From IMG/VR virus record IMGVR_UViG_3300027710_000005, positions 1-35,365 of that record: a DNA stretch of 35,365 nucleotides; one strand, written 5' to 3'. The notes under the pieces were generated by a model. The model did no database searches. It was given only the letters and a program-made list of their open reading frames with translations, and had not been told where the DNA came from. A program made the translations under genes and the position numbers. Shown here piece after piece: positions 1-35,365 of this stretch; position 1 is the stretch's first letter, and each line of letters begins with the position of its first letter. Origin of the DNA: a virus.

Positions 1-127
1 GCAATTAACCACAAACACTGCGTTGGCGTTAGGAGCCATCTGAGCGTTGGCGGTAATAATTTGACCAGAAGGTGTGTTAATTGTGACCGCTGTGGTTTTG
101 TTGTTGGTCTGAGTCACAGTGTCGTAA
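1..127. repeat. Terminal direct repeat (contig-closing overlap), left copy
   Basis: Bases 1-127 are identical to bases 35239-35365, read base by base. The repeat lies inside one open reading frame, and joining the ends at it restores a continuous 142-residue gene, so the molecule is best read as a circle of 35,238 bp. A length of 127 equals a k-mer size often used by short-read assemblers, which suggests an assembly overlap rather than a biological terminal repeat. A P22-like headful packager is expected to give circularly permuted DNA without fixed ends, which agrees. Confidence 0.93.
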
Positions 128-243
128 ACACCCGCCGCATAGCCAATCGTGCCTGTAGTGGCAATGTTTTCAGCTTTGACAATATCCGCGCCGATAATGT
201 TTTGATCTTCGTAAGCTACGCCGATCGGTTTGGTATTTGCCAT
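1..243 (-). CDS. Virion-associated protein crossing the join, N-terminal part
   Basis: The ATG at 243-241 opens a gene that reads leftward to base 1 and continues at 35238, ending at 35053. The joined product has 142 residues. It starts MANTKPIGVAYEDQN, and this start closely resembles that of the 172-residue virion protein encoded at 25638-26156 (MPNTKPVGVAFSDPE). The remainder is rich in Thr, Asn, Val and Ala in short beta-strand-like stretches, which suggests a beta-sandwich decoration or fibre-like virion protein. The start is one base after the stop of the 50-residue basic protein (TAA-C-ATG). It lies between the large terminase and the portal, in the late operon. I do not recognise a named family. 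Confidence 0.75.
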   Translation of the reverse strand, partial: MANTKPIGVAYEDQNIIGADIVKAENIATTGTIGYAAGVYDTVTQTNNKTTAVTINTPSGQIITANAQMAPNANAVFVVNC

Positions 244-244
244 G

Positions 245-397
245 TTATTTCTTCTTTGCTGTTTTGGCAGATTCTTTGAATGCTTTGGCGGTGGGAGCGC
301 CAGCAGTGCCAGGCTTTCTCATCTTCTCGCCAGAGCCAGCCTTGATGCGCTCTTGCTTTCGGTGAATATTCTCGTACAAACCTTGTTTAGTAGCCAT
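245..397 (-). CDS. Small basic late protein, 50 aa
   Basis: Start ATG 397, stop TAA 245. The product begins MATKQGLYENIHRKQERI, contains GSGEKMRKPG and ends in a lysine-rich tail. I recognise this type (QGLY-x-NI-x-x-K, GSGEKMRKPG, PTAKAFK) as a small conserved protein of many uncultured aquatic phages; no function is known to me. The high Lys/Arg content would suit nucleic-acid or virion-protein binding. It sits 3 bases after the DUF6321-like gene and 1 base before the next virion gene, so it is translated with them in the late operon. It is too short for many gene callers. Confidence 0.75.
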   Translation of the reverse strand: MATKQGLYENIHRKQERIKAGSGEKMRKPGTAGAPTAKAFKESAKTAKKK

Positions 398-400
398 GAT

Positions 401-661
401 TTAACACTTCCATCGTTTAAGAGCTGCTTTTGCGCGTTCACCATCTTTGGCGTTAGCGGCTACTGCGCCCATCCTTGCACAAAATGAATCCTTGCGGCCT
501 TGGTCTGCTTTAGTTTTGGGATTGGGTGCTGGCGCTTTCAAGTTTGAGCCAGTAGCGGCATTGTATTTCTCGCGCCCTTTGGCAGTTAGACCAGCGCCTT
601 TGGATACTGGCAACTTCTCGCCACGCCCAACGGATAGTGAAACATTTTTCTTTGTTGCCAT
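401..661 (-). CDS. DUF6321-like protein, 86 aa
   Basis: The chosen start is ATG 661, one base after the large terminase stop (TGA-C-ATG). A longer reading from 694 would overlap the terminase and has no support. The product is basic, with a central GLTAKGREKYNAATGSNLKAP segment and the ending FCARMGAV...KAALKRWKC. This combination (AKGR-x-KYN, SNLKAP, SFCARM, KALKRWKC) is the signature I associate with DUF6321, a phage family of unknown role often found next to terminase. Family assignment is from memory of the motif. The function is open; the location suggests virion assembly or packaging. Confidence 0.75.
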   Translation of the reverse strand: MATKKNVSLSVGRGEKLPVSKGAGLTAKGREKYNAATGSNLKAPAPNPKTKADQGRKDSFCARMGAVAANAKDGERAKAALKRWKC

Positions 662-662
662 G

Positions 663-2186
663 TCAAGCCCCCATCCAACCACTAGATACCGCACTGCGTT
701 CAGTCACAATGCGCCGAGCCACTTCTGTGTACGAACGATGCGCCACAGGGAAAGCAAACGTCACAGCGATAGCATCCGCTGCGTCAGGAGAAGCCAAGCC
801 GCGAGCTTTCATCTCTTTTTTGCCTTCCAAAAATATAGTCCCTGACGAGTTAGGCTTCTTTGTCGGACCCGTCAGGTCTGCCCTCAACTGTCTGTCTTGC
901 GGAATACTAGCAGATTTTAGCCAGTTCCTCATGTCGTTCCACATCTCAGCGCGTTTATTTCCAAAGGCTTGTGGCTGTTTTGCCTTGTTTCCAAAGTTCA
1001 CACCCCTCACTTTGTATCGCTGTTCGTTCAGTCGGTCTAATATCCCGTAACCCAAACCACCTTCATCAATCACCGTCAGAGTAGGTTTGAATTCTTCAAT
1101 GGCATCAATGACGCGACCCACAATCTCCATTGTGTCTTCGCCCTTATATCGCTTGATCGCCACAATATCTCGCCCTTGTCTGACAGCAATGACCGTAGAG
1201 TCTGCGCCACCACGGGCAGGGTCAACCCCCACCACTATCGGGGCTGTTAAATCTTTCCATTTGGGACGTTTCATTGCGTCATCCACGATCATTGGGGAGA
1301 TAAATTGGTCTTCACCCGCAGATGGAAATTCTCCATAGACTTCAACCTTGGCTTGGGAGCTGTCTTCTCCGTATTCAGCAATGATTTGCTCATAGATTGA
1401 CTTGTCTGTGTCCTCAACAGTCCGAGCGTCAACGATTTTGGATGTCCAGAAGTCCCGTTTAGCGTGAAAGCACTCAAAGAAGTAGCCTTCGTTTCTACGG
1501 GGGTTGGAAAACGCAAACCAATAGCGATCTGGGCTGTTTTCTGTAAAGAATCCCGCGCCCACTTCCCAAATCGGGTTAGGAATACCGCTAGATTCGTCAA
1601 AAATAAGCATCATTCCGTCTTGGTTGTGGACACCAGCGTAAGAATCAGGGTTTTCGGCACTCCAGAGCTTGCCTTCACACGCCCAATAGCGCGTACCTTT
1701 CTTTAAATCACGCTCTACAAGGTCAGTTAGCCACTTAGCAGGGGTTAGTTTTGTCGCTGAGACTTCCCACCAATGCGAATTGATGAGCATAGCCGCCCAT
1801 TTTGTCAATTCAGCCCATGTGACCGAGCGCAATTGGTTCTCGCTGTTAGCCGAAACCACGACCGAGCCACCGATTCTTGTGGTCAGCATCCAAAGAATGA
1901 GCCAAGAAACTAGAGCAGACTTACCGATACCGCGACCAGACGAGACAGCCATGCGGATGGTTTCGTAGTCAATCAGCCCTTTTTGCTTCTTAATGTGGGC
2001 GGTGATGTCTCGCAAGACTTCACGTTGCCACTTTCTTGGACCGCTGAAGTTAGCCAAAGGCGTGTTTTTCTGTCCCCAAGGAAAAGCGAAGAGGACAAAG
2101 GCTTCAGGGTCATCTGCAATCGCAGGCGACCACAGTTCCACCATTAGCTTTTGTTCTTCTTCGGACTTATAGATTGGAGTTTGCAT
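663..2186 (-). CDS. terL: Terminase large subunit
   Basis: This 507-residue protein is the ATP-driven packaging motor and the nuclease that cuts concatemeric phage DNA. Walker A is GRGIGKS at residues 84-90. Walker B is MMLIFDE at 192-198, with D197 and catalytic E198. The C-terminal RNase H-like nuclease shows acidic residues in VDPARGG (D322), VIDEGG (D374) and SPDAADAI (D468/D471). Length is normal for a full-size TerL. It starts at ATG 2186, overlapping the preceding stop by one base (TAATG). It works with the small subunit at 4079-4624 and the portal at 32481-34682. Unusually, a 596-residue gene separates it from the small subunit. Confidence 0.96.
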   Translation of the reverse strand: MQTPIYKSEEEQKLMVELWSPAIADDPEAFVLFAFPWGQKNTPLANFSGPRKWQREVLRDITAHIKKQKGLIDYETIRMAVSSGRGIGKSALVSWLILWMLTTRIGGSVVVSANSENQLRSVTWAELTKWAAMLINSHWWEVSATKLTPAKWLTDLVERDLKKGTRYWACEGKLWSAENPDSYAGVHNQDGMMLIFDESSGIPNPIWEVGAGFFTENSPDRYWFAFSNPRRNEGYFFECFHAKRDFWTSKIVDARTVEDTDKSIYEQIIAEYGEDSSQAKVEVYGEFPSAGEDQFISPMIVDDAMKRPKWKDLTAPIVVGVDPARGGADSTVIAVRQGRDIVAIKRYKGEDTMEIVGRVIDAIEEFKPTLTVIDEGGLGYGILDRLNEQRYKVRGVNFGNKAKQPQAFGNKRAEMWNDMRNWLKSASIPQDRQLRADLTGPTKKPNSSGTIFLEGKKEMKARGLASPDAADAIAVTFAFPVAHRSYTEVARRIVTERSAVSSGWMGA

Positions 2187-3976
2187 TAACGACCTTTGCG
2201 GAGTTGGTTTTTGTCTTCAATTTGTTTTAAAGGGTCTTCTCTTTGGAAAACTTCTGAACCTAAAGGCAATGCAGGAACAGCAGCAAACATTTCTGGTCTA
2301 AATTTTTTAAACAACTCTTTGCGTTCTTCTGGTGTTGAATAGTAGTAAAGCTCTTGCAATCCTTGGTTTCTCAAATAGTCAATAGATTGTTTTGGAGCGT
2401 TGGCTGGCAAGATTGCGCCTTTAAATTCACCAACTTGAACAGCACGTTGAGGCTTAATCTCAAAATATTCTGTTGGCATTTCACGCAATTTGTTCATAAA
2501 CACTTGAACATCAGCTTTTAATGAAGCAGGAACGTCTTTGTAAATCTTGTCTAACAAGTTCACGTTTCTCGTTTGACCGATCTCATACAAAGCATCTGGT
2601 GCGTCATAACGATAACCAGACAATCCTTCAAGTTTTCCAAGGCGTTCTGTCAAATCTCCAAACGCACTGTCAATTTGCTTTTTGATTGGTTCAAATTTCT
2701 CAGGCGTAACAATGCTTTCACGCGCTGCTTTAACTTGATTCAAGTTTCTAAACTTAGGCGTAGCAACAGCCCTAATGTTGCCAACTCCATACATAAAACC
2801 TTCAGAACCAGCGCCGCCTTTCATTTCTTTTACAAGATTTTCAAGTGTTGCTGGCGCATATCTGCGGTTTCCAGAGTCTGTATAACCTTTAAAAATACGT
2901 TCTTTAATGTCAACACCAGCTTCAGGAAGCCTTTTGTTGAAATCGTTAAGCCAATCACCATACTCAGCTTTTAAGTTGTAAACACCATCGCTAAGTGCTT
3001 GGTTATATTTCCAACCATCATCAAAGTCTTTTCTATCTGGCAATACTCCTTTTTCTTTTAGGAACTTAGCCATCATTGGTTTTGAATATCGGCGGTCTTC
3101 CCAATTCTGAGCAAGTCTTGTCAATTCGTAATCGCCACCAACATCATCAGCAACATCTGCAAACATTCCTTGCAACTTCTTGGCTGACTTTGAATCCATT
3201 TGATAATCAATCTTTGGCGCTCTTGCTGTGTAAGCATCAAATCCATAAACAGGGTTTTTTGCTGACGGAACAGCCATTTCTTTTGAGCCAATCAATGAAA
3301 TGTCGCCAAAGTTGAGCATCGGGTTATCTACGTTAGACACCGCAATAGACGGAACAGGCATTCCACCAACTTTTTCCACATTTTCAAGTTTTTGTGGACT
3401 AATGTTGTGGTGAACAATCATTTCTTTGCCAGCTTCAACGCCAGGAACAAACGACTCACGTTTTGCAATAAACGCATTTCTAGGCTCAACAGCAAACATA
3501 GGTTGAGGCGTAATAGAAGCCAACGGCCCACGACCATAAACCATTGCCTCATTGATAGCACCACCCACTACCCGACCACCCGCTAATGCCGCTTGTCTAG
3601 CAAGTCTTGCAGCCTTTAACGCCTCCGCAGGAGTCATAGGCGCAACCGAACCAATCTCCCCTGCCACTTCTCCAACCCTAGAAGTAGGCTTTAACGGCAA
3701 TTCCTTGAGTAACTGACTAGTCCCATAAGGTAGAAGTTTCTGCTGACTGTAATCAACATCCCCAAACATCTCCATCGGCATAGGACTTCTGACCACATTC
3801 AACACATCAGAAGGCAATCCCAACGTACCCGCTACCCTACCCCGAAGCATCTGTAAAGGCACTTCAGTAGCACCTACAGGGTCTTGCACAGTCCTATTCC
3901 TGCGTAATTGCGGGTAATAGCCAAAGGCGGCTCCAAGTTCATTTTGACCTGGTGGGGTTAGCGAATTTTTAGGCAT
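2186..3976 (-). CDS. Polyvalent-type phage protein between the terminase genes
   Basis: This 596-residue protein has no signal peptide. Residues about 45-150 (GTLGLPSDVLNVV, ELPLKPTSRVGEVAGEIG, then an Ala-rich helical stretch with GGRVVGGAINEAM) resemble a region I know from large phage internal or polyvalent proteins. Residues 189-230 carry HHNISPQKL, GGMPVPSIAV and FGDISLIG, a motif set typical of domains in large polyvalent proteins that are thought to be injected with phage DNA. The C-terminal half is charged and helical. No catalytic residues can be named. It may be an ejected protein that acts in the new host cell, or an internal virion component. It overlaps the large terminase start by one base. 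No good ribosome binding site precedes ATG 3976, so expression may be low. Confidence 0.7.
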   Translation of the reverse strand: MPKNSLTPPGQNELGAAFGYYPQLRRNRTVQDPVGATEVPLQMLRGRVAGTLGLPSDVLNVVRSPMPMEMFGDVDYSQQKLLPYGTSQLLKELPLKPTSRVGEVAGEIGSVAPMTPAEALKAARLARQAALAGGRVVGGAINEAMVYGRGPLASITPQPMFAVEPRNAFIAKRESFVPGVEAGKEMIVHHNISPQKLENVEKVGGMPVPSIAVSNVDNPMLNFGDISLIGSKEMAVPSAKNPVYGFDAYTARAPKIDYQMDSKSAKKLQGMFADVADDVGGDYELTRLAQNWEDRRYSKPMMAKFLKEKGVLPDRKDFDDGWKYNQALSDGVYNLKAEYGDWLNDFNKRLPEAGVDIKERIFKGYTDSGNRRYAPATLENLVKEMKGGAGSEGFMYGVGNIRAVATPKFRNLNQVKAARESIVTPEKFEPIKKQIDSAFGDLTERLGKLEGLSGYRYDAPDALYEIGQTRNVNLLDKIYKDVPASLKADVQVFMNKLREMPTEYFEIKPQRAVQVGEFKGAILPANAPKQSIDYLRNQGLQELYYYSTPEERKELFKKFRPEMFAAVPALPLGSEVFQREDPLKQIEDKNQLRKGR

Positions 3977-4078
3977 AAGGCAAAAAAATAAAAAATTGTT
4001 CGTGAGTCCACCGTTCCTGTGACCTTTCCCTCTTGGCCCTCCCCCCTCCCCCTCGGCGGGATTTGGCGGGGCATAGGG
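3977..4078 (-). other. Non-coding spacer with a G-quadruplex motif
   Basis: About 100 bases lie between the small terminase stop and the polyvalent-type gene. On the minus strand the segment 4052-4028 has four runs of three or more G (5, 6, 3 and 3) with loops of 1, 1 and 6 bases, which fits the canonical G-quadruplex pattern. An A/T-rich stretch (3981-3999) follows near the next start codon. The position, next to the small terminase gene, makes a role in packaging-site recognition or in reduced translation of the next gene possible, but neither is shown. Confidence 0.5.
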
Positions 4079-4624
4079 TCAGTCTGGGTCTTTGGGCGTG
4101 ACATCTGTGGCTGCTGACTTGTCGAATGTTACCCTTGATTGAGCCTCCGTGATCGCATCAATGACGCTTATCCGCGCATCTGTAACGCTTACATCTATCT
4201 TATCGCCATATGTCCTTGGCTTCAACTTACTTGCTACCCACTTCCTGGCATCCACTTGCAGGCGCTTCTGCTGTACCCAAGCACTAGCCTCTGGTCCTCT
4301 CAAGCCTTCAGGCATCTCAGCGTCTGATAACTCAATGATCTCTTCTGCCAACCTGTCTGCCCTGTCCTCAACCGCTTTGTCGTACATGGCACGAAACTCT
4401 GCGCTAGTTGAGATCATGAGCCTAGCCATTGAGTAGCTTGGCATCCCTTCAGCCTTCAAGACGCTAGTTAGGCTTTTGCCTGCGCTTATGCCTTCAGCTA
4501 TCTCTTTCCAGATAGGGTTGGTGATCGGGAAGATAACTGGCCTTCCCATCTTCAAGATGCGAGGCAACTTCTCAGGTTTCTCCGATTCGATACTTTTAGG
4601 TATGTAATCAACTGCGTTTTTCAT
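4079..4624 (-). CDS. terS: Terminase small subunit
   Basis: This 181-residue protein probably recognises phage DNA and hands it to the large subunit. Residues about 35-80 form a helix-turn-helix-like part (EIAEGISAGKSLTSVLKAEG followed by MARLMISTSAEFRAMYD). The middle is helical (AVEDRADRLAEEIIELSD). The segment RLQVDARKWVASKLKPRTYG is a hallmark of a widespread small-terminase family. The start ATG 4624 has a GGGGTAATG purine stretch just upstream. It is the first gene of the late block, directly after the 290-base non-coding region, as in many phages. Confidence 0.9.
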   Translation of the reverse strand: MKNAVDYIPKSIESEKPEKLPRILKMGRPVIFPITNPIWKEIAEGISAGKSLTSVLKAEGMPSYSMARLMISTSAEFRAMYDKAVEDRADRLAEEIIELSDAEMPEGLRGPEASAWVQQKRLQVDARKWVASKLKPRTYGDKIDVSVTDARISVIDAITEAQSRVTFDKSAATDVTPKDPD

Positions 4625-4915
4625 TCATTACCCCATGCGCGTGTGCGTAATAATTCATTTTCTTGCCAAAAAGTGTCTAACCTGTTGATTTTATTGGTTT
4701 TGGTTATTGTCACTTCTTTTCTCGTCTTTGCCTATTGTCTCTCTATCTATCCTTCTACTATCTCTTACCTTACCCTATGAGAACAGTAGAGATAGCTTCT
4801 CCAAGACTAATGCTTTTTCATTAGGTGTAGAAGCCTCGATTTGGTCGTTCTAGCGTAAGGCAGAAAGCCAGAAAATTCCTTACTTCAACATCCTCGATTG
4901 CTGGCTTAACGGCTT
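4625..4915. promoter_or_regulatory. Largest non-coding region, dense in inverted repeats
   Basis: No gene is visible in these 291 bases. They contain CTATCTCT/AGAGATAG (4758-4765 with 4788-4795), CTAATG/CATTAG (4807-4812 with 4819-4824, loop of 6), GTAGAAGCC/GGCTTCTAC (4827-4835 with 4911-4919, the right arm overlapping the upstream stop codon), GTAAGG/CCTTAC (4855-4860 with 4878-4883, nested in the former), and a direct repeat CCTCGATT at 4834-4841 and 4892-4899. It separates the early/middle operon from the late operon. It is the natural place for the end of early transcription, the late promoter and possibly the packaging start. I could not pick a convincing promoter by eye. Confidence 0.55.
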
Positions 4916-5218
4916 CTACGAAATCCACTTGTTCTCTTCCCTCAGTTTTTGCTTTGTTCTCTCATATGCTGCTTCCCACATTTGCCTTCTCTGTTCTTTG
5001 CTCAGATGTTGGCCTTGGTCTAGTTCTGCATGGCAAGTCTGACATAAAGCGGCTACGAATTCATCGCTTGCCTTAATTCCTCTTCCCTTTCCATGTTCTG
5101 CCCAATTTGAGTGTGCTGCTTGTGTCTGTCCCTCAATCCCACAGTTCTGACAGGCTAGGCTTGCTACGTTCTGAAGATGCTTCTTGCTTCTGAAGTAGTT
5201 GAACTTGGGAATCATCAT
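4916..5218 (-). CDS. YbcO-like (DUF1364) HNH nuclease
   Basis: This 100-residue protein matches the YbcO/DUF1364 pattern: FRSKKHLQNVASLACQNCG near the start, AAHSNW, GKGRGIKA, and ALCQTCHAELDQG. Zinc-binding or catalytic candidates are C23, C26, H36, C59, C62 and H63. The family is a compact beta-beta-alpha-metal nuclease found in the nin-like regions of lambdoid phages and is thought to act on recombination or replication intermediates. The ATG at 5218 overlaps the preceding stop (ATGA). It is the last gene before the non-coding region, and the same operon carries NinB and a VRR-NUC nuclease. Confidence 0.88.
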   Translation of the reverse strand: MMIPKFNYFRSKKHLQNVASLACQNCGIEGQTQAAHSNWAEHGKGRGIKASDEFVAALCQTCHAELDQGQHLSKEQRRQMWEAAYERTKQKLREENKWIS

Positions 5219-5676
5219 GTTATTTCAACCACATCTTTGCCGTGGCTTTTAATGTAATTGGCGGTCTTGCGAATCATTTTTTCATATTCTGACCTGGCAA
5301 TGCTTGTGCGTTGAATGTCGTGGAACTCCCACACATCTTTAATCGCTCGGATGCCTTGACCAGATAAACCCATCTTGCCTGTCTTTTGGTAGCGTTCTGC
5401 GGCTTCTAGCAGGGCTTTTTGGGCTTCTTCACAGTAAGGCAAGACTTCAGGGCCAATGCCTGATTTGCCCATTGTTTCGGCAATGTTCAATACATCAGCA
5501 AGCCAGCGCCAATCTTCTGTTGTCCCCATGCCTTTAGTCATTGCGTCAATAGCTGACAGTTCGCAAAGGCGTAGTTTGTCTAAAGATTGCTTGTCAGAAA
5601 TGGCTGCTCCTGAGATTGCATGGGCTATTGGGTTGATCGCCGTTGACCAAACCTTGCGCTTGCATTGCTTTCTCAT
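5215..5676 (-). CDS. Conserved phage protein of unknown function, 153 aa
   Basis: The start ATG 5676 overlaps the previous stop as ATGA; a longer reading to 5733 has no support. The product is mostly helical: a basic N-terminus MRKQCKRKVW, then NPIAHAISGAA, a Leu/Ala-rich middle (TEDWRWLADVLNIAETM), and a C-terminal RSEYEKMIRKTANYI. I recall homologous-looking proteins in phages of Burkholderiales and Pseudomonas near the end of the early region, but no function. Its place just before the early/late boundary is where lambdoid phages keep the late regulator Q. That is positional reasoning only, since no Q-like motif is visible. Confidence 0.75.
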   Translation of the reverse strand: MRKQCKRKVWSTAINPIAHAISGAAISDKQSLDKLRLCELSAIDAMTKGMGTTEDWRWLADVLNIAETMGKSGIGPEVLPYCEEAQKALLEAAERYQKTGKMGLSGQGIRAIKDVWEFHDIQRTSIARSEYEKMIRKTANYIKSHGKDVVEIT

Positions 5677-5957
5677 GCTTCGCCTCTTGCTCGGATTTCT
5701 TTGGCAACTTTGTCTGTCATTGCTGTATTCCAACTAAATGCAACTTGAGCGCAAGCCTCACGCTCTGCTGCAACCATTTTTTTGCACATCAATGTCCACG
5801 ATGAGTTGGCTCTTGCATTTGCTTCATCTGTTGCTTTAGCTGCTGTCCGTTCCTCTACCAATTTGGCAAAGGCTTCAAACTTGAACTTCTTAAATGGAAA
5901 GTCATGCTCATGGAAACCAGCCTGTCTAGCCAGCTCAATAATTTCATCTTGCGTCAT
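5673..5957 (-). CDS. Conserved phage protein of unknown function, 94 aa
   Basis: The start ATG 5957 lies 14 bases inside the end of ninB. The product begins MTQDEIIELARQAGF and has a helical, Ala/Glu-rich rest including FEAFAKLVEER and VAAEREACAQVAF, ending KEIRARGEA. This arrangement (EIIELARQAGF, F-x-x-LV, EREACA, IRARG) is common in short proteins of lambdoid early regions; I know no function. It may contain a coiled coil at residues 28-66. It is coupled to the genes on both sides by overlap. Confidence 0.75.
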   Translation of the reverse strand: MTQDEIIELARQAGFHEHDFPFKKFKFEAFAKLVEERTAAKATDEANARANSSWTLMCKKMVAAEREACAQVAFSWNTAMTDKVAKEIRARGEA

Positions 5958-6357
5958 TTGTCTCTACTCCATGTTCGGCACACCAAGCGTTCAAATAGTC
6001 CACAAACTCACTTGCCTGCTCCTTGGTGAACTTGCGGGTCTGTTGTCCCAACTGAACAACGCCCGTTTTGTCTAGGCTTGGCACGACTTTTCCCGAATCA
6101 ATAGCTTTTTCCTTACAGAATTGCCACACAAGCAAGCGTTTCCAATCGTCAGCATCCCACTTTGACCCCATGTGTTGCGAATGTTGAGCTATTTCCCTCA
6201 AAATTGCGTGATATTTCTTCTCCTGATCACGGCTTTTGCTTGCGTCTTTGATCTCTAACGTAAGTTTTCTGCCAGATTCAAGCGCCTGAATCACTTTAGG
6301 CCACAGATTCAGCATCAAAGCCTTGGCTTGGGGCTTGTCAATAAGGTCGTATCTCAC
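5944..6357 (-). CDS. ninB: NinB / Orf-family recombination protein
   Basis: This 137-residue protein shows the NinB pattern: SRDQEKKYHAILREIAQH, the segment WDADDWKRLLVWQFCKE, VVPSLDKTGVVQLGQQTRKF, and FVDYLNAWCAEHGV at the end. In lambda, NinB (Orf) binds single-stranded DNA and helps phage recombination in place of RecFOR. The length is close to that of lambda Orf (146). It starts as an ATGA overlap with the VRR-NUC nuclease. Its partner recombinase ERF is in the opposite operon at 11495-12049, so the recombination genes are split between the two early transcripts. Confidence 0.92.
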   Translation of the reverse strand: MRYDLIDKPQAKALMLNLWPKVIQALESGRKLTLEIKDASKSRDQEKKYHAILREIAQHSQHMGSKWDADDWKRLLVWQFCKEKAIDSGKVVPSLDKTGVVQLGQQTRKFTKEQASEFVDYLNAWCAEHGVETNDAR

Positions 6358-6620
6358 TTAACCACCCCGATCATGCGTAAAGCCGCTTCAGGGCCATCAA
6401 TCCTGCAAAGGGTACTACCAGTCCAACCTTCAAAAAAACCCTCTTGTAGCTTCGTTAAACGCTTTTTAGGGCCATCTTTGACTTCCATCAGGAATGTATG
6501 CCCCTTGTAACCCACCAAAAGGTCAACAGGAAGGCCAATAATCCAGACGTAAGCTCCCGCATCTCGCAAGGCAGCAACGATCTCTTCTTGGTTTTTGTCA
6601 ACCCTAGCGGCGTAACGCAT
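6354..6620 (-). CDS. VRR-NUC-type nuclease
   Basis: The product has 88 residues from ATG 6620; a GTG at 6656 would add 12. It has the compact PD-(D/E)XK VRR-NUC fold signature: NQEEIVAALRDAGA, then IGLPVDLLVGYKG with D33, FLMEVKDG with E46 and K48, and LTKLQEGFFEGW. Small stand-alone VRR-NUC proteins of phages can act as structure-specific endonucleases, perhaps on Holliday junctions or flaps. It is coupled to ninB (ATGA) and overlaps the zinc-ribbon gene by 17 bases. The neighbours NinB and YbcO-like nuclease support a role in recombination or in debranching DNA before packaging. Confidence 0.87.
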   Translation of the reverse strand: MRYAARVDKNQEEIVAALRDAGAYVWIIGLPVDLLVGYKGHTFLMEVKDGPKKRLTKLQEGFFEGWTGSTLCRIDGPEAALRMIGVVK

Positions 6621-6753
6621 CTGGTGCTTTCTTATGGTTTGCTTTAACCTTGGCACACATACCGCACATCCAGACCTTATACGGGCCTAGATAAGTCATC
6701 TTGCTACCCAACTGGGAACGGGGTTGGTGGCACAAGGCACACATTCGGCTCAT
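6604..6753 (-). CDS. Small zinc-ribbon protein, 49 aa
   Basis: From ATG 6753 (ATGA overlap with the upstream gene) the product starts MSRMCALCHQ and carries CALC and CGMC pairs 21 residues apart, a complete four-cysteine zinc ribbon, followed by a Lys-rich end. An alternative start at ATG 6807 would add 18 residues with a further CPAC pair but would overlap the upstream gene by 58 bases. The ATGA rule seen through this operon favours the shorter form. Such mini-ribbons are frequent in phage early regions and may bind nucleic acid or host RNA polymerase; none of this is shown here. Confidence 0.65.
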   Translation of the reverse strand: MSRMCALCHQPRSQLGSKMTYLGPYKVWMCGMCAKVKANHKKAPDALRR

Positions 6754-6902
6754 TCCACCCATTTTTCGTCCCTTACAGGCAGGGCAATCAAGCTGTCTTT
6801 TGCCCATTCCACGCCTAGTTCGTATGCGTTGACCATTGCGGTAATGATAGTTTCTTCACATCCAACGCCACGAAGCATGGCAATCAAGTCTTCTTTGGTC
6901 AT
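6750..6902 (-). CDS. Small early protein, 50 aa
   Basis: The reading from ATG 6902 to TGA 6750 gives MTKEDLIAMLRGVGCEET, then ITAMVNAYELGVEWAKDS and a short end. Both flanks are ATGA overlaps, which is strong evidence for translation in this operon. The NAYELGVEWA segment is a pattern I have seen in other short phage proteins of unknown function. The predicted fold is two or three helices. Confidence 0.6.
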   Translation of the reverse strand: MTKEDLIAMLRGVGCEETIITAMVNAYELGVEWAKDSLIALPVRDEKWVE

Positions 6903-7078
6903 TGCTTCATGTTCCTTACAAATGTTGCAAATGAGGCGGCTGTGTCACCCAATGCGGTCATCTTGTCAAACTCAGCAGCTACTTCCTCAAGCACTTGGTT
7001 GCGATAAGGATTGAGATTCAATGGCTGGACATAAGTTTGGATGTCATCATCGTCCTTAAGCAGGCTTTTCATTTTCAT
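6899..7078 (-). CDS. Small early protein, 59 aa
   Basis: ATG 7078 overlaps the upstream stop as ATGA, and the stop at 6899 overlaps the next start in the same way. The product MKMKSLLKDDDDIQTYVQ continues with NLNPYRNQVLEEVAAEFDKM and ends FVRNMKQ. An acidic run near the N-terminus is followed by amphipathic helices. No family is recognised. Confidence 0.6.
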   Translation of the reverse strand: MKMKSLLKDDDDIQTYVQPLNLNPYRNQVLEEVAAEFDKMTALGDTAASFATFVRNMKQ

Positions 7079-7182
7079 AACGGGCTTTCAGGAAGTTGTT
7101 TGCGTTGCGCTTGTTGGTACGCTTGTTCTTGTTTGGCAGTCCAAGGCACTGGTGGATAGCTAGGAAAAGGCCAGTTAGTCAT
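7075..7182 (-). CDS. Proline-rich micro-protein, 35 aa
   Basis: This reading starts at ATG 7182, 8 bases inside the end of the DnaJ-type zinc-finger gene, and ends with an ATGA overlap at 7075-7078. The product starts MTNWPFPSYPPVPW, then is Gln/Ala-rich. Overlaps on both sides are the main support. A longer in-frame reading to 7314 would run against the zinc-finger gene and is not preferred. Confidence 0.5.
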   Translation of the reverse strand: MTNWPFPSYPPVPWTAKQEQAYQQAQRKQLPESPL

Positions 7183-7345
7183 AGTCGCTGTCCCTGTATT
7201 GTTTTGGATAACCACCAGTTCCCTTGCACTTGTAGCAAGTTGAACCGTCATACATCCCTTCGCCAGAGCCACGGCAAGTTGGACAAACGTAGTCTTCATA
7301 CTCAAGCTCATCAAACGCTTCTTCTAAGGCTTTTTTGTCAGTCAT
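7175..7345 (-). CDS. DnaJ-type zinc-finger micro-protein, 56 aa
   Basis: ATG 7345 overlaps the upstream stop (ATGA); the stop is TAA 7175. After an acidic helix (KKALEEAFDELEYED) come CPTCRGSGEG and CYKCKGTGGY. These are two CxxCxGxG repeats, the zinc-binding unit of the DnaJ cysteine-rich domain. DnaJ has four such repeats; two are enough for one zinc site. There is no J-domain, so it is not a full Hsp40. Phages often carry such stand-alone CxxCxGxG proteins. A role in protein folding or as a simple zinc adaptor is possible but unproven. It is shorter than usual gene-calling limits. Confidence 0.75.
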   Translation of the reverse strand: MTDKKALEEAFDELEYEDYVCPTCRGSGEGMYDGSTCYKCKGTGGYPKQYRDSDYD

Positions 7346-7524
7346 TGAGTGTCTCCATCAACAATACGGATTAGCGCGGCAATCAGGTCTTTAGCCTGTT
7401 CCTTGTCTAACACCACGTTAGATGACCCATGCTGGTGGTGTAGGCTCATCCACACCCCATCATCGTATTGGTCAACATAAAGGCGCTGATCGTCCTGCGC
7501 TCTGATCTTTGTTTGCAAGTCCAT
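7342..7524 (-). CDS. Small early protein, 60 aa
   Basis: ATG 7524 is preceded by the purine-rich AGGATAGGAA, a good ribosome binding site. The product runs MDLQTKIRAQDDQRLYVDQY, then WMSLHHQHGSSNVVLDKEQ and a C-terminal helix AKDLIAALIRIVDG. The strand-then-helix pattern with a final LDKEQAKDLIAAL helix occurs in short phage proteins of unknown role. It ends with an ATGA overlap to the zinc-finger gene. Confidence 0.7.
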   Translation of the reverse strand: MDLQTKIRAQDDQRLYVDQYDDGVWMSLHHQHGSSNVVLDKEQAKDLIAALIRIVDGDTQ

Positions 7525-7527
7525 TTC

Positions 7528-7710
7528 CTATCCTTTCATTTGCAATAAACGCTCTCTTACTTCCTCAACAATGCCCTTGAACAACCCTGATTGGTCGTTC
7601 TCAAGCTCTTGCGCTCTTGCCTTGGCGTAGGTTATCCAACCACGCTTCAGAGCCATATCGGTGAGATGCTGGACTTGTTTCTCTCTCACGTTGTCCAATG
7701 TCCAAGTCAC
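7528..7710 (-). CDS. Small early protein, 60 aa, overlapping its neighbour
   Basis: GTG 7710 is the apparent start, with GGAG 8-11 bases upstream. The product MTWTLDNVREKQVQHLTDMA continues with RGWITYAKARAQELEND and FKGIVEEVRERLLQMKG, an all-helical, charged, protein-like sequence. It overlaps the gene at 7601-7804 by 110 bases in another frame. Its composition looks constrained along the full length, while the other product looks protein-like only before the overlap, so the shared DNA is probably read mainly in this frame. Confidence 0.7.
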   Translation of the reverse strand: MTWTLDNVREKQVQHLTDMALKRGWITYAKARAQELENDQSGLFKGIVEEVRERLLQMKG

Positions 7711-7804
7711 CAGTTAGCTCCAATGCTTCATTGATTGTGTCTAGATTATAAGACAGATTATCCTTGACCGCATCAAGAATTTGATGTGCTTCAAAATAAT
7801 TCAT
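7601..7804 (-). CDS. Small early protein, 67 aa, 3' half overlapped
   Basis: ATG 7804 overlaps the methyltransferase stop as ATGA. The first 33 residues (MNYFEAHQILDAVKDN through INEALELTGDL) resemble short phage proteins with an ALxLTGDL ending. The remaining half (DIGQRERETSPASHRYG and on) lies in DNA that also encodes the 60-residue protein in another frame and looks less conserved. It could instead be part of a frameshifted longer protein, but no slippery site is evident. Confidence 0.6.
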   Translation of the reverse strand: MNYFEAHQILDAVKDNLSYNLDTINEALELTGDLDIGQRERETSPASHRYGSEAWLDNLRQGKSARA

Positions 7805-8730
7805 TCCAGCACCAAAGAAAGTTGGCTAAGTCGTTTGTCTTGCAAAGGCTTGTAGTCTGTGTTTAATTCACAACCAAGGTACTGCCGACCAAGGTTTTGT
7901 GCCACTTGCGCTGTTGTTCCGCTACCCATAAACGGGTCAAGCACAACTTGGCCAGGTGCAGCGCCAGCAAGAATGCAAGGTTCAATCAGCTCTGTTGGAA
8001 AAACAGCAAAGTGTGCGCCTGCATATGGTTTTGTGTTGACCGTCCAGACGCTTCGCTTGTTTGCCATTTCATAGGATTTTTCAAGTCCTGAGTGCGGCTG
8101 CAATCCACTGCCTTCATTGTGGTACTTGCCATCAGTTCTATCTCTTGTTCCCCAATCTTGTTTAACAGGGTCTTTAATAGATTCATTGTCGTAATTGTAT
8201 TTTGGAGACTTGCTCAAAAGAAAAATGTACTCATGCGCCTTGGTGCATCGGTCTTGCACAGATTCAGGCATTGGGTTTGGCTTGTGCCAAATAATGTCTT
8301 GGCGCAAATACCAGCCATCAGCCCTAAGAGCAAAAGCCAACATCCAAGGAATACCAATCAAGTCTTTTTCCTTTAGTCCTTCCAGCTTGTTGCCACGCCT
8401 TGCACAAGTTTGCGGTAAGTCTTGATCGCTGTTAGCCACAGTTTGTTTGACAATCGCCTGACCTTTGCCTGGCCGATAGTTGTAGTAGCTGTCACCAATG
8501 TTTAGCCACAAAGTTCCGTCATCAGCTAAAACGTCTTTAACGCATCGGAATACTTCAACCATCGCGGCAATGTATTCTTCTGGAGTTTCCTCTAAGCCAA
8601 TCTGTCCATCATGACCGTAGTCACGCAATCCGTAGTAGGGTGGGCTAGTCACACAAGTCTGCGCTTTAACGCCTTCTGCTGCCCATTTACGCATCGTTTC
8701 ACGGCAATCGCCAAACTCAATCTTGTTCAT
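7801..8730 (-). CDS. Solitary DNA methyltransferase (beta class, N4-C or N6-A)
   Basis: This 309-residue S-adenosylmethionine-dependent methyltransferase has the catalytic motif TSPPYYGLRDYG at residues 28-39 near the N-terminus. The cofactor motif DPFMGSGTT lies at 265-273 near the C-terminus. That order defines the beta class, which modifies exocyclic amino groups. The central part (SVWTVNTKPYAGAHFAVFP) is typical. SPPY is compatible with N4-cytosine or N6-adenine. No restriction enzyme gene is adjacent, so it is probably an anti-restriction or regulatory modification enzyme. The start overlaps the replication gene stop (ATGA). Confidence 0.95.
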   Translation of the reverse strand: MNKIEFGDCRETMRKWAAEGVKAQTCVTSPPYYGLRDYGHDGQIGLEETPEEYIAAMVEVFRCVKDVLADDGTLWLNIGDSYYNYRPGKGQAIVKQTVANSDQDLPQTCARRGNKLEGLKEKDLIGIPWMLAFALRADGWYLRQDIIWHKPNPMPESVQDRCTKAHEYIFLLSKSPKYNYDNESIKDPVKQDWGTRDRTDGKYHNEGSGLQPHSGLEKSYEMANKRSVWTVNTKPYAGAHFAVFPTELIEPCILAGAAPGQVVLDPFMGSGTTAQVAQNLGRQYLGCELNTDYKPLQDKRLSQLSLVLE

Positions 8731-9542
8731 ACAACCCCCTTACGAAGTTCCGCAAGCCTAGCCAATGTCTCCAAAGATGGCGGCACAGCTTTCTTACGAT
8801 CTTCGTCAATCTTTCGCAAGGCAGCGTCTTGGTTTGGCGGTGGTGGCGTTGTAACGTGAGCAACATCGTATTTGTTAGCAAAGGCTTGTTTTGGCGCAAC
8901 CCAATCAGCTTCAAAACTTACCCAATTCTTCAAACAACAATGGCTAATTGCTTGCTCAAGACCCCAACCCGCCTTTTCAACTTGGTTGGTAAATCTAGTC
9001 CAAGCTGTTTCTGTCAAAGACTTAGCGCCTTTGCCTTTGCGAACTATCAACCAATCATTCCAAACTTGCTGATTAACAGAATCAGGACAAGCAACGCTAG
9101 TTGCTGTTTTCTTTTTAGAAGATGTAGATGCAGATGTAGATGAAGGGGTTGGTTTTTGCTTATCATCAAGGTTAACCTTACCCTTATCCATCAAAGCAGG
9201 ATTTCCACCCTTAGAACCACCAGCAGCCCTTATCTGGCGTAGGTTTTCATCACGAATCATGCGTTTTGAGTAAATCACACCTTCGTCAGTTGTTTCATAC
9301 ACACCAGCCTGCGAAAGTTCCAAAAGCCAATCAGCGACAACCTCTGCACTATCCCCAACCATACGAGCAAGGTTTGATGGAAGGATAACCTTATCTCCAA
9401 CCTTTAAGTGTCCGTAAGGCGTTCCTTCGTGCATAAAGCAAATCATGTCCATCCACAAACCTCGCGCACCTGTTGAACAAGAACGCAAAGCCGTGTCTCT
9501 AAGCCAATCGCTTGGGTAAAACTGAAATGAAGGGCGTTTCAT
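8727..9542 (-). CDS. Replication initiation protein (O/DnaT-like)
   Basis: This 271-residue protein (ATG 9542, ATGA overlap with the HNH gene) starts MKRPSFQFYPSDWLRD and CSTGARGLWMDMICFMHE, an N-terminal winged-helix type of phage replication proteins. A Ser/Thr/Lys-rich linker (residues 128-146) separates it from a helicase-loader-like part (VWNDWLIVRKGKGAKSLT, CCLKNWVSFEADWV). The linker DNA at 9121-9144 has four tandem six-base units, reminiscent of origin repeats inside lambda O. No phage helicase or polymerase is present, so it probably recruits the host replicative helicase. Confidence 0.8.
   Translation of the reverse strand: MKRPSFQFYPSDWLRDTALRSCSTGARGLWMDMICFMHEGTPYGHLKVGDKVILPSNLARMVGDSAEVVADWLLELSQAGVYETTDEGVIYSKRMIRDENLRQIRAAGGSKGGNPALMDKGKVNLDDKQKPTPSSTSASTSSKKKTATSVACPDSVNQQVWNDWLIVRKGKGAKSLTETAWTRFTNQVEKAGWGLEQAISHCCLKNWVSFEADWVAPKQAFANKYDVAHVTTPPPPNQDAALRKIDEDRKKAVPPSLETLARLAELRKGVV
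9121..9144. repeat. Four tandem 6-bp units inside the replication gene
   Basis: Four units GATGTA, GATGCA, GATGTA, GATGAA lie end to end in the linker-coding part of the replication gene. They encode the Ser/Thr/Ala stretch. In lambda the origin iterons are inside gene O at the equivalent linker, so this is a weak origin candidate. Simple codon-repeat expansion of a flexible linker explains it equally well. Confidence 0.4.
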
Positions 9543-9961
9543 TTTTGCAACTCCTTCAACCAGCTCCAATAATCATCAGACAAATCTTGTCCTTTGTTGA
9601 ACAAAAATTTATGCAAAGGCGCTTGTGGATTCACATCTAAGCCAATAAATCCAGCGACTATGTAAGAAATTTCTTCTTTGTTGTAAGGCCCATCAACATT
9701 AAGCCTAGACATAACTTCAAAAAACACATCAAAGTCTTTTGAATGTTCAATTTCATGGCAGATTTCACATAGAACCGCGTATTGGTCTAATTGGTATTCC
9801 CAAGGCTCTTTGCCTTTGGCATACATCTTGTGATGAACATGAAGTGTTGATTGTGTGTCTCCACAAGATTGACAAGTGAATTCATTATCGTCAAGAACTT
9901 CAAGACGTTTCTTTTGCCAACGTGGGTCTTTTAGCTTTTCAGCATAGGTCTTTTTTGCCAT
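9539..9961 (-). CDS. HNH endonuclease, 140 aa
   Basis: The start ATG 9961 gives MAKKTYAEKLKDPRWQ, followed by RLEVLDDNEFTCQSCGD and a classical HNH core: C30-x2-C33, LHVHH (H41, H43, H44), and LCEICHEIEH with C65, C68, H69. Four cysteines hold a structural zinc, and the HH pair and last His form the metal site. A C-terminal helical part of about 65 residues follows (NKEEISYIVAGFIGL, DDYWSWLKELQK). This HNHc type is common as a free-standing phage nuclease. It is coupled to the replication gene by ATGA. Confidence 0.85.
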   Translation of the reverse strand: MAKKTYAEKLKDPRWQKKRLEVLDDNEFTCQSCGDTQSTLHVHHKMYAKGKEPWEYQLDQYAVLCEICHEIEHSKDFDVFFEVMSRLNVDGPYNKEEISYIVAGFIGLDVNPQAPLHKFLFNKGQDLSDDYWSWLKELQK

Positions 9962-10066
9962 AAGGCTTCTCCGCAAACTCCCAGAAAGAAACACAGGCAG
10001 GCGGGGAGTACGCTTTTCGGTCAGCTAATTACTTCTGACCTAGCCCTGTTTCAAAAAATCATACCA
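9962..10066 (-). other. Short non-coding spacer with a hairpin
   Basis: About 105 bases separate the HNH gene from the membrane-protein gene, a rare gap in this operon. It holds GGTCAG/CTGACC (10019-10024 with 10035-10040, loop of 10). No run of T follows on the minus strand, so it is not a clear terminator; it may mark an insertion edge of the HNH gene or slow transcription. Confidence 0.4.
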
Positions 10067-10219
10067 TCAATTGAACCACAAGTAAAACCCGTGGAGAATC
10101 CCAATGGGGAAAAAGATAGCGCCAGCCACCAAGAAGCCCCAGAAGCCATGTGCAAAGCAAGTGAAGATGTGGGTTAACCAAGCGGCAAAGCAAGCAAAGC
10201 CAATAAACGCTTCCATCAT
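10067..10219 (-). CDS. Small integral membrane protein, 50 aa
   Basis: The reading from ATG 10219 (ATGA overlap with the MazG-like gene; a second ATG follows directly) gives MMEAFIGFACFAAWLTHIF, then CFAHGFWGFLVAGAIFFP and GILHGFYLWFN. Two hydrophobic segments (about 4-22 and 26-47) make it a two-pass inner-membrane protein. I recognise the pattern AWLTHI-x-x-C, then AGAIFFPIGI-x-HG, from small proteins of many phages, but no function is established to my knowledge. Early expression and membrane location would suit superinfection exclusion or host-membrane modulation. Confidence 0.75.
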   Translation of the reverse strand: MMEAFIGFACFAAWLTHIFTCFAHGFWGFLVAGAIFFPIGILHGFYLWFN

Positions 10220-10521
10220 GCTTCCTTAATAAACAAGCCGTCTTTGTTGAGATAGCCCTTGCGATCTTTGATCTCGTTGTAAGCGCCCTCCAAACAAGAC
10301 ACTAGGTCTAGGTCAACAATGGCGCACCCCATGATTAGCGTCACCAGAATGTCGCCATAAGCATCTGCAATAGCCGCCTTGTCGTTGTTACGCAACGCAT
10401 CAACCAGTTCGTCTAGTTCCTCTTGCGTCTTGATCGCCTGGGCAGCGGCGGTTGAGTTTTGCACAATCCCACGGGCCTCACCCCATTGGATGACTTTCAT
10501 TTCTAGGTCTGCGTAACTCAT
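10216..10521 (-). CDS. MazG-like nucleotide pyrophosphohydrolase
   Basis: This 101-residue protein matches the all-alpha NTP-PPase pattern: KTQEELDELVDAL with E34, E35 and E38, then DAYGDILVTLIMG with D53 and D57, and YNEIKDRKGYL near the end. These carboxylates bind magnesium and the triphosphate. Phage MazG-like enzymes are thought to hydrolyse non-canonical or regulatory nucleotides and so reset the host nucleotide pool in infection. The start overlaps the Cro-like stop (ATGA), so it is the second gene of the leftward early operon. Confidence 0.88.
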   Translation of the reverse strand: MSYADLEMKVIQWGEARGIVQNSTAAAQAIKTQEELDELVDALRNNDKAAIADAYGDILVTLIMGCAIVDLDLVSCLEGAYNEIKDRKGYLNKDGLFIKEA

Positions 10522-10688
10522 TTAATGTCTTTCAAAAGTTGGGGGTGGTTGAGTTGTATCTGCCAAACGCGAGACTGTGGAATCTTGCCGTTCTTTTTCC
10601 ATAGCCATACAGTCGTTCGCTTCACGCCAAGCAGACGCGCAAGCTCACTCTGTGAGCCTGCCTTGTTAATAATTGATTGAATGTCCAT
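10518..10688 (-). CDS. cro: Cro-like repressor
   Basis: This 56-residue protein from ATG 10688 has a helix-turn-helix at residues 12-37 (SQSELARLLGVKRTTVWLWK, then NGKIP), the Cro/YdaS-type pattern with a Trp-Lys recognition helix. It is the first gene of the leftward operon and lies 8 bases from an operator-like inverted repeat that covers the -10 box of its own promoter. A reading starting at 10733 would run through that promoter and is rejected. It probably represses both divergent promoters. No CI-type repressor gene is present in the control region. Confidence 0.85.
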   Translation of the reverse strand: MDIQSIINKAGSQSELARLLGVKRTTVWLWKKNGKIPQSRVWQIQLNHPQLLKDIK

Positions 10689-10695
10689 TTGTCTA

Positions 10696-10715
10696 TTGTC
10701 TACATTTTTAGACAA
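10696..10715. promoter_or_regulatory. Operator-like inverted repeat O1
   Basis: TTGTCTA-CATTTT-TAGACAA is a perfect 7-base inverted repeat with a 6-base spacer. A further TTGTCTA sits directly before it at 10689-10695. It covers the proposed -10 box of the leftward promoter and lies 8 bases from the cro start, so binding by Cro would give autorepression. Confidence 0.75.
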
Positions 10716-10733
10716 AAAAGCAACACTTTGCAA
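10705..10733 (-). promoter_or_regulatory. Leftward early promoter
   Basis: Read on the minus strand, a -35 box TTGCAA (10733-10728) is followed after 17 bases by a -10 box TAAAAA (10710-10705). Each matches sigma-70 consensus at four of six bases with ideal spacing. The -10 box is inside operator O1. Transcription would start near 10698, leaving a very short leader before cro. Confidence 0.55.
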
Positions 10734-10748
10734 GTTTTTTTGTGTTTG

Positions 10749-10778
10749 TTGTGTTTTGTCTAGAAATCTAGATATACT
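10749..10778 (+). promoter_or_regulatory. Rightward early promoter
   Basis: A -10 box TATACT (10773-10778, five of six matches) has a weaker -35 candidate TTGTGT at 10749-10754 with 18-base spacing, in a T-rich tract. Operator O2 fills the spacer and touches the -10 box, the usual geometry for repression. The first downstream gene starts at 10824. Confidence 0.6.
10756..10775. promoter_or_regulatory. Operator-like repeat O2
   Basis: TTGTCTA-GAAATC-TAGATAT repeats the 7-6-7 geometry of O1. The left arm is identical and the right arm matches the first four bases (TAGA). The centre also forms TCTAGA-AA-TCTAGA (10759-10772). It overlaps the rightward promoter. Two related sites, one in each divergent promoter, support a shared repressor. 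Confidence 0.65.
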
Positions 10779-10823
10779 GACAACATCCCGTAGCGCAACG
10801 CAAGCGGTAACTTAGGAAACGAT

Positions 10824-10982
10824 ATGTCACACATTTTAGAAATTCAAAAAATTCTCAACTGCACAATTGATCACGCTCGTAAGGTGTTTGATCAAATGTG
10901 TTCTAGTGGATTGGACTTTAGCGAGTGCAGTAAACGCGCTTTCAAGGCTGAAGTTTTGGCTTCCAATTTGTTAGTCAAATAA
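10824..10982 (+). CDS. First rightward early protein, 52 aa
   Basis: ATG 10824 is preceded by TAGGAAACGAT, the same 14-base start region that occurs at 13537-13550. The product MSHILEIQKILNCTIDHAR continues with VFDQMCSSGLDFSECSKR and ends SNLLVK; it is soluble and helical, with three cysteines. It is the first gene after the rightward promoter. No family is recognised. An early regulator, host-takeover or anti-repressor role is possible from position only. Confidence 0.65.
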   Translation: MSHILEIQKILNCTIDHARKVFDQMCSSGLDFSECSKRAFKAEVLASNLLVK

Positions 10983-10991
10983 GGAGCAAAC

Positions 10992-11186
10992 ATGAAACTC
11001 AACGAAACAACCCGCACATTTCCACGCACTCTCGAAGAAGCATTTCCCGATAACGTAGAGGACATTCAACGTCTTCAGCAAGGTGATTGGATGGAAGAAC
11101 ACACCCATGACTACGAAAAGTGGCTAAACATCATCTATTCGTTTGCCGCAGGTTTCATTGTGGCAATGATTGTGTTTGGAGGTTAA
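10992..11186 (+). CDS. Early protein with C-terminal membrane anchor, 64 aa
   Basis: ATG 10992 follows a strong AAGGAG ribosome binding site. The N-terminal 45 residues are charged and acidic (TLEEAFPDNVEDIQRLQQGD, then HTHDYEKW). A single hydrophobic helix, YSFAAGFIVAMIVFGG, ends the chain, making it a tail-anchored inner-membrane protein with a cytoplasmic domain. It sits 2 bases before the lipoprotein gene, so the pair may act together at the envelope. No family is recognised. Confidence 0.75.
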   Translation: MKLNETTRTFPRTLEEAFPDNVEDIQRLQQGDWMEEHTHDYEKWLNIIYSFAAGFIVAMIVFGG

Positions 11187-11188
11187 AC

Positions 11189-11485
11189 ATGAAATACGTT
11201 TTGTTTTTATCTCTATTCTTAGCGGCTTGCTCATCAAACAAACAGCCTGCTTACCAAGAAGTCAAATATGAGCCTCGTCAAGAGCCACGTTATGAGCAAC
11301 CAAATCAAGAATTGATTGTTGACCCACGGGTTCAATCAATGGGTCGTAATGAAGTCATTGATGCCATCAAGCAATGTGAAACAGCAGGACTCAGAGCCAT
11401 TCCAATCTATGCCAAACGTAAGATTGCTGGTTACTCAGTTGAAACAGTTGTTGAAGTCACTTGTGGCCCACGCTACACCTTTTAA
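11189..11485 (+). CDS. Predicted lipoprotein, 98 aa
   Basis: ATG 11189 follows GGAGG at good spacing; the longer upstream reading is rejected. The signal peptide MKYVLFLSLFLAACSS has a lipobox L-A-A-C with Cys14, and Ser at +2 favours outer-membrane sorting in Gram-negative cells. A Pro/Gln/Glu-rich linker (residues 19-42) leads to a small C-terminal domain (RNEVIDAIKQCETAGLRAI, then VVEVTCGPRY) with two further cysteines. An early phage lipoprotein next to a membrane protein could block re-infection, as T5 Llp does by receptor masking. It could instead be an o-spanin-like protein, but it is far from the lysis genes. Confidence 0.85.
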   Translation: MKYVLFLSLFLAACSSNKQPAYQEVKYEPRQEPRYEQPNQELIVDPRVQSMGRNEVIDAIKQCETAGLRAIPIYAKRKIAGYSVETVVEVTCGPRYTF

Positions 11486-11494
11486 GGAAACACT

Positions 11495-12049
11495 ATGAAA
11501 AACATCGCCTCTGCTTTGGTTAAGGCACAAAAAGCCTTTGGCCCTGCGCTTAAGACTTCTACCAATCCTCACTTCCGTTCTAAGTACGCTGATTTGTCAG
11601 CTTGCGTTGAGGCAGTGATTGACGCGCTAAACAACAATGGGATTGCCTTGGTTCAAAAATCTTATGACTGTCCAACAGGCGTAATGATTGAAACCATGTT
11701 TGTGCATGAATCAGGCGAAATGCTTGAGTGTGGAATTCTTCACTTTCCTGCAAGCAAAGCAGACCCACAAGGTCACATGAGCGCCTTGACCTATGCCCGT
11801 AGGGGTTCGCTTATGGCGGCTTGTGGTATTGCCCCAGAAGATGACGATGGCAACAAAGCGTCACGCCCTGAAAAGACTGTGGTGGATTCCAACCTGATGG
11901 CAGATCACCTGTTAGCAATCCAAGACGCAACTGACGAAACAACGCTTAAAGCCGCCTATCAAGCTGCTTACAAAGCCTGCGGCACAGACGCTAACTGGCA
12001 AAAGAAAGTTATTGCGGTCAAAGATGAAAAGAAAGCGAGTTTGAAATGA
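11495..12049 (+). CDS. erf: ERF-family single-strand annealing protein
   Basis: This 184-residue protein has the ERF hallmark segments KAFGPALKTSTNPHFRSKYA, CVEAVIDALNNNGIALVQ, and GHMSALTYARRGSLMAACG, followed by EDDDGN. ERF of phage P22 anneals complementary single strands and circularises or recombines phage DNA. The C-terminal 55 residues are a helical tail. The ATG is preceded by AAGGAAACACT. The stop overlaps the exonuclease start (ATGA), so the two recombination partners are made together. Confidence 0.95.
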   Translation: MKNIASALVKAQKAFGPALKTSTNPHFRSKYADLSACVEAVIDALNNNGIALVQKSYDCPTGVMIETMFVHESGEMLECGILHFPASKADPQGHMSALTYARRGSLMAACGIAPEDDDGNKASRPEKTVVDSNLMADHLLAIQDATDETTLKAAYQAAYKACGTDANWQKKVIAVKDEKKASLK

Positions 12050-12678
12050 TTGAACAAGGTTCACCAGAATGGTTTGCCCAAAGGCTTGGAAAAGTAACTG
12101 CCTCACGGGTTGCTGACGTTATTGCAAAGACCAAGACAGGTTACTCCACCAGCCGTGACAACTACATGGCTCAGTTGGTTTGTGAGCGCATGACAGGCAC
12201 AGTTGGGGAGTCGTTTACTAACGCAGCTATGCAATGGGGTACTGAAACTGAACCATTGGCTAGGGCGGCATACGAAGCCCATGCTGACGTTTTAGTTGAT
12301 GAGGTTGCCATGATTACCCATCCAACAATTGAAGCCTCTGGTGCTTCTCCTGATGGGTTGGTGGGTGACGATGGAATGCTTGAGATCAAGTGTCCCAACA
12401 CGGCAACGCATATTGACACTTTGTTGAGCCAAACTGTGCCAAGTAAATACATCACACAGATGCAATGGCAGATGGCTTGCACAGAGCGTAGCTGGTGTGA
12501 CTTTGTGAGTTTTGACCCACGGATGTCAAATGGACTTCAGTTGTTTGTAAAGCGCGTACCCCGTGACGATGCTTACATTCAAATGCTTGAAGAAGAAGTC
12601 AAAAAGTTCCTCACAGAACTGGATGGCAAAATTACGAAACTAAATGAATTGAAAGAAAAACATGGCAACAATCTATGA
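12046..12678 (+). CDS. YqaJ-family (lambda exonuclease-like) recombination nuclease
   Basis: This 210-residue protein has the YqaJ/lambda-exo catalytic arrangement: GSPEWFAQRLGKVTASR at the N-terminus, WGTETEPLAR, SGASPDGLV with D103, and LEIKCP with E113 and K115, then a QMQWQMACT segment. These residues form a two-metal PD-(D/E)XK site for 5'-3' resection of duplex ends, which feeds single strands to ERF. It overlaps erf by 4 bases and the next gene by 17, forming a tight module. A C-terminal helical stretch (about 180-207) may mediate trimer or partner contacts. Confidence 0.93.
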   Translation: MIEQGSPEWFAQRLGKVTASRVADVIAKTKTGYSTSRDNYMAQLVCERMTGTVGESFTNAAMQWGTETEPLARAAYEAHADVLVDEVAMITHPTIEASGASPDGLVGDDGMLEIKCPNTATHIDTLLSQTVPSKYITQMQWQMACTERSWCDFVSFDPRMSNGLQLFVKRVPRDDAYIQMLEEEVKKFLTELDGKITKLNELKEKHGNNL

Positions 12679-12898
12679 AGTGACTGTCCGCGCAGGAACG
12701 TATCAGAAAGACGGACAAGAGAAGGTGCGTTACCAACGCATTGGTAGCGTCATTGAGACTAAGAAAGGTCCGATGTTGAAGTTGGATAGCATTCCACTTG
12801 TAGAGGGTGGATGGTCAGGGTGGAGTTATCTTTTCACCCCAAAAGATGATGCTGGCAAATCAAACAAATCATCCGATTTTGAAGACATTGATTTCTGA
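12662..12898 (+). CDS. SSB-like acidic-tailed protein, 78 aa
   Basis: The product begins MATIYEVTVRAGTYQKDGQE, continues with RYQRIGSVIETKKGPMLKLD and WSGWSYLF, and ends SDFEDIDF. The strand-rich body and acidic tip ending D-I-D-F resemble a much reduced single-stranded DNA-binding protein, whose tail (D-D-D-I-P-F in E. coli) recruits partner enzymes. It overlaps the exonuclease gene by 17 bases, and its neighbours are the annealing protein and nuclease. The domain is only about 60 residues, shorter than a standard SSB OB-fold of about 110, so SSB-like is an inference. Confidence 0.7.
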   Translation: MATIYEVTVRAGTYQKDGQEKVRYQRIGSVIETKKGPMLKLDSIPLVEGGWSGWSYLFTPKDDAGKSNKSSDFEDIDF

Positions 12899-12931
12899 TC
12901 TACAATGATTTTTAGCTAACTCGACGGAGGA

Positions 12932-12956
12932 CAGGGGGGATTGAACCTCCCCCTTG
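12932..12956. other. Strong hairpin before the homing endonuclease
   Basis: CAGGGGGGA pairs with TCCCCCTTG around a 7-base loop, giving nine pairs including one G-U. GGAGG at 12926-12930 could pair with CCTCC at 12946-12950 instead. No T-run follows on either strand, so it is not a standard terminator. On the minus strand 12947-12937 also matches the tRNA T-loop consensus, but no tRNA can be built around it. Confidence 0.55.
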
Positions 12957-12992
12957 CTAACTTTAAACAGGTTCACTCATGAAAGGTTCATC

Positions 12993-13475
12993 ATGGTTAC
13001 GCAAGAGCGTTTAAAAGAGTTGTTTGATTACAACCCCGAAACTGGAATTTTTATCAACAAAGTAAGGCGCGGTAAATGCCAAGCTGGTACTGTTGCTGGA
13101 CATTGTGGTCAAGGTTATTTCAGAATTAACATAAACAAAAAACTTTACCTTACGCATCGTTTGGCATGGCTTTATGTTTATGGAGAACTTCCTGAATACA
13201 TAGATCACATTAACCGCATTCCAACAGACAACAGAATTGCAAATTTGCGCGTTGTAAGTAAAAAACAAAATCAAGAAAACAAAGAAAAACAAAAAAACAA
13301 CAAGTCTGGTTACAAAGGTGTTAGTTGGGATTCACAAAAGAAAAAATGGTTTTCCTGTATTCAGCACAAGTACAAAACGATTGCACTTGGCAGATACGAC
13401 AACAAAGAAGATGCGTACATGGCTTATTGCAATGCAGCATCTAAGTACCACACACACAACCCAAACGCAATTTAA
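12993..13475 (+). CDS. HNH/AP2 homing endonuclease
   Basis: This 160-residue protein (ATG 12993, preceded by AAAGG) has an N-terminal HNH_3-type core: LYLTHRLAWLY with H55, EYIDHINRIPTDNR with D71 and H72, then IANLRVVSKKQN. A C-terminal AP2 DNA-binding domain follows (SGYKGVSWDSQKKKWFS, then ALGRYDNKEDAYMAYCNAA). This fusion is a typical free-standing homing endonuclease. Its DNA is richer in A than its neighbours and is flanked by non-coding spacers of 94 and 72 bases in an otherwise packed operon, which points to a mobile insertion. Confidence 0.92.
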   Translation: MVTQERLKELFDYNPETGIFINKVRRGKCQAGTVAGHCGQGYFRININKKLYLTHRLAWLYVYGELPEYIDHINRIPTDNRIANLRVVSKKQNQENKEKQKNNKSGYKGVSWDSQKKKWFSCIQHKYKTIALGRYDNKEDAYMAYCNAASKYHTHNPNAI

Positions 13476-13547
13476 TCTTCGGGGTGAAAGTCAGCACTTT
13501 GCAGTTGCCTTGACAAGTAGCCCCTCCTTTTTTGCATAGGAAACGAT
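13476..13547 (+). other. Structured spacer or leader
   Basis: The 72 bases after the homing endonuclease contain GGGG (13481-13484) that can pair with CCCC (13520-13523) around an inner AAAGT/ACTTT hairpin (13487-13500). A run of six T (13528-13533) follows and then the ribosome binding site TAGGAAACG. This could be a weak intrinsic terminator or a translation-control leader. TTGACA at 13510-13515 could be a -35 box, but no good -10 box follows. Confidence 0.4.
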
Positions 13548-13868
13548 ATGAACTACACAAACGCAAGAGATGGCGCAGAGCGCGGAATGAACCAAGCTGT
13601 TGACCATGCAGATAGAGTTGCGCCTGGCTGGTCTACTAGAGCTTATGAAAAACTCCAAGAGTTTGCTTGGCTTGGCAATGAATTTATGACTGAAGACGTA
13701 AGGCTTTGGGCAGAGCAAGTTGGCCTTGATTCGCCACCAGATAACAGGTCTTGGGGCGCTGTCATCAACAAAGCAGTTAGGGCAAACACAATTGAGCGTG
13801 TTGGCTACGGCAACTCAAAAACAGGACATATGCGCCCAATGCCTATTTGGAGAAAATGCCATGTTTGA
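13548..13868 (+). CDS. Winged-helix-like conserved phage protein, 106 aa
   Basis: ATG 13548 follows TAGGAAACGAT. After a short charged N-terminus and PGWSTRAYEKLQEFA comes FMTEDVRLWAEQVGLDSPP, then RSWGAVINKAVRANTIERVG and the ending KTGHMRPMPIWR. The order of helices (F-x-x-EDVR, GA-x-x-x-x-A, I-x-x-x-GY) and the final strand pair fit a winged-helix fold that recurs in phage recombination and replication regions, often with an R-x-x-H/M ending. A DNA-binding helper role is likely; no catalytic motif is visible. Confidence 0.8.
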   Translation: MNYTNARDGAERGMNQAVDHADRVAPGWSTRAYEKLQEFAWLGNEFMTEDVRLWAEQVGLDSPPDNRSWGAVINKAVRANTIERVGYGNSKTGHMRPMPIWRKCHV

Positions 13869-13938
13869 AATAACGGACTTTCACATCCTTGCAGGCATGA
13901 TCTTGTTTGCTTTTCTTGTAGATTGGATTTTCTGGTGA
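13861..13938 (+). CDS. Single-pass membrane micro-protein, 25 aa
   Basis: ATG 13861 has GGAG 8 bases upstream and overlaps the stop of the previous gene. The product MFEITDFHILAGMILFAFLV plus DWIFW is almost entirely one hydrophobic helix. It ends as TGGTGA, with the next gene apparently starting at the overlapping GTG. Good ribosome binding site spacing and coupling support translation. Function unknown. Confidence 0.5.
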   Translation: MFEITDFHILAGMILFAFLVDWIFW

Positions 13939-14129
13939 AAACAGTTCTAGCACCCAATGCACCTTGGCCTAAACCAGACGAAAAGTTGGTCAAACGACTT
14001 GTGGCAAGAATAAAGATTAAGCACGAAAATGCCAATTTAGATTATTTTATAAGCACAAATGAAGAGCTTAAACCTACCCAAAAACATCTTACCCGTGACA
14101 AGCTATCGGGGAGATTCAAGAGTCATTAA
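13935..14129 (+). CDS. Small basic protein, 64 aa
   Basis: The reading probably starts at GTG 13935, overlapping the micro-protein stop (GTGA); TTG 13923 is an alternative. The product begins MKTVLAPNAPWPKPDEKLVK, then ARIKIKHENANLDYF and a Lys/Arg-rich end (HLTRDKLSGRFKSH). It is soluble and basic with no recognised family. A nucleic-acid-binding role is only suggested by charge. Confidence 0.5.
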   Translation: MKTVLAPNAPWPKPDEKLVKRLVARIKIKHENANLDYFISTNEELKPTQKHLTRDKLSGRFKSH

Positions 14130-14235
14130 ACACCACAACCTTGCCCGTATCAGAGAACAAAGGCTCTGGCGGTGCAAGGTGTGCGATAGATATTTTCAAA
14201 CTTTAGGCGAGGCAAAAGAACACCGACATGGATAA
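14059..14235 (+). CDS. C2H2 zinc-finger protein, 58 aa
   Basis: The reading from ATG 14059 to TAA 14235 ends with LWRCKVCDRYFQTLGEAKEH followed by RHG. The arrangement C-x2-C-x12-H-x-H, with Phe and Leu at core positions, is a single C2H2-type finger. The N-terminal part is basic (RVIKHHNLARIREQRLWR). It overlaps the previous gene by 71 bases, so a later start such as GTG 14095 is possible. It is probably DNA- or RNA-binding. The 4-base overlap region at its end leads into the last rightward gene. Confidence 0.6.
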   Translation: MKSLNLPKNILPVTSYRGDSRVIKHHNLARIREQRLWRCKVCDRYFQTLGEAKEHRHG

Positions 14236-14332
14236 CATCACGCTGTTAGTTTCTATTCTTTTTCTAGGCGCAACAATGTTTATAGGCGTGTTTGCCCTAG
14301 TAACCACATTGCTTGTCGCGCTAGACGATTAG
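14228..14332 (+). CDS. Single-pass membrane micro-protein, 34 aa
   Basis: ATG 14228 overlaps the zinc-finger stop by 8 bases. The product begins MDNITLLVSILFLGATMFIG, a hydrophobic helix that continues through FALVTTLLVAL and ends DD. It is the last rightward gene, and its stop overlaps the endolysin stop on the other strand by 4 bases. With one long hydrophobic stretch it is a membrane peptide. Function unknown. Confidence 0.55.
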   Translation: MDNITLLVSILFLGATMFIGVFALVTTLLVALDD

Positions 14333-14982
14333 CCCATAGCCTTTAGGCATTTGTCGTATTTAGCTTGGCGGTCTGCAAGACCAATTGTCCCGCCATTGAT
14401 CTTCTTAGTCATGCCAAGAATGTCATTGTTGTCGGCAAAAGCGGAAAGGTTGTTGGTCTTCCAAAACCATCCCGCAGAACGGGCAGCATAGGTTGGCTCA
14501 AGCAACAGATCAGGGTTACCCACTAAGTCAACACCAAGCGCCTCTGAGCATTTGGTGTAGTTAAATTTGCCCGTGAGTTGCTTCAGACCTCTTCCCCTGT
14601 ACAACCACCCCTCACCAGATTCAGCAGGCCCGTTGCCCATACGACCGCTGTAAACCAAGTTGGCGATAAGTTCAGGCTTACCAGCTATGCTGTTTGCCAC
14701 AGCAGTAGGCACTAACTTGCCGTTCTCTTTGATTGGCTTTTTATCAGCGCCCATGACAGCAAAACGATTAGGCCAACAAGCCGCTAGTGTGGCAGCGCGG
14801 TAGTTTAGGTTTTCTGTCAACATTGTGTAGCCACCAGATTCATGGGAAGTCTGGGCTAAGAATCCTGCAATCCTTTGGGGGGTGTTGATCTCAAACTCAA
14901 CACAAGTATCAATCACGGCCTGAAGCCACTTGGCAGGGTCTTTAACGCCTGCCGCTAAGAGTAAAGAACTGTCTGGTGTCAT
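14329..14982 (-). CDS. Endolysin, glycoside hydrolase family 19
   Basis: This 217-residue muralytic enzyme cleaves the glycan backbone of peptidoglycan. The GH19 active site is FLAQTSHESGGY with catalytic E48, and TENLNY with E57 as the second acid. Further family motifs are YRGRGLKQLTG at 128-138 and KKINGGTIGLADRQ at 193-206. No signal peptide or separate cell-wall-binding domain is seen, so release needs a holin, for which the adjacent gene is the candidate. It is the last gene of the late operon and overlaps the holin stop by 4 bases. Confidence 0.95.
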   Translation of the reverse strand: MTPDSSLLLAAGVKDPAKWLQAVIDTCVEFEINTPQRIAGFLAQTSHESGGYTMLTENLNYRAATLAACWPNRFAVMGADKKPIKENGKLVPTAVANSIAGKPELIANLVYSGRMGNGPAESGEGWLYRGRGLKQLTGKFNYTKCSEALGVDLVGNPDLLLEPTYAARSAGWFWKTNNLSAFADNNDILGMTKKINGGTIGLADRQAKYDKCLKAMG

Positions 14983-15461
14983 TGCTGTTCTTTCTGTTTC
15001 TGGTCAACAGCCTCTTGGCTCTTGTTGCTACTGCCGTAGAAGAAACGAATCAAACTGTTCACCGCTGTGCCAATCAGGAAACCCAAAATAATGTTGATGA
15101 AGTCGCGGTTACGGTTCTCAATGGGCATAAACGACACCATAAAGAAATACAAGAACGACACCACCGACAAAAACCACGCATAGGCTTGTGTAAACCGCTT
15201 AGTGCTGTCATCGTTCATATACATATCCGTAGCGCGTTGGGTAGACTTTTCGTCAAGCGCAGCCATGAATTCAGAATGACGGTTAGCCTCTTCCTGCAAC
15301 TTAGCGTTGTACTCAGGAGTAGCTTCACCTTCAGGCTTTAGTTCCATGCCTAGCTTTTGTTGAACAGCATCTACGCCCTTTTCAACCACTTGGTCAGCGA
15401 CCTTGTGCATTCCGTTGTTGATTAGGTTGGCAACAATTCCAGCGACTATTGGTAACATCAT
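14979..15461 (-). CDS. Putative holin, 160 aa
   Basis: The start ATG 15461 overlaps the upstream stop (a second ATG follows at 15458). There is a hydrophobic N-terminus (LPIVAGIVANLINNG), a soluble helical middle with EEANRHSEFMAALDEKSTQR, and two strong membrane helices (FLSVVSFLYFFMVSFMPI at about 97-114 and FINIILGFLIGTAVNSLIRF at about 120-139), then a charged tail. This layout resembles the three-segment holins found in gene-transfer-agent-like and phage lysis cassettes. Its place directly before the endolysin fits a pore former that releases or activates it. Confidence 0.75.
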   Translation of the reverse strand: MMLPIVAGIVANLINNGMHKVADQVVEKGVDAVQQKLGMELKPEGEATPEYNAKLQEEANRHSEFMAALDEKSTQRATDMYMNDDSTKRFTQAYAWFLSVVSFLYFFMVSFMPIENRNRDFINIILGFLIGTAVNSLIRFFYGSSNKSQEAVDQKQKEQQ

Positions 15462-15634
15462 TCGTCCTTCTTAGGTTCTAGCTTTGAGCGTTTCTTCTCT
15501 AGTTGCTCTGCGCGTTGCAAAATGGCTTCAGCCTTGGTGATCTGCTTGTTGACATGAATTATGGCAAAGGATAGCCCCATCAAACAAAAAATGATGAGCG
15601 TGACAATAGCTACCCAAAACCAAAATTCCTTCAT
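15458..15634 (-). CDS. Small lysis-cassette membrane protein, 58 aa (spanin-like candidate)
   Basis: I chose ATG 15634 because it overlaps the previous stop (ATGA); a longer reading to 15736 would overlap that gene by 106 bases. The product starts MKEFWFWVAIVTLIIFCLMG, one membrane helix at about 5-27, followed by a charged coiled-coil-like segment (ITKAEAILQRAEQLEKKRS). One N-terminal anchor plus a periplasmic coiled coil is the plan of an inner-membrane spanin, but it is short for one and no partner lipoprotein is adjacent. Confidence 0.65.
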   Translation of the reverse strand: MKEFWFWVAIVTLIIFCLMGLSFAIIHVNKQITKAEAILQRAEQLEKKRSKLEPKKDE

Positions 15635-16356
15635 AGAGTGAAATACATTCCAATCAGTTGCAGAAACCCTAGACTCGCGGCTATTACGTAAGTCACCTTG
15701 GCTACCAGAATTTCTCTGCGGTGTTCTAGTCGCCATCGGTTATCCCGTTCTTTCTTTGCCTTCAGTTCACGCGCAACTTCTTGTTCCTCTAAGATTTCAT
15801 CATACTTAGCTAGAAACTCTTTGTACATTGAACCTAGCCCTAAAGATTCAGGCGTTCCGTAGATCATTGCTTGCTTTAACTGAGCAGACAACTGGTTCAT
15901 TTGCCATTGAATTTCAATACGGTCAATCGCACTATCGGCAACTTTGTCGGTGGTCAATGCCAACTTGTCTAGTTCTCGGCAGTGTGCTTTGAGATGCCTC
16001 ATGGCTTCAAAGTAAATCTTCAAGTTTTCGCAAATGTCGTGTACGGCTCTTGTTTGGAATTCCTCAAAACTTAGTTCTTGTTCTGGCTCTCGCTTGGATT
16101 TTTTCTCGGATGGTTTGGGGGCTTCTTGCTTGGGACTAGGGCTTCCAACAGGCTTATTAGGCGTTCCCAATAGACCTTTAATCCATCCCCAGATTCCAGT
16201 GACTTCTGCATAGATCGCTTTAGCGTCCGCAACTCCACCTTCAATTTGTTTTTTGAATTTTCCAATTTCAGCCTTACCTTGTGACAAATATTGACAAGTC
16301 GTAGATATGGCTTTGACAGCCGAACTTGCCATAAGAAGGAGACTAATCGGGTCCAC
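15631..16356 (-). CDS. Membrane-associated protein of the lysis region, 241 aa
   Basis: The reading starts at GTG 16356 (the overlapping ATG is out of frame). The N-terminus is mildly hydrophobic (ISLLLMASSAVKAIS). A Gly/Trp segment (IYAEVTGIWGWIKGLLG) is followed by a Lys/Pro-rich linker, a long helical charged domain (about 95-215) and a C-terminal membrane helix (TYVIAASLGFLQLIGMYF). I do not recognise a named family. It lies between two membrane proteins in the late operon, so an envelope role at lysis or DNA entry is likely. Confidence 0.75.
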   Translation of the reverse strand: MDPISLLLMASSAVKAISTTCQYLSQGKAEIGKFKKQIEGGVADAKAIYAEVTGIWGWIKGLLGTPNKPVGSPSPKQEAPKPSEKKSKREPEQELSFEEFQTRAVHDICENLKIYFEAMRHLKAHCRELDKLALTTDKVADSAIDRIEIQWQMNQLSAQLKQAMIYGTPESLGLGSMYKEFLAKYDEILEEQEVARELKAKKERDNRWRLEHRREILVAKVTYVIAASLGFLQLIGMYFTL

Positions 16357-16359
16357 ATC

Positions 16360-16557
16360 TTAGAGTCTAAACAAATGCTTGAAAAACTCTGCGCCCACGC
16401 CAGGACCAAGCAACACAACAATGATTACCGCATACAGCAGATATTCAATCTTAGCCATGCGCTTTTCGCCAGACGTAAGCTGACCATCTATGCGGCTGTA
16501 ACGCTCTGCACAGATGGCTTCATGCACCGCCAACTTTGTTTCCACAGAATCACTCAT
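16360..16557 (-). CDS. Small tail-anchored protein, holin-like, 65 aa
   Basis: ATG 16557 overlaps the preceding stop by one base (TAATG). The N-terminal 40 residues are helical and charged (VETKLAVHEAICAERYSRID, then SGEKRMAKI). One membrane helix follows (YLLYAVIIVVLLGPGVGAEF) and a short basic end. I recall similar proteins next to phage holins and endolysins. A single-pass holin or antiholin function is possible; the larger 160-residue protein is the stronger holin candidate. Confidence 0.75.
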   Translation of the reverse strand: MSDSVETKLAVHEAICAERYSRIDGQLTSGEKRMAKIEYLLYAVIIVVLLGPGVGAEFFKHLFRL

Positions 16558-16787
16558 TAGACTGTTTGATCACGATGGGATATTGGGCGAGCAGACAGCA
16601 CAGGTTCTGGAATTGCTTTAATCATTTGGTCAGATGGGTCGTACCAAAATTTATCCGCAACAACATCGTCAGCGCAAGACAACCAAAACAAATCGTTTGC
16701 TACTGGAAAAATATTTGCGTCAGGCTCAACTTGAGCAACGCGGTAGCCTGTTTTTACAGGTTCAATGGTTGAAATAAGTGCTTGCAT
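16557..16787 (-). CDS. Tail-fibre-associated protein, 76 aa
   Basis: The start is set at ATG 16787, six bases after the tail-fibre stop; ATG or GTG codons farther up lie inside the fibre gene. The product runs MQALISTIEPVKTGYRVAQV, then FPVANDLFWLSCADDVVADK and FWYDPSDQMIKAIPEP. It is short, aromatic and acidic. Proteins with this W-x-x-CADDV-x-AD-x-FWYDP type of sequence commonly follow tail-fibre genes; a small virion part or fibre-assembly helper is likely but not shown. Confidence 0.7.
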   Translation of the reverse strand: MQALISTIEPVKTGYRVAQVEPDANIFPVANDLFWLSCADDVVADKFWYDPSDQMIKAIPEPVLSARPISHRDQTV

Positions 16788-16792
16788 ATTTA

Positions 16793-18034
16793 TTACCACT
16801 CAAAAAGAACAACGCCTGCTGCGCCAGCACCACCAGAATAGGAGCCACCGCCGCCACCGTAACTGCTGACAGCACCGCCGCCACCGCCACCGTAAGCGCG
16901 GCCTGCTGCGCCGTTAGATGGGGTTGAAATGTCGCCTAAACCTGCGCCACCACCACCAAAAATACTGTTTCCACCTGCGCCGCCGTGGTAGCCAATGTAA
17001 ATAGCTTCTTCGCCGTAAACACCGCCATTACCGCCACCGCCACCAATGTTTAAATCACCATTGGAGCCAAGACCGCCCGTACCGCCCGCGCCGCCGTTAT
17101 TGCCACCTGCGCTGCCACCTGTAGCAGAAATAGTAGTGATGGTTTGAGTTCCAGAAGCAACACTTGATGTATTACCAGCGGTTCCTACAGTAACCGCCAA
17201 AGTATTGCCAGGAGTTAAACTGGTAAGAAATTTAACTGCGGCTCCTCCAGCCCCTCCACCACCAGCAGCGTAGGCATTACTTCCAGAAACTGAGCCGCCA
17301 GCGCCACCGCCACCTACTACAGTAACCTTAACTGATGTTACGCCAGTAGGAATTGTGAATGTGCCGTTGCTAGTAAATGCTTGTCCTTTAGCGCCGCCAG
17401 ACGGCGCGGCGGATGAAACCCAAGTAGTGCCGTTAGAAGTCAGCACATTGCCATTGGTGCTAGGAGCTACAACTTGCACCGCACTTGTGCCGTTACCTAA
17501 CAAAACATTGTTGGCGGTCAATGTAGCAGCGCCTGTGCCACCATTAGCAACTGGAAGAGTGCCTGTGACGCCTGTGGTCAAAGGTAGACCTGTAGCATTA
17601 GTTAGCACAGCAGTAACTAAACCATCAAACGTCACATCTTCTGTAAAGTCAGCGGTACTTTCAAAAATGGCGTTGCCAGTGACGTTCAGGGTCGTAAAGG
17701 TCGCAGAGTTTGGTACGTCATCTCCAATTGGAGGAGGCGAAGCAAACGAGTTGGTTGTCAGCGGGATTGACACATAGTCAACCGTGTACAGCGTTGTTTC
17801 AGCGGCTGTTTTGAGAATGTACTTGAAGCTAGTTGTCTCAGGCAACCACACGTTTGCCTGCCCATTAGAATCCAAGATAACAGGGTTGGTGTTGGTGGTC
17901 GTGCCAGTGTGGTCTACATAAGTAGCCAATGGCGTAGTTGTGCCAGCCGCATAGGTGTACAACTTACCGCCAACAAGTGGCAAACCATCAGTCCCGAAGA
18001 ACTGTAGCTTTGGTGGGGGTGATAGTGATGCCAT
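16793..18034 (-). CDS. Tail fibre with glycine-rich tip, 413 aa
   Basis: The ATG is preceded by AAGGATAAAAA. Residues 1-95 (VGGKLYTYAAGTTTPLATYV, VILDSNGQANVWLP, FKYILKTA) are the virion-binding N-terminal domain seen on many podovirus fibres and tailspikes. Residues 96-215 are a repetitive fibre shaft. From about 216 a domain opens with FTIPTGVTSVKVTVVGGGGAGG, and residues 241-405 are rich in GGG runs, as in glycine-rich receptor-binding tips. This protein probably decides host range. The glycine-rich coding DNA is GC-rich and repetitive, a likely site of length variation. Confidence 0.85.
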   Translation of the reverse strand: MASLSPPPKLQFFGTDGLPLVGGKLYTYAAGTTTPLATYVDHTGTTTNTNPVILDSNGQANVWLPETTSFKYILKTAAETTLYTVDYVSIPLTTNSFASPPPIGDDVPNSATFTTLNVTGNAIFESTADFTEDVTFDGLVTAVLTNATGLPLTTGVTGTLPVANGGTGAATLTANNVLLGNGTSAVQVVAPSTNGNVLTSNGTTWVSSAAPSGGAKGQAFTSNGTFTIPTGVTSVKVTVVGGGGAGGSVSGSNAYAAGGGGAGGAAVKFLTSLTPGNTLAVTVGTAGNTSSVASGTQTITTISATGGSAGGNNGGAGGTGGLGSNGDLNIGGGGGNGGVYGEEAIYIGYHGGAGGNSIFGGGGAGLGDISTPSNGAAGRAYGGGGGGAVSSYGGGGGSYSGGAGAAGVVLFEW

Positions 18035-18051
18035 TTTTTATCCTTGAGACA

Positions 18052-19914
18052 TTATGGGGCAAGAGAATTGACGGATGATGAAGCAGGGGCTAACTTGTTT
18101 GGTTGCTTTAATGCTTCTTCAACTTGACCTTTAACCTGACGGGTTCTTGCAAACTCAGCCGCTGTTTTAGCAAGAGGAACTTTAATTGGCAACTTGTCCA
18201 AAGCTTCCAAACCACGAAGCACAGCACCAGCCGTGTTAGGGTAGTTTACAGCGCCAGGCTCTTTGACCACCACATCTTTGATTGCATCACGCAAATCCAT
18301 GATCTGGTCACGGCCTGTCTTGCCAAACATATACGCCAATTTGTCTTCTGAATCCAACTGATTGACTATAGTATTCAGGTTCCTAAAAGACAACTGATCG
18401 CCTTTTGTCAGCAATTCTTTCATGTGTTGAATAGTTTGACCTTGCAACTCAGCATAGGCTTGGCGACCTTCTGGACCTGCTTTTTTCAGCAACTGAGTAA
18501 CAGTTCTCATTTCTTCCAAAGAACCATCCAACACAACGTGTTTGAACACATCATCCAAAGCAACTCGGCGGTCTTTGTAACCAGCCTTAGTGCCTAACAA
18601 CTTGTCAACACGGGATACGTCTTCAAACTCTTTAGCCAACTGCGCTCTAGCAGAGCGGGCAGCTTGGTAAAGTTCACCACCAGCACCTTCACCCATTTGG
18701 GTAATGGTAGATTTCAATTTACTAGCGTTAGGTGAATCTTTGACTTGGTTGATCTGTTGGTAAATGTCTTCCAACGCACGAACAGTAATAGTTCCTGTTT
18801 TGTCAGGGTCGTTCATAGCCAACGATTCAGCCACAGAATCTAGGATTGGGTCTAGCTTCTGGCGCATTGTTGGTGTCTTGCTGTTGATCAGGTCAAGCAA
18901 AGGCTGATAGGACACAGGTTGCAATGTCTCACCTGATTCGTCAGCTTGCTTGTAAAGAGCCTTATAGTTATCGTACTTCTTGGTGTACGCATCATTCAAG
19001 GCTTTGTCAACCACACGACCAACTTGACGCAATTGCGTTGGGTCGGCAACTTCAGCACCAACTTCTTGGGTCATGCGTTCAAAGTTATTAGTGATGGCTT
19101 GCTTTTGGTTGACTTTAAAGTTACGCATTCTTTCAGCCAACTTAGTCTTCTCTTCTTCACCAATGCCAGAAATAGCACCACGCGCAACATCAGATTCAAA
19201 CTGTTGTTGAGCCAAGGACTTGGTACGCTCACCCGCTGTAGCAGGGATGCCAAGACGTTGTAGGCGCTCTTCACGCATCAATTGCTCAGATGTCTCAGCA
19301 GCGCCCATACCTTGCATTGCAGGGGTTTGCTCACGCTGAACAACTTTAGCCAAAGCATTAGCGGCTGGCGTAGTTGCTTGTTTAACAGCAGGCACAACAA
19401 CAGAACGAAGTTGATTAGCCGCCGCAGGGGTTAATGTGCTTAATGCAACGCCTGCGCTAGTCAATGGTGTAGGTGGAATAGCACCCAAAACATTGCCAAC
19501 TGTTTGCACAATCTCTTGTCCAGTTTCTGTGCGAGGCTGATAGAACTGACTAGCAACAGTCCTTGCGGCTTGTTCGCCAGCGGCTCTACCTTGTGGAGTG
19601 CCATAGCCTGCAACAGCTTCGCCAAACATCTTAGCAACTGGCGTAGCAATAGCACGACCCACATTGCCCGCAATGATGGCAGGAGTTTCAACAACGCCCA
19701 TAACACGATCTTGCATTGATCGCTCTGTCTTTGGCAGAGTAATCATGCTTGCGTTGTCAGGGATTAGCGCCGAAGGGCTAAGTGCAATTGACTTAAAAAA
19801 GTCTTCCTTTGGCATATTCGCATAAAACTTTTCATGCAAAGAGTTAGCCAATGCCAAGTCTGGCATTTCGTTGTACTGAGGATATTTAGCGCGGAACTCA
19901 ACAAGCGTTGCCAT
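18052..19914 (-). CDS. Ejection protein, gp16-like, 620 aa
   Basis: ATG 19914 follows AGGAAAATAAAT. The N-terminus FRAKYPQYNEMPDLALANSL with HEKFYANMPKEDFF is a motif I associate with large internal or ejected proteins of podoviruses. The rest is long, Ala/Gln/Lys-rich and predicted mainly helical or coiled coil (for example around 210-300 and 370-460), without transmembrane segments. It follows two other ejection-type genes in the order seen in P22 (7, 20, 16). Such proteins leave the virion with the DNA and build a conduit across the envelope. The exact equivalence to gp16 is inferred from order and size. Confidence 0.75.
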   Translation of the reverse strand: MATLVEFRAKYPQYNEMPDLALANSLHEKFYANMPKEDFFKSIALSPSALIPDNASMITLPKTERSMQDRVMGVVETPAIIAGNVGRAIATPVAKMFGEAVAGYGTPQGRAAGEQAARTVASQFYQPRTETGQEIVQTVGNVLGAIPPTPLTSAGVALSTLTPAAANQLRSVVVPAVKQATTPAANALAKVVQREQTPAMQGMGAAETSEQLMREERLQRLGIPATAGERTKSLAQQQFESDVARGAISGIGEEEKTKLAERMRNFKVNQKQAITNNFERMTQEVGAEVADPTQLRQVGRVVDKALNDAYTKKYDNYKALYKQADESGETLQPVSYQPLLDLINSKTPTMRQKLDPILDSVAESLAMNDPDKTGTITVRALEDIYQQINQVKDSPNASKLKSTITQMGEGAGGELYQAARSARAQLAKEFEDVSRVDKLLGTKAGYKDRRVALDDVFKHVVLDGSLEEMRTVTQLLKKAGPEGRQAYAELQGQTIQHMKELLTKGDQLSFRNLNTIVNQLDSEDKLAYMFGKTGRDQIMDLRDAIKDVVVKEPGAVNYPNTAGAVLRGLEALDKLPIKVPLAKTAAEFARTRQVKGQVEEALKQPNKLAPASSSVNSLAP

Positions 19915-19916
19915 AT

Positions 19917-21377
19917 TTATTTTCCTGGCTTATTCAGCAAACCAAGTGGGTCATTGTCAGATGCGCTTGGCAATCCTTTAAGAGCTTCTCTAGTTGCTCT
20001 AGGTACGCGACCATAGGTGTTTTCTACGTTTGTTGCGCTACGCTTTAGCATTTCTTCAATGACTTGAATTTGCTCTTCAAAACCTTTTTTGGTTGTGAAC
20101 TTTCCAGACCAAGAAGCAGGGTTTGTAAGTTGAGATTCAATAATTGCCATGTCAGGACCAGCCAACGCGCCAAGCGTGTACAAATCTTTCACACCCATCA
20201 ACAAAGATGTGTACTTAGCTTGCATCCTAGCTGTATCTGCGCCAGTTGGTAAGAACTTTGCACTTGTAAATAAATTCTTGCCAACTTCGTCTTTAAATTC
20301 TTTAAGCGAACCAGCCAATCCCGCCAATTGCATATCCGTGTCATTAAATTTAACTGGCGCTTCTTTGCGCGGGCCTTTTAATGGCATACCAGCTTGTGGC
20401 ATTTGTGGTGTTGTAGTTGCCACAGGAGTAGCAGGCGCACGTTGGTCTAACACGCTATTCATGCCTGGGATTACTTGTGAGCTTGTTGGTGTTAATCTAT
20501 TAACATTTGCTGGCGTTGGGGCTAGATTGTTAGCAGGAATTCTTGGGCTTCCACCCATTGGAGAAGCTGTAGGTGCAACACCTCCACCCATAGGAGCCGC
20601 GCCACCCATTGTTATAGGAAATGCTTGCCCCGTAAGTTTGTTTACGCCAACGATGTCGCCATTTTCAGTTTCTTTAAGTTCAAAGCCAGGGTTGGCTTTT
20701 TCCCAATTAAACTTCTCACGCGCAAACTCATCAGCAATGGTTGCTGTCTTTTTGAATTCTTGAATTTGTTGTTTAAATGTTGGACTATTAGGGTTTGTGT
20801 CTATAACGACAATCTTTCCATTTAAATCAAATTTTTCAGGCTTTGGCTGTACAAAAGTTAAGGCTTGGCGACCTTCTGGATTTGAAGTCACATACTGCGT
20901 GATAACTGCTTTACGTTTTGCAAGATCAGGCTCAGACAAAAGGCTTTGGCGAAAGCGTGTAGTATCAACGCCCGTTGCATCTAAACGATCAAAAGCCGCC
21001 GTTAAGCTAGAGTCAGAAGGGTCGTTTAAAACAGAAGTTAAGCCAGTACCAAGAGCAGTCATTTGCTGATCACGCACTTTGCCTTTCAGTTCTTGACGCT
21101 TCAACTCATTTGTTTGTTGTTCAGTAAGTAACTTTTGGTAACCTAAACCAGTTTTGCCAAATCTGCTTAAACCTGAAACACCATATGGCGTTGACAAGTC
21201 TGCCTTATTTAAATAGTCAATTACGCCTTGTTCTTGCTCCATTTGCTGACGAGCCAACTGGTTTTGCAATTGCGAAGTTTGCAGTTGCTGAATTTGTGCG
21301 TATTCCTGCAATGGATTGCGCTGTTCAAACTGTGTTGGTCTGAACCCCATTGCAATGTTTGGGTCAACGAGTGCCAT
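19917..21377 (-). CDS. Ejection protein, gp20-like, 486 aa
   Basis: The N-terminal 120 residues are Gln-rich helices (EYAQIQQLQTSQLQNQLARQ, then EQQTNELKRQELKGKV). A middle region follows with strand-like segments (KFDLNGKIVVIDTNPNSPTF). A Pro/Ala/Gly-rich linker at about 265-340 leads to a helical C-terminus. Low-complexity helical composition, absence of membrane segments and position between the gp7-like and gp16-like genes support an internal virion protein ejected with DNA. Sequence-level similarity to P22 gp20 cannot be judged by eye. Confidence 0.72.
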   Translation of the reverse strand: MALVDPNIAMGFRPTQFEQRNPLQEYAQIQQLQTSQLQNQLARQQMEQEQGVIDYLNKADLSTPYGVSGLSRFGKTGLGYQKLLTEQQTNELKRQELKGKVRDQQMTALGTGLTSVLNDPSDSSLTAAFDRLDATGVDTTRFRQSLLSEPDLAKRKAVITQYVTSNPEGRQALTFVQPKPEKFDLNGKIVVIDTNPNSPTFKQQIQEFKKTATIADEFAREKFNWEKANPGFELKETENGDIVGVNKLTGQAFPITMGGAAPMGGGVAPTASPMGGSPRIPANNLAPTPANVNRLTPTSSQVIPGMNSVLDQRAPATPVATTTPQMPQAGMPLKGPRKEAPVKFNDTDMQLAGLAGSLKEFKDEVGKNLFTSAKFLPTGADTARMQAKYTSLLMGVKDLYTLGALAGPDMAIIESQLTNPASWSGKFTTKKGFEEQIQVIEEMLKRSATNVENTYGRVPRATREALKGLPSASDNDPLGLLNKPGK

Positions 21378-21386
21378 GTTTTTTCC

Positions 21387-22112
21387 TTATCTTATTCCAA
21401 TTTCAGCGTTATAACCTGAATATGGTTCGCTCATTAAAGAGTTATTACCTCTATTGTTTAACGCTTGTTGCAATAAAGAATTTGTGGCTTGGTTTTGGTT
21501 GTAGTTTAAATATTGGTTGAACCCTTGGTTGGCAGCATTTGCCACGCCCATGTATCCAGACGCTGTTGCTTGACCAGCCGCGCCAATGGCTTGACCAGCA
21601 TTGTTGGCATAGTTTTGACCAGCCGCGCCAAGTTGATTGACTGAAGTTTGACCAAGGCCAGCCAATGATTGCAAAGGATTGAGGCGTGCGTTGCGCTCAG
21701 TTTGGTAACGGTTAAATGCGTTCATGTATTCTTGCGAACCCATGTCCTGACCGTAACGGGTAGCGGCTTTTAAAGCGTTTCCAGAAATCAATCCACCACG
21801 CGCCGCCGCTGATTGCTGAAGTGCTTTTTGACCTTCTGCTAAACGGAAAGCATAGCCTGGGTCTTGTTGAAACTGTTGCATCCCAAATGGGGTGTACTCA
21901 GAAGCCAATTCAAGTTTACCAAGGGCGCGTTCTCCCGCTTGGCGATAAGGCGCTTGCAATTCAATTTGGCGCTCAAATTGTTCTTGCTGAAGTTGGGCGG
22001 CACGATTTGCGGCATCAGCTTGCGTTCTTGCTGCGCTTTTGGCGGCACTGCCACCAAGCATTGCCCCACCAATAGTTCCTGCCAAAATTGCGGTTCCAGT
22101 TCCTACTGCCAT
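21387..22112 (-). CDS. Ejection protein, gp7-like, 241 aa
   Basis: ATG 22112 lies 10 bases inside the end of the acetyltransferase gene, with AGAGGTC as ribosome binding site. The hydrophobic Gly/Ala-rich N-terminus (TAILAGTIGGAMLGGSAAKS) is followed by a long helix (ANRAAQLQQEQFERQIELQA) and repetitive Ala/Asn/Gln segments (QLGAAGQNYANNAGQAIGAA). This pattern (glycine-rich start, APYRQAGERAL, then AFNRYQTER) is frequent in DNA-transfer proteins of podoviruses. It is probably the smallest of the three ejected proteins and may enter the membrane. Confidence 0.78.
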   Translation of the reverse strand: MAVGTGTAILAGTIGGAMLGGSAAKSAARTQADAANRAAQLQQEQFERQIELQAPYRQAGERALGKLELASEYTPFGMQQFQQDPGYAFRLAEGQKALQQSAAARGGLISGNALKAATRYGQDMGSQEYMNAFNRYQTERNARLNPLQSLAGLGQTSVNQLGAAGQNYANNAGQAIGAAGQATASGYMGVANAANQGFNQYLNYNQNQATNSLLQQALNNRGNNSLMSEPYSGYNAEIGIR

Positions 22113-22570
22113 GTCATGACCTCTTTTATAAATGTGCGTTCCATAGGCTTAAACCCTGCACGAAGATAAAGTTTTTCCATTTTTTTTGAGCGGCTGTCTT
22201 CTAATGCAATCATAAAAAGAGCAGACGCATCACGTTCTTTAGCCCATTCTTCGATCTGTCTAAACATTTTACCGCCAGCACCGCTACCACGCGACTTTGG
22301 GGTTAGCCACCACCACAACTCTTGAACAACTAATGCTGAAGGGTTGAAGTACATTGGATAAATTACCGCACCAGAAATGCCAACAATCTCATTGTCTATC
22401 TCTGCTAACCAAATACCAACCGAATCGTTTAGCAGAGACTTAGAGAAAAACTCACCATATCCAACTGGGTCAAAACAAATAACGCCATGCATTGGCGAAG
22501 CCATGTGAAACGACTCTGCTAGTACAATGTACTTAGGCAAATCAGATTCTGTGGCTTTTCTGACAATCAT
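22103..22570 (-). CDS. GNAT-family acetyltransferase, 155 aa
   Basis: The start is placed at ATG 22570 because GAGGTGA lies 7 bases upstream; a GTG at 22630 would overlap a small coupled gene. The product starts MIVRKATESDLPKYIVLAES. A central part (GIWLAEIDNEIVGISGAVIY) and the acetyl-CoA loop PKSRGSGAGGKMF follow, then ALEDSRSKKMEKLYLRAGF, the usual GNAT ending. The acetyl acceptor is unknown. It lies between tail-hub and ejection-protein genes, so it may modify a virion protein or be packaged to act in the host. Confidence 0.88.
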   Translation of the reverse strand: MIVRKATESDLPKYIVLAESFHMASPMHGVICFDPVGYGEFFSKSLLNDSVGIWLAEIDNEIVGISGAVIYPMYFNPSALVVQELWWWLTPKSRGSGAGGKMFRQIEEWAKERDASALFMIALEDSRSKKMEKLYLRAGFKPMERTFIKEVMTWQ

Positions 22571-22575
22571 TGGAT

Positions 22576-22665
22576 TCACCTCGCGGATGTTGATTGCGCT
22601 TGCAGTTTTTGCAATTGTACTGATAAACACGCCATTGTGTTACCTAGTTTCCACAACTTGCTCAT
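22576..22665 (-). CDS. Coupled micro-protein, 29 aa
   Basis: ATG 22665 overlaps the stop of the 194-residue gene (ATGA) and the TGA at 22576 ends 5 bases before the acetyltransferase start. The product MSKLWKLGNTMACLSVQLQK plus LQAQSTSAR is Leu/Gln/Ser-rich and possibly helical. Its exact fit between two real genes, closing a gap without leaving spare bases, is the main evidence. It may mainly serve to pass ribosomes to the next gene. Confidence 0.5.
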   Translation of the reverse strand: MSKLWKLGNTMACLSVQLQKLQAQSTSAR

Positions 22666-23246
22666 ATGATCTGGCTCACAGTTAGCACCACACTTGGAGA
22701 TGCTGGCTTGGCAGGAGATGTAGTAGCGGCAATGGTTGTTAGTTGAGCCGAACCACTAACGGTTAGCCAGTACAACTGAAGATAGTCACCAGCGGCATAT
22801 TCTTCAAAGAAATTAACCGTCAAAATAGCCGCCCCGTCAACTGCACCTACTTTTTTGGGAACAGTAATTGTGCTGGCTGTGGCGGCAGTATCAACGCCAT
22901 TCTTACGCAACCAAACATAAACAGCATCTTCAGTCGCTGTAGCATTTGTGAATTGCAGGCTAGCAGTTACCGTTGTCAGACCTTCAGCATTGAACACAAT
23001 CCTAGATGTTGGCGTTCCAATTGTGGTGTTTCGTGTTACACCAGTTGTGTTAAACGTGATTGCCGTAGGTGTGTTTGCCGCCGCAGTCTGGTTGGTTGTG
23101 TCGTAAAAAGACCCAAATGGCAGGCTTATGAAATAGTTGTATAGGTTTGTGAAAAACCGATACCAAGAACGCTCCATAAGCTGACCAAGGGAATCCACCA
23201 CGGGAACCCGTGAAGATGGAATTCTGGTGTTGGCTGCGTCAAGCAT
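22662..23246 (-). CDS. Virion protein with C-terminal beta-sandwich, 194 aa
   Basis: It begins inside the end of the gp10-like gene (8-base overlap). Residues 1-45 are helical (IPSSRVPVVDSLGQLMERSW and FFTNLYNYF) and may dock on the tail. Residues 45-194 form alternating strands (NTPTAITFNTTGVTRNT, TVTASLQFTNATATEDAVYV, VNFFEEYAAGDYLQLYWLTV) like C1q/TNF-type jelly rolls on phage fibres and tail tips. In P22 the gene after gp10 encodes the tail needle gp26; this product could be a functional replacement but is not a long coiled coil. Confidence 0.72.
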   Translation of the reverse strand: MLDAANTRIPSSRVPVVDSLGQLMERSWYRFFTNLYNYFISLPFGSFYDTTNQTAAANTPTAITFNTTGVTRNTTIGTPTSRIVFNAEGLTTVTASLQFTNATATEDAVYVWLRKNGVDTAATASTITVPKKVGAVDGAAILTVNFFEEYAAGDYLQLYWLTVSGSAQLTTIAATTSPAKPASPSVVLTVSQII

Positions 23247-24681
23247 TGGTAGGCGTTACGTTAAGTTGTGCGCCCATGATTGTAATTTTCACAGGGTCTG
23301 TGCCTGACAATTCATATACACGGTCACGCAACTTTAGCGTCATGCCCATGCGTCTAGCAAATGCGCGGTTGTAATACTCGCCAATTCTGCCCATTGACAT
23401 CCAATGTTCGTTAGACCAAGTATGACCACCGTCATCAGACCAGCGCAACATCATCTGTGGGTTGCTACCTTGTCCAGTATCCGTTCCAACACCCGCTTCG
23501 CAGTCAATCTGCAACGTGTGCTGAGATGTGCGTTTTAGGTCGTTAGTCCCTGTTGGCAACGCTCTCCAAGAACGAAGCCACTTTTGGATGTCTCCGTTAT
23601 CTGTGTAATCTTCTAGGTCAAACGCATACAAATTGCCGTTTTCGTAGTCACCCACAATGATTTCATTGTTGTAGACCACTTGGCAGTTAGATCGGTGGCG
23701 GGTGAAATCTCCATTGTCCCAACCCGCACGTTCATGCCACGCTTGTGTAGATGCGTCATAAACCCATGTCGTGTTAGCCGTAGGGAAGATCAACACATAA
23801 AAAGCGTGTCCATCTTGTTGGTAGGTGTACGCCAACGCATCAGAAATATCTGTGTATTGTTGGATTTGCCACTCAACAGCATGGGTTGATACGCGCTGAC
23901 CTTTGTAGCCATTGTTACGGTAAACAATACCGCGACCACGGGCATCAGAGCCTAGCCAAAAAACAGAGTTATCTACCTTTGCCACAGAGTAAGGCGCGGC
24001 ACAACCAATTTCGTTAAACGCACCTTGGATTCTCTGCAAAGGAAAATCTGCGGTTCCTGCGTCATACCAAACTTCAGTTGAGTTAGTGCCAAACAACCAG
24101 ATTTCTCGATGGTCTACGATCAACGACACCAAGTTATCAGGGTCGCCTTCTGCGCTTGCAAAATCCAACGGGTCTACCGAAGTGCCGTCAAGCAACTGAG
24201 TTACCCAAAAACGGGAACTGTTAGGTTCGTTGAACACAAAGTAACCATCAATGTAGCCGACAGTTACAGCGCCAGCAAAGTCAGGGTCGGTGATCTCAGC
24301 AAAGACTTCTGTGCTTGTGTTGTAGATAAACCCATCTGGGTTGCAAGCAATGAAAATCTGAGTGCCGTTGTCAGACATAGAAACAGGACCAGTGCCTGTA
24401 ACTGTGCCTATAGCTGTACCCTTTAAACGAGTCCGACCATACGTTTCAACCTTGTAAAACGTATCACCAGAAACCGCATACATGATGTCGTTGACTTTCC
24501 ATAAGCCACGAATTGGACCATCGCCAATTGATGATTTGCGTCTTAGACCAGGACAACGCGACAAAAAAGCAGGCTCTTTACCCGCCTCTGGAACAATCTC
24601 TGGAAACAAATTAACCATGCGGTTGTCCGCAGCGTTAACGCTACGAGCCACATAGGAAGAACCAAGGATTGGGGAATCCAT
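23239..24681 (-). CDS. Tail hub / DNA stabilisation protein, P22 gp10-like
   Basis: This 480-residue protein begins GSSYVARSVNAADNRMVNLF and then CPGLRR, the recognised opening of P22 gp10-type packaged-DNA stabilisation proteins. The chain is a series of beta-propeller-like segments (GLWKVNDIMYAVSGDTFYKV, FNEIGCAAPYSVAKVDNSVF, NNEIIVGDYENGNLYAFD), and the length matches gp10 (472). It plugs the portal channel after packaging and carries the tail parts. It overlaps the gp4-like stop by one base (TGATG), keeping the P22 order gp4, gp10. Confidence 0.9.
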   Translation of the reverse strand: MDSPILGSSYVARSVNAADNRMVNLFPEIVPEAGKEPAFLSRCPGLRRKSSIGDGPIRGLWKVNDIMYAVSGDTFYKVETYGRTRLKGTAIGTVTGTGPVSMSDNGTQIFIACNPDGFIYNTSTEVFAEITDPDFAGAVTVGYIDGYFVFNEPNSSRFWVTQLLDGTSVDPLDFASAEGDPDNLVSLIVDHREIWLFGTNSTEVWYDAGTADFPLQRIQGAFNEIGCAAPYSVAKVDNSVFWLGSDARGRGIVYRNNGYKGQRVSTHAVEWQIQQYTDISDALAYTYQQDGHAFYVLIFPTANTTWVYDASTQAWHERAGWDNGDFTRHRSNCQVVYNNEIIVGDYENGNLYAFDLEDYTDNGDIQKWLRSWRALPTGTNDLKRTSQHTLQIDCEAGVGTDTGQGSNPQMMLRWSDDGGHTWSNEHWMSMGRIGEYYNRAFARRMGMTLKLRDRVYELSGTDPVKITIMGAQLNVTPTNA

Positions 24682-25397
24682 CAGTAGTTACCCGCATAGA
24701 TGTTAAAACGCTGACGGGTTGCCACAATTGCGTAAGGCATGGACATCACATCATCAGGGTTGTTGATGCGCTTCAAGTTGCGCTTGGATGTCATAGCAAT
24801 GCGCTGAACTTGAGGGCTTGGCTCAATGCCGTACTCAGGCGCAATTTCCATTGCTAGGTTGTATGTGAACGCTCTTAGATAGCCAGGCGGAAAAAGAATC
24901 TCAGTCACCAAAGTGGCTGGTTGGCTTAACTCTTGAACACTAATAAAGTGCCATTCCAAGTCCCGTGTTGGGCGGGGGTAAATAGACATTGTTACGTCTG
25001 GATACCCCATGTTCACAAAGATTACTTGCGGATAAGTGCTAGTGACTGTTTTAACCGCAATACCGTTGTATTGTTGTTGGTTGATGAACTTAATGCCATA
25101 AGACACGTTAGTGCTTGGGTCGCGGTAGTAAGTTGCCTCATCCAACAAGACAGGGCGTAAGCCCACAAAGTTACCTGACGGGCCAAGGGTGCGGATGTAT
25201 TCACCAGCAGGCCAAGTAAAAGTTTGGTCTTGGGTACAAAATACGGAAAGGCGTTCTGTATTCCACGAATCAATCATCTGATTCAAGGACATTAGCGCAT
25301 CTTGCGACATGGCGGCAGAAGGGGTCTCACCTTCAGCAAGAACACCTAGCAAGCGCAACGCTCTATTGATTTGATCGCCAGCCGTATATGTAGCCAT
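24681..25397 (-). CDS. Head-to-tail adaptor, P22 gp4-like
   Basis: The ATG at 25397 follows AAGGAGCTTCGTC. This 238-residue protein has the gp4 tail-accessory pattern: GDQINRALRLLGVLAEGE, ALMSLNQMIDSWNTERLSVF, and LGPSGNF. A C-terminal LRAFTYNLAMEIAPEYGIEP follows, then QVQRIAMTSKRNLKRIN. In P22, gp4 binds the portal ring and is the first tail factor added after packaging. The length is greater than P22 gp4 (166), with the extra residues in the middle, as in many podoviruses outside the enterobacterial group. Confidence 0.9.
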   Translation of the reverse strand: MATYTAGDQINRALRLLGVLAEGETPSAAMSQDALMSLNQMIDSWNTERLSVFCTQDQTFTWPAGEYIRTLGPSGNFVGLRPVLLDEATYYRDPSTNVSYGIKFINQQQYNGIAVKTVTSTYPQVIFVNMGYPDVTMSIYPRPTRDLEWHFISVQELSQPATLVTEILFPPGYLRAFTYNLAMEIAPEYGIEPSPQVQRIAMTSKRNLKRINNPDDVMSMPYAIVATRQRFNIYAGNY

Positions 25398-25408
25398 GAC
25401 GAAGCTCC

Positions 25409-25600
25409 TTACGCTATTACTTCAGCAGATTTTCTACGGCGTTTGACTTCCAGCACGTTTACAGGAGCCACCTCATCAACAACTTCAGGTGTGTCAAGAG
25501 TATAGCGCACCCATCCATTTGCTTCATCAGCAATAGCTTCAAGTTCCATAGTAGCTACTTTAGCACCATGAAATTCATGTTTCATGTAAATAACACCCAT
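25409..25600 (-). CDS. Small late protein, 63 aa
   Basis: ATG 25600 follows AAAGGATTCTC. The product MGVIYMKHEFHGAKVATMEL continues with EAIADEANGWVRYTLDTPEV and a basic end (VKRRRKSAEVIA). A second in-frame ATG at codon 6 is possible but lacks its own site. It lies between decoration genes and the gp4-like adaptor. Short proteins with HG-x-K-V and NGWVRYTLD segments in this position are common in uncultured phages; function unknown, virion or assembly role likely. Confidence 0.7.
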   Translation of the reverse strand: MGVIYMKHEFHGAKVATMELEAIADEANGWVRYTLDTPEVVDEVAPVNVLEVKRRRKSAEVIA

Positions 25601-25612
25601 GAGAATCCTTTA

Positions 25613-25634
25613 AAACAGGGCCGAAGCCCCGTTT
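25613..25634 (-). terminator. UUCG-capped hairpin after the 172-aa virion gene
   Basis: On the minus strand about nine pairs (AACGGGGC with GCCCTGTT, plus an outer A-T, one G-U) enclose the tetraloop TTCG. A short T-run (TTTT) follows, then AAAGG of the next ribosome binding site. It can act as a partial intrinsic terminator or protect the upstream message end. It is one of three similar hairpins in this operon. Confidence 0.65.
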
Positions 25635-25637
25635 AGT

Positions 25638-26156
25638 TTACGCAACGCTGAAGTTAAGACGGTAGACGGGGAACGTCACCGTGTTAGCAAGTGTGCCAGA
25701 AGCGGCTGCACGAATACGCAGACGATCACCAGCAGCCACCACCAAATTGGCAGCAGTACCGTTGATAGATAGTGTACGTGCGGCGTTAGCCGTTAACGCA
25801 GTTCCACCAGTAGTCTTGGTTGTATTGGCATCGGTAGCCGCCAGCATAACGGCAGTGCCAGAACCCGTAGTCCCAAGATTGGTAATGGAAAACGTAATGT
25901 AGTTGGTATCGCTTGCAGCTAGCGCGTCTACACCCGAAAACACAGCAGAAGTCAACACCCCCGCCGCAGGAGCAATGACGAAAACATCGCTGTTGCTAGT
26001 AGTGGCAATAGTCGCACCTTGTTGAGATGCGGTAAAACCGTTGGCAATGTTGGACAAAACCTTTGACGTGCTGTCAATGATTGCGCCAGTAATTGTTGTG
26101 CCAGAAGTCAGTTCAGGGTCGCTAAATGCAACGCCTACAGGTTTTGTATTAGGCAT
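25638..26156 (-). CDS. Probable head decoration or fibre-like protein, 172 aa
   Basis: ATG 26156 has AAGGAAA upstream; a longer reading to 26192 would include the hairpin and is rejected. The product starts MPNTKPVGVAFSDPE, nearly the same start as the 142-residue protein that crosses the contig join. The rest is Thr/Ala/Val-rich beta structure (AGVLTSAVFSGVDALAASD, NYITFSITNLGTTGSGTAVM, AGDRLRIRAAASG), like a small beta-sandwich. Its place two genes after the coat protein and behind a strong hairpin suits a capsid-surface protein made in large amounts. Confidence 0.75.
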   Translation of the reverse strand: MPNTKPVGVAFSDPELTSGTTITGAIIDSTSKVLSNIANGFTASQQGATIATTSNSDVFVIAPAAGVLTSAVFSGVDALAASDTNYITFSITNLGTTGSGTAVMLAATDANTTKTTGGTALTANAARTLSINGTAANLVVAAGDRLRIRAAASGTLANTVTFPVYRLNFSVA

Positions 26157-26172
26157 GATGTTTCCTTTAAAA

Positions 26173-26192
26173 ATGGGAGCCGAAGCCCCCAT
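26173..26192 (-). terminator. UUCG-capped hairpin with T-run after the 135-aa gene
   Basis: On the minus strand ATGGGGGC-TTCG-GCTCCCAT forms eight pairs with one G-U around a TTCG loop and is followed directly by TTTTT. This is the best intrinsic-terminator shape in the genome. The next gene's ribosome binding site AAAGGAAA overlaps the end of the T-run, so any termination must be partial. Confidence 0.75.
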
Positions 26193-26198
26193 TTAGGT

Positions 26199-26606
26199 TT
26201 AGCCGAGACGATACACAACGTAAGTACCGTCACCAGTCTTACGGAAGCGGAACAATTGGCTAGTTGTCACAGCGACAGCAACCAAAGCGTTGCCGCCATC
26301 AGTCACGCCAGTGTTAACAGCCAAAGTCACTGCGCCAGAGCTAGTGCCAATGTTGACGATTGACAAGTCAAAAGTGCTACCAACAATAGCGTTAGGAACT
26401 GCGGTGTCAATTGCTGTACCCAAAGGAAGCGTGTAAGTCGCTGCCGATGTGCCAGGGTTAGCCACCAACATTTGGTTGATGATTTGAGCTGCGGTCAAAG
26501 TTGCAGTTGCAGTAGCTGTTTGAGGAGCAGCCATTGCGCCCATGATAGTTTCTGCGCGGTTACCTGCACCGACTTGATAGCCGCCTGCGCCGTTTGGGAG
26601 TGCCAT
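26199..26606 (-). CDS. Probable head decoration protein, 135 aa
   Basis: ATG 26606 has AAGGAAATTTATC upstream. The N-terminus MALPNGAGGYQVGAGNRAET and the body (TATATLTAAQIINQMLVANP, TSAATYTLPLGTAIDTAVPN, FDLSIVNIGTSSGAVTLAV) are typical of a beta-rich protein family that I know directly downstream of coat genes in many uncultured podoviruses. It ends FRKTGDGTYVVYRLG. It probably decorates the capsid, though family naming is from memory. It lies between two hairpins, so its message may be processed as a unit. Confidence 0.8.
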   Translation of the reverse strand: MALPNGAGGYQVGAGNRAETIMGAMAAPQTATATATLTAAQIINQMLVANPGTSAATYTLPLGTAIDTAVPNAIVGSTFDLSIVNIGTSSGAVTLAVNTGVTDGGNALVAVAVTTSQLFRFRKTGDGTYVVYRLG

Positions 26607-26640
26607 GATAAATTTCCTTAAAAAAGATGAAACAAAGAAC

Positions 26641-26654
26641 GGAGCCGAAGCCCC
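26641..26654 (-). other. UUCG-capped hairpin after the coat gene
   Basis: On the minus strand GGGGC-TTCG-GCTCC forms five pairs with one G-U and lies 8 bases after the coat stop codon. The loop and adjoining bases are the same as in the hairpins at 25613-25634 and 26173-26192. No T-run follows at once, so message-end protection or slowing is more likely than termination. Confidence 0.6.
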
Positions 26655-26661
26655 ATTTCAA

Positions 26662-27870
26662 TTAACCCCAGAGGCGGCAAGCCATTTGTGGGCGAATAGT
26701 GCTGAAGCCGTAGAGAACGTCAATACGGCAAGGCAGACGGTCGTTGTTGATGTCGTACTGACGCACAACACGCAAGCTGATACCGTTGTGAACAGCGCGA
26801 GAAGCCATGTCCACGCCTTGTGGCAACAGCAAGTCAGCGGTCGCAAAGGTGATCGCATCTTTGTGGTACACCAAGTTTTGTGGGTACTGAGTAGATGCTG
26901 TACCAACGAACACAACAGCCTTACCGCTTTGTGGCAGAACGTCCACGGTAGCCAAAGCATTGCCAGCAGAGTACATAGCGGCAACAGTCACGTTACCTGC
27001 GCCAGCGCCACTCAAGGTCACATCAGCAGTAGCCACGAACTGGAACAACGAACCAGTAGATTCGCGGGTTTGTGGGTTCACAGCGTAGCAATCAGCAACG
27101 GTAAACACATCGCCAATCTTCACAGTTGCGTTAGCACCAGCGCCAGTAATAGCGATAGTAGTTGCGCCTTCAGAAGTCACAGCGGCTGACAAAGTACCGC
27201 CAGTAGCGGTGCGTGAGCCAGTAGTGAACTGCTTGATAGACTGAGACATATTGACTTCTTCAAAGCCCAACACGCCCACACCCATCATGCCGTTCTTGAA
27301 CTGCTTGCTGATAGTGTCTGTTGGGTTGAACAGACCTTTCATGCCTTCAACCAAGCCAGCGTTAGCGGCAGGGTTCACAGTTGCGTAACGAGGAGACATC
27401 ACGGCAGCGTTTTCGTTCAGTTTTTGTTGAGCTTGCAACAGAACCAAAGAAGTGGCGGGAGTGGTGCCAGGTGTACCAACGGTGTTACCAATGCTCTTAA
27501 AGCAGTTAGCAACGTCAGCATCAATGCTAGATGCCAATTGGCTGATACGAGGCTTCAACACGCGCTCTGCGAAATCATCCAATTGCATGGTCAATTCAGC
27601 AGAAGTGAAGTTAACGCCGATGTGCTTTTGAGAAGCAACGCTCAAAGTGGTGAACTGTTCGTTGTCATCTTGCACTTGCAAGGCTGCACCGTCAGTTACC
27701 AGAGCGCGGTCGGGCAAACGGATACGTAATGTAGAACCGATTTTTGCGCCTTCAACAGCAAAGCTGTCATCGTACTGGCGGTTCACGTTACGGGTGATCA
27801 CCAGATTGTTCTCAAGAATTTCGAGAGCTTTACGGGTGATCATGTCAATGGTTAAGATGCTATTAGACAT
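26662..27870 (-). CDS. Major capsid protein, P22 coat-like
   Basis: This 402-residue protein starts MSNSILTIDMITRKALEILE and NRQYDDSFAVEGAKIGSTLR, followed by FTTLSVASQKHIGVNFTSAE and ERVLKPRISQLASSIDADV. These are the opening strands of P22 gp5-type coat proteins (HK97 fold). The length is close to gp5 (430). The ATG follows AAAGGACCAAA. The scaffolding gene precedes it and decoration genes follow. P22 coat folding uses GroEL/GroES, which makes the co-chaperonin gene at 34675 relevant. Confidence 0.93.
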   Translation of the reverse strand: MSNSILTIDMITRKALEILENNLVITRNVNRQYDDSFAVEGAKIGSTLRIRLPDRALVTDGAALQVQDDNEQFTTLSVASQKHIGVNFTSAELTMQLDDFAERVLKPRISQLASSIDADVANCFKSIGNTVGTPGTTPATSLVLLQAQQKLNENAAVMSPRYATVNPAANAGLVEGMKGLFNPTDTISKQFKNGMMGVGVLGFEEVNMSQSIKQFTTGSRTATGGTLSAAVTSEGATTIAITGAGANATVKIGDVFTVADCYAVNPQTRESTGSLFQFVATADVTLSGAGAGNVTVAAMYSAGNALATVDVLPQSGKAVVFVGTASTQYPQNLVYHKDAITFATADLLLPQGVDMASRAVHNGISLRVVRQYDINNDRLPCRIDVLYGFSTIRPQMACRLWG

Positions 27871-27888
27871 TTTGGTCCTTTAAAAAAA

Positions 27889-28677
27889 TTAGCGGTTGCG
27901 CTGCGCTTCCCACTTCTTTGTCTGTCGTAAGCGTTCAGCTTCAATCCACTGCGAAGTTGTCATACTCTTGATAGAGCGCGGGTCCGTAGTGTCTAAGGCT
28001 GGTGAACCAGTGGTTCTTGCTGTAACAGGCGAAATCGGTGCTGGCGCAGAAGTCGTTTTTTTAACTGGCGGGTTATCGGCTAACTTAGCCTCAATCTTGC
28101 CAATCTCTTTTGCTTGCATGAAAGGCGATAAACGAGAAATACGTTCCGCATCCTTTGGGTTGGTTCCGAGATAGTAAGCTAACTCAGGGCCAATTTCTGA
28201 ATGTTGAATCGTCTCTGCCATCACGTTTGTGATCGGTAGGTTAGGGTTATATGCGACTTGTTCAAAGTCATCATATTTATCCCGCGCCATCTCTTCACGC
28301 TCTTGATAGCTCTCTAGAACTTGCGACTGTTGCTTTGCGGCTTCCCGTTGCTGGACTAATTTCTCTGCCTCTAAACGGATGAAATCCGCATAGTCATTAG
28401 GAGATTGAAACTGGTCTGGCGTTGGAATCTCACTTGGCACGACTTGTCTTTCAACAGATCGTTGCGCTTGTTCACGTTCCCACTTTCGTTGCTCTCTTGC
28501 GAGGCGTTTGCCAATCATTGCATCAATGTCAGCTTGCGAGTACTTCTTTTCCTCTACAGGCTGTTCGGTGCTTTCATCAGCAACTACCGACTTTTGTTCT
28601 ACATTCTCAGGAGTGGTCGTCACTTCAGGAGATGGCGCGGAGTCAACTTCCGCTAGGTTTTGGACTTCTTCAGTCAT
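27889..28677 (-). CDS. Scaffolding protein, 262 aa
   Basis: The protein is acidic at the N-terminus (EEVQNLAEVDSAPSPEVTTT), then helical and highly charged (RLAREQRKWEREQAQRS, EKLVQQREAAKQQSQVLESY), and basic at the C-terminus (RLRQTKKWEAQRNR). This is the composition of P22-type scaffolding proteins, whose basic C-terminal helix-loop-helix binds coat. Its position directly before the coat gene is the standard one. It guides procapsid assembly and leaves before packaging. No protease gene is adjacent. Confidence 0.85.
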   Translation of the reverse strand: MTEEVQNLAEVDSAPSPEVTTTPENVEQKSVVADESTEQPVEEKKYSQADIDAMIGKRLAREQRKWEREQAQRSVERQVVPSEIPTPDQFQSPNDYADFIRLEAEKLVQQREAAKQQSQVLESYQEREEMARDKYDDFEQVAYNPNLPITNVMAETIQHSEIGPELAYYLGTNPKDAERISRLSPFMQAKEIGKIEAKLADNPPVKKTTSAPAPISPVTARTTGSPALDTTDPRSIKSMTTSQWIEAERLRQTKKWEAQRNR

Positions 28678-28729
28678 TTTTGAATCCTAAGATTCCCTGA
28701 TGTTCTGCACCAGTACAGTTTTTTGTGGA

Positions 28730-29218
28730 TTATGCACTCAATGCGGCAACTTTGTTTTGGAAAGTTTTAACACGTTCATCAAGTGCAGATTGGTCTGCCG
28801 CCAACTTAGCCGCCAATGCGGTTAGGTTAGCTTGGGTTTTCTCTGCTGCGGCATCACGCGCATCAGCGGCTTTTTCCCGACTTGCCAAGATAGCTTCACG
28901 CTCAGTGCTGGATGCACCAAACGCTTTTAGTTGGTCATCCAAGGCTTTTTCACGGGCTTTGACTTCTGCTGTTTTAGTCTTAGCGGCATCAACTTCTGCT
29001 TTTGCGTCTGCCAAGATAGCGGCGGCTTCGTCTTGCGCGGCTTTTAATTGGGCGGCGGCGGCGGTACGATCTGCCAACGCATCTTGCGCGGCTGATAAAG
29101 CACCTTGGCGCACAGCCAATTCGTCACGCAAAGCCGCCATGTTGGCTAGGTCAACAGGCAATTGCTTAGTGAAATACTCAACGTAATTTGTTGCTGGCGT
29201 ATCGTTAGAGATGTTCAT
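28730..29218 (-). CDS. Coiled-coil late protein, 162 aa
   Basis: ATG 29218 follows AGAGGCC. Residues 30-160 are nearly all helix-forming with a heptad pattern (AALRDELAVRQGALSAAQDA, AQDEAAAILADAKAEVDAAK, VKAREKALDDQLKAFG), very rich in Ala, Asp, Glu and Lys. There is no membrane segment. It sits directly before the scaffolding gene, so it may be a second assembly factor or a head-vertex component. Long Ala-rich coiled coils are not diagnostic of family. Confidence 0.72.
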   Translation of the reverse strand: MNISNDTPATNYVEYFTKQLPVDLANMAALRDELAVRQGALSAAQDALADRTAAAAQLKAAQDEAAAILADAKAEVDAAKTKTAEVKAREKALDDQLKAFGASSTEREAILASREKAADARDAAAEKTQANLTALAAKLAADQSALDERVKTFQNKVAALSA

Positions 29219-29227
29219 TTTGGCCTC

Positions 29228-29533
29228 TTATGAGTAGTAAGTGACGTTGAGCTTTGCGCTTGCAGTCTGCTCAATAAATCGGATTTGTGAAAGATCACCG
29301 TCATACTGCAAAGTAACGCCAGCAGCCAATGGCATACCAACGGTTGCGGTAGGGGCAACACCGTCATCGCGCCAACGCACACCTTGTGTTTCAGGGGTAA
29401 TGATTGCGATACGAGGAGTTCCAGCCAAACCGTTTAAATCTTTTTGCGGGACAGTCAGGGCAGTAGAAGCGCTCAAGCTGGTTATCTGCTGATAACCCAT
29501 TGTTGACGTAACTGCTTTTAGGGAAATAGCCAT
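29228..29533 (-). CDS. Small virion-region protein, 101 aa
   Basis: The start is ATG 29533, overlapping the upstream 40-residue gene stop (TGATG), with AAGGAG as ribosome binding site. The product is MAISLKAVTSTMGYQQITSL, then VPQKDLNGLAGTPRIAIITP, ETQGVRWRDDGVAPTATVGM, PLAAGVTLQYDGDLSQIRFI, and ends TYYS. The all-beta pattern with VRWRDDG-x-x-PTATVGMPL recurs in phage proteins near the head genes. It is probably a small capsid- or tail-associated beta-sandwich. Confidence 0.75.
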   Translation of the reverse strand: MAISLKAVTSTMGYQQITSLSASTALTVPQKDLNGLAGTPRIAIITPETQGVRWRDDGVAPTATVGMPLAAGVTLQYDGDLSQIRFIEQTASAKLNVTYYS

Positions 29534-29655
29534 CAAAATCTCCTTCGTTCGGTGAATGACCGAATTTTAACTACCAATTCGTCTAAGTATGCCTCAATAG
29601 CTTCAAAAAATCCACCACTGAAGAAAGAACCTTCAAAAAAAGGACCGCCGCTCAT
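29533..29655 (-). CDS. Phe/Gly-rich micro-protein, 40 aa
   Basis: ATG 29655 overlaps the stop of the previous gene (ATGA) and its TGA overlaps the next start (TGATG). A GGAGG site lies 4 bases upstream inside the previous gene. The product begins MSGGPFFEGSFFSGGFFEA, with three FF-x(1-2)-G/E units, and ends in a basic helix (VVKIRSFTERRRF). Overlaps on both sides and the ribosome binding site support translation. No family is recognised. Confidence 0.55.
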   Translation of the reverse strand: MSGGPFFEGSFFSGGFFEAIEAYLDELVVKIRSFTERRRF

Positions 29656-29921
29656 GCGTCCTCCGCACCTTCAAACTCAGGCTTTTGCTTGATGATGGCG
29701 TACAAGGCAGCACGATCAGCACCAGCAACGTATTCAGCGCCTGACAGTTGAACCTTACCTGCGCTCAAGGGTTGCTTACCTGCATCACGGGCTTCCTTGG
29801 ATGCGTAGCCGTAGAAGGTAACTTCAGTGCCTTGGCCTTTGAAGTCTTCCTGTACTGCTCCGATGTTCCAATATGTCGCTGGAATACCGAAGTCTGTGTC
29901 TACTGATTTAATGAGTGCCAT
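29652..29921 (-). CDS. Small late protein, 89 aa, paralogue of the gene at 29925
   Basis: The product begins MALIKSVDTDFGIPATYWNI, then EVTFYGYASKEARDAGKQPL and ends KPEFEGAEDA. Length, the MAL start, the mid-protein A-x-EAR/AAR-x-x-G segment and the GAED(A/V) end all match the 89-residue protein encoded just before it, so the two are tandem duplicates that have diverged. The strand-rich sequence suits a small virion protein. Similar short proteins (GIPATYWNI, EARDAGKQPL) occur in head-tail regions of siphoviruses and podoviruses. Confidence 0.78.
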   Translation of the reverse strand: MALIKSVDTDFGIPATYWNIGAVQEDFKGQGTEVTFYGYASKEARDAGKQPLSAGKVQLSGAEYVAGADRAALYAIIKQKPEFEGAEDA

Positions 29922-29924
29922 ATC

Positions 29925-30194
29925 TTATACGTCCTCAGCGCCTTGGTACACAGTCAGAGTCTTCAACACGGAATACATAGCAGGGATTAAGTCACCTGAT
30001 AGGTCTTCCATGTTGATGTAGTGGGCGTGTTGTGCAACCGAAGGCCAACCTTGCTGACGAGCAGCCTCAGTAGCATGAACTTCCACTTGTACTTGGATTT
30101 GGTCTTTAGTACCGAAGAAGTTAGTGATACGAGCGTAGGCTTGAGTCTCAGGCTGTCCGTTCGTGGAATTGATTGCTGTAATGCGTAAAGCCAT
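29925..30194 (-). CDS. Small late protein, 89 aa, paralogue of the gene at 29652
   Basis: The start is ATG 30194 with AAGGAAA upstream; the longer reading to 30326 overlaps the fibre gene and is rejected. The product begins MALRITAINSTNGQPETQAY, then IQVQVEVHATEAARQQGWPS and ends VYQGAEDV. Its start, length and ending match those of the next gene, evidence of a tandem duplication. It is probably a small beta-rich virion or assembly protein. Function unknown. Confidence 0.75.
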   Translation of the reverse strand: MALRITAINSTNGQPETQAYARITNFFGTKDQIQVQVEVHATEAARQQGWPSVAQHAHYINMEDLSGDLIPAMYSVLKTLTVYQGAEDV

Positions 30195-30205
30195 GTTAAT
30201 TTTCC

Positions 30206-32125
30206 TTAAAAAGTCATTTCTGTAGTTTCCAAACGGGCCACGGCGCGAATGGTTGTCCCCGCCTGACCTGTGAAAGTGATAGCTAAACCGCCATTGGTGG
30301 TGTCTGCTGCGGCTGCGATAGTCCATGTGGCAGCGCCTACGTCAGCAAATGGAGACATGACTGTGACGCCTACAACGGTCGTAGAAGCAGCGTTAGCGCC
30401 ACGTTTGATGACACCTTCGATTGTCCAGCCTTTAGTGTTTCCACCACCAGTTACACCAGCAACCACAGTTCCTCTGAAATAATAGGCTGAGTTGTTGGGT
30501 AGGATTACTTGGTTGGTTGTGGAAGGGCTGCTTACTTCAGAACATAAAATAGTTGGAGTTGCGTCTGTGGTCTGTCGGCTAAGTACAAGCATTCCTGCTT
30601 GAACCATACCTTGTGTATTATTTATTGGGGCATTAGATGCAGAAAACGAAATAAACCCGCTAATTCCTCTTGTTGCGCCATATCGCCCAAGAATCGTTGA
30701 ATAGCTGCCACTTGCGGTATTTTGATAGCCACCAACAACAGTTGCGCCAATGTTTGATGCAGTATTTCCAAACCCGCCAGAAATAGTGCTTGCTTCACCA
30801 GACGCAGTATTTCCACCTGAAAACCCTGTTTGTATGCCACCGCCACCAACAAATGCGCCAATTGCCGAAGCAGTATTTCCACGCCCACCCGCAACAGTAG
30901 ACCAATCCCCACTAGCCACGTTCCTATTAGCAGCAGTACCAGCGTCACCACCACCACCGATGAAACTGTAAGAGCCTGTGGCTTGGTTGTTACCTCCACC
31001 TACTACTACTCCGTGAGGGGTGAAGAAAGATAGGGTTGATGTTGATGAGCCACTAGCTGCTTGAGATAGCGTCAGGGATGTACCGCTGATGGCTGCAACG
31101 TAGGTAAACGAAGCAATAGAAGTACCTACAACAGACTGCCCAACTTTAATGTTTGCGTTAGAACCTGACAACGTGACCGCTGTAGTGCCATTCATCGTGC
31201 CAGACTGTGTAGTTACTGCGGCAAGAGCGTTTGCACTATTTATGTATCCGCCGCCTACAAAATTAAAAGTTCCTGCGGCAGTATTTCCGTAACCACCTGC
31301 TGCAACACTTGCATAGCCTGATGCAACATTACCACCGCCAGCCGCAACAGAATATGTGCTTGATGCGGTAGAGTTTTGACCGCCAGTAACTACGGCTGCT
31401 GGGCCTGAAGCAGTATTGCCCGTTCCACCACATACAACTGAGTAATTATTGGAAGATGTATTTTGTACACCGCCAGCAATTACAGCGGCTAAACCATTAG
31501 CGACCTGAGTTGCACCAGTCCTGCTCATCTGCCAATCAACAGCATTAGCACCCCTAGCATTACCACCTGTGGCTGTAGAGTCTGTCTGTTGGGCTTGTAA
31601 GGCTCCTGTGCCTTTTGGTTGAAGGACTAGGGGGATGTTTGTGTTACTTCCTTGAGCAGAAAGTTGAACAGCATTACCTGTTGAAGCACCAGTAACCTGT
31701 ACGTAGTTCACAGCAGAGCTGGTATTGGCTACAGAAAACTGTCTTGCCCCAACGTTTTGCGTATAAAAATCTATGCTTCCTGTGCCTCTTGAAGTAAACA
31801 CAGGGCCAACGTTAGTATCAGAACCTTGGACAGAAATAATTGGTTGAAAGCCAGCAGAAGCACCAACAACTCTCATGTAGTTTGCTGACGCAGTTCCAAG
31901 GTTTGTCTGACCAGTTGCAGTTAACGTAGTAAACGTACCAGCAGCAGGGGTTGTAGCGCCTACTGTAGCGCCGTTGATCGTACCGCCTGTGATTGCTACG
32001 GCATTGGCATCTTGTTCAGCCATAGTCCCCACGCCTGACAGCGCATGGTCAGCGTTCCACGCCGCAGCGCCAGTAGAACTAAACGAACTATCAGCGGGGG
32101 TGGTGTGGGTTACAACTACGGTCAT
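30206..32125 (-). CDS. YadA-head-like adhesin/fibre, 639 aa
   Basis: ATG 32125 overlaps the previous stop (ATGA). Residues 1-80 include ITGGTINGATVGATTPAAGT, a common phage-fibre motif. Residues 212-300 and 372-482 hold many copies of a degenerate 14-16-residue unit of the form GNxASGxxSxVxGG, the left-handed beta-roll repeat of YadA/Hia-type adhesin heads; an unrelated insert (301-371) splits them. Residues 495-639 are a C-terminal beta domain (MLVLSRQTTDATPTILCSE, TTNQVILPNNSAYYFRGTV) seen on phage fibre tips. It is probably a trimeric receptor-binding fibre. Its position in the head-gene block, not beside the tail fibre, is unusual. Confidence 0.82.
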   Translation of the reverse strand: MTVVVTHTTPADSSFSSTGAAAWNADHALSGVGTMAEQDANAVAITGGTINGATVGATTPAAGTFTTLTATGQTNLGTASANYMRVVGASAGFQPIISVQGSDTNVGPVFTSRGTGSIDFYTQNVGARQFSVANTSSAVNYVQVTGASTGNAVQLSAQGSNTNIPLVLQPKGTGALQAQQTDSTATGGNARGANAVDWQMSRTGATQVANGLAAVIAGGVQNTSSNNYSVVCGGTGNTASGPAAVVTGGQNSTASSTYSVAAGGGNVASGYASVAAGGYGNTAAGTFNFVGGGYINSANALAAVTTQSGTMNGTTAVTLSGSNANIKVGQSVVGTSIASFTYVAAISGTSLTLSQAASGSSTSTLSFFTPHGVVVGGGNNQATGSYSFIGGGGDAGTAANRNVASGDWSTVAGGRGNTASAIGAFVGGGGIQTGFSGGNTASGEASTISGGFGNTASNIGATVVGGYQNTASGSYSTILGRYGATRGISGFISFSASNAPINNTQGMVQAGMLVLSRQTTDATPTILCSEVSSPSTTNQVILPNNSAYYFRGTVVAGVTGGGNTKGWTIEGVIKRGANAASTTVVGVTVMSPFADVGAATWTIAAAADTTNGGLAITFTGQAGTTIRAVARLETTEMTF

Positions 32126-32484
32126 GCTAAGAACCTTAATTTGTACAGGGTGGACAGGTACAAGCCAACAATTTCATCAATAATGTTTTGAATTGGGGTG
32201 TCTGTCTTTTCACAAACATCGTAGCGCCCCTTTTCAATCTCATCAATCTGACCTTGAAGAAAATCAATAATGTTGGCTGTTTTCTTGGTTGCAGGGATTG
32301 CAATAGCGCCGACCAAACCGTGACGGCCTTGGTAGGCTTCAGCAAACTTGTCAGCCAATTCAATCACATCTTCATAAAAGTGACCTAATGCTTTGTGTTT
32401 GCTGTAACTGCGGGTGTTCAAGTGAACAGAATGAGCCACGTTACGACCCAAAAAAAGCAAACCTATAAGTTGAGAAGCGTTCAT
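32122..32484 (-). CDS. DUF5856-like helical protein, 120 aa
   Basis: The start overlaps the portal stop (ATGA). Helices carry HSVHLNTRSYSKHKALGHFY, VIELADKFAEAYQGRHG, and TANIIDFLQGQIDEIEKG. The His-x-x-Thr-x-SY-x-x-H pattern with an FYE-x-x-x-x-L-D segment resembles DUF5856 proteins of phages and recalls the first helices of Dps/ferritin-like proteins. Whether metal is bound cannot be told. It sits between portal and fibre genes in all-late context; a head-completion or DNA-protection role would be speculation. Confidence 0.65.
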   Translation of the reverse strand: MNASQLIGLLFLGRNVAHSVHLNTRSYSKHKALGHFYEDVIELADKFAEAYQGRHGLVGAIAIPATKKTANIIDFLQGQIDEIEKGRYDVCEKTDTPIQNIIDEIVGLYLSTLYKLRFLA

Positions 32485-34682
32485 TGTGGCATTCCTTCAG
32501 GTGGCATACCTTGTTGCATTTCTTGCATTTGTTCAGGCGTCATTTCTGGGCCAATATCAATGTCTTGGCTTGGCATTTCTGCCATCAAATCACCCGAAGT
32601 GATCATTCCGTGAACCGTACCCAAGACAATTTCTTGGATTTGTTCTGGCGACATACTGGCTTGAACAGCGGTTAGACGTTTGGTTTCAGCATCAAACGCC
32701 TTGACTTGTGCCTCAAAGTCTTTGCGTTGCATTTCCTGAACTTCAATAGACTTACCAACATTGTTAATCATGTTGTGCATGGCTTCCATCTCTTGCCCCA
32801 TCGCTTGAATTTGTTGTTCAGCCGCTTGCAGTTCAGGAGATTTGTCGTTGCTGGCAAGAATCTGCGGGTCAATTGTCTTTTTAAAGCGTTCAGCCATTTC
32901 TTGTGCGCCAGGCCAATCCATGTTCTTAACGAACAGATCACCCGCCACAGTCCACAGTTGGGGATTACCCTGAAGCAGTTGAGCCATAGCCTCCAACGCC
33001 TCTTGGCGTTTAGTCGCGTAGCCAGGCCCTGTTGTTGCCACGACATCGTATTTACCAACGCTAGGGTTGTAGATTTTCTCAATCACAACGCCCATTTCAT
33101 CCACGATTTTCTTAACTGGCTCTTGTTGATCAGGGTTGATCTTTGCCATCTTTGTTTCGCCATCTTCACCGATCACACGGGCAATGCGCTCTGTGTCGTA
33201 GATTTTGGGAATCAAGTCAATCAATTGACGGGCAATATGACGAACGCCACGGGCTAAGTTGTCACCATAATGGTATGTTCCAACATCACCCTCACGCTGA
33301 CGCGCAAGAATAGCTTTGCCAGAACGCTCATTGGAACCCATGCCCAACGAGGCGTTGTATTGACCCGTTGTGGATTTGATGTCTTCTGATGCACCAGCCT
33401 TGGCTTGAAGCAGACCGCTAGAAGCCATTGGTGGTTGCGCCCTTGCGGGGAGTGGCAGCACAGCGCCTTGACCATCAGTAACGTCAGGGTTTACCTCTAG
33501 GTAAGGCCAGTTATTGGTGTTGGCTGTCTTCCACTTGTCTTCATAGCCTTCAAACTGACCGCCATAACCAATAAACGGAGCTTTGGGCGCAAGAGCCAGC
33601 ATCTCTGCTTCTTGAGAAACCCAGTAGTTGTACATACGTTGGGCATCTTTGGCGTTACGCACCAGACCCGAAACGTACAAACGTCCGTCAACTTCAAATT
33701 CGTTTCCTACGATACGAACGACAGGAATCCACTTACCAGCCCATTCTGCTTCTTCAAGGATTTCATATCCGTTGATCTTGCAATATTTGACTTTGGGGTC
33801 TTGAACAATACGCTTGTTCTTAGGTTTTCCGTACAAGACTTTGAGTTGCTTGTCTTCCATCGTACCTTCAAAGGCGGTAATGTTGCCTGGGTACAAATTC
33901 AATGTGCGCTTTTCGTAATCAACGTAGTAGTAATCAGCGATACGGATGGTGTTTTCATTCAACCAGTTACTGATTGATTGGTCACCCACACCCAAAGATT
34001 GCAAAGTAGAGATAGGCGCTGAATTGGGATATTCACGCTCATACTGTGCTTTAGGGATGTCCTCAGTAATAAAGCACCACTTAGCGTCTGCGCCAGTTGG
34101 GTCTTGAATCAGCGGGTCCATGTAAACGGAAAAAGAATTACGAATACGACCAATCTTGATGTCTTGATTGAACGAATTGGGGTCGCAATACTCAGTCAGG
34201 ATGCGGATATAGCCTTCGCCATAAGCCACTTGGTTTTCGCAGGCTGTGTCGTAAGCCACATCCGCATCAGAGATGTATTCAATGTGGCGAATCATGCCGT
34301 TGTAAATGTCGGCAACTTCAACGTCAGCATTGTCATCCACGGGAATGACTTTAGCGCCTGGTCGGTTTTGCCGTTGATCGTTCGTCACTTGGCGAACGTG
34401 TTGGGGCAGTTTGTTAATGGTCAAACAAGGTCGAGCGTTGATGGTTTGGCCTTGAACCGCACCGCGAGTGGCTAAAACGTCAGCAGGCCATTGCCATTGG
34501 TTGTCTGGTGAACCAGCGTAAAAGCGCAGATCGTCAATTTCGTCTTCACGGCTTTCGGATAGAGCAGAGATTGCTTGATCTAGGCGGCTACGCGCTGTTG
34601 CCAAGACATCGGATGAACTATTGGCTTTGCCGCCACCGTTAGATACCGCGCCTGCGGCGGCAATTCCTGTGTAATCAGCCAT
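32481..34682 (-). CDS. Portal protein, P22-like
   Basis: This 733-residue protein, close to P22 gp1 (725), has the family segments DDLRFYAGSPDNQWQWPADV, PCLTINKLPQHVRQVTNDQR, QNRPGAKVIPVDDNADVEVA, DVAYDTACENQVAYGEGYIR, and ASLGMGSNERSGKAILARQR. The C-terminal about 130 residues are helical and Gln/Met-rich (QIQAMGQEMEAMHNMINNVG), matching the barrel helices of long portals. It forms the dodecameric DNA channel at one vertex. It overlaps the co-chaperonin stop by 8 bases and the next start by 4. Confidence 0.95.
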   Translation of the reverse strand: MADYTGIAAAGAVSNGGGKANSSSDVLATARSRLDQAISALSESREDEIDDLRFYAGSPDNQWQWPADVLATRGAVQGQTINARPCLTINKLPQHVRQVTNDQRQNRPGAKVIPVDDNADVEVADIYNGMIRHIEYISDADVAYDTACENQVAYGEGYIRILTEYCDPNSFNQDIKIGRIRNSFSVYMDPLIQDPTGADAKWCFITEDIPKAQYEREYPNSAPISTLQSLGVGDQSISNWLNENTIRIADYYYVDYEKRTLNLYPGNITAFEGTMEDKQLKVLYGKPKNKRIVQDPKVKYCKINGYEILEEAEWAGKWIPVVRIVGNEFEVDGRLYVSGLVRNAKDAQRMYNYWVSQEAEMLALAPKAPFIGYGGQFEGYEDKWKTANTNNWPYLEVNPDVTDGQGAVLPLPARAQPPMASSGLLQAKAGASEDIKSTTGQYNASLGMGSNERSGKAILARQREGDVGTYHYGDNLARGVRHIARQLIDLIPKIYDTERIARVIGEDGETKMAKINPDQQEPVKKIVDEMGVVIEKIYNPSVGKYDVVATTGPGYATKRQEALEAMAQLLQGNPQLWTVAGDLFVKNMDWPGAQEMAERFKKTIDPQILASNDKSPELQAAEQQIQAMGQEMEAMHNMINNVGKSIEVQEMQRKDFEAQVKAFDAETKRLTAVQASMSPEQIQEIVLGTVHGMITSGDLMAEMPSQDIDIGPEMTPEQMQEMQQGMPPEGMPQ

Positions 34683-34920
34683 GTTCTAAAACTCCAGTTA
34701 CATGAGGCTCACGCATAACAAGATATTCCTTGTTCTCATGTTTAAATTCTTGTGCAACGCCAAAATACAGATGGTCGCCCACTTTAATGTCTTTGCAGTC
34801 AGGGCCGATGGCTACGACAATGCCTGTTTCCATTGGGTCGCCAGCGGGAAGCACAAATAACTCATGCTTTTCTACATCGCGCTCAATGATAACGCAGTCT
34901 TTTAGTGCTTTGAGGGTCAT
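34675..34920 (-). CDS. Phage co-chaperonin (GroES-like), 81 aa
   Basis: The chain LKALKDCVIIERDVEKHEL, LPAGDPMETGIVVAIGPDC, KVGDHLYFGVAQEFKHENKE and YLVMREPHVTGVLE follows the Cpn10 fold from end to end. It is shorter than GroES (97), mainly at the mobile loop (residues 15-27), where the usual glycine-rich part is missing but a hydrophobic FVL (22-24) remains in the place of the GroEL-contacting tripeptide. It may replace GroES in folding phage proteins, the coat being the obvious client. Start and stop overlap neighbours (ATGA; 8 bases). Confidence 0.87.
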   Translation of the reverse strand: MTLKALKDCVIIERDVEKHELFVLPAGDPMETGIVVAIGPDCKDIKVGDHLYFGVAQEFKHENKEYLVMREPHVTGVLEHG

Positions 34921-35051
34921 TTTTTCTTGGCGGCTTCGCGTTTTACGTTGTAGGCAATAGCGACACTTTGCTTGACAGGTTTGCCAGCCTTGATCTCAGC
35001 TTTCACATTTGATTTGAATGCTTCTTTGCTTGTGGATTTTTTTAGCGGCAT
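34917..35051 (-). CDS. Small basic late protein, 44 aa
   Basis: ATG 35051 to TGA 34917, the stop overlapping the co-chaperonin start (ATGA). The product begins MPLKKSTSKEAFKSNVKAEI, then AGKPVKQSVAIAYNVKREA and a Lys tail. The pattern MPLKK-x-S-x-x-A-x-x-x-N-x-x-x-E(I/M)-x-AGKP-x-KQ-x-VAIA is a very widespread small phage protein of unknown function. It may bind DNA or a virion protein by charge. It is too short for most gene finders. Confidence 0.8.
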   Translation of the reverse strand: MPLKKSTSKEAFKSNVKAEIKAGKPVKQSVAIAYNVKREAAKKK

Positions 35052-35052
35052 A

Positions 35053-35365
35053 TTAAGTTTCCGTGTGGAAAATGGCGTAATTTAAGTGGATGGCTTCACT
35101 GTACGCATTATTCGTCACATTTTTAATTTCTACCGTGAACGAGCCGTTACCAACAGCAACAATGAATACGTTGTACGCACCCAATGTGCCGCCAGAAGCT
35201 ACGCTAATTACCACTACATCTTTGGTGCTGACAGAGCTGCAATTAACCACAAACACTGCGTTGGCGTTAGGAGCCATCTGAGCGTTGGCGGTAATAATTT
35301 GACCAGAAGGTGTGTTAATTGTGACCGCTGTGGTTTTGTTGTTGGTCTGAGTCACAGTGTCGTAA
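35053..35365 (-). CDS. Virion-associated protein crossing the join, C-terminal part
   Basis: This is the 3' part of the 142-residue gene that starts at 243. Bases 35239-35365 repeat the first 127 bases of the window, so only 35053-35238 (61 codons plus stop) are new. This part encodes strand-rich sequence (STKDVVVISVASGGTLGAYN, FIVAVGNGSFTVEIKN, HLNYAIFHTET). In the linear contig the gene lacks its start, and a shortened 100-residue reading from an internal codon would be wrong. Confidence 0.78.
   Translation of the reverse strand, partial: YDTVTQTNNKTTAVTINTPSGQIITANAQMAPNANAVFVVNCSSVSTKDVVVISVASGGTLGAYNVFIVAVGNGSFTVEIKNVTNNAYSEAIHLNYAIFHTET
35239..35365. repeat. Terminal direct repeat (contig-closing overlap), right copy
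   Basis: This is the second copy of the 127-base repeat that begins the window. Genes should be counted once across the join: position 35238 is followed by position 1. Confidence 0.93.

What the first reader, a model, noticed from the sequence alone, without database searches (positions are those of the whole stretch)
2186..3976. Polyvalent-type protein sits between the two terminase genes
Small and large terminase genes are normally adjacent. Here a 596-residue gene separates them and is coupled to terL by a one-base overlap. Its residues 189-230 (HHN, GGMPVPSIAV, FGDISLIG) match a domain I know from large phage polyvalent proteins, which are believed to be injected. A full-size candidate effector in the packaging cassette suggests it may be loaded into the head during packaging, or that the site tolerates cargo genes.
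Basis: partly seen in the sequence, partly recalled or inferred. Interest (0 to 1): 0.62.

Follow-up and report, generated by a model that had tools for sequence, protein, structure and literature searches.

The report
Swappable phage effector with shared tag
Between its two DNA-packaging genes this freshwater phage carries an interchangeable weapon-like protein (a predicted RNA-cutting enzyme) whose first residues carry the same short sequence tag as the proteins the phage injects into bacteria, suggesting a simple label by which phages choose what cargo to load and inject.

Summary
On the minus strand, TerS (4079-4624), a 596-aa gene (2186-3976) and TerL (663-2186) follow one another, and the middle gene overlaps terL by one base. 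Residues 179-310 are Pfam PF18814, PBECR5 (1e-24), a nuclease family named from phage polyvalent proteins. The whole 173-575 region is one confidently predicted domain (pLDDT 90).

The TerS-TerL interval is a variable cargo slot. Of 41 related loci, 30 hold a 322-840 aa gene and 10 are empty (103-389 bp). The cargo C-termini fall into at least nine unrelated classes. A near-identical phage keeps the N-terminus but carries a different effector.

New here: nearly all slot proteins begin with a short tag (NxL[AT]P...NxL). In these phages the tag is otherwise almost confined to the two P22 gp20/gp16-position ejection proteins. At homology-cluster level, 6 of 7 ejection/cargo clusters carry it against 1 of 253 others (p about 1e-10).

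Best reading: a virion-loaded, injected effector cassette with a swappable catalytic part, recruited like the ejection proteins. The domain, slot, swapping and shared tag are shown computationally. Encapsidation, injection and RNase activity are inferred. The strict polyvalent-protein definition (several catalytic domains) is not met.

The parts
2186..3976 (-). cargo/effector gene, 596 aa: N-terminal tag + variable N-terminal module + PBECR5 domain
3932..3967 (-). N-terminal tag, residues 4-15, NSLTPPGQNELG (NxL[AT]P...NxL)
3461..3931 (-). N-terminal module, residues 16-172, low-confidence/disordered in AF2; reused with other effectors in L050, L051, L070, L073, L086, L089
2252..3460 (-). PBECR5 domain region, residues 173-575, AF2 pLDDT 90.3, pTM 0.86
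3407..3409 (-). codon of H190, invariant in 31 diverse relatives; candidate catalytic residue
2453..2473 (-). codons of T502-K508 (TEYFEIK), near-invariant C-terminal motif; candidate catalytic T
663..2186 (-). terminase large subunit; start overlaps cargo stop by one base
4079..4624 (-). terminase small subunit
3977..4078 (-). 102-bp leader between TerS and cargo; conserved element AAAGGTCACAGGAACGGTG at 4009-4027; in empty-slot relatives the same leader sits in front of TerL
18052..19914 (-). P22 gp16-position ejection protein (620 aa), ends in NKLAPASSSVNSLAP
   Evidence: position and isolate DSL-LC05 annotation
18055..18099 (-). tag copies at the C-terminus of the 620-aa protein (residues 606-620)
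19917..21377 (-). P22 gp20-position ejection protein (486 aa)
   Evidence: position
20487..20531 (-). tag copies inside the 486-aa protein (residues 283-297, NNLAPTPANVNRLTP)
21387..22112 (-). P22 gp7-type DNA ejection protein (phrog_598, 5e-41); no tag
27889..28677 (-). head scaffolding protein, candidate receptor of the tag

Best explanation
The gene is one allele of an effector slot in a lineage of freshwater P22-like podoviruses. It is transcribed with the late genes. Its first ~15 residues carry a tag (NxL[AT]P...NxL) shared with the gp20- and gp16-position ejection proteins. The tag is probably read by the assembling head (scaffold is the likeliest receptor, as in P22), so the protein is enclosed in the procapsid and leaves with the ejection proteins at infection. 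In the cell, the C-terminal PBECR5 domain (invariant H190, near-invariant T502) probably cuts host or defence-related RNA. Recombination swaps the C-terminal part for other effectors while keeping the tag. Shown by computation: domain, variable slot, swapping, shared tag. Inferred: encapsidation, injection, RNase activity, identity of the receptor.
For: PBECR5 match 1e-24, with invariant His and near-invariant TEYFEIK across relatives down to 26% identity. Slot occupied in 30 and empty in 10 of 41 loci, with nine unlinked tagged C-terminal classes. L050 (TerL 98%, cargo residues 1-137 96% identical) has a different C-terminus with LPD23 and an HELQH motif. Tag on 38 of 41 unique slot proteins. 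Tag in 6/7 ejection/cargo clusters vs 1/253 others, p 1.2e-10; 37 copies in 21.5k aa vs 7 in 137.7k aa. In isolate DSL-LC05 the only copy is in the 'putative DNA transfer protein'. Tag absent from ejection-position proteins of other PBECR5-bearing lineages. PBECR5 homologues lie in the giant protein beside internal virion proteins of Ab9 and Carin1.
Against: There are no virion proteomics. The tag pattern was defined after seeing the window, although it was then tested on relatives. The tag is not in every ejection protein (8 of 17 in the gp20-type cluster; absent or altered in some gp16-position proteins). No PDB fold matched the model, and the model puts H190 in a strand rather than the helix described for BECR enzymes, so RNase chemistry is unproven. 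gp16/gp20 assignment rests on position and on one isolate's annotation.
Confidence: 0.6

Rival explanations
1. The effector is made late and acts inside the cell that produces the phage (host RNA shut-off or exclusion of rival phages); it is never packaged.
For: A late-operon position alone fits this. Some cargo classes have a class-specific small opposite-strand ORF beside them that could be an antitoxin protecting the producer.
Against: It does not explain the tag shared with ejection proteins or the placement of homologous domains beside internal virion proteins.
Confidence: 0.2
2. It is a virion-internal structural or ejection accessory: the tag assembles it into the ejection conduit, and the enzymatic fold serves only as a binding module.
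For: The tag is shared with ejection proteins; Iyer et al. describe an inactive PBECR in phage Mu gp30 (PMC5512222).
Against: The slot is empty in 10 of 41 relatives and its contents are wholly unrelated, which a conduit part should not tolerate. The candidate catalytic residues are conserved.
Confidence: 0.1
3. It is a packaging accessory (a nuclease or regulator of the terminase), given its place between TerS and TerL and its one-base coupling to TerL.
For: Position and coupling.
Against: Phages with TerL 85-95% identical lack it (L069, L081, L088, L099-L101, L103, L104). The same domain sits in other positions in other lineages. Unrelated proteins replace it.
Confidence: 0.03
4. The tag is not a packaging signal but a post-injection anchor, a cleavage site, or a composition effect of Ala/Pro-rich linkers.
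For: Ejection proteins are Ala/Pro-rich; the receptor is unknown.
Against: Within-protein shuffles give 0.93 expected against 26 observed in ejection proteins. The tag is at the termini and often doubled. Different codons encode it in the three window proteins.
Confidence: 0.15

Closest known systems
Polyvalent proteins / PBECR5 domain (Iyer et al. 2017, PMC5512222; Pfam PF18814)
   Same: Same domain family; late-gene context; modular relatives with LPD23 and others; predicted virion delivery.
   Different: The chain is 596 aa with one recognised effector domain, not a multi-enzyme giant. It sits between TerS and TerL. It carries a lineage tag shared with ejection proteins, which I did not find in that paper.
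MuF polymorphic toxins (Jamet et al. 2017, PMC5576092)
   Same: Conserved N-terminal part, variable C-terminal effector, packaging-module location, proposed phage delivery.
   Different: No MuF domain match; TerS-TerL slot of podovirus-like phages; no downstream immunity gene in the window (cargo stop overlaps terL); no integrase noticed in the window.
T4 capsid targeting sequence on internal proteins and Alt (own knowledge; targeting of foreign proteins is the subject of Mullaney & Black 1996, cited in PMC8402733)
   Same: Short N-terminal peptide proposed to send proteins into the head for injection.
   Different: Different sequence (NxL[AT]P); also at the C-terminus or middle of ejection proteins; no head protease seen.
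P22 ejection proteins gp7/gp16/gp20 (PMC8402733)
   Same: Same gene order and a phrog_598 gp7 homologue. In P22, scaffold is needed to recruit ejection proteins, and for gp7 and gp20 the N-terminal portion is held responsible.
   Different: No NxLAP-type tag was looked for in P22. The cargo here is dispensable and swappable.

Membership tests
PBECR5 (PF18814) | Profile match above the curated cut-off | tested here: met
   88.2 bits against 25, residues 179-310; all 31 aligned relatives match
PBECR5 (PF18814) | His plus C-terminal Ser/Thr active-site configuration | tested here: met
   H190 invariant, T502 near-invariant in 31 sequences
PBECR5 (PF18814) | BECR fold with the His in the N-terminal helix | tested here: inconclusive
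   AF2 pLDDT 90, but H190 lies in a strand before the first helix; no PDB match at E<=0.001; viral matches are polyvalent/nuclease proteins
Polyvalent proteins | Two or more domains of disparate activity in one chain | tested here: not met
   Only PBECR5 found in P0001. Relative L004 has LPD23 (weak) plus PBECR5
Polyvalent proteins | Phage type encoded among late/virion genes | tested here: met
   Between TerS and TerL
Polyvalent proteins | Delivered with DNA into the host | not testable with these tools
   Needs virion proteomics
MuF polymorphic toxin | N-terminal MuF domain | tested here: not met
   No MuF match in P0001
MuF polymorphic toxin | Small immunity ORF directly downstream | tested here: not met
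   Window cargo stop overlaps terL start; small opposite-strand ORFs only in some other classes
MuF polymorphic toxin | Variable C-terminal effector on a conserved N-terminus | tested here: met

The most novel reading that the evidence does not exclude
NxL[AT]P...NxL is a transferable encapsidation/ejection signal of P22-like podoviruses. Any protein carrying it is loaded with the ejection proteins and injected, so effector domains moving between phage lineages become virion cargo by acquiring the lineage's tag.
Probability: 0.42. Interest if true: 0.82.

Novelty: new variant of a known kind. Interest (0 to 1): 0.63.

Why it matters
How phages with small heads choose which proteins to enclose and inject is an open question outside T4. 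A short motif shared by swappable effectors and ejection proteins gives a concrete, mutable candidate signal, a way to find injected effectors in podovirus genomes by sequence, and a possible handle for loading chosen proteins into phage heads. The TerS-TerL slot would be a ready-made catalogue of injected effectors, most with no known domain.

Tried and rejected
AF2 of the full chain gave pLDDT 52, and its PDB search was meaningless. PDB fold search of the good domain model found nothing at E<=0.001; stray DarT hits at E>3 were not pursued. PDB sequence searches found only coiled-coil or chance matches. A raw pattern scan within genomes was swamped by inherited coincidences, and a single-representative scan was dominated by Gly repeats, so I used homology clusters instead. 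A second candidate tag (GLL[DA]) in the other PBECR5 lineage was only weakly enriched and is not claimed. PADLOC gave no hits. The packaging-accessory idea was rejected because of empty slots. The genome-contig scan gave three MAG contigs of mixed taxonomy, so the host remains unknown. No Rfam or tRNA matches.

Full report
WHAT IS THERE. The window is an IMG/VR virus record of 35,365 bp with a 127-bp direct terminal repeat, so it is probably a complete podovirus-like genome. On the minus strand the order is TerS (4079-4624), the 596-aa gene (2186-3976) and TerL (663-2186), with a one-base TAATG overlap between the last two. The portal is P22-type, and scaffold, coat and a gp7-type DNA ejection protein (phrog_598, 5e-41) were recognised. 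The two large genes after the gp7 homologue (486 and 620 aa) lie in the P22 gp20 and gp16 positions. This is by position, supported by the isolate DSL-LC05, where the corresponding flanking genes are annotated 'DNA transfer protein' and 'putative DNA transfer protein'.

THE DOMAIN. Residues 179-310 match Pfam PBECR5 (1e-24), and 334-551 match phrog_22978 (1.3e-29). Aligning 31 relatives, down to 26% identity, gives an invariant H190 and a near-invariant TEYFEIK at 502-508. This fits the His + Ser/Thr active-site configuration described for five of the six PBECR families (PMC5512222). With that alignment residues 173-575 fold with pLDDT 90.3 and pTM 0.86. No solved structure matches significantly. 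In the viral library the matches are polyvalent-type and 'nuclease' proteins. In the model H190 sits in a strand before the first helix rather than in a helix, so the BECR assignment, and with it RNase activity, stays a prediction. The N-terminal part is low-confidence, probably disordered.

THE SLOT. From 80 close TerL relatives (81-99% identity) I measured the TerS-TerL interval. Where a TerS of this family is present (41 loci, leaving out two repeat views of the same contigs), 30 hold a 322-840 aa co-directional gene, 10 have only 103-389 bp, and one holds a 141-aa ORF. L069, with TerL 95% identical, is empty. In the cases inspected a conserved leader ending in AAAGGTCACAGGAACGGTG...AATTTTTTATTTTTTT precedes the cargo start when the slot is full and TerL when it is empty, so gain or loss is close to start-codon precise. 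The cargo C-termini fall into ten clusters not linked by phmmer, nine of them on tagged proteins. L050 (TerL 98%, cargo residues 1-137 96% identical) has another C-terminus, with LPD23 (2e-8) and an HELQH motif. L051 (TerL 99%) has a third, a 766-aa protein. DNA similarity between L050 and the window stops inside the cargo gene and resumes about 27 bp before TerL. Conversely, the PBECR5 part (61-94% identical) occurs with several unrelated N-termini and at other positions: just upstream of TerS-TerL-portal, or after ejection-position genes at the end of a structural operon. In Acinetobacter phage Ab9 and Cobetia phage Carin1 the related domain lies inside a ~2,850-aa protein after internal virion protein and lysozyme genes.

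THE TAG. In the window, N-x-L-[AT]-P occurs five times and only in three proteins: the start of the cargo, the C-terminus of the 620-aa protein (twice) and inside the 486-aa protein (twice). Shuffling gives 0.32 expected. The pattern was found by eye, so I tested it on 15 relatives. Their ejection and cargo proteins hold 37 copies in 21.5k residues, against 7 in 137.7k elsewhere; ejection proteins alone hold 26 against 0.93 expected. To remove inheritance I grouped 697 proteins into 260 homology clusters: 6 of 7 ejection/cargo clusters carry the tag in at least 40% of members, against 1 of 253 others (p 1.2e-10). The exception is a 150-aa single protein that itself starts with the tag. Of 41 unique slot proteins, 38 start with it (23 strict, 15 loose). 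In DSL-LC05 the only copy in six-frame ORFs is near the C-terminus of the 'putative DNA transfer protein'. It is not found in the ejection-position proteins of four phages from other lineages that carry the same PBECR5 part (one unrelated N.LTP hit, NILTPDQ, in a gp20-position protein of G024 is read as chance). The three window copies use different codons, which favours selection on the protein.

MECHANISM. Most likely the cargo is late-expressed, enclosed in the procapsid by the same recognition as the ejection proteins, and injected. In P22 scaffold is needed for ejection-protein incorporation, and the N-terminal portions of gp7 and gp20 are held responsible (PMC8402733), so scaffold is the first candidate receptor. 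Inside the host the domain would cut RNA. Iyer et al. suggest mRNA or defence-related RNA for PBECR (PMC5512222). Loading, injection and target are inferred.

AGAINST AND LIMITS. There are no proteomics, the host is unknown, the tag is missing from some ejection proteins, and gp16/gp20 identity is positional. A late intracellular effector that is never packaged remains possible.

NOVELTY. The domain and the idea of phage-delivered modular effectors are known (polyvalent proteins, MuF toxins). What I did not find described in the papers read is this TerS-TerL effector slot and the short tag linking swappable cargo to ejection proteins; the literature search was limited. I rate it a new variant of a known kind.

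Noticed in passing
4009-4027 (-), within 3977-4078: Conserved G-rich/T-rich leader (AAAGGTCACAGGAACGGTG...AATTTTTTATTTTTTT) right after TerS in the relatives inspected, before cargo or TerL; candidate pac/cos site, late promoter or leader. Single copy in the window.
   Followed up: partly
L077:6771-6980, L078:6766-6972, L094:3949-4140 (and L108): Small opposite-strand ORFs (63-70 aa) overlapping the 3' end of certain cargo classes, each class with its own ORF; candidate antitoxin/immunity genes. None at the window's cargo.
   Followed up: partly
L146:8038-8490: 150-aa protein starting MPQIANRLAPNPSNALAS between TerL and portal in a near-identical phage; the only non-ejection, non-cargo cluster with the tag, possibly a second small cargo.
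   Followed up: no
401-694 (-); L018, L003, L039, L046 and about 24 loci with cluster c4: DUF6321-type or similar small basic proteins recur next to the cargo gene in unrelated lineages (after TerL in the window).
   Followed up: no
30206-32125 (-): 639-aa low-complexity repeat protein between portal and scaffold, replaced by different large proteins in close relatives (509 aa in G001, 766 aa in G002); another variable locus, perhaps receptor-binding.
   Followed up: no
L061, L021, L020 cargo C-termini: In another TerL lineage different effectors share a C-terminal tail PALPLGxxGLL..EE; GLL[DA] also starts ejection-position proteins (MAGLLD), only weakly enriched.
   Followed up: partly
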